64,000 nucleotides of DNA from Pochonia chlamydosporia 170 (lineage: Eukaryota; Ascomycota; Sordariomycetes; Hypocreales; Clavicipitaceae): contig NC_035793.1 of the NCBI RefSeq assembly GCF_001653235.2, positions 3,844,001-3,908,000 of the forward strand. Direction: 5' to 3'. The notes under the pieces were generated by a model. That model was not told where the DNA came from, ran no database searches, and saw only the letters and a program-made list of their open reading frames with translations. Shown in pieces: positions 1 to 64,000 of the stretch; the stretch's first letter is position 1, and each line of letters begins with the position of its first letter. The position numbers were made by a program, and so were the translations under genes.

Positions 1-1169
1 TTCTGGTCCTTGCGGTTCTCATAGTCGCGGGACCAGCATACATGACTGCTCTGGAGCTCAATCCCGTCGGGAGAACAAAATGCTAACACTTCACAGCTAT
101 TGCCAAGTACCAGCCTCAGGATGCCACCACCAACCCTTCCCTCATCTTGGCCGCCGCCAACAAGTACCCCAAGTTGATGGAAACCGCCATTGCCTACGGC
201 AAGGAGAAGGGTGGCGACATCGACTCCCAGGTCGACCATGCCCTCGACCGCCTCCTCGTCGAGTTTGGCAAGGCCATCCTCAACACACTTGAGAAGAAGG
301 ACGGCAGGGTCTCTACCGAGGTCGACGCCGCTTTCTCCTACGATACCAAGGCCACAATTGGCAAGGCTCACCACATTATTGACGTAAGTTGTCCCCCAAA
401 ACACAGTAACCGTATGAACCGCCGCTCACTGACTTTCACAGCTCTACAAGGAGCAGGGTGTCGACCCCAAGAGGATCCTCATCAAGATCGCCTCCACCTG
501 GGAGGGCATCCAGGCCGCCAAGGTCCTCCAGTCCGAAGGAATCAACTGCAACCTGACTCTCATGTTCTCTTTGCCCCAGGCTATTGCCTGCGCCGAGGCC
601 GGGGCCTTCCTGATCTCTCCCTTCGTCGGCCGCATCCTCGACTGGTACAAGGCTCACGAGAAGAAGGAGTACACCAAGGAGGAAGATCCTGGTGTCGCCT
701 CGGTCAAGCAAATCTTTGAGTACTACAAGACCTCTGGCCACCCTACCATTGTCATGGGCGCTTCGTTCCGTAACATTGGTGAGATTACCGAACTTGCTGG
801 CTGCGACTACCTGACCATTTCTGTAAGTTTTTGCTTTCCATTTTTCCTTCGCTCTCTTGTCATAGTCGCAACTAATACTAACTATCAAAGCCCAACCTGC
901 TCGAGGAGCTCATCAACTCCACCGAAGCTGTCCCCAAGAAGCTCGACGCCTCAAAGTTCGCCTCCGCGGAAGCCAAGGCCAACTACAAGAACAAGTACAT
1001 CAAGGACGGCAAGACTCTCAGCGAAGACAACGAGGCTCAATTCCGAGCCGACTTTGAGAAGGTCCAGATGGCCGTCGATAAGCTAAAGGAGGGTATTGAC
1101 AAGTTTGCCGCGGATGCCGTCAAGCTTAAGGGTATCATTAAGGAGAAGATTGAGAAGCCTAGTGCTTAA
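1..1169 (+). CDS. TAL1: Transaldolase, 5'-truncated
   Basis: Transaldolase of the non-oxidative pentose phosphate pathway, which moves a dihydroxyacetone unit between sugar phosphates in the cytosol. Visible exons are 97-383, 442-822 and 891-1169. Introns are 384-441 and 823-890, both with GTAAGT donors, and an upstream intron ends at 96 after a TGCTAAC branch site. The first exon, and so the start codon, lies outside the window or cannot be placed. The first visible residues match the conserved N-terminal stretch [14 protein letters not shown]. The Schiff-base lysine sits in [12 protein letters not shown], and the C-terminal helices are complete to the TAA at 1167-1169. No defect is visible in the part seen. 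Identification rests on family motifs and is very secure. Confidence 0.96.
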
Positions 1170-1588
1170 GTCTGTCTGAAACGCTCAAGGACGAATATTA
1201 TAATGATGGATGAAAATGAAAAATGAGTGGCGACTCAGAGGAAGAATTGAAAATGACGTCATGGCTTGGAAGGCGTTAGTGGGCTTTGTGAGATTGTAGC
1301 CTTGCTGGCAGAGGAGATAATATATTTATTGCTGTCAATGGCCGACGAGAACGTGACGGTTAAAATGACTTATTGTGAATGTATCGGGTTGGATGTGACG
1401 TGATGTGGGATGTGAGACAACCGATGACGTGCGGCATATAAAACTGGAACGACTATGGTATATTATCTAACGTGCTCTAAAGAAATTGGTATCAAGTAGG
1501 GTATCAAAGTTTCAACGTTGTCATGCCATCCACGGCATTACAAGGGTATCAAGTTTCTCGTCACAGCTCCAGAATCTACAGCCACCAT
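1170..1588. other. Convergent 3' intergenic region
   Basis: A 419-base spacer between the 3' ends of transaldolase and the minus-strand phosphatase. It must hold both 3' untranslated regions. A TATAAAA at about 1437 is probably incidental because no gene starts here. I see no RNA gene or repeat. Confidence 0.5.
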
Positions 1589-2671
1589 CTACGTCCCCTT
1601 TCGTTTCCGGGCCACTTTGCACGGAACCTGAATCTTGTCATAGGTGAACCCCTTCCTCCCTTTCGCCTTCACAATCAATGCTGTCAAATCGCCGCCCGCG
1701 GCGCAGCCCGAGTCCAGGCCAACAGTGTACCTGGTCTCTGTGAACCCCATCTTTGCGTCGTGGCCGTACATGACGGTCCGCCGGTGGCCCTCCTTAACAT
1801 GACTCTTCTGGTATCTGTTCCATGCTTTGGTCCATCGTTCGCCGGAATGGTCGTCTATAGGGACGGGTATGACTTTTTGCGCCTCCTCGACGTCGTCATC
1901 GTCTAACTCTGCATTTGAAGTCTCAGTGCGTCGTTTGAGTTCATCCTGGGGGTATATCAATGTACGCATATTCATGACTGCCCATGGATCCTGCTTTTCC
2001 AACTTGACGCCTGGTACGAGGCCTCCGTGAACGAAGTACAGGTTCAATGGCGCAGCTTTCAAAATGACGGGCAGGTTGGAGAGCCATGTCACTTGTTCCG
2101 GGAGAAGCGTCTTGGCGGCTTTGAGAATCTTTTTGTCCCGTTTCCGGAAGCCGACTACCTCGTCTTTGTGGGTGGATGCTGCTCGGCCGCGATATTCCTT
2201 GAGGGCTATCAATAGGCGGTCTTCGTGGTTGCCTCGCACGGCACTCGCATTCATGGACATGAGACGAGAAAGAACACCTCGCGAGTCGGGGCCTTTGTTG
2301 ACCATGTCTCCTAGGGTGATGACATGGTCGTTTGAAGGGTTGTATTCCGCAAGATTGAGAAGGTTTCCTAGCTCGGTGTTCATGCCGTGGATATCGCCGA
2401 TGACGAGGAGGCGGCGGTTGTTATGGACGGTGGGTATGTATTGTTCTGGCATGCTGGCTGTGAGGGTGAGGTGGCCTAGCTTTGGGCGATGTTTCCCGTA
2501 AGAAGTGAATGGGCATTGGCCATTGGCACATCCGAGTCTTCCATGTTTGGCTTCTTTCGAGGCTGTGACTAGAGCTGGGACCTCGGTGAGGAACAGTATC
2601 CAAAGGACTATGTTGAGGCAGACGATGGCCACGATGCCGAACCATTGGCATCTGGAAATAGCACGAGCCAT
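1589..2671 (-). CDS. PPN2: Calcineurin-like metallophosphatase, PPN2-type
   Basis: Intronless 360-residue protein. An N-terminal hydrophobic segment (residues about 11-30) looks like a signal anchor. The metallophosphoesterase motifs follow in order: GDIHG (92-96), GDMVNKGPDS (121-130), GNHE (147-150), FVHGG around His214 and MYGHD near the C-terminus. These residues bind the two catalytic metal ions. An N-terminal membrane anchor before a compact bacterial-type PPP phosphatase domain is the plan of yeast Ppn2, a vacuolar zinc-dependent endopolyphosphatase. A vacuolar polyphosphatase role is therefore the best guess; a protein phosphatase remains possible. The first ATG after the upstream spacer was chosen because it places the anchor at the N-terminus. 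Confidence 0.8.
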   Translation of the reverse strand: MARAISRCQWFGIVAIVCLNIVLWILFLTEVPALVTASKEAKHGRLGCANGQCPFTSYGKHRPKLGHLTLTASMPEQYIPTVHNNRRLLVIGDIHGMNTELGNLLNLAEYNPSNDHVITLGDMVNKGPDSRGVLSRLMSMNASAVRGNHEDRLLIALKEYRGRAASTHKDEVVGFRKRDKKILKAAKTLLPEQVTWLSNLPVILKAAPLNLYFVHGGLVPGVKLEKQDPWAVMNMRTLIYPQDELKRRTETSNAELDDDDVEEAQKVIPVPIDDHSGERWTKAWNRYQKSHVKEGHRRTVMYGHDAKMGFTETRYTVGLDSGCAAGGDLTALIVKAKGRKGFTYDKIQVPCKVARKRKGT

Positions 2672-3768
2672 GGTTGGTGATGCGGAAGATTTGCAAAATA
2701 TGATTCGTATTTGCGTCGACGGATGTTAGAGTCGGTGTGGTCAGGTTTGCGTCGTCATCAGCCCTGGCTGCGTAAAGTCTGACATCTTATGCCGTGCAAC
2801 CAGGAGCAGGAGCTGAGAGCGGAATTGTAAACGGTTGCAGAAGCCGTAAAATGAGAATGCGATCTTGTGGGCGTAAGAATCAACAAGGTACGATACATGA
2901 AAGTGGTTGTATGAAAATGTGTTTGGTGAAGATTGGAGAGTTGGGCGCCAAGACATGAACGTAGATTTTGAGTCTTGATCAGGCGCTCGTTGGTAGCAAT
3001 TTCCGAATGCGCGGCTCGGCAGTGACGAGTCAATCGGACAAGGGCACTTGAGCACTTGAGCAGGCGAGACCAACCAGATCTGACAATGAAGCTACCCGCA
3101 TTCGGTCAAAGGTCAGGTCAGGCTTGATGCAGACCGCCTTCAATGTTGTCGTGGCCACGTGCTGTAAATCGTCTTTATGGTTGTATGTATTGTGGCGTGT
3201 TTGTATTCGTGAATGTCTTTGTTTATTTTGCGCCTGGTGCAGGTCGTTGCTCGATTTGGCAGGTTTTGGTTAAATTCGTGCAGATACATGCGTTAGTTCC
3301 CGCGTTTCCTGGACGTAACGGTGGCTGCAACAGTGCATGCACAATCTAGATTCGTATTAAGTGAACTTGACTCGAATTAAGCCACTCGGTTCGGAGCTGA
3401 TGCGGTAAAACTGACAAGATTAATACAGAGCCCTGAGAGACAGCTGCCAAGCCTGCAGCTTGCATAAATTATTCAATGTTGCCCAACTGACATGGTCCAC
3501 TGGTACTAATTTTTTTCACCGCAGTACTCCATAAAATTATCCCGTGTTCACCTACGCAGTATTACAACATCCGGATTGTCCAACACAACAATTCGGCCCC
3601 TTTCGTAGTCAATGTTCAACTATTACATACACCCAATCCCATGTATTTTGAAATGGACTTGCAAAAAAAGGTCCAACCACTGCATATCTTCCCCCCTACA
3701 TGACTCAACTAGCCCACAAAAAGAACCAAAAAATTAAGCCACCTCTGAAAGCATCGTGGAACGATTCT
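2672..3768. other. Intergenic region upstream of the phosphatase
   Basis: About 1.1 kb with the promoter side of the minus-strand phosphatase on the left and the tRNA-Ile gene on the right. Short open frames occur on both strands but none has recognisable sequence or flanking splice signals. Minus-strand T runs just left of the tRNA (about 3718-3733) fit its Pol III terminator. Nothing else is supported. Confidence 0.5.
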
Positions 3769-3852
3769 TGCTCCCGGCAGGGCTTGAACCTGCGGCCTCC
3801 GCATCACTAACGTTTATTAGTACGAAGCTCTAACCAACTGAGCTACGGAAGC
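3769..3852 (-). tRNA. tRNA-Ile (AAU anticodon) with 10-base intron
   Basis: The minus strand folds as a complete cloverleaf: a 7-pair acceptor stem (GCTTCCG with CGGGAGC), a D arm with GCTC/GAGC, an anticodon stem TCGTA/TGCGG with two G-U pairs, and a T arm GCAGG/CCTGC around TTCAAGC. The anticodon loop reads CTAATA then A38, giving anticodon AAT. A 10-base intron follows position 37. The 84-base length equals 74 plus the intron. The 3' CCA is not encoded, as expected in eukaryotes, and T runs downstream fit Pol III termination. Confidence 0.93.
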
Positions 3853-4236
3853 TTTCCGAGATGGATTGATGACGACGGCCGAGGATAATCATCTCAAAAG
3901 GGTTCAGCACCTGGTGCATTGTAATTAACTACCCGTTAATGCTAAAGAGGGCATATGTTGACCTGCGCAATTCACAAGGCGTTTTTAAGTTCTCATACAT
4001 TTCATCTATGATGCTGTATTGTACATAGCTGAGATTTGGCGCCTTGTCTATCAATTAGTGTACAAGCCTTTGTAGCCCATTATCGAATACAAAGAGCCGC
4101 AGCACAGAATACTGCATTCCCAATCTCTACCACTCCACGAATCTCTCAAATCAAAGCCATACATGACTCCTCGCCCCTTAGGAATCACATCAACACCTAA
4201 ACGCCAAATATGCAAATGCAATGTCCCTCCGCCTCC
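3853..4236. other. Intergenic region, nothing recognised
   Basis: A 384-base spacer between the tRNA-Ile 5' end and the 3' end of the PET191-like gene. It should hold that gene's 3' untranslated region. No other feature is visible. Confidence 0.45.
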
Positions 4237-4703
4237 TCACTTGTTTTGCTGCTGCTGAAGAAGCTGCGCCTGCTCCGCCCGATACTTCTCATTCTCAACA
4301 TCCCTCCAATCCTGCGGAATAGGCTCATTCCCACTCGTCTCCTTGACGCCGCCCGCAAACGCCGGCTTACCAGCATACAACTGGTACCCCTTGCCTGTCT
4401 CCGCGCCCTCCATGGTCTTGTACGTGACGGGCATGTTTCCGCGGAATCGCTTGCGCATGTCGACCATGCCGCGCTTGCAGTCGCCGTAGCCCTTTTTCAG
4501 TTGTTGGCATTTCGTGGGGAGTGTGCTGGCGAGCGGTTCGCGGAGGCAGTCAGATGCTTTGTTGCGTTGGATCATGACGCATTCTGACTCTTGGAGGCAT
4601 TGTGCGAGCGCGTCGCCTAGGAATTGGTTAGTTTTCTGGGTAGCGTGTATGTGTAAAGGTGTCTTGGTGGTTGCTTACGCAGCTCTTGACATGAACTTGG
4701 CAT
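4237..4703 (-). CDS. PET191: Cytochrome c oxidase assembly factor Pet191/Coa5
   Basis: Two exons, 4679-4703 and 4237-4616, joined across an intron with a GTAAGC donor, a CTAAC branch site and a TAG acceptor. The 134-residue product is a twin-cysteine protein of the mitochondrial intermembrane space needed to assemble cytochrome c oxidase. It has two CX9C motifs (from Cys5, and CQQLKKGYGDC). The downstream block CKRGMVDMRKRFRGN matches the family signature CKRG-VDM--RF-GN. The tiny 25-base first exon supplies the start MPSSCQEL and the first cysteine, so the start is well supported. The C-terminus ends in a Gln-rich tail. Confidence 0.93.
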
Positions 4704-5497
4704 TGTGACTTGTTGTGGGAGGATTGATGTCGAGTAGGTAGAAAGCTCGGATGATTTGGAAAAGTTGCGTGACACTTTTTGGGTGGCGTTGATTGGATTG
4801 GTGTGGATGGGTTGGAGACTAAATTAATGTGCAGGGATACTTTATTTGCATGTTGAAATTCGCTACTACAAAAGTATTTTACGTGAGATATTTTGACAGT
4901 GGAGGGCACACCTGCGTATGGCTCAGATCGCACCCCATCTTGTTAGGTGCCTAAGTAAATATAATTGCATCATCATGGTCAATGCAATATCCATAGGACT
5001 TGAGTAGCAACAATGAATTGGAATCCAACCAACAATAGCTGTGGTACCCATTACTGAAAACCGGTGTCACTCGTGTTGTCCATGCACACCCTTACCCGGC
5101 GAAGGTCAACCACTTGACCAACAAAGTCTCGCACACCAGAGACTCTCGGGACAATCCAAGAAGCCGAATTCACACTTCCATACCCAATTAAACAGTATAA
5201 CCGCCAGACCCGACCTGCAAAAAGGGTGTGAATCTGCAGTCGAAAGTAGGTCTATAGGGTAGCTGGTGGTGGGGTCCTTTGCTCCAGCTGACCACTTGCA
5301 GGTCGTGGCTGTCGCATGTGACATCACTGACGTCTTGCGATTCTTTGTTCGAGGTCCACTTCCCCAGAAAGAGAGCGCCAATCTTCCAACATCAAAAACG
5401 TCCTCCTTGAAACTGCTGTGCTGTATCGTTCACGCGACATGTCCGCAGTGTTATTTCCTTGTGTTTCTTCCATATTTTGAGATATTGTCTCGCAAAA
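4704..5497. promoter_or_regulatory. Divergent promoter region, PET191 and lipase
   Basis: A 794-base region between the divergent starts of the PET191-like gene (minus) and the lipase gene (plus). It must carry both promoters. The 200 bases before the lipase start contain open reading without stops and look like an ordinary 5' leader. No specific factor site is asserted. Confidence 0.4.
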
Positions 5498-7397
5498 ATG
5501 CCCGTACCGTTTCTTGGACGGCTACATCCGTGAGTTTTGCCGCAATTTCTTGCTCCCCTCAGTTGCCGTCTGGAACTCAATTGCGCTGACTGGAGTGTCT
5601 CATAGATACGAGTATCTTGCCCTCGTTGGATCGTTCGTTTTTGTAGGCCTTGAAGCGGTTATTCGGATTCTTACTCTGGCTCTACGTGTGTTGCAGCTGC
5701 CTTTCAGTCTTGCACGGACCATTGCTGACGTATCATAGCCTCGTTTGTTGTCTCATTTTTCTACCTCATTTCGCGGCGACTATTTAACAGATTTACGACT
5801 GAAGAGCACAAAAAGGCGGAGAGCAGAAAAAAGAGTGGGTTGTGTCTGCTGAGTTGCCGTGAAATAAGCTAACTCCTACAGCAATATCCACTTCCGTCCG
5901 CGATGCGTCCGATTTTGTCGAGCTCTGCCGTCTGTGGGGATACGAGGCCGAGGAGCATATAGTCCAGACGAAAGATGGCTATCTGCTGGGCATCCACAGA
6001 TTACAATGGCGTCGGGGAGAGGAGGGACAAAAGGTCAATTGCGGGCCTGGGAGTGTAAAGAAGCGGGTTGTCTACTTGCACCACGGGCTGCTCATGAATT
6101 CGGAAGTTTGGGTGTGCTTGACGGACGAACGGAGATGCTTGCCGTTTGAGCTGGTTGAGCGCGGATTTGATGTTTGGGTCAGTATTCCTCCGGCCTTGGT
6201 GCTCATAATTCTTGCTGACAGATATAGTTTGGAAACAATCGTGGAAACAAGTACTCGAAAAAGTCAATTCACGCGTCGCCCACCACGGTTCAGTTTTGGG
6301 ACTTTTCGATGGATGAATTTGCATTCCATGACATCCCCGATACAATTTCCTACATCTTGGAAACCACAGAACAAAAGAGCCTCTCGTATATTGGCTTTTC
6401 GCAAGGCACTGCTCAGGCATTTGCAACCTTGGCTATTCACCCGCTGCTTAATCACAAGGTCAACGTGTTTATTGCGCTAGCACCAGCCATGGCACCCGCT
6501 GGTTTGTCCAATGGCATAGTAGATTCGCTAGTCAAAGCTTCGCCATCGGTACTTTACCTCATGTTTGGCAGACGGTCCATCCTGAGCTCTGCCACCATGT
6601 GGGAGACGCTACTGTATCCGCCTCTTTTCTGCCATCTCATCGACAGAGGATTGGGATTCTTATTCAACTGGAAGACGAAGAACATCTCAGCCAGTCAGAA
6701 GCTAGCAGCCTACCCGCATCTCTACTCCTTCACCAGCACGAAGAGCGTAGTCCACTGGTTTCAGGTTATCCGCAACAAATGCTTCCAGATGTACGACGAT
6801 GATGTTCATCAGCCAATGAATGTTGCTACGTCGAGAAAGTACTCCAAGGTGGCCAAGTATCCGACTCGAAATATTCGTACACCTGTCGTCTTGGTCTATG
6901 GTGGCAGCGATTCTCTCGTGGACATCAAGATCATGCTACGAGAGCTTCCTCCGCAGACGGTGGCGACCGAAATTCCACATTACGAGCATCTCGACTTCTT
7001 GTGGGCTAGAGATGTCGATTCTCAAGTCTTTCAGCATGTATTCGATGCTCTGGACAGTTTTACGGATGCAGAGCACACTGTGGAGGAATATGATCGGTAC
7101 TACATGGTAAGGAATGAAAGTTTGATGGGGTCTGCATACTCTTTTTTGCATCGAGGAAGCGAGAGCGAAGCATCGACTACTGCTGCTGGCAGCGAGGGAC
7201 CATCCACGCAACCGCCGCAGCATGTCGCGCGAGAAGACACAGAAGTGACTGAAAATACATCCAAGAACCGGCTCATTGGTCGCGTTGATGGTATAAATGA
7301 CACGACGGAGAAGCTAAAGGGCGTGGGAGTCCGAAGAGGCGGCGCCAAAGGCCTAAACGAGAAGCCGGATGTTGGCCCGCTGGACAGAACAGGTTGA
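5498..7397 (+). CDS. Membrane-anchored lipase, steryl ester hydrolase type
   Basis: Five exons: 5498-5529, 5606-5685, 5739-5834, 5882-6177 and 6228-7397, giving 557 residues. Exons 2 and 3 encode a hydrophobic hairpin (YEYLALVGSFVFVG and SFVVSFFYLI), the N-terminal membrane anchor typical of the TGL1/YEH family. The alpha/beta-hydrolase domain begins with an acid-lipase-type region (ELCRLWGYEAEEH, then HHGLLMNSEVW) and the family block GNNRGNKYSKKS. The nucleophile is Ser226 in GFSQG. The acid is probably Asp396 in GGSDSLVD and the base His422 in YEHLDFLWA. The family hydrolyses steryl esters or triacylglycerol at lipid droplets or the plasma membrane. The last 100 residues are low-complexity and likely disordered. 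Confidence 0.88.
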
Positions 7398-8832
7398 ATC
7401 GCGCGACGGGAGAATAGCGGAAGAAGCAGTGATACCCTGATGTCTGCATTGATGTAAATACAAGATTGTCAAGTACATAGCATATTGAGAAGTTGGTCTA
7501 TTGATGGCTTAGCATTGAACCGTGAGTGCAGCTTACGTTTAGTATGACGAAGTGATTATGTGGCTGCATCGATTTACGGATGGCAGTGAAATTGATCGGC
7601 AAGATGGGCAAACAACCACTACGTAGTAAGTGTAACCAAAACTAAAAGCTTGATGTAAACACTGCATATGTATAATACTCAATTATTTTTTTGATATAGC
7701 CAAATAAGGTTAGCAATATCTGCCTTTGGTCAAAGACTCTCGTGAAGCTGTGACACATCTTGAAAACGAGGTCTGGTGGGTCATCGCCGGAGTTGACGCT
7801 ATCCCGGCCGATCGAGTCAGAATTAGCCCGAATGCCACACAAATATTGAAAAGTAAACAGAAACGAGCTCGTATCAGCGGCTGGTGAGCACCAACTTTCC
7901 ATGTTGTTGCCTTGCTTATATTCTCACCACGTGCATAAACCCAGGACCAACAGCTTACCTTGTTCCAATCTTACTTGGTACTCAGTTACGTACAACCTTT
8001 CAGCCGCTTTTCCGAACAGACCAATTCCAAGAGATGGTTTCAGATTGATTGGCATCATATCCGTAGGTATTCGGCAGTAACTCATCCTGAGCAATATAAG
8101 CACCGGCTTAGCATGCAAGGGGCCGTTGTTTCGCCGTCCTGGTAACCGCTGTCAAAGAGTCATTACGCGTCCATGAGCACGACAAAGCCGATATGTCCTT
8201 GTCCTTGTCCGAGTCCGTATGTCTGCAGCAGGGTTTGTCACACAGCCCTCTTTTGACGGAAAGTCATTGCACAACACTCAAGCATATTCAAGCAGTGCAT
8301 GATTCTGTATGAATGAATATATCAACTTCATCTATCTATTCCGCTCAATCCACGAGCTCAAAATCTCGAAACGGAAATTCTTAAGCCGTTGTTTGACGAT
8401 CCACTCGGCGCGTATCCTGCTCCCGAGACACCCGGAACAAGGATCTAACCTCGATTTTTTTTTTTCTTGGTTTTTAGCTCAACAAATCCAATAACATTCC
8501 CGCTACCCACAAAGGTTTCATGGTCCGCCCAACGTCCGATTTTAGTTCCGCCCGAGCGTTCGTGCTGACGGGCATAGCCTCAGTTTCTCGCTGTCAGTGG
8601 ATCCCCCTTGACGCATGGAAACCTTGTAAAACTCTCCGTAGTCGAAGGATTCGTTATCTGGCCGTGATAGATGTCGTCAGCCCTGTGCTTTAGACTCCGT
8701 AGCATGAGATATTTAGGGGGTTGTGTCCCACTTTCTGGTGATGTTGTTAGCCTTTTGAGGTTGTAGATTTTGCCAACTTGACTATTTTCACTCTTTTGTT
8801 TTCATTATACAGGTTTCACGAGTTTAGAAACA
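7398..8832. other. Intergenic region, nothing recognised
   Basis: About 1.4 kb between the lipase stop and the RTA1-like start. It contains a T12 run near 8458 and AT-rich stretches. I tested the sequence before the T run for a Pol III gene and found no cloverleaf. The right end is the RTA1-like promoter and leader. Confidence 0.45.
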
Positions 8833-9911
8833 ATGACGAACCGCACTGCCCTGGCAGACGCCCAGATCTTTTGTAGGGACAACCCCAAGAACCCTCTGTG
8901 CGACGACGTCCCCAACTTCTACGAGTACCGTCTCGATCTTGCGCCCAATGCTGCCTTCCTAGGAATATTCGGCGCTTCTCTCATCGCCTACACTGTCATA
9001 TTGATCGTTTCCCGGCGCGGCGTGGCGTTCAACATAGCACTCCTGCTGGGACTCATCTGCGAAGTATTAGGCTATCTGGGCAGGATACTCAGCTGGCATA
9101 ACCCGTGGGACGAAAATGGCTTCATGATTCAGATTTGCTGTCTGACCATTGGACCGGCCTTCATGGCCGCAGGGTGTTATTTATGTCTGAGGAGGATCGT
9201 GAGTGCCTTTGGTCCGGAGAATTCACGACTTCCCCCCGAGTATTATACCCGAATTGTAAGCCAACCCAACCATATACATACTCACACATCATCTAACAAA
9301 CACAGTTCATCCCCTGCGACGTCATCTCCCTCATCCTCCAAGCCGTAGGAGGTGCCCTCGCCGCTACCGCCGCTCACAGCCATAACTCCGCTGATCTCGG
9401 CTCAAACATCATGATTGCAGGGCTAGCATTCCAAGTCGCCACAATGGTAGGCTTCATCACCGCCTCCTCCGACTTTGCCTTCCGCACATACCGTCGCTAC
9501 AAGGCGCAAGGTTCTGCCGCGCTGTCCCAGGATCCCGCGCTGGTCCGTATGCGAAGCACCCTCCGGTTCAAGCTCTTCCTCGGGGCGTTGACGCTCGCCT
9601 CGGTGCTTATCCTCTGGCGGAGTGCGTTTCGTGTGGCCGAGCTGAGTGGTGGGTGGACGGGGCCCATCATGGCTGACCAGGCTATGTTCATTGGCTTCGA
9701 GGGCATTCTCATCGTTGTGGCGGTGTATGCGCTGAATATCTTCCATCCGGGGATTTGTGCCAAGGAATTGTTTGAGATGGGTGGTGGTGGGTTGACGGGG
9801 TGTTGGTGCGCGAGGAGGAAGAAGGGTGAGAAGGGTCAAGGGGAGAAGGGTTGGAGTGATGGGGAGAGTAAGCCTGTTACGGCGGATTCTTCTGTCTATG
9901 CGTCTGCGTAG
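8833..9911 (+). CDS. RTA1-like seven-transmembrane protein
   Basis: Two exons, 8833-9255 and 9306-9911, with a 50-base intron (GTAAGC donor, CTAAC branch site, CAG acceptor), giving 342 residues. About seven hydrophobic segments are visible from residue 40 to about 300. The family block GRILS after the second segment and QAVGGALAA in the middle are typical of RTA1-domain lipid-translocating exporters. Related yeast proteins (Rsb1, Rta1, Rtm1) affect export of sphingoid long-chain bases and resistance to toxic compounds. Substrate cannot be told from sequence. The C-terminal tail is Gly/Lys-rich and cytosolic in style. Start is the first ATG, followed by NRTALADAQIFC and a conserved extracellular cysteine pair. 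Confidence 0.9.
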
Positions 9912-11044
9912 GTTGTGAGGTGATACTGTTTTGGGGGTGATGGATTTCTTTTGTTTTGGTGGATAGTATACGTGGAATTTGCGGCAAGCAGGGCGTTTTA
10001 ATGGTTAGAGATATATACAAGATTAGATGGACTGGCATTCGACTTTACTTGGAAGATCTTCATAGAAGAGCTATATTATATTTACCAATCTTCGAAATAT
10101 TTCAGGCATGCAGTGGCAGCCTCTTGGACTCTCAAGGTTGGCGGCGTTGGCTGGCAGCCTCAGAGTATGGTTGCAAACATATCAGTCACAAGTCTGACGA
10201 GCAAGATTTAAATTGACAAACGGCGCCAGTCTCTTCTCATTAGAGAGATGGGAAACTAGCTGGTTACTTATTATCTGCTCTTAAATAGCCTGCAATAGAC
10301 GCCCTGTGCATATCTACTGCCGGCGTGTACTGATTCGCCTTGTCACAGCATCACCACTATCACGTAAACTTCCACCAGTTCTCCATTCCCTTTCTCACAG
10401 CTTTCTCTGCATTTGCGGCCCTTCATGCTGCAAAGTATAACCAAGTCGTTCCGAAATCTTTGCTATCGGAACATCCGTCACTACCATTTCATTGTCATCG
10501 CACATGTCACAAAGTTCAGTTGTCAGAATTGGAACCGATAAATTCATCTTTACTGCCGATTCTCGCCGACAAACGCACAAATCTACGTGTGCAGAGATCA
10601 GGCCCAAGTATGGTAGGCACCCCCTACTTCGCCACGTCGCAGATGCATTCAAGCCCTCTGGTCCAGCTTGCTCGCCTAATCGACATCCGACTCCGAGACA
10701 CCATATAAACTTACTTGAAACAGGCCATTCTGGTTCGACCACACGCTGTGGATATCATTTGAAGCAAAGATTTGAAAGGGGCATCGCCCAGCTCTTACGT
10801 CCCAGTAAAACGCCAAATAATATGCATCATGCAAGGTTTTTGTAAAGCAAGGCATCATGATGTCTTCATCATCAATACACCATACGGATAAAGCAGTGCG
10901 CTCGTTTGCGCTGACCAATGCTGTTGGAATAATAATGTTTGGGGGTGAGAAAGGCGCCCAGGCCTGTAAGTGCTTACACTGTATAACAAAAGGGGGTATA
11001 TATACGTCAATATGCATGGGTCATCGTATCGCGGCTCGAGTTGC
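9912..11044. other. Convergent intergenic region, nothing recognised
   Basis: About 1.1 kb between the 3' ends of the RTA1-like gene and the minus-strand RED1-like gene. Open frames up to 120 codons occur on both strands but overlap each other and lack recognisable motifs, so I left them out. No RNA gene or repeat is seen. Confidence 0.45.
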
Positions 11045-14000
11045 CTAGAGACTGACACTCCCCAGGGGTAGAATCTTGGTCTTGTCTCTAAGAAACTTGG
11101 CTCGGAATTCGACGATGCCCTGGCTAATCGTGTTGAAGTCTTTGACTTGACGGTCTCGGTAGTCGGTCAGGAGCTGTCGTAGACCATCTATGTACTGTTG
11201 CCGCTGGTCCCCGTCGTAATGCTCAGCGGCTCCGAGCTGAAGCAGGATCTGATCATCTGTCCAGTTTGGGCTGTCAGTGCCCACCTCGAGCCGTGGCGCT
11301 GCTTCGCACGTTTGAATTAGTATTTTGGGGCATCCAACTCACCGGGAGCTTGCATGGTTTCAAAGTGCTGAAATTCACATCCGCTTCCTCTCGGACATGG
11401 CTGTCCAGCCAACTCGTCAGGGCATACTTCCTTCTTAACATCAATTCTGTTACTGTATGTTACCGACCGAAGCCCACCGGCCACGTCTTGCTTGAACGAT
11501 GGATGAAACCGATAGGCGTGGAAGTAGTGCAGCGGTGTTTTGTACGGCAAAAAACTGGACTTGGGACCGCCTGAATCAGGCCTTACACCCACCAGGCTGG
11601 ACTCTGTCTTGTCAACGTCTGCTGCCTTGACTAAAGTTGCATCCGATGGGACAGGTTCAGATGTTGAGAATTGCTGAGCATCCAGCATCGTGGCACTGCC
11701 GTCATCCTGTGCCCCATTGTTGCTAGCCACAGCTGATGATACAGCGCCCGACGGCTCGTAGTCGCCTTCAGAGTCCTCTCCTGCATCCTCATCTGCTGAG
11801 TAGCCTGCGTCTTCCATATCGATATCTTGAGATCCGTCAACATGCGAGGAGGAGACATGGGAGTCGGTCGGATACATATCACCGCTAAGTGACTCCTTAT
11901 CAGAACTCGTGTCCTTGGAGTCCTTGGAGTCCTTGGAGTCCGCCAAGTCTGCTTCGCCTTCAATGCTGTCATTAGACTCCACACCCTCGCTGGCCGCATT
12001 TACGACTGTCGAAGCAAGTGGTAGAGAAACAGCTTCGGCAACGTCGACTTGGGCTACGTGCTGATCTTGGCCAATTGTCTCGCCTATTGGTTGCCCCTCC
12101 GCATTTGTCGAACGAGATGACTCTGATGTAGATTCTCCCCTGCCTTGGTGGAGGCCTGGTTCAGTTAGCAAATGCGCGGCATGGCATAGAGAGGTAGTTG
12201 ATAACATACCTGAGTCGTGCTGGGTAACAGGAGCTGACTCGTCGTCTTCTCTGTCCGAGTTAGAGCTCATAATCTGTTCTTTTAGCCTCTCTTCCTCAAG
12301 CATATCCTCTTCCAACTCCTGTTCGATCCTGGCGACTTCGGACTGAAGAGCTTTTAGCTTGAGGAGCTGTTCTCTGCGCCGGGCTTCAAGTAAAGGCAAC
12401 CGCTCGCTGGCGGCACGGGAGCGCGAACGCCGATCAAATCTTGATCCTGATGCTGCCTTAACTCCATGGCCCAACCTGCCGTAAAATTGTGCAGAAGGCG
12501 CAATTGATGCAACCGGTTGACTGTTGGCATCGGAACTGTCTTCAAGAGAACTGTCGTTTGGATGAGATGGTGCCGGAGAGCCTTGCCGTGAATTCTTAGC
12601 TTTCTTACGGGCCTCAGCCTCGGCAATCTTTCTCTTCATCTCCTCTATTTGCTTGTTCATGCTCTCCAAGTCACTCCCATTATTTCGACTCGCGCTTCTC
12701 AGTGGAGTTGATATGGATGCAGGACTTCTGACTTGCCGCAGCATGGCTGAATCGGATAAAGCAGACAAGTCCCCAAACAAACCGTCCCGTTGACCTGGAG
12801 TGCTGAGCATATTCGGAGGTGTCTCTGGCGCCCCGGGTGAATCAATTTCCATCTCCTCGTCTTCGTCTTCACTAACATCGATTAAAAACGGCCGAGACTC
12901 TGTATTCTGGTCAAACGGCGGAGCTAGCCGGGTATGCTTGCGCTCAGTATCCTTGAGAGCCGTTTTGGGTTGATGACTGATCCCAGATATATCTGTCAAC
13001 TGCTTACTTGGTGACCATGATAGCCCTGGAATGGCATTTGCCAAAGTCTCAGTTCCGGGAACGCTTGTTTCATCGTGAACAGTGACCTTGGAGGCTCCAG
13101 CAGTCGAGTCGCTCTTGGTGGAGTCATTATTTTCACTCAGTTGAACCGAGGTTTGTTGCCTGAGCGCCTCTCTCGCTTTCTTGAGAGCCTCCATCTTTTG
13201 CTGAAGCAGCTTGGACTTTTCTGACTGCGTCAAGGCCGTCTTGGTGCTCTGAGCCAAAGGTTCCTCAGTCTTTGACGTCAATGGAAGTGCAGGTGCGGGT
13301 GCCGGTGGCGGGCCGGGTCCTTGCTTTGAGCCCTTCGCGGCGAGTAGACGGGCGATACGATCTTTTCTTCCGACGGATCGACGGGAGCAGCACGCCGTTT
13401 AGGTAGGACTCTTGTCTCGACGCTCGGGCTTTTACCGCCATTGATAGTAACCGAGGTCGCGGGCTCCTTGCCGCCATGTTCCGACGAGAGCGGCATTGTC
13501 TCGCCGAACTTGAGTCCCAAGTCTTTGAAAAGCGATTTTAAAAGCGCTTCATCAACACCCTCAGAAATGTAGTTTTGAAATCTTATATTCAAAGGCCAAA
13601 GACGAAGAATGGCATCCTTGGCCTGCTTCTTAGTTGCCTCAAGGTCTCCTTGGCTCAAAGACGGGCGTCGGCTAGAAGTTGCAAGCGAGGAGACTTGCAT
13701 GGTGGTGGGTGAGGAAGAAGTCGGGTTCAGCTCGACAGTATTGTCTTTTGCACTGGTTAGGGGGTATTGTGTCGCCGGCTGCGTGTCGTGATTGTTGGAA
13801 GTAGCTTTGGGGTGGTCGGACAACTCATCTGTCGGTTGTGATATTTCCTGAGGGGATAAATATGGCGAATATGACCCTGAACGTTCGCGAACATCATTGA
13901 GTTGATACTCAGATTGTTCTTTACCAATGGTCTCTTGCTGAGTCTCCATGGGCTCGTACACATCCTCGAGTTCTCCATCCTCACTGATTTCGCCATCTTC

Positions 14001-14354
14001 CAAAGGCGCATTCAGACCGGGTATTTGCGTCGCGGGATTACCTTTCGGCAAGGCATGCATGAATGGCTGCGACGTTTGCTGAGGCTGTGTTTCCGTTGGC
14101 CAGCTTGCTACGTGGCTGCTTGACCAAGAATCCTGCCTCGTTGGCGCGTTGTTGGACTGCCCTAAACCGAGGCCAGGTATAATATTTTGTCCATAGCTAG
14201 GGCGATGCGTGTTGTCTTGCGCAGGAAGCTGGCTGTGTGAAATGCCAATTACAGAGTGCGAGGTAGGACCATGTGTAGATTGAGCTGTATGCGCAAAGCC
14301 TTGATGGATGTTGTGGCCATCAGGCGGAGGGTATCCGTACCCAGTCTGGCTCAT
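11045..14354 (-). CDS. RED1/ZFC3H1-like CCCH zinc-finger protein with apparent frameshift
   Basis: Exons are 12210-14354, 11343-12155 and 11045-11298. Intron 11299-11342 has a GTGAGT donor and TACTAAT branch site. Intron 12156-12209 is 54 bases with no stop. The product is about 1070 residues, mostly disordered and Ser/Glu-rich, with a helix-forming middle. The C-terminus carries a CX8CX5CX3H finger (VCPDELAGQPC, then GCEFQHFE). This plan matches fission yeast Red1 and animal ZFC3H1, the scaffold linking the Mtr4-type helicase to the nuclear exosome for RNA elimination. The frame breaks near 13368: one frame runs from the start through AAPVDPSEE, another from RKDRIARLLAAKGSKQG to the finger. 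A missing base explains this best. The alternative is a weak 74-base intron ending at an AAG. Confidence 0.8.
11909..11941 (-). repeat. Nine-base tandem repeat in RED1-like gene (Asp-Ser-Lys units)
   Basis: Three consecutive copies of the nine bases GACTCCAAG (read on the minus strand) encode repeated Asp-Ser-Lys in a disordered acidic stretch. Copy number of such repeats often varies between strains. Confidence 0.75.
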
Positions 14355-15144
14355 CTTCCGGTAAACCTACGCATGCCACTGTGTTTTGTGACACGCAAAG
14401 CAGGTTGGAGGGCCGTCGATGGGAGCTGTTGATGGTATCTGCGGTAAATCTCGTGAATAGTGCTCTGCGATAAAAGCGTCATCGGCTTTCAAGAGCGGCG
14501 GCCCAGCGTGGCGAGATTTGATATTCCACAGGAAAGAAACTAGCCGAGCAGCTAGACGGACCGCTTTACGTCAGTGGAATGAGTTCGACGCAATATATGT
14601 ACAGGTAGGCCCGTAACGTATTTCACAGAAAGGCTCTGCATACGTAGGGCGCTTGTTGCGTCAGCGCAGTTTCACTCCTTTGAACAACGAAGGACGCGAT
14701 TGTTTGAGGCCGCGAGGAATTTTGAGTTGGAGGTTGCAGTTAGGTCTAAGCGCCAAGAAAGAGGCACTAGTCTCCTTCTGGGCTAGCGCCAATCAGAGGT
14801 GTCGAGGTCAATCTCGGTCACGTGCTGGTCTTTGTTTACTTCGGCGGGGTCTCGCCCCAGCAACGGCGTCCGAGAAGATCAATGCCGGTGTATGGGGAAC
14901 GCGCCAGGCTGAATGATGCACCTGTTTTCGCCATTCGAATTCCGTCTATACTTGTTCGCGGAGCGCTGGTGCTTCTAATTGTCTTTTCGGTCCCGCGATA
15001 AACGCATTACACGTTGGACTTGTATTATATACTCTTTTCTTTTATTGTGACCAGACTTGTTTACGCGCACATGGTTGTGACCGACTGAGGAGCAGCTGCG
15101 ACAGCATATCAACAAAGCTGGTGTTTGAATGTTTCTCATTGACA
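14355..15144. promoter_or_regulatory. Divergent promoter region, RED1-like and myosin II
   Basis: A 790-base region between divergent starts. It must hold both promoters and 5' leaders. The sequence from about 14940 to 15144 is T-rich and suits a myosin leader. No specific element is asserted. Confidence 0.45.
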
Positions 15145-18100
15145 ATGGCATTCAACCCAAATAACTCGGCACAGCGCCGCAGTAACCCCTTTGCTCGAAA
15201 TGGATCTCCATCGCCTTCATCACCGGCCCCTCTCAATGGAGGCAGACCGAAATCTGCCCTGTTCTCTTCGCCCGCACCACCCCCAAGTGTTTCGACACCG
15301 ACATCTCATGGCAGGTCACAATCCAACAGCTCGTTTGGGACGACATTAGCCGCTCCGGGCGGCGCCGTAAGGCACCACAGAAACGAATCGAGAAATGGAA
15401 CCCCTACTTCAAACACATTTGCACCTTCGTTCATTAAAACAGAGGAGATGAGACGAGGACATGACACAGTTAAGGGTATCGAAGGAGAGAATGACTTCTC
15501 TGGTAAGCGTTATGTGTGGGTTAGAGACTCACAGGATGCATTTATCAAGGGATGGGTCGTCGAAGAACTGGGCAAAAACCGCATCTTGGTGCAAACAGAC
15601 GATGGAACAGTCAGTATCTCAACTCATGCCGCACCTGGAGAAGCAGCTGACAGTGTATCAATTTGTAGCAACGGGAGCTCGACACCGAGAGTGTCGATAA
15701 AGTGAATCCTGCCAAGTTCGATAAGGCAAACGATATGGCCGAGTTGACCCATTTGAACGAGGCGTCAGTGGTTCATAACCTTCGAATGCGATACCAATCG
15801 GACTTGATCTACACGTACTCGGGACTGTTTCTCGTCACAGTCAACCCTTATTGCCCTTTGCCGATTTATACCAATGAGTACATAAACATGTACAAAGGCA
15901 GAAGCCGAGAAGATACCAAGCCACATATTTTCGCAATGGCTGACGAAGCCTTTCGAAACTTGGTCGAAGAAGGCCGAAATCAGAGCATCTTAGTCACTGG
16001 TGAATCAGGCGCCGGTAAGACTGAGAATACCAAAAAGGTTATCCAGTATCTCGCAGCTGTTGCGCCATCCGAGACTTCTGCAAGAAGCAGGTCGCAGCAC
16101 ACCAATCTCTCGCAACAAATTCTTAGAGCAAACCCTATTCTCGAAGCATTTGGAAATGCCCAGACTGTTCGAAATCACAATTCTTCTCGATTTGGAAAAT
16201 TCATTCGCATCGAGTTCAATAGAAATGGAGCTATTGCAGGAGCATTTATTGACTGGTACCTCCTTGAAAAGTCACGAGTTGTCCGTATCAACCAACACGA
16301 ACGAAACTATCACGTCTTCTACCAGCTCCTGAAGGGCGCCAGCAGTCGGATCAAAAGCCAGTTACTCTTGAGTGGACTGGATACACAACACTTTGCATAC
16401 ACCAGAAATGGCCACGATACAATCGTCGGTGTATCAGATAAAGAAGAGTGGGACTCATTGATGGAGGCCTTCGACGTCATGGGGTTCTCCGACGATGAAC
16501 AATTATCAATCCTTCGCACCGTTGCAGCGGTGCTCCACTTGGGTAACATTGAGGTTGTCAAAGAGAGCCGTGCCGCCGATCAAGCTCGGTTGGCTCCAGA
16601 GTCCAAGGAAGTGGTAGCAACTGTATGCAAGCTTCTTGGTGTGTCAGTAGAGCCTTTTATACAAGGTTTACTCCATCCCAAGGTTAAAGCAGGTCGGGAA
16701 TGGGTCGAAAAAGTCCAAACGCCGGAGCAAGTGCGTCTGAGTCTTGACGCTCTCTCAAAGGGCATCTACGAACGCGGATTCGGTGACCTTGTCTCTCGCA
16801 TCAATCGCCAGCTCGACAGGACAGGCATGGGTCTGGATGACTCCCACTTCATCGGCGTGCTAGATATTGCTGGATTTGAAATCTTTGAGGACAACAGCTT
16901 CGAACAGCTTTGTATCAATTACACCAACGAGAAGCTTCAGCAATTCTTCAACCATCACATGTTTGTGCTTGAGCAAGAAGAATACGCACGGGAGCAAATT
17001 GAATGGCAGTTTATCGACTTTGGCCGGGACTTGCAGCCGACCATTGATCTTATTGAACTACCAAATCCAATCGGCATCTTTTCTTGCCTCGACGAAGACT
17101 GTGTCATGCCAAAGGCTACAGACAAGTCCTTCACAGAGAAACTGCATTCGCTCTGGGATAAAAAATCGGCCAAGTATCGACCGTCCCGTCTCGGACACGG
17201 CTTCGTCCTCACACATTATGCGGCTGAAGTAGAATATTCCACGCAGGGTTGGTTGGAGAAGAACAAGGATCCTCTGAACGATAACATCACACGCCTACTT
17301 GCCTCTTCCTCCGACAACCATGTTGCCGGCATTTTTGCTGATTGTGCCGATACGGATGAGGAACTTGGTGGCGGACGAAGCCGAGTGAAGAAGGGCCTAT
17401 TCCGCACCGTTGCCCAGAGGCACAAGGAGCAACTTCACAGTCTCATGACTCAACTGCATTCAACACATCCTCACTTTGTGCGATGTATTCTGCCCAACCA
17501 CAAGAAGCGCCCCAAGCAGTTCAACAATCTGCTTGTCCTTGACCAGCTCCGGTGCAACGGTGTTCTGGAAGGTATTCGAATCGCCCGAACTGGATTCCCC
17601 AACAGACTGTTCTTTACAGAGTTCCGTCAGCGCTATGAAGTCCTTTGTTCAAACATGCCTACAGGCTACCTCGAGGGCCAAGCAGCTGCGACAATTATGC
17701 TGGAGAAGCTTGGTCTCGATAAGACACTGTATCGTGTAGGTATCACAAAGGTTTTCTTCCGGGCAGGAGTTTTGGCAGAACTTGAAGAACAACGAGATGC
17801 CCTGATTACAGAGATCATGACCCGGTTCCAATCAGTTGCCAGAGGCTTCGTTCAACGGCGCGCCATATACAAGAGACTCTTCCGAACCGAGGCCACAAGA
17901 ATCATTCAGAGAAATTTCAATGTGTATTTGGATTTGGTAGAAAATCCTTGGTGGCAGCTGATTGTGAAGATGAAGCCTCTTCTTGGAGCTACTCGCACTG
18001 CGACCGAAGTCAAGAAGCGAGACACCATGATCAAGCAGCTGAACGAAAAGATGCGACTCGACGACGAGATGCGCCAAAAGCTGGAAGAAGATCGTCGCAA

Positions 18101-21100
18101 CACTCATACGGAAATGCTCCGAATTCAACAAACGCTTGAAAGTGAACGAGCTCTGGCGTTGGACAAGGAAGAAATCTTCAAGCGACTCCAAACTCGCGAG
18201 GCAGAGCTTGAGGAGAAACTTGCTGGTGCAATTGACGACCAGGAGAGACTGGAGGATCAACTTGATGACCTCATGGAAGCCAAAAGTCGGGCGGAGCAAG
18301 ACGTTGAAAAGTTCAGACGGCAGCTCGAACAAGCCGCCGGCCTTATTGCAAAGTTGGAGGAGGAAAAGAGCAATCTGTCCGCCAAGTCCTTGGAGTTGGA
18401 GGATGCAGTGAAGGAAATTTCGCAGAAACAGTCCGAGCGAAGTGAGCAAGAGGCTGCTCTTGCCGACGAGATCAAGGTTTTGCAGAGTCAGCTGAATCTC
18501 AAGGATCGCAAGGCGCAGGACCTTGAGGCCAAACTGCTTCAACTGGACCAAGATGTGGAAGTGAAGCTACGTGCTGCCCAGAAGGAGGCGGATGCCGCCA
18601 AGCTACGAGAATCTCGCCTCAGTCAGGAGAACAAAGATGTCAAGCATCAACTCTCTCAACTTTCCAAAACTTCGACTGACTATGAAGATCTGGTAAGAAG
18701 CAAAGAAAGCGAACTAGCCTTGCTCCGCAGCGACAAGAGAAAGTTTGAGACAGAGCGACGCACTCTGGAGGAACAGAAGAAGGCTTTGACAGAGGAAAAG
18801 AACAGAATCTCTACCAGATCTCGCGACGTTCAGGCCGAATTGGACGCGATGCGGTCCAAGCATTCTCAGCTTGAACGAGAGGCTGAAGAAGCCAAGACCT
18901 TGCTCGCTGCTAGACTTTCTGAAGACGCCCAAGCGGACAAGAACAGATCGCTTCTGGAAGCGCAGATTAAAGATCTCAAGGAGCAACTGTACAATGCTCA
19001 AATGGACTTGAGCCGAGAACGACAATCGCGCGATGATGTTCTTCTTCTCGGCGAACATAAATATGACAGCCTCAAAGAAGAGTACGATAGTTTGAACGAG
19101 GCCAAGATTGTCATTGAGAAAGAACTCTACGTTCAGCAGCAGGATACTTTGCGAAGAACCATGGAAGCTCGTACGGCAGTGGAAAAGGAAAGAGATGAAG
19201 CACGAGACGAAATTCGAAGGCTGCGAGCGGCCAAGACTCAGGCAGAAGAGGCCCGCGTGCAGGCTGAAATCTCTGGTGAGCGTCAGGCATCCAAGATGGC
19301 TCGGCAAAGAGAAGACAGCTTACGACGGGACCTGGATGCCGCCCATGATCGATTGCGGTGGTTTGAAGATGAATGTGCCAAGCTTAACCATCAAATCGAA
19401 GATCTCAACAAACTCATGGCAGAGTCTGGCGAGTTTGGACTAAAGAATGACCAAGCCAAGGAGCGCATGGAGCGAGAACTCAACACCGTCAAGAGCCGAC
19501 TGACAGCCTCTGAGAATGACAACCGGGCGCTCCTGAACAAACTTCAACAAAAGGGTCTCGAGATTGCCAGGTCTACCTCGCGTGCAAATGAAGCCTCCCG
19601 AGGTCATGTACTTGGCCTGCAAAAGGAGAAGTCTAGGCTGGAGGAGCAAAACGCCAACTTGAACAAGCAGCTCGGCGATGCTCAGGTGACAATTGCATCG
19701 CTGGAGAAGAAGACGGAAAAGCTTCAACTCAGTGTCGAAGACCTCAATCACGAGATTGCCCCGGCCAGGTCCAGCTCCCACGCCAGCGCATACTGCTGAA
19801 AAGGCTTCATCCAACTTCACGGTTCAGCTTGCGGAGGCTAATCGAACAATCGACTCGGAGCGACATTTGCGCACACAGTCTCAAACAACCGTTCGCACAC
19901 TTCAGGCCACGCTGGATGCTAGAGACAAGGAACTTCAAGAATTGCGCGGACAAATGCTCAATGTTTTGAGATCTGTCGACCCTGAAGTCCGAATCCCCCC
20001 TCCATCCGATGATAGCAACCAAAAGGCCCTCCTCAAGAATTTTGACCTTGCACGAAAGGTCGAGGAGCTTCAGCAGAACCTTCGGGTCCAAACAGCTGCG
20101 AGAACCAACGCAGAAAACCAGCTGGCAGACCTTCGCGCTACGAGACACGAAAGCCCAAGCCGACCCAAGTTGGAGGAGATTCACCTTAACGAGGCACCTT
20201 TCAATGGTTCTCCGACTCAGCGACGAGCGGCCAAGATCAACACGCGCCGTTTCTCGAACACTACTACGCCTAAGAAGGGTAACCAAGAAATCACCGAGCT
20301 CCATGATACGGCTCGCTCCGACAAGACCGTTGATACATTGGCCGTCAACAATCGCATGGACTTGAAGGCTGAAGTAGAAGAGCTACAAAATCAGCTGCAA
20401 ATTGCCCAGATGCAAAACCGTCACCTCCAGAGCCAGCTCGATCGAAACACTCCTGCTCCGGACTCGTACAATGACCAGAGTCCTTCCCTGCTACGGATGC
20501 AAAAGCTGGAAAAGGCCAACAGCAGACTGCATGACATGCTCGATGATTCATCCAAGAAGGTGTCTGCGCTCGAGAAGACCATTCGAACGGGCGAGCTGTC
20601 GCTGCGGGACATCCAGACCAGATCCCACGAAGAAATCTTGGATGTGTTCAACAGCCAAGAGGAGTCGCGACGCTCTCTCCTGCACAGCCATAAGGATGCT
20701 GTTGCTGAATTGACAGATGTCAAGTCCCACTTTGACAAGATGCGCCACGACAGAGCGAAGCTCGAGGTTGAGCTCCGTGATAGCAAGTCAGACCTGCAGG
20801 AGATGGCAATGGCTCGCGAACAGGAAGCGCAGAGCCGGAGCCAGCTTCTGCAAGAGTACACTGAGCTTCAAATCCGTCTTGACGCCGAGTCATCCAAGCT
20901 TGCCGATGTCTCGGGCAGTCTGGAAATGTACAAGAGCCGGGCAGATGAGTATTTTGGCAAGCTAGAACAAGCTGAAATTGCGGTGCTCAAGGCCAGCCGA
21001 GCCGAGCAATTTGCCAAGTCACAGGCCAAGGAATCTGAAGATACGTACAGTGAGGTCATGGCAGAGCGACAAAAGATGGACTCTACAATTGAGGACCTGC

Positions 21101-22452
21101 AGCGCCAAAACCAACGACTCGAAGAGCGCATCGAGGATATCTCTACAGATTTGGAGTCGGTAACGCAGGCCAAGAAGCGACTTCAGCACGAACTCGAGGA
21201 CTACCGCAGCCAGCGAGCTATGGATATCGAGGACAAGGAGTCCAGCATGGAGCAGACACGAAAGAAGTATCAGGCCGAGTTTACTACCCTGACAAAGGAG
21301 CTTGATCTCGCCCGCGAGGAGAAGTTGTACAAGCAAGCTGAAATTGCGCGACTTCGCGAAGAGCTGGATGAGCTGCGGTCAAAGTGGGATGATGAAGTCC
21401 TCAACAGCTCGACTTGGTCCAAGGAGAAATCTCGTCTGGAGACTACTCTCGCTGATGTTGCTTCATCGCGCGATGAAGCAGTCAATGCTCATAATGAAGC
21501 TCAAGGCAAGGTTGTGTCGCTCTTGTCTCAAGTCCGAACTTTGAGGTCTTCGGTTGACGAAATTACTTCTGAGCGGGATCTCTTGCTACGCGAGAAGCGC
21601 AGCGTAGAGGCACGACTCGAAGAAGCCAAGGCTGGACTAGAGGAGCTTGTCAAGGGTGAAAGCCCGTCTCTGCGAGATGCCGCGACAATGGACAGGGAGT
21701 TGTTGGACTTGAAGTCTAGCCTTGCTCACCAAGAAGATGTTGCGGCGGCTGCAGTTGAAAAGATGCGACGAGCAGAGGCTCTGGTTGCCGATGTCCAGAA
21801 GGAGATTGCAGCTGAGCGTGAAGCCGGCACTGAGCTCCAAAAGCAAAAGGCCGCTTTGGAAAAGAACTTGAACGAGGCTCAGCTGAAGCTGATTGACCTG
21901 GAGACAAAGGGCTTTTCTAGCGCCAGCCAAGACATCAAGTTCCTACATAGGCGTATTCAAGAGGTGAGAAAGGAATCCTACGTAGTTCATCCAACTTGTT
22001 TTAAAACCAGTACTAATATATCGTTGCAGCTCGAGTCTCAACTAGAGGACCACGAAACTGAGCGATCCAAGTCGCAGCGATCAAATCGAAATATTGACCG
22101 CACTGTAAAGGACCTTCAGTCACAGATTGACCGCAAGGAGAAGCAGAACACGCAATTGTCAGAAGATGTGAATCGCATGCGCGACAAGGTGGACAAGCTG
22201 CTAAAGACCATTGACGAACTCCAAGCCTCCGAATCTACGACACAACTGTCAGCAAGACGAGCGGAACGGGAGCTTCGGGAAGAAAAGGAAAAGGCGCTTC
22301 GTTTGGAGAAGGAGCTCGAGGGGTGGAAAGGGTTGCGGTCAGAGAAGAGTTCGGCTGTTGGCAGCCTTCGTGGTCGCATTGAGGGACCTGACGTGCCCAA
22401 CAGGTCGAGTAGCATCAATAGGATGCCCAGTCTTACCAAGGGATTCATCTGA
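15145..22452 (+). CDS. Myosin II heavy chain, with apparent one-base frameshift
   Basis: Conventional class II myosin, the actin motor of the cytokinetic ring and septum. Exon 1 is 15145-15609. Intron 15610-15668 removes a stretch carrying a frame change. Coding continues from 15669 to 21963 and from 22030 to 22452, about 2390 residues. Visible in order: SH3-like N-domain (KRYVWVRDSQDAFIKGWVVE), P-loop GESGAGKT (266-273), switch I NHNSSRFGKF, switch II DIAGFE, one IQ-type segment after the converter (FQSVARGFVQRR), then a coiled-coil rod of about 1500 residues. The frame shifts by one base near 19756-19759. Removing one C from a C4 run gives EDLNHEIAR and joins the two parts of the rod. Intron 21964-22029 is 66 bases without a stop. 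Confidence 0.93.
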
Positions 22453-22955
22453 TGAGGAGCGAGGGAAGAGCTGAGGGGAGTTCTGTGCTTTTGAGCAGGC
22501 GTTGTGGGATTGATTCTGGGTATGGATGCATGGGCAGGGCAATTGGGGGGTATGGTTGTATTTTAAGATGTCATTATGGTTATGAGTATTGTGTCATATG
22601 ATTGAAGGGACATAGCTAATGAGATTTTCCGTTATGTGGCATGGTGTCGATGTGATGTTGCGTGCGCAGAGGGCAACAAATGGCAAGTGTCCCCCTAGTT
22701 TGACTTGATTGTGAGAAGGCTCCTTGGTGTGTTGACAGAAAAGGAAGGAAGGGTGTCTGTTGTTTGGCAGTCCAAATTGACTTTTGGCAAGCGCAAGTCA
22801 GCACCTGCCACCCAAGCAAGCGCGCACAAACCTTGGCAAAAATACCACGCCTAAACATGACATGGCAATTAAAAAAAAAAGAATCCGGCAATCAAAGCGT
22901 GAAATTGATTCCCACGCACACAGCCTCGAACGATGGGACAAAAAATCAAAAAGAA
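22453..22955. other. 3' region of myosin gene
   Basis: About 500 bases between the myosin stop and the 3' end of the minus-strand tRNA-Pro. It holds the myosin 3' untranslated region. Minus-strand T runs just left of the tRNA (about 22938-22953) fit its Pol III terminator. Confidence 0.5.
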
Positions 22956-23047
22956 GGGTCTGGCCGGGGATTGAACCCGGGACCTCTCGCAAACTGATGC
23001 TTCGGGTGTTACCCTAAGCGAGAATCATACCACTAGACCACCAGACC
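22956..23047 (-). tRNA. tRNA-Pro (AGG anticodon) with 20-base intron
   Basis: The minus strand gives acceptor stem GGTCTGG/CCAGACC with discriminator C, as usual for eukaryotic tRNA-Pro. The anticodon stem is CTCGC/GCGAG and the T arm is CCGGG/CCCGG around TTCAATC. The loop begins TTAGGG, so the anticodon is AGG. A 20-base intron follows position 37. The intron-free length of 72 bases is normal. Confidence 0.93.
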
Positions 23048-23218
23048 GGCGCGGTTACGTTGCCGCTTTTGCTTGTGAGAGTGGTGCGTTATTTTTGTTT
23101 ATGGTCTTCCTCTCTCCCTTGTACAACACATGTTGTAAAGTGCATACACATAATTTACAGCAGAGTCACGGCACCGTTTAATTGATGGAACAGTTATATT
23201 TATAAATTATGCATGTCG

Positions 23219-23506
23219 TTAACCCTGTCCGACATTATCGCCCTTCTTAATCCCCTGACTCTGTCCACCACTCGCATTCATGCCCTTTAGTCCTGCGCCT
23301 TCTTCCTTCAGACCTTCTGGCATATCGGCCGTTTTATCAGCCCGCGGAACTTTGGATGTCTGCAGCTAATTAGTTCATTTCTTTTATTTTGATATTTTGT
23401 GTTTCTGAGGTGAACGTACGTCGACGGATCCTACGCCGTGTGCGATATTGTGGCCTGCCTCTTCAAAGGGGCCGTTGTGGCTTGAGCCGTCTCCGGGGCG
23501 AGGCAT
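23219..23506 (-). CDS. Small hydrophilic protein of 75 residues, unknown function
   Basis: Two exons, 23420-23506 and 23219-23359, joined across a 60-base intron with GTACGT donor, CTAAT branch site and CTGCAG acceptor. Both exons are whole codons (29 and 46 plus stop). The product starts MPRPGDGSSHNGPFEEAGHN and ends in a Gly/Lys/Gln-rich tail. It has no hydrophobic segment and no cysteine. The composition resembles small stress- or conidiation-induced hydrophilic proteins of filamentous fungi, but I recognise no named family. It is supported by two intact splice sites and a continuous frame. It is too short to stand out as one open frame. Confidence 0.75.
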
Positions 23507-23950
23507 TGTAATTTGTATATCTTGGGTTTGTAGTTAGAGAATGAGAAGCTGTTGGTGGATTGTGAATTGGTTCAATGCTGTGAATTGCTCAATTTATAGG
23601 GTTGAAGTCAATGTAGCTCGACGACGTCATTTCATGACAGCTGTGGCGCACGTGGGCCATCTTTCTCGGGAAAGGGAAACTGGGCGATTATCACGGAGAA
23701 AATGCTCCCAAACTGTATTCTGGACTGTCACCGAGTGTCATTGTGGGGAGAATGACGTTGTGGCAAGGAGTGTCGCGTGTCCTGAGATCGGATCTCAAGT
23801 TGACTTTAGGTTGTAGTCTGCTAGTTCCTGGCAGGACGGGAGGACTTCCACAGAATAATACCTGGCACATCTGCAAGGAGGCTAGGCTCTATCTGGTATT
23901 CGCTGGTTTTTATATGAACTTATTTGCACTTTGTACAGCCTCGTTAACAA
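23507..23950. other. Intergenic region, nothing recognised
   Basis: A 444-base spacer. The left side is the promoter of the small minus-strand gene and the right side the 3' region of the ubiquitin hydrolase gene. No further feature is visible. Confidence 0.45.
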
Positions 23951-24800
23951 CTACTCCGACGCCGCTGATAATACCACGGCGCAGAATCTGGGATCACTGC
24001 CCTCCCTCTCCAAAAACTTGAGACCCCCCAAACTCAGCGCCTTTTCACTCAACATGTCCTCGTCGTCTTTGAGTTCCCCACGGCGAATGGGGCCTTTCCG
24101 CCGCCCATCTAGCTCCCACATGGCGCCGTCGCTGCCCTTGACGAAGCACACGTAGTGCAAATCTACGTTATCTTCGGCGTCGGGCACAGTCGAGTCTCCC
24201 TCTGAGGCGGCTTCTCTGTGTGCTCTTGCGATGTCATCTGTCTTTTCGAGGACTGCCGCTCGTTCTCGTGGGGGAAGGGGGATGGACTTCTTGAGGAGTT
24301 CGTCTAGGATGGATCCTTGTTCTAAGTATTGTTAGTAGCTGTAGATGGGATGGAATACGTAAATTAAGAGGAAAGCAATAAAAGGCTGAGAGGAAAGACA
24401 TTGGCTAGATAGGCTAGCACATACCAATCAAGTCCCTCGCAGAGCCATTCGAAACAGCATGCAGCAGACCCATCAACCCGCACGCATTTTTGATAGTCTG
24501 CTTCCACCATATGACGGGCTCTTGCTCCCCGGCGCTCTTGTACTCGTCGGCGGTGTTGTCCTCGGCCATGCGGTGGCTTTCGTAGACGGCGCTGACGGGA
24601 AAGACGAGAAGAAGGGCGAGGGCGGGACGGGGCGTGAAGGAGAGCATCTCGGGGTCGGTCAGGGAGAAGACGTCGTGGAGCTGGAGGGCGGACGAGACGC
24701 CGAGCTTGTGGATGAGTCGGGTCATTTCTTGGGGGTTTGCTTCGAGGGGGATGAAGGCGGGGGCGCCTTGGGCGGGGTCTGGGTTTGTGGTGTTGGACAT
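23951..24800 (-). CDS. YUH1: Ubiquitin C-terminal hydrolase, UCH-L3/Yuh1 family
   Basis: Two exons, 24425-24800 and 23951-24321, with a GTATGT donor and a CTAAC branch site before a TTAG acceptor, giving 248 residues. This is a cysteine protease that removes small adducts from the C-terminus of ubiquitin or related modifiers. The family N-terminus is clear (LEANPQEMTRLIHKLGVS). The catalytic set is complete: Gln101 and Cys107 in QTIKNACGLMGLLHAVSNG, His181 in LHYVCFVK and Asp197 in WELDGRRKGP. The crossover loop over the active site lies around residues 155-175 and is charged. Length is normal for the family (about 230-250). Confidence 0.95.
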
Positions 24801-24837
24801 GATGTGTGGTGATGTGCGTGTGAAGTTAAGTTGAAGT

Positions 24838-24863
24838 TGATGTTGGTGTTGGTGTTGGTGTTG
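24838..24863. repeat. TTGGTG hexamer repeat upstream of UCH gene
   Basis: A short tandem run of about four TTGGTG-like units lies 40-60 bases upstream of the ubiquitin hydrolase start, read on the plus strand. On the transcribed strand it is a CACCAA repeat within the likely 5' leader. Confidence 0.6.
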
Positions 24864-25135
24864 TCTGAGCTCAGTTGTAGATATTTTACATGACATGACA
24901 TCCATGTGTCAACGGCACATGGCGGGGTGTAGCTACTGTAGTGGCGGTGCGGCGGGGGGCAGATGACGTCGCAAGTGCCTGCAGCCTTAACTCCAGTCTG
25001 CCAAACATCAGACCAGACTACATGCATTTCGTTTCATATTGTTCACATCGACAACACCAGCCAACATCTACAACCAAATACCACAAATACGATGCAATAG
25101 TACCTCAAAACCATTCAATTGACCCTACCTTCAAT
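24864..25135. other. UCH promoter and DUF4419 3' region
   Basis: Left part is the promoter side of the UCH gene, right part the 3' flank of the DUF4419 gene. Both genes are on the minus strand. Nothing else is recognised. Confidence 0.4.
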
Positions 25136-26371
25136 TCACAACTTTTCAATCCTATCCAACAACATCCACCACCCACTCACCGGCCTCACCACCCCGATCG
25201 CTCCACCTCCGACCCTATCACCAACAACATCACCACCTCCATCACCACCACCAACGCCCTCAACTCCAACACTCCCAGCAACAACCGTCGTCTCCATCCT
25301 CTCCCCCCTCAAATCCACCACCGTAACACCAACCTCCGCAACCCCCCTCGTCACAGCCTTCCAATGCATCACCGGAAACCTCACCCCATCCAACACCAAC
25401 CTCCTCCTATCCACCCCTGACTCTCCCCGCGCATACAAAACCTCATCCTCATACCCGCGGTTCCTCTTCCCCTCCTGCGTCCAGAAGCAAAATGCCGTAA
25501 TCCAGCCTGACATGGTGCGCATGTCCATCGATCCATCATGCCCAGCCGCATGACGCACATTCATCCAAAAGTCCCTGACGTCCCTACTCTCTGGCTCGTC
25601 GAAGCTGAGAATCATCTTATCCAGAATCTTCTCCAGATACACACTCCACTCTTTGGCGTCGGTGCCATAGTCTGCGAAGCGAGGTATACGGTTGCGTATA
25701 TCGACCCAGTCGTCTCGTGAGCCTTGTAATGTGACGCTGGGGAAACCACAGCCGCAGAGCATGAGATACTCAAAGTACGACTTCATGGTGCTCATGAGCA
25801 TTATTGCAGCTACGGCTTCGTCTGTCTCCGTCGTGGTACTGAATTTAGGTAGCAGCCAGTCTACGAATTCGTCTCCATCTTTGACTTGTTTCTTCATGGC
25901 CTGCGTAAACTGCACGCTCAGCTTTCCAATGTCAACGTCCTCAAATTTCTGGGGTGTAACATCCACGCATATAGTCTTTTTGCCGTCATGGTCGACAAAC
26001 TTGTCTCGTAGTTCGTCAGACGCCCCATTGACGTAGAATGAAAACTGTGTTAATATCGCGAGCCACACATCGTCGGGGCGTAGAACCAAGTGTAGGTCTT
26101 GTTGAAACGCACGAATGATGCCGTCTACGAAGCCGTTGCCGTAGGGTACGATGGAACGCGGCGTTTCATCTAGGTAGGAGAAGGAGGTGCGGAGGACGGC
26201 TCGGTTCTCAGGACCGATGCGTTTGTTGGTTTGTACGCCGTAGTCTGTTACTTGGGCTTTGTCGACTGTCCATGCTGTGGAGGTTTGCTTGAGGAGTGCT
26301 GCGGAGGAATGGACCGCTTTGTCGGTGTTGAGGCCGACTTTTTCAGGGCGAGGTCTTACAATGGTGGGCAT
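25136..26371 (-). CDS. DUF4419 family protein
   Basis: Intronless 411-residue protein. The block RPDDVWLAILTQFSFYVN is the hallmark of DUF4419, a family common in fungi with no established biochemical role. The domain also shows the start region ENRAVLRTSF, FTQAMKKQV and the end block SGWITAFCFW, followed by LDGVRFPVM. The last 60 residues are Gly/Val-rich low complexity before a short end WWMLLDRIEKL. The start at 26371 gives MPTIVRPRPEKVG. The frame stays open upstream to 26524, so a longer N-terminus is possible. Family assignment is good; function is unknown. Confidence 0.85.
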   Translation of the reverse strand: MPTIVRPRPEKVGLNTDKAVHSSAALLKQTSTAWTVDKAQVTDYGVQTNKRIGPENRAVLRTSFSYLDETPRSIVPYGNGFVDGIIRAFQQDLHLVLRPDDVWLAILTQFSFYVNGASDELRDKFVDHDGKKTICVDVTPQKFEDVDIGKLSVQFTQAMKKQVKDGDEFVDWLLPKFSTTTETDEAVAAIMLMSTMKSYFEYLMLCGCGFPSVTLQGSRDDWVDIRNRIPRFADYGTDAKEWSVYLEKILDKMILSFDEPESRDVRDFWMNVRHAAGHDGSMDMRTMSGWITAFCFWTQEGKRNRGYEDEVLYARGESGVDRRRLVLDGVRFPVMHWKAVTRGVAEVGVTVVDLRGERMETTVVAGSVGVEGVGGGDGGGDVVGDRVGGGAIGVVRPVSGWWMLLDRIEKL

Positions 26372-26837
26372 TTTGGATACGATGCGATGTGGTAGATACT
26401 GCTTTGTAAACGAAGTAAATTGTGAGGTTGGAATAGTTCTTCTTATATGATCTGGCCGGGTGCGGCTGAGCAGGCATACCATCAACGCCAACTTGGACTG
26501 GCTCCGCCACCTGAGTGAGGACAAGACTCACAGCCAAGGCAGACACTGATGCTGTAAACGTCAACCAATAATGTTGTTTGAGAGACGTAGTGCCGAGTAC
26601 GAATCGAATAGGCATCAATTATAATGTGCATTCAAGGAAACCAACTACCGACATTGACTATTGTTACACGCCCACGAATATTACCCATATACTTTTGTCA
26701 ATCTCACACCAACGCTAGCAAGCCCTGTCAACCACAATACTGTCCTTACGCTGAGCAAACAACTGACTCCTGCTCTGAGACTTGGAAACAACGAAAAGCC
26801 TGGGAAATCACAGCCCTTTACACGCCAAACGACGACT
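26372..26837. other. Intergenic region, nothing recognised
   Basis: About 470 bases between the DUF4419 start and the 3' end of the PARP-type finger gene, both on the minus strand. It holds one promoter and one 3' region. Confidence 0.4.
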
Positions 26838-28135
26838 TCAAGCTTTACTTGAGCGGCTGGTGCGTCGACCCTTTGCCTTTGGAGCAGCCTTCTCCTCAGC
26901 CGATTCGTCAGCCGTAGCCTTGTGAGCTGACTTGCGACGAGCTTTCCCTGTTGCCTTGGCGTCGGAAGCTTTGGCAGCCTTTGGGGTGGCTTTGGACTTT
27001 TTGGCTGGTACGGAAACCTCTTCTTCTTCGTCTTCGCTCTCGTCTTTGACAGGTGCCTTTTTATATGCCGGTTTCGCAGGAGTAGCCTTAGCCTTGGTAG
27101 CCTTGGCCTTTTTGGCTGACACGGGGGCCTCTTCTTCATCTTCCTCGCTCTCGTCCTTGACAACGGCTTTCTTGCCACGAGCACTCTTTGCCGGAGTAGC
27201 TTTAGCCTTCTTAGCTGCCGCTGGTGCCTCATCGTCGTCCTCGCTCTCTTCCTTGACGGCTGCCTTTTTCCCACGGGCACCCTTTGCGGGAGTGGCTTTG
27301 TCTGCCTTTCCTGCCTTCGCAGTCTTGGACTTTTTCGCCTTGGGCTCATCCTCTTCGTCATCCTTCTTGCGACCACGCTTGGCAGACTTTTTGGCCGGTT
27401 TAGCATCCTCCTCGGAGTCCTATGCATCGTTAGCGGTTATCCATGATCATGTTGCCAGGAGTTCATAAGCGCCTACATCTTTGGCAGCCTGAAGAGCGGC
27501 CTTCTGCTTAGCGGTCAGGTGAATGCCCTTCTCCCCAGGCTTGTTTTTCTCAGGATCCTGCACAACACCAGTCAGCAAGTCTCTCACATCTGGGGGTAAC
27601 ATCTCAATAACATACGCCTTTGAAGTCCTCAGCATCAATGTGGCCCTGCAATACACATCGTCGAACCTTTTCCTTGATTTCCGGGTCGCTAACATTTGAC
27701 ATCAGTCATGTGCCCATACGCTGCTCCCTTCCATGAGTGAGCGAACAAACCTCAATTCATCGTATCCATCAATGGCATCAAAGTCATACTTGTCATCACC
27801 AAGATCACACGCCTCCTTCAGGTTGACCAGCTGCGCTCCCGAAACACAGCCCCTAAGCAAAACTATTAGTCATGGCCGAGAATGAACTTGACACTCGACC
27901 GCTTTTCCAATTAGAACAACGCACCAGTGCTTCCAGGCCCAGCTTCCATGGTCTTTGACTTCCACCCAGCTGCCAAATCGCATCTCTCCTTTAAGGATCT
28001 TGACTTGCTCCTTGGAACAGACGGAGTCTTTGCATCCTGCCCTGTTGTTGGGCGAAAGTTCTGCGAACGTATGAGTACATCTTCTTGCAAAGGGATTTGA
28101 ATATTGTGAACCATACCAATGCGGTATTGAGGCAT
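26838..28135 (-). CDS. PARP-type zinc-finger protein with Lys/Glu repeat tail
   Basis: Six exons: 28117-28135, 27925-28060, 27751-27852, 27616-27688, 27477-27557 and 26838-27419, giving 330 residues with all phases consistent. The N-terminus starts MPQYRIELSPNNRAGCKDSV, followed by a zinc finger of the PARP/DNA ligase III type: cysteines in GCKDSVC, then RFGSWVEV and the distal pair in WKHWGC. This finger recognises DNA breaks or nicks in known proteins. There is no PARP catalytic domain. The C-terminal 190 residues alternate basic (KKAKATPAK) and acidic (DESEDEEEE) modules in at least four imperfect repeats and should bind DNA or chromatin. A nuclear DNA-damage or chromatin role is inferred. 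Confidence 0.88.
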
Positions 28136-28988
28136 GTTGAGCGTGGATTGATGGTGGCGTCACTGGAACGTTTTGCGCGCCGCGTGTTGCTCGCGAAGTT
28201 GGGACTGGATTTTTGGCGACGCAGGCTGGGCAGATAATTTGGTTGCAGGGTCCGCCTGATAGGTAGTGCTTGACAGGCACCTTGGTTCAATGTCGCAGCA
28301 ATATGGCTTAAATTCAGTGAGATGAGGAAGAAATTTAATATGGCGCGATGGATTGAAAGGGATTTAATATCCAGCTTCGTGGAAAACTCTGTTGTGGGAT
28401 GAGATGAAAAGCGAGAGAATCAGGTTGTCTGGAAAGACAAATGTTGCACTGGACCAGACAGACCCCAGTCAGGCCAGAGCTGTTTGATCAGTCCAGTCGA
28501 TGGTGGTTGGGTCAACTGGTCCATGTCCCGTGCTGCCACAGGCAGGAGCTGCAGCCCGCACCTTCCTTCCGTCATCGTCGTCGCGTCAAACGACAGAACA
28601 GCAGCGTTGATAGTCGCGTGTCTGCTCAGTCTTCAGTTGCAAACTACATGTTTACCTTGCAATCGACGTCTTGCACAGGCTGAAGGGCCTCGATTCACTT
28701 CTGTGCACATGTTCAAAACGACTATCTTCGGCGCCAACCCATGTGAACTTAAACCTAGTCGTTGTACTCCGTACAGGCGATCCCAAACCGGCTGTCGCCG
28801 AGAACTACAAACCATAAACACCTATCAACTTCACCAGTTATAACAAAAACATCCGCACCACCATTTAATCCCAGTAATTTGCCATTCCTAACATTTTATG
28901 CTCTCATCAAAACCCAATACAGTTGCATTAGCTTTTCCATACTCAAACGCCATCTATGCCGAACAAATGACCTGAAACACTCCATACA
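28136..28988. other. Intergenic region, nothing recognised
   Basis: About 850 bases with the promoter of the PARP-type finger gene on the left and the 3' flank of the MEC1-like gene on the right. Short frames overlap on both strands with no supporting motif. Confidence 0.4.
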
Positions 28989-31900
28989 TTACAGAAATGG
29001 ACACCATCCAATGTACATGGCTGTCAGATTCCTTGGATCAACAGCCTGCTTAATGAGCTCTTCCACTTGACCTTCCACGCTCAACGGGATACTCTCGTTT
29101 GGCAACAGTCCCCTTACTTTCCGCTTGATACTGTCCACCACGCTCTGTGGTTGCAGCCTGACGCCAGTGTCGCCTCTCCTCGATGACTTCTTTTCCTTTT
29201 GGAGGTCCAGAGTAGGATCATAAATAAACGCTTCCAAAATTGTCATCAACGTTTCTTCCTGCTGTCGTAAGATGCTTAGAGTGAGCTCGGACGATTTTCT
29301 GAATGGTCCCTCGTATCCGTATATGCCCATTGCTGACACCATATTGTGCGTCAGCCGAAACGGGACTCGTTCCGGTTTGGCAAATGTCATGCCCTTATCG
29401 AACAGACAGTTAAAATCGACGTGGAAGATGCCGCCATTGCCTTCTTCCAAGTTGACATTTTCACCGTGCCGGTCACCCAACCCTAAAATGGTGCCTACCA
29501 TGGACATGACGGCACAGGATCTCGTGTATTTGAGTCGAGCGGCAAACCATGCCGACGGGCTTGGGAATTGCTGAATAAACCACAGCGGAAGAAGGGGCGG
29601 GAATCGTCCCAAAACGTCATCTGTGAAGATTCGGATTTTGTTGTCGGACGTCGACGCCTCCTCCATCAACTGCCTCAGTGCCACGTAGTCGGGATGAATC
29701 TTTTGCGACGCGTAAAGGTTTAAGAGAATATCTCTCATCGTTTTAATACCGGGAACCCACTCAATAATACCACACTCCTCGTTCAAGGGAACAACAGCGT
29801 ACGTTCGAATATACAATTGCCGCCTGCTCGATTCAGCATCTCGCTTCAAGGAACGATTGATGATGCCATTGAACTCCATCAGCCGCTGGTCCGTTCGGAG
29901 GTCATCTTTGGGTTTAATGAGCAGCATGTAACTCTTGCCGTCAGACCCCCGGGCAGTCAGCCGTCTGGGTTTAGCAAGCGAGCTCAGAACGAGAACATCG
30001 TCTAGGAAGCAGTCGATCGTAACGACATCCCGAGAAAAGGCCTTGTGTTTCTTCACGTGTTCTGATACAGCAGGCAGTGTAGCTATGAGTGAGCTTTCTA
30101 CTGGCACCACCAAGGGGCAGGGTGTGCATTTGTGCTGGAAGCGTAAGTCCCGTGAAAGACTGGCCTTGACCGTTTTGTTTCCTTGAAACTCGCCGTTTTG
30201 ACAGGCCAACAATAATTGCTCCGCCAATTTCTCACCAGTTCTGATCAGGTATTTCACATCATAAGATGTTCCATCTACCTTCTTTTGAATGCCTCTTAGG
30301 GCTTGCAAAATTTGTCCGCCTCGTACCTTCCTCTCGGAAGCTTGTTTTGTCGTCATGATGCCAATCAGGCTCCACAGAGCCTGCCTTGGGTGCGCCTCGA
30401 CAACTTTGGTTACAATGTGAGTGAGACGCTCGAAAACTGCTGCATTGGGGTGAGCAATTCGAGCCACAATCTGTGGTAAAGCTGTGTAAAAGATGTACGC
30501 CGGCAGACGATAAATATACTTGTCTAGGAAGGAGTGTAGCAGGTTGAGTTGTTCAACTCGGCGTTTATGCAGTTCACGGGAGACTGACATCTTGCCCTCA
30601 GGAGCCTTGTCAACCTGTGCTCCAAGGTCCAACCATAGAGTCAAAATTCTCGGAAGCGTCTGGTACAAATATTTTGTCCCAGAGTTGAGAGACCGCACAT
30701 AATTTTCAATGACGAGCCTGGAAATTTCACCAGTAACATAATTGTCACTCTGATCCTCAACCTTGAGAGACTGTTCGGCTTCGAGAATCTTCTTGTAGTG
30801 CCTCCCAAGATAATAGTGTCCCTTCTCCCAAGTGGAAAATGTCTTTGGTGGTTGTTGATACCTTTCTCGCAACGCAACGGCATGAGATTGGCCGGCGGCA
30901 TCCAGCCATTTGGCAAGAAGTAATTGTGCTCGAGCTGTTAATAACTTTTGTTGAGCGTTAAGTTTTGATGCTCCGGCAGTCGAGGTACTCGTCGAGGGCC
31001 CAGTTTGGGTCATAAATTTGTTTCGTTCAATTGCACCTTGAAGCATTTGTATAGCTTTCCGATGGTGATTGTCTCGCCACAACAGCTTGGCATTCTCAAT
31101 CGTGGCCGAGTCATCGCCCAGTCGAGACGCATGTAGCACAGCATTGAACGATTGATGCAGAGAGTTAGTTTTTCGAGCCAGTCTTGCACTCGATAACCAG
31201 AGACCCGAGATGTCCAGGTCTGCAAAAGTCGGTCTGTGGAAATCCGTGTAAGTAAAATCCGTCAAGCACACGTTCTTGATCATACCTTGAAAGCTCCATG
31301 GCGGCGCGCCTAATACCCAAGAGGTATTGCTTGTCACCGAAACGTCCTCCCATAATTTCCAGTCGGCCGTCCAGCAGGGCCAGAGTTCTCCGCCGCTCAT
31401 TGTCATTGCCTGGTTTGGTCTTAAGGATGACGTCCAAATCTGTAAGTACATGGCACTTCAGCAAAATCTCATGTGCAGAGTTCAATGAAGCAGTGGCTGA
31501 TGTAGTCATCGATGAGGCTATCTTATCTTGCATGCTCTGTATAGCCTTGTCGAACATATCAGAGCCGTAGTGGCGGTATAATAAGTCAAACAAGCCTGCG
31601 AGAGACATGTTGAAGTCCTGAGCTACATCCCCCTGGAAGCGTCCAGTAAACTTGGCAAGGCTTTCCCATCGACCCGTTACCCATGCGGCTTCCACAGCGA
31701 ATGGGAGGATTTTGTTATTGGCTGATGGATCAGTATGAATGCCCTCAATATGGTTTAGAAGCACGTCTAATAGATAGTTAGCAATATACGCTGATAGACC
31801 AACGGTTGAGAGGGACAGACCATGTTGCCCAGCTTGCTTCAGACAGTTCAGGAGGTCTGCCTGAACGTCTGTGTTTTGGGGGTTCTCAGCGAGCTGCATC

Positions 31901-34900
31901 TCGTACCATGTCTGGGCGGATGACCATCGCCCGGCCTTTTTGTGGCTCAGAATTTGTTGATTTATATCGAGTGCATGAAGCTGTGAGGAGATGCCTTCCA
32001 GACCATCAGGTTCGTCGATATTTGCATAAATATCTTGAAGCTTTTCTAACAATCTGCTCCGATCTCCCGGTTCTCGTTTCTGCTGCTCCATTTTCTGTGC
32101 GTGTTGTTCGAGATGAAATAGGGCACGAGAATATTCGTTGCAGTCAGTGGCTCGCTGCGAGATCAACTCTGGAGGAATTTGATCAAGCACACCCTGTATT
32201 CGTGCTACGCTCTCTTTGCCTTCTGGAGTAAGTCTACCTGTTGCTCTCTTCTGTTGAACCCATCTCATGGCGTAATCGAGGCAACGGAACACAGCCTTCG
32301 CCGAAAGTTAGCTCACCGACGAAAGGTTGATATCCAGCTCACTTACATGACAAAATCGCTTCATCTCCTCGCGTTCAAGGTATGATGCATCATCCGCTGG
32401 CTGATGTCTCAAAACGCCTAAAAGCTCATTTACTATTCGGTCTTTTTCATCCTCAGTGCTTCGTGAGCCGAGTAAAACATGCAGTACAAGATAGGGCAGG
32501 AGAAATTCTGCAGTTGACAGATCTTTGACGCGGATGACGCGCATTATAGGCTCAAAAAGCAAGTCAGCATGAGGATGCTGTCCTTTTCTCAACATGTCGA
32601 TAACAAATGATCGAAGCCAGTTGCCATATGGTTTGCCCGGATGGAAGATCGGATACTCAACAGTCACTGGAGGCATGGGGGCAACCATGTACCTAGAGGT
32701 CAGGAAAGGTGCGATGACTTCGCGAGCGTGATCCGGTATAGCAATCCATTTCCTGTAAATATCGCCACCCCCCATCATACCAGTTTCGTTCATGGCGCAC
32801 GCTGCCTTAATATCACATTTGTCGAGAAGCTCCTGCATGGCATAGGAAAGAAAGCCTTGGAGTTTGGTATCGGTTGCCGACAAAAATGATGGTACCAGAA
32901 CCTCTTCCAACAGGAACAAGCCGAAGTCTGTGAGTTCTTCTGCGGCTTCAAAATTGTTCAGCACGACAATAGATCGCTGCTCCCTCACTGTTTCAATCTG
33001 ATTGGAGTCCAAGCACCCAATAAGTCCAATACACTGAACGCACAGCCGGGTGATTTCTGCTTGTACTCCGTTGTACTTGCATGCGCAGTCGAGAAGTGAT
33101 CGCAGCACCGTAGTGATAGCATTATCCGGCCGTTGACTCACAGCCGACGTGTACAAGGCATTCTGATTATCCCTTAGGTACGGCGCAAGTTCTGCCAAGG
33201 CTTGATGAACAACGCCCGCGTTGTCATGGCTAACTCTCTGGGCAAAGACATCCAACGCTTCTTCCATGGAAAGAGCGGGACGCATTGCCTTCAGATTCTT
33301 CTCAACCACTTCGAGGCCCTTGCAGGCCGACAGAGAAGGGAGTTTGCTGATGTGTATCTCTACCATGGCGCCATGCTTATCCAATAAGGACACAAGCATA
33401 TTTTTGCCAATAGTTGCGGTCGTCGCGTCCAGCGTCGTCCAATAGCGACTAACGATGAAGAAGGTAGTCTCGAGCAATGCTTCGACGTCTTCTTCCTCCA
33501 AATGAGTGAGCATCGCCGCCCAACAAGAAAAACTTGACTCTCTTAAAGACTCTTGAGAAATAGCTGCGAGAAGACAGGCTGATATCTGACGGATACGTTA
33601 GAAAAGGCAATACCAAACTTGAGGGTAAACGTACCTGGGGCCTAGCGATCCGGGCATGATGCTTGCAAACCTTGATCATCTCTTCCAAAGTTCCAATGCT
33701 CGTTCTTTGTTCCATAACAGGCGGTTGCAAAGAGATGGAATCATTTATGACATCGGTTAGACGAGCCATGAGGCCCAATATATGTGACTGCAGAAAGCGA
33801 CCAATTACGTACCCTTTCTTGCTCTTGGGGTCCTTGCTTGCTGTCAAGATAGTGGTTGCCATTAATTGAAGCGCGTCGTGAACCTGCCAGCTATCAGTAT
33901 TATGATTCGGAAATGTTGATGATATCAATTTGCAGCTTACAAGAGATCGCTTGGTCTTGTCTGCAGTTGCGGCTGTTTTGAGTAGCTCCAACGCAATAAG
34001 AACGGGCTCCGATTGAAACAGGTCAAGCAAAGAGAGAGAGTGGAAATGGGGATGTATTTCGTTCAAGCGAGATTTAGTGAACTCATCAATGTCGCCAGAG
34101 TCTTGAACCAACAAAAGTGCCAATGTTGCGGCGAGATTCGATCCGTCCATCAGTGGCATCCAGACCTCCTTTTCCTGGCGAGCTTCTGCAATCTTCTGAA
34201 TGACATCCTGGCGCCTGTCTAATACCAACCACGGCAAGGCATGTGTCTGTATTAACAAGAGGAGTTCATTGACAGATATTTGTAGTAGTTCTGCAACTGC
34301 GCGACTTCGTTGAGGTCGCTGAATCATGTCTTTTGTCGTCATGTACGCGAGACTCTTCCAGAATGGCTCAAGAAGGCGTCTTGGAGTTGTGCTACGAGCG
34401 TCCGCTAGGTTCAGAAGTTCGTTGAAGGTGAAAGCAGACACGATGTTGTTGCTACTTCCAAGGTAGTCGACGAGCTTGATCAAGACCAAGTTCAACTCAT
34501 CCTCTGATACAACGCGACCAACTTGACCCCACGCCAGAATTCGGGTTTCCACTAAGTGTGCTGCATCTTGGTCAGATGTTGATTTGAGAAGAGCAATCGT
34601 GTTTTTGCGATTCCTTGCGATTAAGTCATCCCCGACACCGCTAACAGGGTTCGTCGGCATGAATGCACGAAGTGTCCTCCCTGCGGCAATACGCAGTTCC
34701 CTGACAGAGCTATTCAAAGACTGTAAACACCATTGGCCAGGTCCTGAAGCCTCGATGCTCAAAAAGTCTGCGTCATCACAATGACACACCAGTCTTCGCA
34801 GCGCGATCATTGCCGCAACACGGGGCTGCCTCGACTCTAAAAAAGAGGATCTTTGAATGAGCTTTGAAAATATGGATCGGGAGGCGGCCTTGGTACTTTG

Positions 34901-36768
34901 AAACTCTACGGAGAGCTTTGGCTTGCGACCTTGGTCACACACTGGACACTGGCTTTCTGTTGCTGTTTTGGCTACGGCTGCATCTAAGCCGTCACATACG
35001 CAGGATATTCTGGAAAGAAGATCCAAAGCGAGAGATTTACTGCTGCTAGGGATTTTGTCGAATCTCTCTCTGCACAGAGTCAGCTGCGAAATAACAACGA
35101 TTATGCGAAGATTGCACTTACAAAAATAGTGCTTCAGGCATCAGCTCGGCCTCATCGCCTGTCCAAGCCACGTCAAGTGTCTCATATATGGCTCGGAAAA
35201 GGCTCGATATTGGATTAGAATCTGAGGAAACAACTTTCCTCTTTTTGGTGACCGACTTTGACTGAGAACTTTGGCCGTAGTTGAGATTCAGACTCTCCAC
35301 AACTTTTTGGACTTCCTCATCCCGAAAATGCGATGGGCTCGTATCCTCATCGAAAGTCTGCTGTGGTGCTGCATATACAATCTGTCGTAGCAAACGCGTG
35401 CATCGCTTCAATTTGTCAGCGCTATTAAAAGTAATTAGATAGGTAGAATTCTGCTCACCCAAATATCGGTATCCTCCCCAATGGAAGCATGTTGTGATGA
35501 GAGTAGAGTCAACTCCTGGACCAACTTTGACGCTGCCATACGTCCTATTGAGTATGATTCCAGTGTAGCCTTGGATATCGCCAAAAGTGCCTGGCAGTAT
35601 AACTGTCGGGCTTTGTCCCCTGATTCGCCTGCCTGAATAAGTGCCTCTGGAGAGGACACCATCTCACTACATAGCAAAACTAAAAGGGCATGCGATTTAT
35701 CTCTAAATGTCGCTGTCATTTCACTTCCAACTTGCAGTCCATGAGACACATGTAGCACCGTCTCTATGAGAGGAATAGGAGAGCTCGAATCAGCAAGGTC
35801 CCATCGCTTTTGTGCGTTGCGTAGATCAAGCCAAGTGTCCAAGAGCCATGGAGCAGTTTGCGACAATGAAGCCAGGGAGGAGAAGGCCGAGTCTTGTACG
35901 ATGAAGGGATATGCAAGTATCTTTGCGAGGCTCGTTATCTGTCGAATTGCCTGGGACGACGATGAGATCCGATATGTAGACCAAGCGCTGATAGACCTTT
36001 TCTGTAGTATCTGATGGAGTGCGAATTGAGACGGGAGATGAATAGAACCAAAGCTATTTGGTTCAGAAGGGTCCAATGACGTGTTTTGTAGCTGGTCAGT
36101 CGCACCTGGAATCAATTAGTGTTCGTTTCTTCCGTCCTGCAGGCAGATGCAGACCTACCAGAGACGCAGGATCGCAAATAGAGAACCAATGCTGGACCAA
36201 GAGACCACAGTTCGTCAGTTCGCGATATCACTAGGAGCAAATATTGCAAAAAGCCCTCGAGAGAACCTTCTAACTCCTCGAAAATGGCATGCCCAAGGAA
36301 CCTCAGCAGATGTGGCAGAAGCCATACCCACAGAGGCTCGGTGCCTCTGTGGAGCAGAGTGTTTGAAGCATTGGTATACGCAAGCACAGAAGGAGTCTCT
36401 TTAATTGTAAATCGCAGGAAGTTTATTGCTTTCAGAGCTTCGTTATGGGTGTGCGATCGGTTCGCAAATGGATCGTCCAGTTTAATCCCTTCCAAAGCCA
36501 CACGACAGTACACATAGATGAGCATGTGATTGTGTTCAACTCGATCTTCATGGGTCTTGAGAAGATCCGGGTGGTCTTTCACCTTTTGTATTGTGGCAAA
36601 GAGTCCCTTGAGTTCATTGCCATCGTCCGATCGTGAGGATTTCGTGGAGGTGGATATGTTCTCAACAAGCTGCGCGGCCAATGTGGACGGGGGCGGACCA
36701 TCTCCCGCGGCGGCAACGCCGCCATGGTGACCTAGCGTTGCTGTATTCCCACGGGAGTTTTGTGCCAT
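28989..36768 (-). CDS. MEC1: ATR/Mec1-family checkpoint kinase (UVSB/MUS-9 type)
   Basis: Seven coding exons: 36159-36768, 35459-36105, 35122-35405, 33635-35069 (with a 57-base stop-free intron at 33884-33940), 32347-33585, 31286-32295 and 28989-31233, about 2470 residues. This is the PIKK that senses RPA-coated single-stranded DNA and starts the S-phase and damage checkpoint. N-terminal HEAT-type helices lead to a FAT domain (AVFRCLDYAMRW, LSSARLARKTNSLHQSFN). The kinase domain has GLGDRHGEN, HVDFNCLFDKG and PFRLTHNMV. The last residues LTAMYIGWCPFL form the FATC. The DFN-CLF block and the N-M-V segment point to ATR/Mec1 rather than Tel1 or TOR. Three introns use AAG acceptors or a late AG after a CTGAC branch site, so the 35.1-35.5 kb boundaries are less certain. 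Confidence 0.93.
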
Positions 36769-38319
36769 CGTCCTGCTGGCATTGTGTAACGCTTGAAATT
36801 GCCTTGAGCCTTGAGGAAGAATTGACAGAAGTCACCAGGCGGTCGTCTGGGAGACGCGATCCTGGTCGTGGGGTTCAACGCGCCTTCACGTGACTGTAAT
36901 GGTAAAGTTGGCGTTAGTTTTCACGAACGGTAAATGTAGTCTTGCGGGACGAATGTTACAAATAAAAATCGAAGGCAAAATCTCAGGGAAATGAAGAATT
37001 CTCACTAAGACTATTGCCTATCAACTTGGTTTGCGTTTCCCATCATTCATGCTGTGTATAAGGTGTTAGCTATCGCAGCCTCTCACCCGTTAGAACAGGC
37101 ATAGGGAGACGAGGCATTTCATAAACGGAATAACTCTAGTTGTGCTTCTACCAGCATTACACGGTGATTTTCTCCATAAGCAACATAAGTATCCGACGAT
37201 GGATCAAAAAGTGCTTCACGGGGAACGCAGAATTGTGGTCTTGCTTGACCAGAGGGCATGCATCTAAAAGACAGCTGTTAGACGTGCTAGGCTTACAATC
37301 ACAACAAGGCAAACAAGACACTTCATCATGATATTCGACAAGTGATGAAATTCCTTCTAGTAATTCGAACTAATAAAGGTTTCGAACTCGTCTAAGCCCG
37401 GACAAGATTCTCCATATAGTACATGAGAGAATCAATTTGTCACATATCATAAGTCTTCCATCTGGCGCGGCAATGCATGGCGACAACTCCATAAGTACTG
37501 ACTTCATAAAAGCAGTGCCCATTGCCCATAAGACATTCCATCATCATCTTTTTGCCCGCGCCCGACTCCCCACCACTTTATTCCGTGTACGACGAACCGC
37601 TTTGGCGGGGGGCAGAGCTGGGTCGACGCCCACGGCAACGGGCATATGGAGCAGGTTGGGACTTTCTTCGACTGAAAAGGGACTGATTAGTTGAAGGAGC
37701 ATAGTCCCGATCAAATGCCTTCCGTTGCAGCAGAATGTGTCAAGATGCAATGCAACCATGCCCTGCCGTCCAGCCGCATAAAGAAGTAGACGTTGGATCG
37801 TATGTGGCGGTGGCTTGTTGGGTGTTTCATCTTATAGAAGTCGAACACATCAAGCGATAGTAAGAACCCTGAAAACCTGACCGGAAAACAAAATTCCTTT
37901 GTATACCCTTGGCTCATCCCATTGTGAAGGCATGTATGTAGTCTATGGCGACGTATGCGGCTTCTAATATCCGACCACCATATCGAGCCTGTATTACTGT
38001 CCTTGGCTGGTGTCATTTGATTCAGGCCGAATACGAGTTTCAACACAAGGATATCTTTCGGGCCAACAAAACCCTACCCAGTGCACACTCACTGAAGCAT
38101 CAAGTTCGCTGCTGTCCGCAGCCAGGAAACGTGTATAACCGCCGGAACTGCAGTCGTAATCGCATTTCTTGCAGTATATGGGAATATGGCAACCCTTGTA
38201 TGACGGGCTAAGCCAGATTGTCTCCTATGCTGGCCACGCAGACCGCAGAACAAGCCAAAAGCGAGGTTTGGCGTCGGCGTGCCCTATTCATTATTCCGTT
38301 ATCTCGTCCTTCTTAAGCT
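36769..38319. other. Intergenic region, nothing recognised
   Basis: About 1.55 kb between the MEC1-like start and the DUF7703 gene stop. It holds the MEC1-like promoter on the left. Frames of up to about 110 codons occur on both strands without motifs or consistent splice signals. Confidence 0.45.
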
Positions 38320-39228
38320 TTATTTATCCGAATTCGTCGCATGGCCGTAGTCAATAGAATCGGTCGGAACGGTAGATGAGGCTTGATTAACAAGCTTGAT
38401 GAGGCGATTTAGGATGACGAATTCAACCTTCAGCTTAATGCCGTAAACACACGGTTTAAATGCGGCCTGCAGGTAGAAAAGATTGGCGCACTGGATGCCA
38501 ATCAGGGTGATATCCAGCGCGATGATGAGCAGATTCGTACATATCAGCTGTGATAGCATGTTTTTCTGCTTGCTTCTTTTCCATTCAATAGTAGACGGCG
38601 TGGCCCAGGAGCGCTCAAGGATCGGGGCGCGTTCGCGTAGGTAGTTACGCGTCTGAAATATGTAGAGAATGCCGAGGGCAGACTCCTGCACAACGAAGAC
38701 TACGAGCTGCACACGGTCCCAGATGAGGTTGAAGGAAGTGAGTTTTAATGTCGTTGCTTGCTGAACGGAGGCCAAGTTAGCAACTGTTCGCACCGCGTCT
38801 TTGTTAATACTCGGGCAGGCAACACTCACAGCTAGGGTACCAATCACAATGGTTGGAATAGAAAATACAATCGAGGTAAATATGAGGACAAGTTTGATGC
38901 GGCTTAGTGTCTTCGTGGTGTTGATGAGCAGATGTAGTCGTGAATAGAGGACCCAACTCTGGGGCACCACCATGATGAGCCATGTCAGGTAAATGATAAC
39001 TATGGCTGGTATCTTATCTTTCCAAATGTTATAGTCGGCCAGGATCATGAAAAGAGGCTGTAAAATCACGCCCCAAGACGTGAGCGCGCATGACCAGAAA
39101 TACAGACCACGGCGATGCTTGAAAAGAAGGAATAAGGATATATTGATCTCGATCCCGATGTACCATGAGATGCCGGTAAAAGCGGCAAACATCATAGACA
39201 TGGGCAAGTCCTGCATGAGGTCCTCCAT
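38320..39228 (-). CDS. DUF7703-type multi-pass membrane protein
   Basis: Intronless, 302 residues, with about seven hydrophobic segments. The second segment is followed by FKHRRGLYFWSCALTSWGV, and the fourth by the block QSWVLYSRLHLL. Then come VFSIPT and WDRVQLVVFVVQESALGILY. This order fits the fungal DUF7703 family of rhodopsin-like membrane proteins, whose function is unknown. The hydrophilic C-terminus is short. The start is the first ATG that gives an extracellular N-terminus before segment one. No neighbour suggests a pathway; the gene sits alone at the edge of a gene-poor stretch. Confidence 0.78.
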   Translation of the reverse strand: MEDLMQDLPMSMMFAAFTGISWYIGIEINISLFLLFKHRRGLYFWSCALTSWGVILQPLFMILADYNIWKDKIPAIVIIYLTWLIMVVPQSWVLYSRLHLLINTTKTLSRIKLVLIFTSIVFSIPTIVIGTLAVSVACPSINKDAVRTVANLASVQQATTLKLTSFNLIWDRVQLVVFVVQESALGILYIFQTRNYLRERAPILERSWATPSTIEWKRSKQKNMLSQLICTNLLIIALDITLIGIQCANLFYLQAAFKPCVYGIKLKVEFVILNRLIKLVNQASSTVPTDSIDYGHATNSDK

Positions 39229-42200
39229 TTTCAGAGACTCGTGTGTTATATCGGTGTTGTTGCTGGTAGCATGGTTGTCCGAGGTCTAGGCCAAAGCCGA
39301 GAAGCTGTGAGAGTGATGACAGAGTGAAGAGAGGATCGAAGCTGAGATGACGGAGCACTTGGAACTAGACGGCCTTGAGAAGGGAGACGCCTATTTCTAA
39401 TCGGCAATCGGTTGGGGTGGATTCAGACCTCGTACTACACCGTGTTGATGTGCCGTGCCGGCATGATCATCAGGGGCTCGGACAAGCCCTCTCGGCCCCC
39501 AAGCCTGCAAACACCAACAGGACGTCTTCAGCAGTTGCCATGTCTTAGACTACCCCTGCGTAGTTCGCATTGTGAAGCTCCAGCTCCCCAGCAAAGCAGG
39601 GATCAAGCTCCAACACCTGCCTGTCCGCCAAAATTTGATGAAACGTTTATTTCGTCAGATGGGCTTTGACACCTTTGGCTTGAGGACGAGTCAGTTCTTC
39701 CCGAGATGCTTTTTCTTGCTTCCCGTCCCGTAGATCGCGAGCTAATCTATCCTTCCTCCTTGGCAGTTTGTTAAATATCCGAAAAGCTCACCACTGGTAT
39801 GTTGGAGAGTGGACTATTTTAGTTCCTCTTAGTGCTTATTTATACCCATGCCACGGCAAGTTGAGATGTAGATTTGCTTTTCATGAAGCCAAATGCGAAC
39901 ATATTCAGGCTTCTTCACTTCCCACCAATTGTTTGTTATCAATTGAGAGAGCCTTCATTACTTGTTCAAGAGGCAAAGACTGGATTAGAGGTTGCAAACG
40001 CAAGGGAGAAGGATTCAAGGCTGTTCCGACGCAGCTGAGCTTAGCTCCCCTCCATTGTGCATGCTATGCAAGCCACTTACAACTACCGCTGGTATACAAC
40101 TTATCGGGCTAAGGCTGATTCTCGTGTTTTTCCAGCAAATAGTACTCCGTATTGACATAGACCATGGCGTTCTGACATTATTACACCATGACTCAGGGCA
40201 GCCGCCCTGGCATAAGGCCCCCCAGGGTCAGAGAAGAAAGGCGTTTTGCTTCGGTGAAACTTTTGGTAATCTGATTTTGCCTCCGCTTGACAACCGGTGA
40301 GTGCGGATGTTATCTTCGGAGAACTCCATATGCCGCTGGGGTTTCTCCATTTCTGTGCCGTCCCGCGTCTTACTTGGCATCCAAACCAGGGCAATCCCAA
40401 CCTTTTTCGTCCTTGAAGGGTGTGCTCAGACCCAAAACGCCGGGCGACTCTCCGAAGCGGATTAACGCATCCGCCATGATTGGACGGTAGGTGAAGTCGT
40501 GGCTGGGCTACTTTACAGCTCAATCCGCGGGGGGCAGGGAAGTTGTAAAATATGTGTGACATGGGCTGAGAGTAGCGTCTTCCAAGCTTCTCGCCCAGAC
40601 GGGACGGGATGCCAAGATGAAGCATCACATCAAACTGTAACTAACACCTGCTGCGAAACAACTCTGTGCGGGGTTTCAAATGTAAATCACCCTGCCGCAA
40701 GCTGTTCTTCCAAGCTATCGAGTTTGAGTGGTTGGAGGCGGCATTACCACACCAGAGGTTCTTACTCTGACAACAAAAGTTCAAGGAAATGGCCAAATAA
40801 CAAGACCACGTATTTATCACTATACAATTTCGATGGTGGTATATTGGCTCACATCTTGGTACGGGCAGGGCGCAACCGGTCTCAGACTGCGGCCTTGAAA
40901 CACTCTAGCCGATGATCAATACAGGAACATTGAAATGGACTGACTCTGCCGCACAAATTGTGCCTGTTCTGATGGAAATTCAACTTCAGTCCTCAACAGC
41001 TTACTGTCGTTCTTTGATACCCAACATGATGGCTCTTTCAGGTTCCATGTTTGCTGTCGTGTTGGGGATTTTGGCCTCCCAAGCAGTCCTGCTGCAATCG
41101 ACCCCAACATCGTGCAGTACATGAGGTTCTGGCAACCTGGTTGTCAAATTCTCTAGGTCTTGGCGAAGAAGAAAAACAGGCTATCGTCTCACTCATGCAT
41201 TCGAATTCCGTGGTGTTTGCAGCTGCCACTGTATGACTTTCCAGGCAGCTAGGACAAGTCCCTCGCTGGCGCATAAGACATATTGAGTCATCTAGCTTCA
41301 ATATTAATGGATTTGTAGAAGTGCCGGTATAAAGTCCGAATTTGAAGAAGGACTACAGGCTGTGTCAACTGCAAATGATCTAATCTGACGTGTTTAGGAC
41401 ATGTGTAGTTGAATAGAAAGAGGGCTCAGCTCTCATAAGCAATACTGTACTTAATAACCCATCTCCGCACATAGCTTGATTCGTCTATAAATGATCCAAA
41501 AGAAGATTGAGTAAGAAAAGAACCAAATCAGGAGCACTGAAGTACGCCAAACGTTCACAGTGAGAGCCTTGATTACTTACGGTCGATTCCGGCTTTATTA
41601 GCCTTCTAACAGCGGCAACATCGTCATCTATCACTTTCAAGCATACAGCAACCGCACAGTTTCACTCATGACCATGTTAGAAAAGGTCGTTACCCGCAGA
41701 TTTCTACCCAGAATTTGGTCAAACCTGAGCCGTCAGGTCCCCGGGAGGACGCCTTATGATTACAGCCGTGTCATAATCGGTGCAATCCCTAGAGTTCCAT
41801 CCCTAAACAAGACGCCTCTGGTGGCGGATACAAGCATATCCTATAAAGGAGGTTTAGTGCATAGTAGCATGTTGCAATACGGGCATAACAATGTTTTCTG
41901 GCCTGTATGGACAGGTCGCTGAGAGTTCAGCTTACAGCTACACCCCTTGGCCGTCAGAAACGAACCAGAAACGGTACAGCTTACCACCAAATGCTCCTGA
42001 GGATGAGGCCCCCATAAAGATACGTTTCATTTATGGCTTTTCTGGCCAGGTGTGTGACGTCTGGATCACCGCACTTACCGATCCCAGTAGTCTCTGGATT
42101 CTAACTGTGCTTCAACTCAGCCAAGAAGCAGCATAGTGACAACAGGACAACTTCTATCATTCTGCAGCATCTTGATCATTCTGTATTAAAGGCCAGGACG

Positions 42201-42679
42201 TGTGTGGTACATGGATAAGCTTAAAAGTCCACTGCAATAGTTGTGTGATAGGCATTCGGCGACCGCTGCCGCCCTTTGAAAGAGAACCTGGCCAAGCATA
42301 ATTCACAGTCGCATCAAATCCCGCTTGAAGAGATATTGCGTTCCACGGAGTCCCTTGCCATGACTCGATCTTAGTATACGAAATGGAACCGCCCAAGCAT
42401 GTGCACTCTGCTTATGATGTCGACCGCTTTACTGCAAGAACACGATATGTTGCGAAGCGGAGTACACCCGAAATCATGCCTTCCACCGCATACAGACGGA
42501 TATTTTGTACATGAATTTGCAGTCCAGTATTGCTGAGCGTTAAGGAGCTGTTCGGAGTGCGTATCGAATCAATGACATGTTCGGTGTCTTACGACCTTTC
42601 CCATTTCAAGAGACAATACGCACGCAGAAACGTGGCACGTAAATGTCTAATATTCGCGTTCAATGGCGACAATTAGTCG
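39229..42679. other. Gene-poor stretch, nothing recognised
   Basis: About 3.45 kb with only short conflicting open frames on both strands. Frames at 40101-40628 (minus), 41668-41922 and 41891-42136 (plus) reach 80-175 codons, but I see no family motif in them and no consistent splice pattern. The left end is the DUF7703 promoter. No inverted or terminal repeats were noticed by eye. Confidence 0.4.
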
Positions 42680-43240
42680 GCCGGGACGATCTCACTCGTT
42701 TGCTCTTGAAGGTTGCAATCGTCACAAAATTTGTTGCGGAATCCTCCCTCAGCATCATCAAGAAGTAGCTTGACGAGAGTGTCGCAGGCCGTGATCAGTG
42801 TTTTCCTTTCTGTAATCAGATCAAGATACTTCCCACCAGAGTCATTGATCTCGGGTTTTACACAGCGAATTCTCCTTTTGCACATGAGGGGTCCGGTCCT
42901 GACAGATGGACAGCTCTCCTTTATACTCCGGGTGGAACGTCCAGCTGTATCCTGACGCATAAATCCCTTGAAGGTTTGGAGGATGGCCTTGCTCCTGAAG
43001 AATATGCTCCAAACATTCGAGATTCCATCGTTTTCTCGAGAGCCCTCGATATGCACTGCCAATGGGTAAATTATCTGTGCATCTTTCAAGATTCCTACGA
43101 AGACTGGAGCCAAGAGGCACCGAAATTGCACGACACATATAACCACGTAGGCGGGCTCTTTGATATTTGTGGCCAGAAGACTCCTGGGGGATACGACAGC
43201 ACTCACAGGCAACAATATGACGGAGTCTAGCCATATTTCC
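42680..43240 (+). pseudogene. HET-domain (heterokaryon incompatibility) relic
   Basis: One plus-strand frame reads WVNYLCIFQDSYEDW at 43063-43107, close to the HET signature WIDSLCIIQDSxEDW. It is followed by a helix EAPKLHDTYNHVG that fits the usual M-x-IYxxA segment. Upstream, in another frame near 42820-42865, ILPTRVIDLG resembles the pre-HET stretch LPTRVIDV. Between these parts the frame changes and stops occur. Beyond 43230 only scattered similarity remains. I read this as a broken copy of a HET gene; the full-length parent cannot be reconstructed here. HET proteins trigger cell death after fusion of unlike hyphae. Confidence 0.6.
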
Positions 43241-43244
43241 ATTT

Positions 43245-46125
43245 AGTCGAGTTGATCTTACAATCACAACTTTGCAGCAGGCAACAAAGGCTGGACTCTG
43301 CAAAAGGATCTCCTCGCATCTCGGCTGCTCTCGTACACAGAAGGCGACATAGCAAAGAATAACCGCTGCTTCTGTTTTCTGCTTCTGGAGACGGTCCACG
43401 GCTTACTGAAATGGAAACTATCGATGAATTCGGGGGTAAAACTTCTGGTATACCCCAGTACCAGCCCGTCAGTATGTTGTCATCGACAAGAGACAAGATC
43501 ATTGATGAGTGCAAATGGAAAGACTTGCCAGGGGAAACATTCATCATTATCCAGTCCAAGAGTCTGCTGCGGTCTCAGACGTGACAGCAGGAGGAATGAT
43601 GGTTCGTTTCTCCCGGCCCACATAGAATACGTGAGGACACAGCACTCATGCTAAACCGAAGAGATTCTAATACTGGCTACGGTAGATTTGCTGACCAGTA
43701 GGTATACAAACCTCACGCGAATAGTTCAGCTACATTCCCGCAATTTGGAAAGCTAACATCTACGCAGCGGTGTCTCTGTCGGGTGGAAACAATCTCATAG
43801 ACCTGGACTGAGCTTCGCCATAGTGGTTGCGAGCCAGGGAGCCAGGATATGTTGACTCTACGGATGTTGTCTTTTCCATCCTGAGGCTAAATACTTCCTG
43901 GTACATGGTATTCATTGACTATCAGCTCAAGTCTTCTCGTATCCGACTCACGCTCTTTGTCAAGATACCCTATTGCTTCTGGGGTTCGGAAATGGTCGAC
44001 GAATCATCCCATCAAAACCAGGCAACGAGACTCCTGATTTCCCCAGGGCGGAGTGGAAGCATACGACAACTAAATATTTTTTTTTTGGAAAACTGCTGCT
44101 GGTTGACTTTGTGACCTGTTGGCATTAGGATATTCCGGTTGCTGCGAATGGTCGGGTTGACCCCGACAAGATGGCTGATGAAGCAATATAAAGGCGTGTA
44201 AAAAATGAACACATGGAAAGAAGAAGCTGTGCTGTACTGTATCAGTGCAACGCAATACAGTACATTCGATACCGCCATGAAAACAAACTGCTTCGTAAAC
44301 GTTCAGCATTTTGGTCGCACAGCCGCCACACGGCTAAAGTTAGCTCCGTGAGAAGACTCAAATCGTGACATCGAATGGTGCCCAAACTGATGTGCCACGG
44401 CACCAGGAGCGATAAGGCCAAAGGCGCCAAGCTGATCCGGTTCAATTTGGGGCGTTTGCCATTCCTTTGAGGAGGAAGAGGCAGACGAATGAAGAAGTAG
44501 GCGGCCTCCATTAGAACTTCACGTGGGCGGGACTCGCAAATCCACAGGTCGAGCATCTCCCGAAGAGGCGCCAGGCTGGGTTCCAATCAAAGAAGAGAGC
44601 GCCACAAAACATTGAAAGCTTTGGAGGAACGATCAGTGATCGGTGCTGCCGCCCACAGCACAGGTGGAATGCCAAGGGTCCCAAGCCACGGTATGGCGAT
44701 GCGATGAGGCACACTGGCAGGGTTGTTCGGAGCTACCTGGAGTCTATGACACATTTTGCGTTCTAGTTAGATGTTAGCAGGAGAGACTCCAGATGTCGTG
44801 TCAATCGAGCATTGCGCAGCTTATCTGATGATTTTCATGAGGGGAAGCTGCAGTCGTCAGTTATTCAGCAGCGGCCCAATCTCAATGACACATTTCGGGG
44901 GCCTGCAGGCGTTGAAGCTGTTGTGCGATACCTGGCACGGTCGCATTGCCTGGCGGTCGATACCACCAAGCATGCTTTCAATGGCGTGACTGGTGGCGGA
45001 GACTTTGTTGAAGCGATGGGTCAGCCATGTTTGCAGACTTGCAGTGCAGCGCTGAGCTGAGCTTCATGCATGCGCGTACTTTCATCGGACGACATGACGA
45101 AACAAATCTGTGTTTGGGCGGTTTCTGTGTCACAGCAGGAGCACCAAAAAAAAAAGGCACAAGGGTCTTGCCATTTGGGTCAATATTGACATTGAGGCTG
45201 CTCGGCAGTGCTGTGGAAGGAACAGGCATCAAATGGCAATGGCTCCTTGCTTCCTTGCTTATCAATGCCCACAAGGAAGCGAAGCCGCAAGGCCAGGCCA
45301 GGTTTGAAGTTTGAAGTTTGAGAACGCCTGGAACAAAACGCCTGGGCCAAGGCACAAGCCAAAACTGGGCTTCACAGAACGTGCGCTGTTCCCATCCTCG
45401 AGTCAAGTTCCAATTTTTTTTTTGTCGCCTCCATGTCCCTCCGCCCCATTAGTATTTGATATTAACAATGCAGTGAAACCTCTCTCCAAACACTTTTCCC
45501 CTTCCATTGTCTCCCCTCGCAACTTCTACTATAAACATCTTTTTTTGCAGTTCACGCCAGAGCAAGGCCCGCCTACAACTACGACCTCATCCCGCGTCTC
45601 CCGTGTCGACTCGTCGCTCCTTTCGCCACCCTGCAACATCATCCCCATCCAGCAAAGACCAAATCAACCAGGTCGCAGAGCCGTCACTAGCTGACCCACC
45701 TCGATCTGGTGCCAGCTTATCTTACCACCAGCTGTGATACAACAATTCTTGGCGTTGGCACGCAAGTGCAACCCAATTCTGCGCTTGTCCAAGCACTGAG
45801 ACACACGTCTTCAGGTTTCTGGCACTGGTTGCCGCCCGTTCGCTGCCGTTTGACACTGATTGTTTTAAGCTTAATCCGTCAGCGCCTGTTGGCTTCGTAC
45901 GTCTTGCCACCGAAGCTTAGAAGGCAGGCTGTGTGTTCGGGGAACGTGGTACTCCAGGTGCTTTGTTGAACAAAGCAGAAATAAAAGGAACCGTGGTGCC
46001 CGCACACTCGCTACGCTCTTCGACCGCATCTTCCTCAACGCATCTCGGTCAAGAATCGATTCTGTTCTTTCCTGGTGATTCCCCAGACCGCACCTGAACC
46101 ACCCCATCCATCATCGCGCTATTTG
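43245..46125. other. Gene-poor stretch and carrier gene leader
   Basis: About 2.9 kb. The first 900 bases may contain further decayed HET-gene sequence. The rest shows no gene. Homopolymer runs lie near 44079 (T), 45148 (A) and 45415 (T). From about 45420 the sequence is pyrimidine-rich and suits the promoter and long 5' leader of the carrier gene at 46126. Confidence 0.4.
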
Positions 46126-47913
46126 ATGGATTTCGCTGGCGGCTTCCCTAAGCCGACGTCGTTTCGACTGGCCCAGCTGGCACAAGACGCATATGACCTC
46201 CCTCTGAAGCTCTTCAAGCAAAATGACAGCCCCGAGACGCATCCATCTTTGGCATATCTATGCCTGCTTGTTTTCGAGGCGGTCTTGGAGGTAGTGTGCG
46301 TTAGCTTACCCGGGTACATTATTGCTCGATTGGGTCATTTCGATGCCGATAAGCAAAAGTTCTTGGCCAACTTGAATGTTATGCTGTTCACGCCATGCCT
46401 CAGTATGTATCCTACCTGCGATGACACCAGGACTTGAATCTGACATGACGGTACTCCCACAGTTTTCACGAAGCTTGCGTCACAGCTAAACGCCGAGAAG
46501 TTATCCGAGCTTGCGATCATCCCCGCCATCTTCATTGTCCAGACTGCTGTATCCTGGGTCGTATCCGTTCTTGTGGCCAAAGCCTTCCGATTCAATAAGC
46601 GAGCATCCAACTTTGTCACTGCCATGGGAGTCTTTGGAAACTCGAACTCGCTTCCCATCTCCCTTGTTATGTCATTGTCGCAGACCATCAAGGGTCTCCA
46701 TTGGGACAGGATACCAGGTGACAACGACGACGAAGTTGCTGCTCGAGGTATCTTATATCTGTTGATTTTCCAGCAACTCGGTCAACTCGTGCGCTGGAGC
46801 TGGGGTTACCACGTTCTGCTGGCACCCAAAGACAAGTACCCCGAGTACCAAGCCGACATTACGGAGGCTGGGCAACAGCCGTATCGCGATGACCCTGAAG
46901 ATGATGAAAATCGTGACATTATGGATCGTCTCGATGGCGACACGGAAGAGGAGGAAGAGAACCGAAGTGTCGACTCCCGTGATTATATTCCCGCAGGTCG
47001 AACTCCTGTTGCGGGTGCATCTCATGCGTCCGTGACGGACTCTAGTGACGACGAGGAACTGCTTGCACCCAAGAAAGCCAAGGCAACCTATTCAACGTTT
47101 GTTCACACGCAGAATGGCGTCACCAATCGGAGCGACATCGCCGCCCGCTTTCCTCACGTCCGCAGTGATGTGGATGAAGAAAGCTCTGCATGGGCTCGTT
47201 TCCAGGCGTACTGGGACAGTGCGATCCAGCGAACCTACAACGCTATGCCTCGCCCGTTCCAAATCATCGCAAGTTTCTTGAAGCGTGCTACTGTGAAAAC
47301 AACGACATTTGTGTGGGAATTCATGAACCCTCCTTTGTGGGCCATGCTTTTCGCTGTGCTCGTCGCCTCCATCCCGTCGCTTCAGAAGCTGTTCTTTGAG
47401 GAAGGAACCTTTATCAACAATAGTGTCACAAACGCTGTAAAGTCCAGCGGCGGAGTTGCGGTTCCTTTGATTTTGGTCGTCCTCGGCGCAAATCTGGCAC
47501 GAAATACCATGGCCCGCGACGACACCCATGACCCCGAGGAAGAGCAGATCGGAACCAAGTTGCTTGTTGCTTCCCTCTTGAGCCGCATGCTCCTCCCTAC
47601 CGTCATCATGGCTCCAATCCTAGCCATCACCGCCAAGTACCTTAGCGTCAGCATTCTAGACGATCCAATTTTCATCATCGTCTGTTTTCTTCTCACTGGT
47701 GCTCCAAGCGCTCTTCAGTTGGCACAGATTTGCCAGATCAACATGGTTTTCGAGAAGACCATGGGTCGTATCTTGTTCCAGAGCTATGTCATCTGGTAAG
47801 TCAAGCAAACGTTGTACACAACAAGACATGAGCTAATTTGTTTTTGCAGGATTCTTCCGTCTACTCTTGTCCTTGTCATGATGGCACTCGAAGTGGTCGA
47901 GTGGGCCAAGTAA
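46126..47913 (+). CDS. Auxin-efflux-carrier family transporter (Ecm3-like)
   Basis: Three exons, 46126-46402, 46463-47795 and 47850-47913, giving 557 residues. N-terminal hydrophobic segments hold the family pattern (VCVSLPGYIIARLGHF, then NLNVMLFTPCL), followed by FTKLASQL and the substrate-crossover block NSNSLPISLV. A long acidic cytosolic loop (residues about 210-330, EEEEEN and SSDDEELL) separates two membrane halves. The C-terminal half has VPLILVVLGANL and SALQLAQI. This is the plan of yeast Ecm3/YLR152C-type proteins of the AEC superfamily, located in the ER or plasma membrane. Substrate is unknown. The short last exon adds LVLVMMALEVVEWAK and finishes the final membrane segment. Confidence 0.9.
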
Positions 47914-48418
47914 TTCGAAACTGGACATACCGTTCTGTTTGATAATTTTTATCTCTTAATTGTGAGCTTTGGTTTAAGCGTGCGTCTGCTGCCTGCAGAT
48001 TTGCATTTGGTACACATTGCATTCTTAGGGGAAAAATTCGGGTTTTGGGTAAGATATTGAGCCAGTATCGCAGTCTTTGTGCGTAATGGTGCATGATTTG
48101 CAAGGCCTCTCATAGCCTCCACGAGGCTCAAATGAGAATTCAGGATCGGCGTTTGGATTGATATTAGGCAGTACAGAAAAGTACTTTGTTGTATGATATA
48201 GCGCAATGCAACGGGCATGACCAAATTGAAGAGAAGAACCTTTTGTGTATGCCAATACCCTGATTCTATATCCAGTTTGGTGAGCACCTAGTAATCGGCC
48301 ATGTGTGAAAATCCAATGGGCAAGATGGCCAACAGGCAAATTAGTGGGATAAAACATGTCGACGATATCCGGGACAACGTGGAAAGAAAAGCAAAGCAAC
48401 CAAGGTCCCGCGACCACA
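47914..48418. other. Convergent 3' intergenic region
   Basis: About 500 bases between the 3' ends of the carrier gene (plus) and the flavoprotein gene (minus). It holds both 3' untranslated regions and no other visible feature. Confidence 0.45.
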
Positions 48419-49366
48419 TTAAGCCCCGTTGACCAAACCAGCATCGGAAACCAAGGCCCAGTCTCGAACCTTGCCTTGCCAGTCACTAATTCTGACATCC
48501 TTGATGTCGACGATAATGACTCGCACCTCCTCCCCGGCTACGAAATGGCCGCCTCTCCCATCGGTGCCCGTGTTACTATCCTGGCGGAAAATGGCTTCTC
48601 CTTCCTCAAAAGTGTTGTTGGCGAGATGCTGTTCCGTGAAGTACTTCTCCTCTTCGGAGCCAGACGGGGCCAGGCGGGCTGCTCCTCCTATGGTTGCGCT
48701 GATGCTGGACACGGCTGTAGAGTTGAGGTTTAGGAGAAGGGAGGCCAGACTAGAGCGGTGCTCGGGACCTGGAGAGCCTCCGGACATGCGGCGGCCCTGG
48801 GTGGGTGGACGGTGTGAGACCCCTAATAGTATGAGTTGATGGGTTCTAAGGAAGCATGGGGTATATGAGAAGACAGTGGAGAGCTGGAAACTTAAAGAGG
48901 AAGGTTCTGGTGAAAGTAGGGAATAGGAAATCATGACATGTGGACTAAGAGAACCTACAGTCGTGAACGAGTAGGGAAACACTGGGGTTAGCGACAATGT
49001 TGGTTGTCTTTCGGGAAGCCGGATTGGTGGTCATGACAATGACGGGGACTGAGGAGTATGGCGACGATGGGAGATATGTGTAGTTCATGAGCGAGACATG
49101 TGGCACATTATCGGTACATGTGGCCAGATGTAGCTAGTTTGATGGATGAATAGCGTCAATATGGATTTGATTTTTGGTTGTAGGCTCATGTGAAGATATG
49201 AGCCGAGCCCATGAAGCCTCATATCAGATGGCGGGGTAGGGATGGACATGTAACTCACGAATCGAGCATTTTCCAGACATTGCACCACTTCATCTGGGAG
49301 TTTGTTGGTGGTTTGCTTATGAGTATCGCCTTCTGAGGCTTCGTAGTTGAGCGGAATTTTGTCCAT
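48419..49366 (-). CDS. Pyridoxamine-5'-phosphate-oxidase-like flavoprotein
   Basis: Three exons: 49259-49366, 48959-49133 and 48419-48822, giving 228 residues. Introns are long for this window (125 and 136 bases). The start LPDEVVQCLENARF continues as LHLATCTDNVPHVSLMNYTY, a split-barrel FMN-binding fold of the PNPOx-like type. It resembles yeast YLR456W/YPR172W. Next come VIVMTTNPASRKTTN and VSLLVHDWVSHRPPTQGR, then a Ser-rich insertion and the closing block VIIVDIKDVRISDWQGKV. True pyridoxamine oxidase activity is unproven for this subgroup, so the role is given only as flavin-binding. All three exon phases agree. Confidence 0.88.
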
Positions 49367-49859
49367 GGTTGTAGAATCTGTTGCTGGATAGAAATGGTCT
49401 TTGTATGTGTCGGCTCACGCGCGTCGTCAAAATGCAAGAGGAGCATCCGACCTGCTGTTTCCACAGGTTGAGCTTCCGAACGTGGGGCAACTTTGGTACA
49501 GTGCTGGGAGGGTCAAGTGTGACAACTCGGCTTAGTAACCAGAGCTGTGGGAGCTCTGAAAAAACCGGAGCCATCAAACTGACCCCAGATTTTCTCAATG
49601 CATTTTCGGCAACCAGACACCTGGACACACTGACTGACGTCGGCCTACGGCTTTCTTCTGGTACCGGCTACATTCGGCTCCCCACGGTCGGATGCGCCTT
49701 TGCCAATAAACCCGTTTGAACCGAAAACATAACCTTCGTGAATGCCAATTGCCAGCGACTCTTCCAACCTTTTTTAGAAAATTTATTCATGGTCGCCCTT
49801 TGGTCTGGGGATATTCTACGCGCTCAATTCTCGAGACCTTCCTCGCCATATCTGCAGCC
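49367..49859. promoter_or_regulatory. Divergent promoter region, flavoprotein and MCC alpha
   Basis: A 493-base region between divergent starts. The carboxylase frame stays open upstream to about 49716 but the mitochondrial presequence starts at the ATG at 49860. No factor site is asserted. Confidence 0.45.
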
Positions 49860-52130
49860 ATGCGTTCCATCAGAGCCAATCGCCTCCCATTGAGGCCTCT
49901 CCCTCGTTACATGTCCACAGCATCTTCGTCGGCTCCCAAGACGACTGCTCTAAGCTCCGTGCTCATCGCCAACCGTGGTGAGATTGCCATTCGAATCAAC
50001 CGCACTGCGGAGCGCATGGGCATCCGCGCCACCACTGTCTACACAGATGTCGATGCCGGCTCATGGCATGCCTCGACCGGATACCAGTCGCTGGGACTGG
50101 GCCCCGCCAACGGCTACCTCGATGGCGACAAGATTATTGCTCTGGCCAAGAAGCATGGTATCCAGGCTCTGCATCCTGGATATGGTTTCTTGTCGGAGAA
50201 CTCGCAATTCGCTGAGAAGTGCGAAAAAGAAGGCATTGTCTTCGTGGGACCTCCCGCAACGGCTATGGCCGACATGGGCAACAAGGCGAGGAGTAAGGAG
50301 ATCATGACGGCGGCCAATGTGCCCTGTGTGCCTGGATATCACGGTTCTGAACAAGGAGAGCAGGAACTTCTTCAGTACGCCAAGGATATTACTTTCCCCG
50401 TTTTGTTGAAGAGCGTGCGTGGTGGTGGTGGCAAGGGTATGCGAATCGTCATGACTGAAGACGAGTTTATGACCCAGCTGAAGAGTGCTCGCGCTGAGGC
50501 TCGCGCCTCGTTTGGTGAAGGCGGTGAGGTGATGCTTGTTGAGAAGTATATTGTGCGACCGCGTCACGTTGAGGTGCAAGTGTTTGCGGACAAGCACGGC
50601 AACACAGCTGCTCTTGGCGAACGAGACTGCAGTGTTCAGCGACGACACCAAAAGGTTCTTGAAGAGTCACCAGCGCCTGATTTGGATGAGGCTACGAGAC
50701 AGGATCTGTGGGACAAGGCTCGCAAGGCTGCGTCTGCTGTTGGTTATGTCGGTGCTGGTACCGTCGAGTTCATCCTCGACAAGGACACCGGCAAGTTCTA
50801 CTTTATGGAAATGAACACCAGACTGCAGGTCGAGCACCCTGTCACTGAGATGGTGACCGGGTTGGACCTGGTTGAGTGGCAATTCCGCATTGCTGCTGGC
50901 GAGGAGCTGCCTCTGAAGCAGGCCGAAGTTGAGGAGAAGATGAGGACGCTTGGCGCTGCCATTGAAGCTCGTGTCTACGCTGAGAATCCCGAGAAGGGTT
51001 TCATGCCCGACTCCGGCAAGCTTGTTCACGCAGTCCTACCTGATTCGGTTCTTGCTGACCCAGATGTCAGACTGGACTGGGGTTTCGGTTCTGGAAGCAC
51101 CGTCTCAGAAGCGTATGATGGCATGATTGCCAAGCTGATTGTACGAGGAGAGAACCGTGAACAGGCTATTGCCAAGCTGGCAGCTGCCCTGCGCGCCTTC
51201 GAAATCGTCGGCGTCAGCACCAACGTCGAATTCCTCAAACGTCTGTGTTACTCGCCCGCTTTCATTGAGGGCGATGTCGAGACTGGCTTCATTGATAAGT
51301 GGAGAGACGAGCTCTTCAAGCCTAGACACATCAGTGAGGAGGTTTTCGCACAGGCTGCCCTCGGCGTTCTCAACTTGCAATTAAACGGCGCCAAACCTCA
51401 TGGCCAGACTCTTGGCTTCGGCGACGCCAGCACATCCAGCGAGCGCAAGCTTGCATTCAAGGTCCTTGACGGATACAGCGAGAAGGAGGGTGAGATTGTT
51501 GAGGCGGCTGTCACCCAGACCGGACACAACCTGTACAATGTCACTGTTTCACGAAAGGGACAAGCAACGCCCATCGTCTTTAACAATGTGGCCAGTGAGC
51601 CCACGCCAGAAGGTGCTGTCATGAAGTTGCAGACTTATTTCCCTGCCGAGAGAATACTGTCTTCAGTTGTGCCGCAGGTTCAAGAGAATGATACCAAGAT
51701 TACCGTTTTCCAGCACGGTGTCAAGACTGATCTCTCCCTGCTCCCGCCTTCATGGTACGAGAAGGCTCTGGGTCTGAAGGAAATTGCTGCGTCGGTGGTT
51801 GCTCCTATGCCCTGCAAGATTTTGAAGAATGAGGTTGTTGAGGGCCAAGAGGTTAAAAAGGGAACTCCTCTTGTTGTGTAAGTCTTGACCTGCCTGTATT
51901 CACAACCTTTACTGACATTGTTATAGTATTGAGTCAATGAAGATGGAGACGGTGATTCGATCACCACAAGACGGCGTGGTGAAGAAGCTAGCCCACAAAG
52001 AGGGTGTAAGTATTCACATTTCAACAATCAATTTTGGTTTATGGCAATCTAACACTTTTCACAGGATATCTGCAAAGCAGGAACTATTTTGGTACTGTTT
52101 GAGGAGGAACCAGTCAAGGAAGAAGCATAA
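49860..52130 (+). CDS. mccA: 3-methylcrotonyl-CoA carboxylase biotin-containing subunit
   Basis: Exons 49860-51877, 51927-52005 and 52065-52130 give 720 residues. This mitochondrial enzyme carboxylates 3-methylcrotonyl-CoA in leucine breakdown. The first 30 residues are Arg-rich without acids (MRSIRANRLPLRPLPRYMST), a matrix presequence. Biotin carboxylase follows (VLIANRGEIAIRI, LHPGYGFLSEN, KSVRGGGGKGMRIV, RDCSVQRRHQKV, FMEMNTRLQVEHPVTEM). The C-terminal biotinyl domain has MPCKI and Lys678 in IESMKMETV, which exon 2 supplies. The length and the end just after the biotin domain match MCC alpha and exclude pyruvate or acetyl-CoA carboxylase. Propionyl-CoA carboxylase alpha is the nearest alternative but is not expected in this group. 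Confidence 0.95.
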
Positions 52131-52298
52131 GCGAACATGCATGGCGTTTAAGGGTATGAACTTGGTTCCAGGCGGCGATGTATTAAGTATTTAAATGATG
52201 ACATACAGTAGAAGATGAATGTTCTTTCTGTTACGTTGTACATGAGGTGCTGTATTCCTTGGGCATAATGCCCTGACCATCCGTTATCGCTGTAGGTG

Positions 52299-53357
52299 TT
52301 ACCGTGACGCCATCTTCCTATAATCATCAGGAAGATGTCTACTCAACTTGCTCTTCTTGGCCGCTTTCCTAATCCGCATCCACCATTCCTCAATCCGCTT
52401 CTTATACCGCGGATCAGAAGGGGGAACATACTCCGAAAACCGCTTAATAAGATTCTAAATCAAGTCAGCACACATTCACCACACGAATCCCATCATCAAT
52501 ACCAACCTCCTTAGCAGCCAGTGTAATAAACCCCAACACAAACGCAACCCACGCCAACGTCCCCTTCGTCCCGAGAAACTGATTCCCCCCTCGAAACTCC
52601 ACCGTCCCCGTACACCTCCCCGTCTTGGGATGCGGAAAGATGTTCTGAAAGTTCCACAACACATACCGATTCCCCTGCATGTACAGATAAATCTCCGTCT
52701 CATTCGGCAGCGCCCGAATCTCACTAGCGACCTGCTTCAAACTCGCCGTCGACTTCCCCCAGAGTAAGGTCTCGCACACGCCCGCCTCGGCGCTCAGGCT
52801 GTTCAGCTTGCAGTACTGGTTCTCGCGGCGTGTGGCCGGCAACATGGAGAAGATGAAGTCCTCGTAAACAATGGCGGCGAAGGCAATCTTCTTTAGGGTG
52901 CTGAGCTTGAATTTGTTCTTGCGGCTTACGGGCGTGACGTGGACGTGGCCGCCGCAGGAGGGATCGCGCTGCGGGTTGAAGTGCACGCGCATGGCTTCCC
53001 AGAAGTCGCTGAGGATACGGGTCAGGTGGAGGGTTGTGTCTAGACGGGGGGATACGACTTCCATGCAGACTGTGAGAATTGTGAGTATGGGTTTTAGTTT
53101 GTATGGGGGTTTGTTGTCGTGGACAAACCGAATGGACGGGGTCGTTTGAGAGATCCGTCGCGAGTTACGAACCATTTTCCGCCGTAGTACTCGGGGTGTT
53201 TGCTGTATTTGGAACAGTCGTCGTGTACGGCGTCGATTCCGCGGTTTTGAAGCTTTTGAGCAAGTTGGCGGTACCAGTCGACGTTTGTGAAACTTTCGCA
53301 GCCGCCGTAGGGCTTTCCTATCGATTCTATCTCGACGCCGAAGTTGTAGTGTCTCAT
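52299..53357 (-). CDS. Amidoligase-family enzyme (PF12224-like), copy 1
   Basis: Three exons, 53129-53357, 52507-53069 and 52299-52454, give 315 residues with matching phases. Intron 2 has a GTTGGT donor and a CTGAC branch site. Glutamine-synthetase-like amidoligases form amide or peptide bonds using ATP. The fold's marks are here: MRHYNFGVEIES at the start with the metal-binding acids, a middle block MEVVSPRL, the histidine motif CGGHVHVTP, and VEFRGG near the end. The C-terminal tail is basic. Substrate is unknown. The gene is divergent from a cyclotransferase-like gene 1.03 kb away, and a second amidoligase-like gene lies 8.6 kb to the right. Confidence 0.85.
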
Positions 53358-54388
53358 GACGGGTTGTTGGATTTGGTGGGAGGGTGGGTTTTCCGATGTA
53401 GCAGTGTTATGAAGTGAGGTTGTACGATATGGACGCAGATGTTGGAATTAAATAAAGAATCATGCACGTTGTTACCTTGCCTAACAGCAGGAGGGAATCA
53501 CCTGATGGCCTCGTATCACGGAGATGTGAACAGGAACAACACTGCTGGCACGATATCATGTGTGTGTTCCTCAGTCGGCGAACAGTGAGATGAGTCCAGC
53601 CTCACAGGCAAGATTTGGGCTTACAGTTCAAACAGTCGACGTTGGCAAGCTTCATACTCTGTCCTCGTGCTGTTGAGCTGGTTCCCGATACCAAGGCTGT
53701 AGTACCCAACATGAATCGGAATCGGATCATCACCAGCGAAACATTCAACAGTGCTGTCGTGGCTCGTATCAAAGAGTATCCAAACGTAACAATTGCCGCT
53801 GCTGAATAAACAATATCAATGTATCAACGCTCATCACGCTGCCCAATGGGTACGGCGACCTCTTATGCGGATAGTTGTTGTAACTTGTAAGTGACACAAC
53901 AACACCATAACTCGGTTGGACAACAATGCCCTTCAGCACAGCAGCCTTATCATGCGAAGCAGAGCCCTCTCTTCTCCCTGACTCATTTTACTCACAAAAT
54001 ATGACAGCCCGGCCACTGCAGAACGTGCGTGGGACTGCTCGATTGGCGGTGTCCAAGGTAACCCAGCAACTCACAGACAGGGAATAGAATATATTGCTGC
54101 CCAACAACCGGCCATCAATGCAACACGCCAGATCCACCCGTATGAATCCCGTCTGTTCAATGAGATGACGCACGAGCAATACCATCTTTAAAAATGGCAC
54201 GCTATTGAACAGATTGAGGCACTTTTTCCTCCTATCCTTTTCCCTTCTGGCCGGTGGATTCCCGCTTGTCTTCCGTTTTCCCCTTGTTCCCATCTGGTCC
54301 CTTCCGACGCCTGACCACTTCCCCTATTCGGAAGAATACATGTACATTTCCATTTGATGTCTTGTTCGCGAATAGCAGACCCCAAATC
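53358..54388. promoter_or_regulatory. Shared divergent region, amidoligase and GGCT-like gene
   Basis: About 1.03 kb between divergent starts of the amidoligase and the cyclotransferase-like gene. A 64-codon frame at 53615-53809 has no motif. The 100 bases before 54389 look like an ordinary leader. Joint control of the two genes is possible but unproven. Confidence 0.4.
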
Positions 54389-55075
54389 ATGGCTGAGGCA
54401 GAAGTAACGGCAGCGACAACGGGTCACGGTCCATCGGGTGACCTTCGACGCGCCAAGTACTACTTCGCCTACGGCAGCAACCTTCACATGAGACAGATGC
54501 AGCGGAGATGCCCCAACAGCAGATACGTCGGCTTCGGGCGGCTGCCCAACTTTCGCTGGCAAATCAATGAGCGCGGGTTTGCCAACGTGGTACGAGCGGA
54601 GGGCCACTGGGTGGATGGACTGGTGTACGAGATTGAGGACACCGACGAGGAGAAGCTCGATATCAGCGAGGGTGTTTCCAAGGGTGCGTATGAGAAGCAG
54701 CATATGCAGGTCCTGGTGAAGCTGGCGTGTTGCTCCCTCTATCGCCGCTCGGTGCCGTGGATCGTTGCCCGCGGCGGGCCATGCAGCGTTCGCAAGATTG
54801 CTAAACATGGGCATCGTAAGATGATTACTTCGATTGCCAGAGAGACGGAGAATGTGCTGGTGTACATTAGTCTGGTGCATGTGGCGGACAGCAGTCCCAG
54901 GGAGGAGTACATCGAGCGTATTAATCGGGGGATAAGAGACGCGGCGTCTCTGGGCATGGAAGACGATTATATTCGCAATTGTATTCGGCCGTTTGTACCA
55001 GAATCAAGTGGTTCTAGCAATGAAACTCCTACGCCTACACGACAAAATTCGCCGAGGACAGCTGAAAACGAATGA
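54389..55075 (+). CDS. Gamma-glutamylcyclotransferase-like protein
   Basis: Intronless, 228 residues. The fold's signature YYFAYGSNLHMRQM spans residues about 24-37, followed by RCPNSRYVGFGRLP, FRWQINERGFANVV and GLVYEIEDTDEEKLD. The acidic residue in DISEGVSKGAYEK fits the catalytic glutamate position. The family releases 5-oxoproline from gamma-glutamyl amines or peptides, so it can undo gamma-glutamyl amide bonds. A basic segment around residues 112-150 is longer than in human GGCT. The C-terminus is Ser/Thr/Pro-rich. The start is the first in-frame ATG after the leader. It may act on the product of the adjacent amidoligase. Confidence 0.88.
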   Translation: MAEAEVTAATTGHGPSGDLRRAKYYFAYGSNLHMRQMQRRCPNSRYVGFGRLPNFRWQINERGFANVVRAEGHWVDGLVYEIEDTDEEKLDISEGVSKGAYEKQHMQVLVKLACCSLYRRSVPWIVARGGPCSVRKIAKHGHRKMITSIARETENVLVYISLVHVADSSPREEYIERINRGIRDAASLGMEDDYIRNCIRPFVPESSGSSNETPTPTRQNSPRTAENE

Positions 55076-55175
55076 TGAAGGAGCGGGAATAATGGCATGA
55101 TTCAATTACAACACATGTCTGGTGATAGACATGGCCTTCTTCAACAAAACGGATATACAACAAGGAGCACCATTG

Positions 55176-56434
55176 CTAGCCCTCCCTGGTAGCACTATAC
55201 AGCCACGTCAAAAGTGTTGCTCTGTGAGTAACTTGACTCTGGTTGCCGTGAACCAACACCTTGGGCCGACAGATGGCCTTTAATGGCAGCTTCCTCCCGC
55301 CTTCGACCCTCTCCACGAACAACCCAGGCGCAATATCGAAAAGATATCTGACGTCCCGTCGAACAGCGGACTCGGGTGATGTGCCGCTTAAGTCTACTGT
55401 GCGTCCGCCATCCGCCAGGTTAGAGCACTCATACACCTCGAGCCGCGTGCTGGCCGTCTTCAATGGCCACTTCAGCCAGAACATGCTGCTGGATGTATGG
55501 AACCTATGCGCAAGATCGGCCGCAGGTTGAACCACGGCCTTACGGAGGGAGCTTTGGAGCTCGGCGACTGAGATTTTTGGGAATGCGGTTGTCATGTACG
55601 ATGACAGGTCTTTAGAAATTAGATGTATGTACGTTTCTCGCCTAGACTTGAAAGATTTTTGGGAGCTCAACGCTACGAGGGTTTCACTTCTCCATTCGCG
55701 GCAGTGTTCGGCGTCTGTAGTTTACTGGTTAAATATCATTCACTCCCATACCTAAGAGATGGATAGGTTTGCCTCATACCTCTAAACTTCGCCATGGCGG
55801 ACTCAATCCCAACAATCCATAAAATGGTTGCATCCTCTGTAGAATCATCGAGAGGGCAATAAAACGGCTTTGAAAAGAATGCCAGCCACAGGTAATAAGA
55901 TATTGCGGCCGCAATGTGGTATTCATCGCTGTGGTGTATAGTAAGACATCTCTTCGCCGGTTCACGAAGCAAAGAGAGAAATTTCGCCGCTTGTGCAGGG
56001 CTTGGCTTCTTGAGATTTCCAGATGATATCCCTTCCAAAGTCAATGGCAGTCTGTTTTCCACCCATCGTTGAATTTTGTCGCAGAGCGCCTTGTACGCCT
56101 CCCTAGCCTCCGACTCAGTGATATCTTGGCGGTGTGACTGGAGTCGGAATATTTGATCACCAGCCTCTTGCAGGTTGCGGTCCTTTGTCTTTAAATGGGC
56201 TCGTGCCTCCAATAATTGAGTCCTGGTTTCGGACAACTCCTTTGTCAGCAGGTCGATTTTCTTGAGAAGCCTCTTGTTCTCTACTTCCGAAACTTCAAGC
56301 TCTATTTGTCGGCAATCCAGGACTTGCTCGGTGAAAGTACGGAGCGTTCGCTCATCGTTTAATAATGTTTCCAGATCCTTTTGCGGGCCGTTTGGTGTTT
56401 CGGCTGCTGGCGGAGGAGGAGCGTCGTCTGCCAT
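55176..56434 (-). CDS. Coiled-coil protein of 397 residues, unknown function
   Basis: Two exons, 55780-56434 and 55176-55714, joined by a 65-base intron (GTATGA donor, TACAG acceptor, phase 1). The N-terminus is Ala/Pro-rich. Residues about 20-100 form a strong coiled coil (TLLNDERTLRTFTEQVLDCR and further heptads up to NLQEAGDQIFRL). A globular part follows with KALCDKIQRWVENRLPL and ISYYLWLAFFS. The second exon resembles the C-terminal half of fungal hypothetical proteins with an extended helical domain. No family is recognised. It faces the cyclotransferase-like gene tail to tail with 100 bases between. Confidence 0.8.
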
Positions 56435-57106
56435 CGGGATGGTTTGTCACTTCGCAGCTCGCCTTATTTTGGACACTATGAGGTGCAGTTTGATCGTGAA
56501 TCGCAAAATATGGTTAATTCAAGGTTTGAACCACAATGCTCAATGACGAGTCCCGGAAGGACAAGATCAATCAATGGGCAATCGGGTATGTGCAAACTGC
56601 AAAGGTATCATGATGCTGCACAACATGCGTCTCTCCCCACTGAGGCTTATTCAACGCAGTGGTCAAAACTGGGCACCAAGTGGTTTTATGTGCCTGGCGC
56701 GTACTTGTTCACTTGCTGGTCAGCTATACCCGCCCCCAGCTTGTCTTGGGCCAACGTTGCAAGTTCAACCAACACGCAATGTCGCAGCAGGGTGACTTGG
56801 GCCTCATGCTGGGCAGCAATGCCGCATCACCCGGTCCACTCCTGTGACCGCCTGTGGCCAGTGGGCACATTGAAGTGTGCCTGAAGTGGTTTCGATATGC
56901 AGTACGAACAAGGTGGAAAAGATGAGTTCCTACAGCCCGCAGCCGTCTTATTAGTTCATCGTGTGAAGGCTCGGCCTGGTCTTCCGACCTAAATGCCATG
57001 ACCACGAGGCACCAGGTCGTAGGCGGCTTTGATGGAACTCACTCGTACTGAGACTTGGAGTCAAATTTTCGGCCCTCTAGTTTCTGGGTTTTGTGAACTT
57101 ACCGGA
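56435..57106. other. Intergenic region, promoters of both flanking genes
   Basis: About 670 bases between divergent starts of the coiled-coil gene and the Hsp70-like gene. Overlapping short frames have no motif. Confidence 0.4.
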
Positions 57107-59182
57107 ATGGAGAAGAGAAGGATAATCGTCTCAATAGACTTTGGCACAACATATTCTGGGATTTCGTGGGCTGAGACAAGCCGAGTAAGCTGATCAGGCA
57201 CTCAAGCTACCAACCAAGTCTGATTGCTCATGCTCATTGTCAATAGCCTGACGTTCAACACGTCGTATCAGTCTGGCCATCAATCGATGGTCCGAAAAAC
57301 AGCCTCAAGGTTCCTACCGAGCTACGAAAGTTAGCAACAGGATGGCAATGGGGGTTCCAAATTCCAGACAATGCGAAAAGATTCCGCTTTTTCAAACTGT
57401 AAGCTTGGGCGACGGACGTTGACTCGAAAGTCTAACCGCAGCATGACCGATTCCGCAATCTAACATCCGCAGGAAACTGGATGAGCCAGATACCCCAAGC
57501 CGAGATGGGGATGGAGAGACGCCGCTACAGCTTGCCAAGATCTACCTTTCATGCTTGCACGATCACTTCATCAACATCTTGGAAATGAAACTATCGCGTG
57601 CGATCGTACAAATGACACCTATGGACTTTGTTGTCACGGTGCCCGCAATATGGTCCAACACCGCAAAACAGGCCACCGAACGAGCCGCTGCCATGGCCGG
57701 ATTTTGTGGCAACAAAAGGATCCATCTCATTTCAGAGCCAGTAGGGAATATACTACATTCTTGAACTGATGCTGATGCCCTGACTGACGAGGCTAGGAAG
57801 CTGCTGCGCTGTACACAATAAAACATTTGGGCTCATCGGTTCTAAAACCAGGAAGGAACTTCGTACTTTGTGATGCCGGAGGCGGCACCGTGGACCTCAT
57901 ATCATATGAAGTCGCTCATTCCGGAAATCTAGCAGTCAAGGAAGTCACAGAAGGCACAGGTGGAAAATGCGGCTCCGCAATGCTAAACAAACGATTCAGG
58001 AGGTTTCTGAAACAAACGCATGGCGAGAAATACTGGACCAACGAGCGCCTGATTTTGGCAATTGCAGAGTTTGAATCGGTGCGTACAAACCATCCATACC
58101 TTGCATGTTTCGGCTGTTCAGTATGCTGAATGGAATGCGCAGTTTAAAAAGGATTTCTCTCCAGATGGAGAGCCTCTGACTATCCGAGTCGACGAGAGCC
58201 TTGGGCTGAAGCGAAATCGATTCACGATATCACAAGCGGACATGACGACGAGAATTTTCGCCCCAATTATGAAAGACATCATCTGCCTCATCAAGGAGCA
58301 GATAGGACTAGTGTCTGCGGATGTCGCTGCGGTCGTGCTCGTTGGAGGCTTTGGCCAGAGTTCCTACCTGAAATCTGAAGTTAAGGCAGCACTGGCTCGG
58401 AATACACCTGTGCTTCAACCTGACAACGGTTGGATAGCAGTGGTGAAAGGAGCAGTTATACATGGGTTAGGTCATTACCATCCCAGTCTAACACAGGTAC
58501 AAATCGTTTCGAGGATAGCGAGGCGTTCGTACGGCACATGCCTTCTCGCCGCGTATGACATGATGCGACACGACCCAAAAGAGGCGTGAGTTTTTTTTTT
58601 TGAGAAAGTGCTCGCTTGTAGAGAGTGTATGCTAACCGCTGTCAGGGTCTGGTCTCCGAAGGAAGAGGAAATGGTTGTTGCCGAAATGTGCTGGTTTATT
58701 AGAAAGGTACGCAGTACTCTTAGTTCGTACATACATTATGTAACTTTGAAGGATTTTGAGCTTTTGTTGACAGTAAAAAGGGGGAATCCTATCCGGAAGG
58801 AATGCCAACCGTCATTGACTATCAGTGCGATATTCCTGTGTCCTCTGGTCCTATTCCACAAACGGAAATTGAGATATTCTGCAACGATGATCCTGTCCCG
58901 CCGGTTCATTGCACCGCCAACACGAAATGCATAGCAACCCTCTCACTGAACCTTGACCGAATCCCAATGTCGACAAAATCTGCTGCAGGAATAACTTGGA
59001 TTGGCAACCATCGGTACTATTGCTTGACTGGTGCCATTGAGGCTAGCTACGGATCTGCAATGATTACCTATAGAGTCAAGCTCGGAGGTGAGTCATCGGA
59101 CTTACGCGGTTGAGGCGTCACAGAACTGAAGCAGTTAGTAGGCGTCACACATGATGCCCTGACAGTACGATATGAGCAGTAA
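57107..59182 (+). CDS. Hsp70-like ATPase (fungal Hsp70/HSPA12-type)
   Basis: Eight exons: 57107-57184, 57247-57398, 57473-57740, 57797-58078, 58143-58585, 58646-58706, 58781-59087 and 59166-59182, giving 535 residues. The actin-like ATPase core is complete: phosphate-1 loop VSIDFGTTYSGISWA, phosphate-2 loop LCDAGGGTVDLISYEV and adenosine motif VVLVGGFGQSSYL. MDFVVTVPAIW and EGTGGKCGSAMLNKRF are typical of the expanded fungal Hsp70-like group related to animal HSPA12. A canonical substrate-binding domain is lacking; a short beta region follows instead. Its client is unknown. Exon 7 uses an AAG acceptor and exon 8 is only 17 bases, ending VRYEQ. Confidence 0.87.
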
Positions 59183-59257
59183 GGAGTGGCAGGCTTGGGG
59201 GCCAGTTTGTCGACATGTCTTGTGGAATGACAAGTGTAGAAAGTGTCGCACTCACCT

Positions 59258-61318
59258 CTACGTGGTTTCGTCCAACTACTCAGCCCATGTGTATCAGCAA
59301 TCAAGATTTGAAAACCAAACTCTGGGAAGAATAACAACATACAAATTTCTTGTAGGCTGCCTGCAAGGTTTTCAGTAAGTTGCGCAAGATGTCATGAGGC
59401 TTCACGTGGTCTCTTCTTACCTGTGTGGCATTGTCCTCCGACTGCGTGACAAAAACAGAAACGATTAACACCAGAGTGACTTAATTCGAGTTAAGGAACA
59501 AGAGAGGTCTCTTACGGCACCGGCTTCTTCTGCCGCCTTATATAGTCTGCGAGTTAGAACGATCATGTCCCCTGAAATTTAAGATAAGGCGAGTTACCTT
59601 TGCGGCTTTCTCTGCTTCCTAGCGATTGGTCCCATTCCTGTTAGTTTCTCGCCCCGAGCTTGTCCCAAGTACATGTATTTTTCTTGGCAGTCTTACCGCC
59701 GCCTGTCGGCATAGTTTCTTATCACCAGGGTTAGCGATGAAACATACGCGTAGTCGAAGACTTACCTCATGCTCGGCTTTGAGAGCCTGGTGTTTCTGCT
59801 TAGCAAATGTATGTGGACGAACGAGTTGTGGTCAGGTACTTACCGAAATCTCGTGCCATTTGGCCTAATTGGTCAGTCGAAGTTAGTAGTGGTCCTGTTC
59901 GGGTAGAGAGCAATAGAAGTAGCACTCGCAGAATCACTAACAGTTGCCATGGCCAAGTAGTTCTGAAGTAGTAGATCCTAAGTTAGTGCAACGTAGATGC
60001 AAATGCCAGGCTGTAGACGTACATCTCTTTTATTTCTCTAAAACTTAAAAAGTAGTTGAGCAAGCTTCCAGATACATCGGTCAACAGAGATGAGCATACG
60101 AGAGGAGAATTCTAGTTACGACTGTTAGTTTGGCAAGAAGCGACCACCTAGGTACTTGGCACGCGGCGTGCGACCACATACCTCGACCGCAGGGTTCTAT
60201 CCAGCAATATTTTATTGACATCGTCAGCGTGGGCACGGGGCCACAGATGCGAATGTCTTTTCGTTGGACTTCCAATTGCTCACCGATTCCCCGTCCTACA
60301 GCCCGTTGTTAACAGGGAACCAGGGCGAAGTGAGTGTACAAAATAGAATAATGCATCAACGAAATGTCCACTCACCTTTGGCCGTAGCCAGCACTTGGCC
60401 GGCGTATGGCCGGGCCGGCCACAATGATGGCACTGCATAGGAGTGTTTAGTCTTTCCGCTCCCACGCTTACACCAAGGTATGATGATTTTACCGTCTGGG
60501 TCACTTTCCTCATCGTTAATTGTCATGTATATGAGCGAACAGTTAGTCGAATCTGTTTTACTTATGCTTGTTGACCCTGTTATCGACTTTGAAACCATGT
60601 GCGGTTAGCAGCACCCAATATGAAGCAACAAGGCCGAGCTGACACATACACGGCTTGGTTTTCGCTACCATGCGAAGCGTTAGAAAGCAAAGCTCTCTTG
60701 GGCATTGGCCAGATAATTGCTTACTTCGAGATTTAATCACATCTTGAAGGAAGCATCAGTCTTTAGGTGCTCCCTCCACGGTTCGCCCCTTGCCAATCAC
60801 TTACCGCTATTCTGAGCTGTTGCTCACCGGCCGTCAGTCCTATGGATTGAACAAAGAGCGTTGGGGTTGAATAGCAAACATACAAGGTCTCGTTGGTGCC
60901 ACTTTTGAAGAAGACAAAACTTGTTAGTACAGACATATCGAAGGGCTTCCACAATGCTAGACTTACTCTTTGTAATCTCGCTAGAAATGGACAACACGTT
61001 AAACATCACGCAGTTAGCACATCTTTCCAATGAACACACGTACATTTGGTCGTTCGGCTGCCAAAACATCGACGTCAGCAACGTAATGCCGGTCCTTCTG
61101 GTTTTGTCTACAGCATGTGCGCTACTTACAATCTTTTGGTAATGTTCACTGAAGTTACTGTAAGCAATGACTTCCTTATTCCGTGCCCGGCTGGTGGTTC
61201 AACATGAGAAGAACACTTACATCTGTGAGTCAAGATAACTACCGTGACATCAAAGGTTAGCAGACTTTTGCAGATACGGAGGCGGGTTCATTGGGACGAT
61301 CTTACAACGTTGCGCGGC
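59258..61318 (-). CDS. Microexon gene: CCHC zinc-knuckle plus coiled-coil protein
   Basis: About 25 exons (5' to 3'): 61306-61318, 61221-61238, 61130-61157, 61044-61057, 60967-60980, 60884-60901, 60805-60816, 60725-60742, 60652-60664, 60562-60576, 60472-60508, 60376-60432, 60284-60295, 60182-60196, 60100-60111, 60023-60037, 59942-59977, 59844-59864, 59766-59798, 59697-59717, 59598-59618, 59516-59536, 59421-59441, 59343-59360, 59258-59275. Introns have GTAAG-type donors, mostly CTAAC/CTGAC branch sites and TAG, CAG or AAG acceptors. The spliced frame is open throughout. An ATG split between exons 5 and 6 gives MAPTRPSQNSDV and a 144-residue protein, but the frame is also open through exons 1-5, so the true start is unsettled. 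Exon 12 encodes the zinc knuckle CHHCGRPGHTPAKC. Exons 18-24 encode an Ala/Glu/Lys helix (AKWHEISQKHQALKAEHEK onward). Function unknown. Exons 7, 10 and 11 are the least certain. Confidence 0.72.
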
Positions 61319-61321
61319 CTG

Positions 61322-61342
61322 AAAAAAAAAAAAAAAAAAAAA
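61322..61342. repeat. A21 homopolymer (minus-strand polypyrimidine tract)
   Basis: A run of about 21 A on the plus strand. On the minus strand it is a T run directly followed by CAG at the first microexon, so it can serve as the polypyrimidine tract of that acceptor. Run length is the least reliable kind of sequence to assemble. Confidence 0.8.
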
Positions 61343-61946
61343 GAGAGAAGAAAAGAGGGGAAACAAGCTGCGACGCCGAATATTAGTCCAAGGCTAGTTG
61401 TTGGCTAACTCTTTCCCAGAGCGTGAATGAACGAGTCTGGAAGGAGCGGATGAAATGGTTCCTTCTGAGTTCTGTCGGCTCTCCTTTACATAAGTGCCAG
61501 CTGGGAAGAAGTCTCCAGCTCTCGACCCTGTAGAAAAGGGGAGCATGATTTGATGGGGGCTATCAATTATTTGGTTTATCAATTATCATCAAGTTTAAGG
61601 AGTGAGTACTACGCTCGGTCGGGTTTTGCCAGTTGTCACGATTTGCTGTTGAATTTCGCCATTGTCACATCAGAATTTGCCAGTGAGCCAAAATGAACCC
61701 CAAAAAGTTCAAGATTTTGAAACTTCTAAATTATGAGTGGTGAGTTCTGCCACTTCCATCTATATGAGATGTTCCTTTAGGACGTGGTCAGCCCTCCTGC
61801 CACAGCCCATACCAAAGATCAGCTCATTGCAGTCCTGGTGTTCCGGCGTTCCATATGAGAACTCACCGTGAACGGACGAAAAAAAAAAAAAGGGACGTAG
61901 GTGCAACCCATATACATTTAATGAGGGGGGAATAATTTGGACACAA
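61343..61946. other. 5' region of the microexon gene, undefined
   Basis: An open minus-strand frame at 61394-61582 (from an internal ATG, about 50 codons) could be a 5' exon. I found no donor in the phase needed to join 61318, so it is not included. The rest, including an A13 run near 61880, shows nothing else. Confidence 0.35.
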
Positions 61947-62825
61947 TCAGTGCAACCAGTTTAAAGCCCTGTGGCACAAATATAACGACGTCTGAATCCA
62001 ACCTTCAGCTTCATGAACGTTGGTGACATGAGGTGGTTGCCGGAACTCAATGGTCCCTTTAGGGCTCTGCAGAGGCAAGAAGTTCCAAGCCACGTACTTT
62101 GGATCAGAAAGTCCCTATTCTTGCATATCTTCCAGCCGTGGCATCATTGCTGAAATCAGCTGTTCCAGCGGAACATCTTCTGCCAACTCGTCAAGAGACG
62201 GCTTTGGCCGAATATCAAAATTTGGTTGCGAAAAGCGCATTTTCCGCCGACTCTCGGGAATATGTTCTGTAATATCAGAGTGTAAGTAGTAAAGAAATCT
62301 GGCAAATCTCCGAACCTGTTCAGTAGAAAACCCAAGCAACGGACTCATGTGGACATGTGTACCGCAACGGTGTCGGGTCTCCGTCACGATATCGAAATAC
62401 TTCTCGACAGCTGTCCAAACCATTTCCATTTCAGAGTTCCAGGTACCTGTACACTTGCTTATCTCGGCCGACAGGTTAGAAATAAGAACTGGAGATATAA
62501 TTTCGATACCATAGCCGAGGCCGCTTTCTGTGATTGAAGGGTCGGTGGTAACCGTCCACTTTGTGTAGTCGACATCGTCCAGGAACTTTTTGCAGGCTGA
62601 GGAATCGTTAACTTCTATTCCTGTTTGTCGCAAATAACTCTCTATGAATCTGACAATGGCATTTCTATTCGGGACGCGCCTGTCTGTACAACCTAGGTCG
62701 TGGGTTTGAAGAACGTTAGCGTCACGATGGTCAAATTCAAACAAGGACTCGAGAAGTTTTATGGTTTCCTCTTTTGGTCTAACGACCATCTCGAACTCAA
62801 CTCCAAACCGAATCTGTTCCGACAT
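61947..62825 (-). CDS. Amidoligase-family enzyme, copy 2, with in-frame TAG
   Basis: Starts MSEQIRFGVEFEMVVRPKEE (an earlier ATG at 62861 is possible). It shares the amidoligase marks with copy 1: GVEFE, GYGIEIISPVL and CGTHVHMSP. The frame meets TAG at 62115-62117 after 236 residues. In the same frame, coding-like sequence resumes at once: DPKYVAWNFLPL, then GTIEFRQPPHV, the family's conserved final block, ending at TGA 61947-61949. So the copy is complete except for the stop. Possibilities are a young pseudogene, a base error, stop readthrough, or a 60-base intron with a poor GTTCCG donor at 62115-62174. Without the last block the active site would lack its conserved arginine. Confidence 0.72.
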
Positions 62826-63580
62826 GTTTGATTGTCGTTCTTGGGCGTGATGTCTGTTCATTTCTTACGGCAAGGTAGTTGTGGTAAAATTCGACTGATT
62901 ACAAGAGCAGCATCTTGGATAGGCAGCATCAAAATTGGTCAGGTCGTCCTGGTGCATTAGGCGACAGGACTAGCTTACTTCTCTTTTAAGTTCTAAGTTG
63001 GAAGGTGCAGTCAAGGTTTGGGTTAAAACTTCGGAAGGTGCCTACTACTGGAGAGATGTTCTTTCGCCATTTCAGAGGCGACGGTCAAAGAGCCTTGATT
63101 CCTTCTGGTTCTCCAAGCGTAAACTTTAGCTTAGAAAGTGCCCAGATCCATAGTGCACAACGTCCACAAGGTTCATCAAACGCATTCATCAGACCTCTTC
63201 GACGAGAACAAAACTGTCAATTGGGTAGCCGGCGGCCTGAGTTTTGATGATGCTAGGTTCAATTCCAAACAGGTTCAAGTATCTTTGCCGAAACCTATTC
63301 CTGTATTCTTAATGCGTGAATGGAGCCTGTGGGCGAATGGTTATGTCACTATGCTCACTGTCGGCCTGGCCATGCGTTTTTGGAGTTAGCCTCTGCGAAA
63401 GGACGTATTTAGATCAAACTTTCGTACCCAATAGAACTCAGCTGCCTGGACCCTGAAGGGATATAAATCGGCTATACTGCCTGACTCTGGATTAGAATCA
63501 TCCACCACCTCCACTGTCTTGGCAGTTCACCCCCTAACTGGAACTGTACGAAACCAGTACATTTACGCAGGGTCGGCAGC
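62826..63580. other. Intergenic region, possible 5' exons of the next gene
   Basis: About 750 bases. The left part is the promoter of amidoligase copy 2. A plus-strand frame at 63138-63389 reads WVAGGLSFDDARF and could be an exon of the gene that follows, but no splice pair was found to confirm it. Confidence 0.35.
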
Positions 63581-64000
63581 ATGTATAACCAAGTCATGAG
63601 AGACGAACGGGGACGGAAGCTCCCCCTACAGACCCTCCACGGCGTCATGTTTGCGCACGACCGCTATATTCTCGCCCTAGAGAGTCCAAGCAACATACAA
63701 GATCAATTTCCCATGACAACAATACCGGGAAACACCAGCGAGGCCATGATTCCATGGATGATCGAGGCACCGCTGAACTCGGTCGAAATTCTCGAGGCCA
63801 TGCTTTCACCAGCGAAACCATTCCAAATACACACAGCTCACCACGTTCCTCGCGGCCCTGCCACCACGGCGTTCGATGCGCAAGAGCTTGCTTTGGTCAG
63901 AAGTACGTATCGAGAGTATGTCCGATTTCAAGGCCGACTAGAGAAAGATAGGGATATTTCTTTCGTCTGCATCCCTCGGAGCGATGTTGAGGAGATTCGT
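63581..64000 (+). CDS. Unidentified protein, 3'-truncated by window end
   Basis: An open frame of 140 codons runs from an ATG at 63581 to the window edge with no stop. It begins MYNQVMRDERGRKLPLQTLH and continues with MFAHDRYILALESPSN, PWMIEAPLNSVEILEAM and VRSTYREYVRFQGRLEK. The composition is that of a soluble globular protein. I recognise no family. The ATG follows a GGCAG, so it could also be the second exon of a longer gene. Confidence 0.55.
   Translation, partial: MYNQVMRDERGRKLPLQTLHGVMFAHDRYILALESPSNIQDQFPMTTIPGNTSEAMIPWMIEAPLNSVEILEAMLSPAKPFQIHTAHHVPRGPATTAFDAQELALVRSTYREYVRFQGRLEKDRDISFVCIPRSDVEEIR

What the first reader, a model, noticed from the sequence alone, without database searches (positions are those of the whole stretch)
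59258..61318. A gene shattered into about 25 microexons
On the minus strand, exons of 12-57 bases alternate with introns of about 45-110 bases over 2.06 kb; about three quarters of the transcript would be intron. Each proposed exon is bounded by a GT donor and AG acceptor, nearly always with a CTAAC/CTGAC-like branch site. The spliced reading frame stays open to a stop and yields a sensible zinc-knuckle plus helix protein. Ascomycete genes usually have two to five much longer exons, and I know of no described ascomycete gene of this kind. Gene finders with minimum exon lengths would miss it.
Basis: partly seen in the sequence, partly recalled or inferred. Interest (0 to 1): 0.92.

Follow-up and report, generated by a model that had tools for sequence, protein, structure and literature searches.

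The report
Fungal gene split into 25 microexons
A stretch of an unnamed fungal genome carries what looks like a gene whose 165-residue protein is cut into about 25 tiny coding pieces separated by normal-sized introns, and the same genome holds other genes apparently cut even finer, down to one codon per piece, which ordinary gene finders would probably miss.

Summary
On the minus strand at 61291-59258, 24 introns of 39-87 nt separate 25 exons of 12-57 nt. With splice matrices trained on 86 introns of the same genome, the frame-free chain scores 265.8; none of 200 dinucleotide shuffles (max 139.2) or 434 other windows (max 113.3) reaches it. Frame-free exon lengths are multiples of three in 16 of 23 cases. 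The model frame is open over 165 codons and holds the only C-x2-C-G-x2-G-H-x4-C zinc knuckle in 527,916 six-frame codons. Two introns are weak, one stretch is ambiguous, the ends are uncertain, and no transcript or orthologue could be examined.

It is not alone: the genome also has a gene with exons of 21-24 nt in visible 71-nt tandem units, and four secreted-peptide-like genes whose later part is cut into 3-nt exons, one codon each. These four share a covarying 3' element with ordinary secreted-peptide-like genes.

Best reading: a real microexon gene, spliced by intron definition, for a zinc-knuckle plus helix protein, perhaps gag-derived. Comparable genes are known in schistosomes and aphids; my open-access searches listed none in fungi.

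The parts
59258..61291 (-). microexon gene, ATG to TAG, 25 exons, 498-nt CDS, 165 aa (ends not certain)
61278..61291 (-). exon 1, 14 nt, proposed ATG
   Evidence: following intron weak (5.9); an intron 61305-61239 scores 19.7 instead
61221..61238 (-). exon 2, 18 nt
61130..61148 (-). exon 3, 19 nt (28 nt by another acceptor)
61044..61057 (-). exon 4, 14 nt
60967..60980 (-). exon 5, 14 nt
60884..60901 (-). exon 6, 18 nt
60805..60816 (-). exon 7, 12 nt (7 nt by another acceptor)
   Evidence: 7 nt
60725..60742 (-). exon 8, 18 nt
60650..60664 (-). exon 9, 15 nt
60562..60586 (-). exon 10, 25 nt (15 nt if acceptor 60577 is used)
   Evidence: uncertain, frame-free chains differ
60472..60508 (-). exon 11, 37 nt (32 nt from 60503 in the alternative)
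   Evidence: donor 60471; acceptor uncertain
60376..60432 (-). exon 12, 57 nt, zinc knuckle CHHCGRPGHTPAKC
60284..60295 (-). exon 13, 12 nt
60182..60196 (-). exon 14, 15 nt
60100..60111 (-). exon 15, 12 nt
60023..60037 (-). exon 16, 15 nt (13 nt by another acceptor)
   Evidence: 13 nt
59942..59962 (-). exon 17, 21 nt
59844..59864 (-). exon 18, 21 nt
59766..59786 (-). exon 19, 21 nt (30, 33 or 11 nt by other acceptors)
   Evidence: others
59697..59717 (-). exon 20, 21 nt (6 nt by another acceptor)
   Evidence: 6 nt
59598..59618 (-). exon 21, 21 nt
59516..59536 (-). exon 22, 21 nt (14 or 31 nt by other acceptors)
   Evidence: others
59421..59441 (-). exon 23, 21 nt
59343..59360 (-). exon 24, 18 nt
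59258..59275 (-). exon 25, 18 nt, stop TAG
   Evidence: prefers acceptor 59279 and a further donor at 59255

Best explanation
It is a real protein-coding gene. Its pre-mRNA is spliced by intron definition: the spliceosome pairs each donor with the acceptor of the same 39-87 nt intron, so exon length is not constrained and exons of 12-57 nt are joined (inferred; no RNA seen). The product is a protein of about 165 residues without an evident signal peptide: a basic linker, a CCHC zinc knuckle that would bind single-stranded nucleic acid, and an Ala/Glu/Lys-rich, probably helical tail. In the model the tail is encoded by seven consecutive 21-nt exons of seven residues each, plausibly fixed by old duplication of an exon-plus-intron unit, because a second gene of this genome shows such units in tandem. 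Sequence resemblance points to a gag nucleocapsid-like origin (weak). All exons after the knuckle are multiples of three in the model, so skipping any internal one would keep the frame; whether isoforms are made is unknown. The gene is one of a class of microexon genes in this genome, whose extreme form has one codon per exon.
For: Splice chain 265.8 against a shuffle maximum of 139.2 (200 shuffles) and a background maximum of 113.3 (434 windows). 21 of 24 introns of the model scored lie at 13.0-23.0 (the training introns were chosen for scores above 14). 16 of 23 frame-free exons are multiples of three (P 4e-4). Frame open over 165 codons; codon log-odds +23.5 against -8.8 (sd 6.8) in mononucleotide shuffles, 0 of 2000 reaching it and 0 of 2000 open. 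Knuckle motif C-x2-C-G-x2-G-H-x4-C found once, and the looser C-x2-C-x4-H-x4-C twice, in 527,916 six-frame codons. Other microexon genes in the genome: L025, L027, L028, L031, L043. Copia VLP protein match E=1.3e-4; own-genome gag-like ORF beside an integrase ORF.
Against: No transcript or orthologue could be examined. Introns 1 and 10 are weak; acceptors are ambiguous at exons 3, 7, 10, 11, 16, 19, 20, 22 and 25, and the run of seven 21-nt exons partly rests on choosing acceptors in the coding frame (the frame-free chain gives 21, 21, 11, 6, 21, 31, 21). Without the knuckle constraint the chain with codon scores reads another frame through the knuckle exon with nearly the same score (293.1 against 292.8). 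The seven exons are no more alike than codon-order shuffles. The knuckle is below Pfam's cut-off (11.3 of 20.8 bits).
Confidence: 0.82

Rival explanations
1. Spliced but non-coding transcript (intron-rich long non-coding RNA or RNA host gene); the open frame is a by-product.
For: Homologue searches found nothing; part of the frame rests on acceptor choice.
Against: No Rfam match up to E 0.5 in 58000-63000; codon bias and open frame beyond 2000 shuffles; multiples-of-three bias without a frame imposed; zinc knuckle.
Confidence: 0.09
2. Chance cluster of splice-like motifs threaded by eye.
For: Threading is flexible: shuffled sequence also yields chains of 14-16 introns on average; several acceptors can be chosen more than one way.
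Against: 0 of 200 shuffles and 0 of 434 genome windows reach the score.
Confidence: 0.02
3. Relic of a microexon gene: once functional, now decaying, which would explain the weak introns 1 and 10.
For: Two weak introns and an ambiguous centre.
Against: 21 of 24 introns score 13.0 or more, and the model frame has no stop over 165 codons.
Confidence: 0.12
4. Retrotransposon gag remnant rather than a host gene.
For: Copia VLP protein match; similarity to a gag-like ORF beside an integrase ORF at C22.
Against: DNA search finds one copy in the genome and the protein search only weak other hits (E 0.07 and 4.15); retroelement genes pass through spliced RNA and would lose introns (general knowledge). 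A domesticated gag is compatible with the best explanation.
Confidence: 0.1

Closest known systems
Schistosome micro-exon genes (MEGs)
   Same: Mainly short (36 bp or less) symmetric exons that can be skipped without losing the frame (passages read in PMC8293314).
   Different: MEG proteins carry signal peptides and are predicted secreted or at the membrane (same passages); the C4 model starts without an evident one, lies in a fungus, and no sequence relation was tested. The four one-codon genes here are closer in having signal-peptide-like starts, but their exons are far smaller.
Aphid bicycle genes (and megacycle)
   Same: About 17 exons on average, many unusually small, almost all internal exons in one phase; megacycle has more than 100 microexons (passages read in PMC9168663).
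   Different: Bicycle exons are phase 2 and the proteins are putative gall effectors; here the exons after the knuckle are phase 0, down to 12 nt, with introns of 39-87 nt.
Microexons in fungal genes (Trichoderma virens Xlr2; Phanerochaete P450 genes)
   Same: Very short fungal exons (PMC11121469, passages; PMC1184071, passages).
   Different: One microexon in Xlr2; in the P450 genes microexons of 2-10 codons among exons of up to 1048 bp. Not a gene built almost wholly of them.
Introner-like elements in fungi (recalled, not read)
   Same: Multiplication of introns inside genes; the introns of L027 are near-identical and many of L028 are related to them.
   Different: The introns of the C4 gene show no relation to these (2 of 24 above the shuffle 95% point) and are not repeats of one another.

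Membership tests
Micro-exon gene in the architectural sense | Most exons 36 nt or shorter | tested here: met
   23 of 25 exons of the model
Micro-exon gene in the architectural sense | Symmetric exons (multiples of three) | tested here: met
   18 of 23 internal exons in the model, 16 of 23 frame-free
Micro-exon gene in the architectural sense | Signal peptide / secreted product (schistosome MEGs) | tested here: inconclusive
   No hydrophobic N-terminus by eye in the model; the true start is uncertain and no predictor was run
Micro-exon gene in the architectural sense | Alternative splicing yields protein variants | not testable with these tools
   No RNA data
CCHC zinc knuckle (Pfam zf-CCHC) | C-x2-C-x4-H-x4-C | tested here: met
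   CHHCGRPGHTPAKC
CCHC zinc knuckle (Pfam zf-CCHC) | Pfam gathering score | tested here: not met
   12.6 and 11.3 of 20.8 bits for two versions of the model
Copia-type Gag | Sequence similarity to a known Gag | tested here: inconclusive
   E=1.3e-4 to Copia VLP protein (8vvw), through basic linker and knuckle, part of it in the uncertain stretch; no Pfam gag family at E up to 1
Copia-type Gag | Neighbouring protease, reverse transcriptase, integrase, LTRs | not tested
   No search was aimed at them; Pfam on ten proteins (the model and nine ORFs near it) gave amidoligase, GGACT and sub-threshold Hsp70, no retroelement enzyme above cut-off
Introner-like element carrier | Introns related in sequence | tested here: not met

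The most novel reading that the evidence does not exclude
This genome runs a general process that shatters coding genes by multiplying introns at codon-precise spacing. The end point is genes in which each residue of a secreted peptide is its own 3-nt exon (four loci), so that residues can be changed, added, lost or skipped one exon at a time; the C4 zinc-knuckle gene and the 21-nt-exon gene are coarser products of the same process.
Probability: 0.5. Interest if true: 0.96.

Novelty: new variant of a known kind. Interest (0 to 1): 0.88.

Why it matters
Filamentous ascomycete genes usually have few, long exons (general knowledge). A gene made almost wholly of microexons would be a natural test of how small an exon an intron-defining spliceosome can join. 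Such genes probably escape ordinary annotation, so a class of fungal proteins, including secreted peptides, may be missing from databases. The one-codon genes would make intron gain and exon origin directly observable: in one array the introns differ by 6.2% per site while the 3-nt exons between them differ by 63%.

Tried and rejected
Homologues: searches (E up to 10, 484 candidates; no candidate) found none; the control found only the own amidoligase and one relative, so the collection seems poor in fungi and this says little. Paralogues of the protein in the own genome: weak hits only, E 0.07 and 4.15. RNA-gene reading: no Rfam match. Shared intron element: rejected for C4. Recent tandem duplication of the 21-nt exons at C4: not visible. 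Genome-wide pattern counts do not show a general excess: CTAAC-microexon-GTAAGT 239 against 707 for the reversed pattern (listing cut), GTANGT triples 76 against 352, CTAAC triples 63 against 168, many of them telomere repeats; only GTAAGT triples exceed the control, 26 against 3. The class therefore rests on the clusters, not on these totals. L026 (C15) was dropped: chain 134.7 (142.5 with other settings) against a 3-kb background maximum of 141.5. L032 (C6; 60.9 and 82.9), L033-L042 and L044-L047 have no arrays. L025's chain (142.3) barely exceeds that background; it rests on its 71-nt array and 21-nt exons. The opposite strands of L028 and L043 also score high (188.7; 157.0), which I take for the same mimicry as at C4. 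A first splice-model training drifted to noise and was replaced. Structure prediction was not tried: by its description the tool takes no protein that the DNA does not give letter for letter.

Full report
What is there. On the minus strand from 61291 to 59258, 25 exons can be threaded from an ATG to an in-frame TAG. Motif density alone marks the place: 12 GTRWGT donors and 15 CTRAC branch motifs in 59001-61000, against 0-5 and 0-9 in the 2-kb windows that do not overlap the locus. I trained donor, branch and acceptor matrices on 86 high-scoring introns that join long open frames in the window and in twenty 10-kb stretches of the same genome, and chained introns by dynamic programming. Without a reading frame the region scores 265.8 with 24 introns; 200 dinucleotide shuffles give mean 81.6, sd 21.4, maximum 139.2, and 434 windows of the same length elsewhere reach at most 113.3; with a frame imposed the score is 260.4 against a shuffle maximum of 128.9. 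The plus strand of the same place ranks second (150.8), which I take for mimicry: the reverse complements of CTAAC and GTAAGT resemble a donor and a branch site.

Gene model. The refined exon lengths are 14, 18, 19, 14, 14, 18, 12, 18, 15, 25, 37, 57, 12, 15, 12, 15, 21 (seven times), 18, 18; introns are 39-87 nt, median 63; exons make up 24.5% of 2034 bases. Branch motifs YTRAY occur in 19 of 24 introns and strict CTRAC in 15 of 24; 23 of 24 donors begin GTA or GTG. Introns 1 and 10 are weak (5.9 and 3.7). Between 60586 and 60472 a second path keeps the knuckle frame with a different peptide piece. The ends are uncertain: an intron 61305-61239 scores 19.7 where intron 1 scores 5.9, and chains run on past both ends with mostly weaker introns.

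Is it coding? The frame-free chain already gives 16 of 23 exon lengths divisible by three (binomial P 4e-4), the model 18 of 23. Codon log-odds from 24,101 codons of long open frames give +23.5 in frame against a mean of -8.8 (sd 6.8) in mononucleotide shuffles of the model CDS, reached by 0 of 2000, and 0 of 2000 shuffles keep the frame open. Exons are poorer in T (16.9%) than introns (28.6%). The motif C-x2-C-G-x2-G-H-x4-C occurs once in 527,916 six-frame codons, here; the looser C-x2-C-x4-H-x4-C twice. Limits: acceptor choice in the model used the frame; the run of seven 21-nt exons is 21, 21, 11, 6, 21, 31, 21 in the frame-free chain, while the chain, which only forbids stops, gives five in a row; and with codon scores but no knuckle constraint another frame through the knuckle exon scores 293.1 against 292.8.

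What the protein resembles. Pfam gives only a sub-threshold knuckle. Against solved structures the best match is a Copia VLP protein (8vvw), E=1.3e-4, through the basic linker and knuckle; part of this lies in the uncertain stretch. In the own genome the best other hit is an ORF (E=0.07) that I call gag-like by eye: its knuckle-like motif lacks the histidine, Pfam finds no gag in it, and an integrase ORF (rve, Integrase_H2C2) follows it. Direct comparison gives 30% identity over 74 residues. A nucleocapsid-like, possibly gag-derived protein is a lead, not a finding. Homologue searches were empty, but the control suggests that the collection holds few fungal proteins.

The wider class. A whole-genome search for three successive GTANGT donors at 68-98-nt spacing gave 76 matches, fewer than the 352 of the reversed control, but four overlap at this locus and others cluster elsewhere; GTAAGT at 56-86 nt gave 26 against 3. 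Fetching the clusters showed the following. L025 (C5:3.05 Mb, minus): a 71-nt tandem unit (4.2 copies, 82%); with acceptors set by hand, ten consecutive exons of 21 or 24 nt with introns of 50-72 nt; the frame-free chain gives 16, 19, 21, 28, 21, 21, 21, 21, 7, 13. In one frame, read by eye, the exons give heptads that run on into a coiled-coil-like last exon; the frame that follows from my first exon stops 7 nt into the last exon, so its frame is unresolved. L027 (C1 end, plus): a signal-peptide-like start ending in KR, then nine consecutive 3-nt exons between 71-nt introns. L028 with L030 (C5:3.55 Mb, plus): 30 of 38 chain exons are 3 nt in a 3-kb window, longest run 14, after a signal-peptide-like start. 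L031 (C7:2.61 Mb, plus): 25 of 38 chain exons are 3 nt by my count of the listing, after a signal-peptide-like start ending in KR. L043 (C2:6.08 Mb, plus): 30 of 36, with a signal-peptide-like start read by eye. No signal-peptide predictor was run. In 275 background windows of 3 kb no window has more than two 3-nt exons or a run of three equal exon lengths. In L027 the introns differ at 6.2% per site between nine units but the exon triplets at 63%. Followed by eye, the order of the triplets gives cysteine patterns that look knottin-like (L028) and granulin-like (L031); this is recalled pattern knowledge, not a search. None of these genes has RNA evidence either.

A shared 3' element. Downstream of the four arrays lies an element of about 50 nt. 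With up to 3 mismatches its core occurs at 14 places (control 1): three arrays, ten fetched loci (L033-L042), and one place left out (C6, 3 mismatches). (another core, up to 2 mismatches, 19 places, control 3) added L043 and L044-L046; two further 2-mismatch places were not looked at. A start codon of a signal-peptide-like ORF lies 249-657 nt before the element in 10 of 10 loci L033-L042 and in 2 of 3 of L044-L046, judged by eye from a hydrophobicity filter that also listed other ORFs. On 13 aligned copies a three-helix structure that I drew on the alignment pairs in 98.1% of cells; the covariation score and the cells changed on both sides are reached by 0 of 500 shuffles, but the three pairs changed on both sides by 84 of 500; slid controls pair at most 53.2%; all both-side changes are in the outer helix, the inner ones hardly vary. 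Rfam has no match up to E 0.1 in the five loci tested. The core is absent from the window, so the C4 gene belongs to the class by architecture only.

Mechanism. Fungal introns are short and are thought to be paired by intron definition (general knowledge); a passage in PMC11121469 says that fungal microexons have been tested only in S. [quoted passage not shown] that work not read). Exon size then does not limit splicing. I infer that exon-plus-intron units duplicate in tandem, as seen in L025 and L027, and diverge until only exon length and splice signals remain, as at L028 and perhaps C4; the introns of L028 are related to that of L027 (16 of 27 above the shuffle 95% point), those of L031 (8 of 29), L043 (4 of 32) and C4 (2 of 24) little or not. 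Shown: signals, frames, lengths, arrays. Inferred: splicing itself, the order of events, zinc and nucleic acid binding, any exon-skipping isoforms.

Compared with the known. Schistosome MEGs and aphid bicycle genes share the architecture (passages). In fungi, isolated microexons are described (passages), and the abstract of PMC11121469 (2024) states that functional microexons had not been described in filamentous fungi before. Nine searches of the open-access library (a tenth was about schistosomes) listed no title or abstract start on a fungal gene built of microexons or of one-codon exons; I read passages of five papers. Subscription journals and bioRxiv were not covered.

After holding the report against the calls I fetched the start of the L031 gene, which had not been seen; it has the signal-peptide-like start that I had assumed.

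Noticed in passing
L027:1267-2101 (C1:1267-2101, plus): Signal-peptide-like gene whose later part is split into nine consecutive 3-nt exons between 71-nt tandemly repeated introns; introns differ 6.2% per site, exon triplets 63%.
   Followed up: partly
L030/L028 (C5:3553992-3556436, plus): Signal-peptide-like exon followed by about thirty 3-nt exons between diverged introns (42-89 nt in the chains); 16 of 27 introns score above the shuffle 95% point against the L027 intron.
   Followed up: partly
L048/L031 (C7:2611372-2613368, plus) and L043:257-2508 (C2:6077557-6079808, plus): Two further genes with signal-peptide-like starts and 25 and 30 chain exons of 3 nt.
   Followed up: partly
L025:2561-1349 (C5, minus): Gene with, by hand, ten consecutive exons of 21 or 24 nt and a 71-nt exon-plus-intron tandem unit; its frame and end are unresolved.
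   Followed up: partly
L027:2140-2205 and 12 aligned relatives (alignment A1); also in L043 and near L044-L046: Covarying RNA-like element of about 50 nt downstream of small signal-peptide-like ORFs, no Rfam match in five loci tested.
   Followed up: partly
window:57447-58589 plus, 62115-62864 minus, 52465-53406 minus: Neighbours: two ORFs with sub-threshold Hsp70 matches running towards the gene's 3' end, and two Amidoligase_2 ORFs, one just upstream of the gene.
   Followed up: no
L023:1075-3275 (C22): ORF that looks gag-like by eye, with a knuckle-like motif lacking the histidine, before an integrase ORF.
   Followed up: partly
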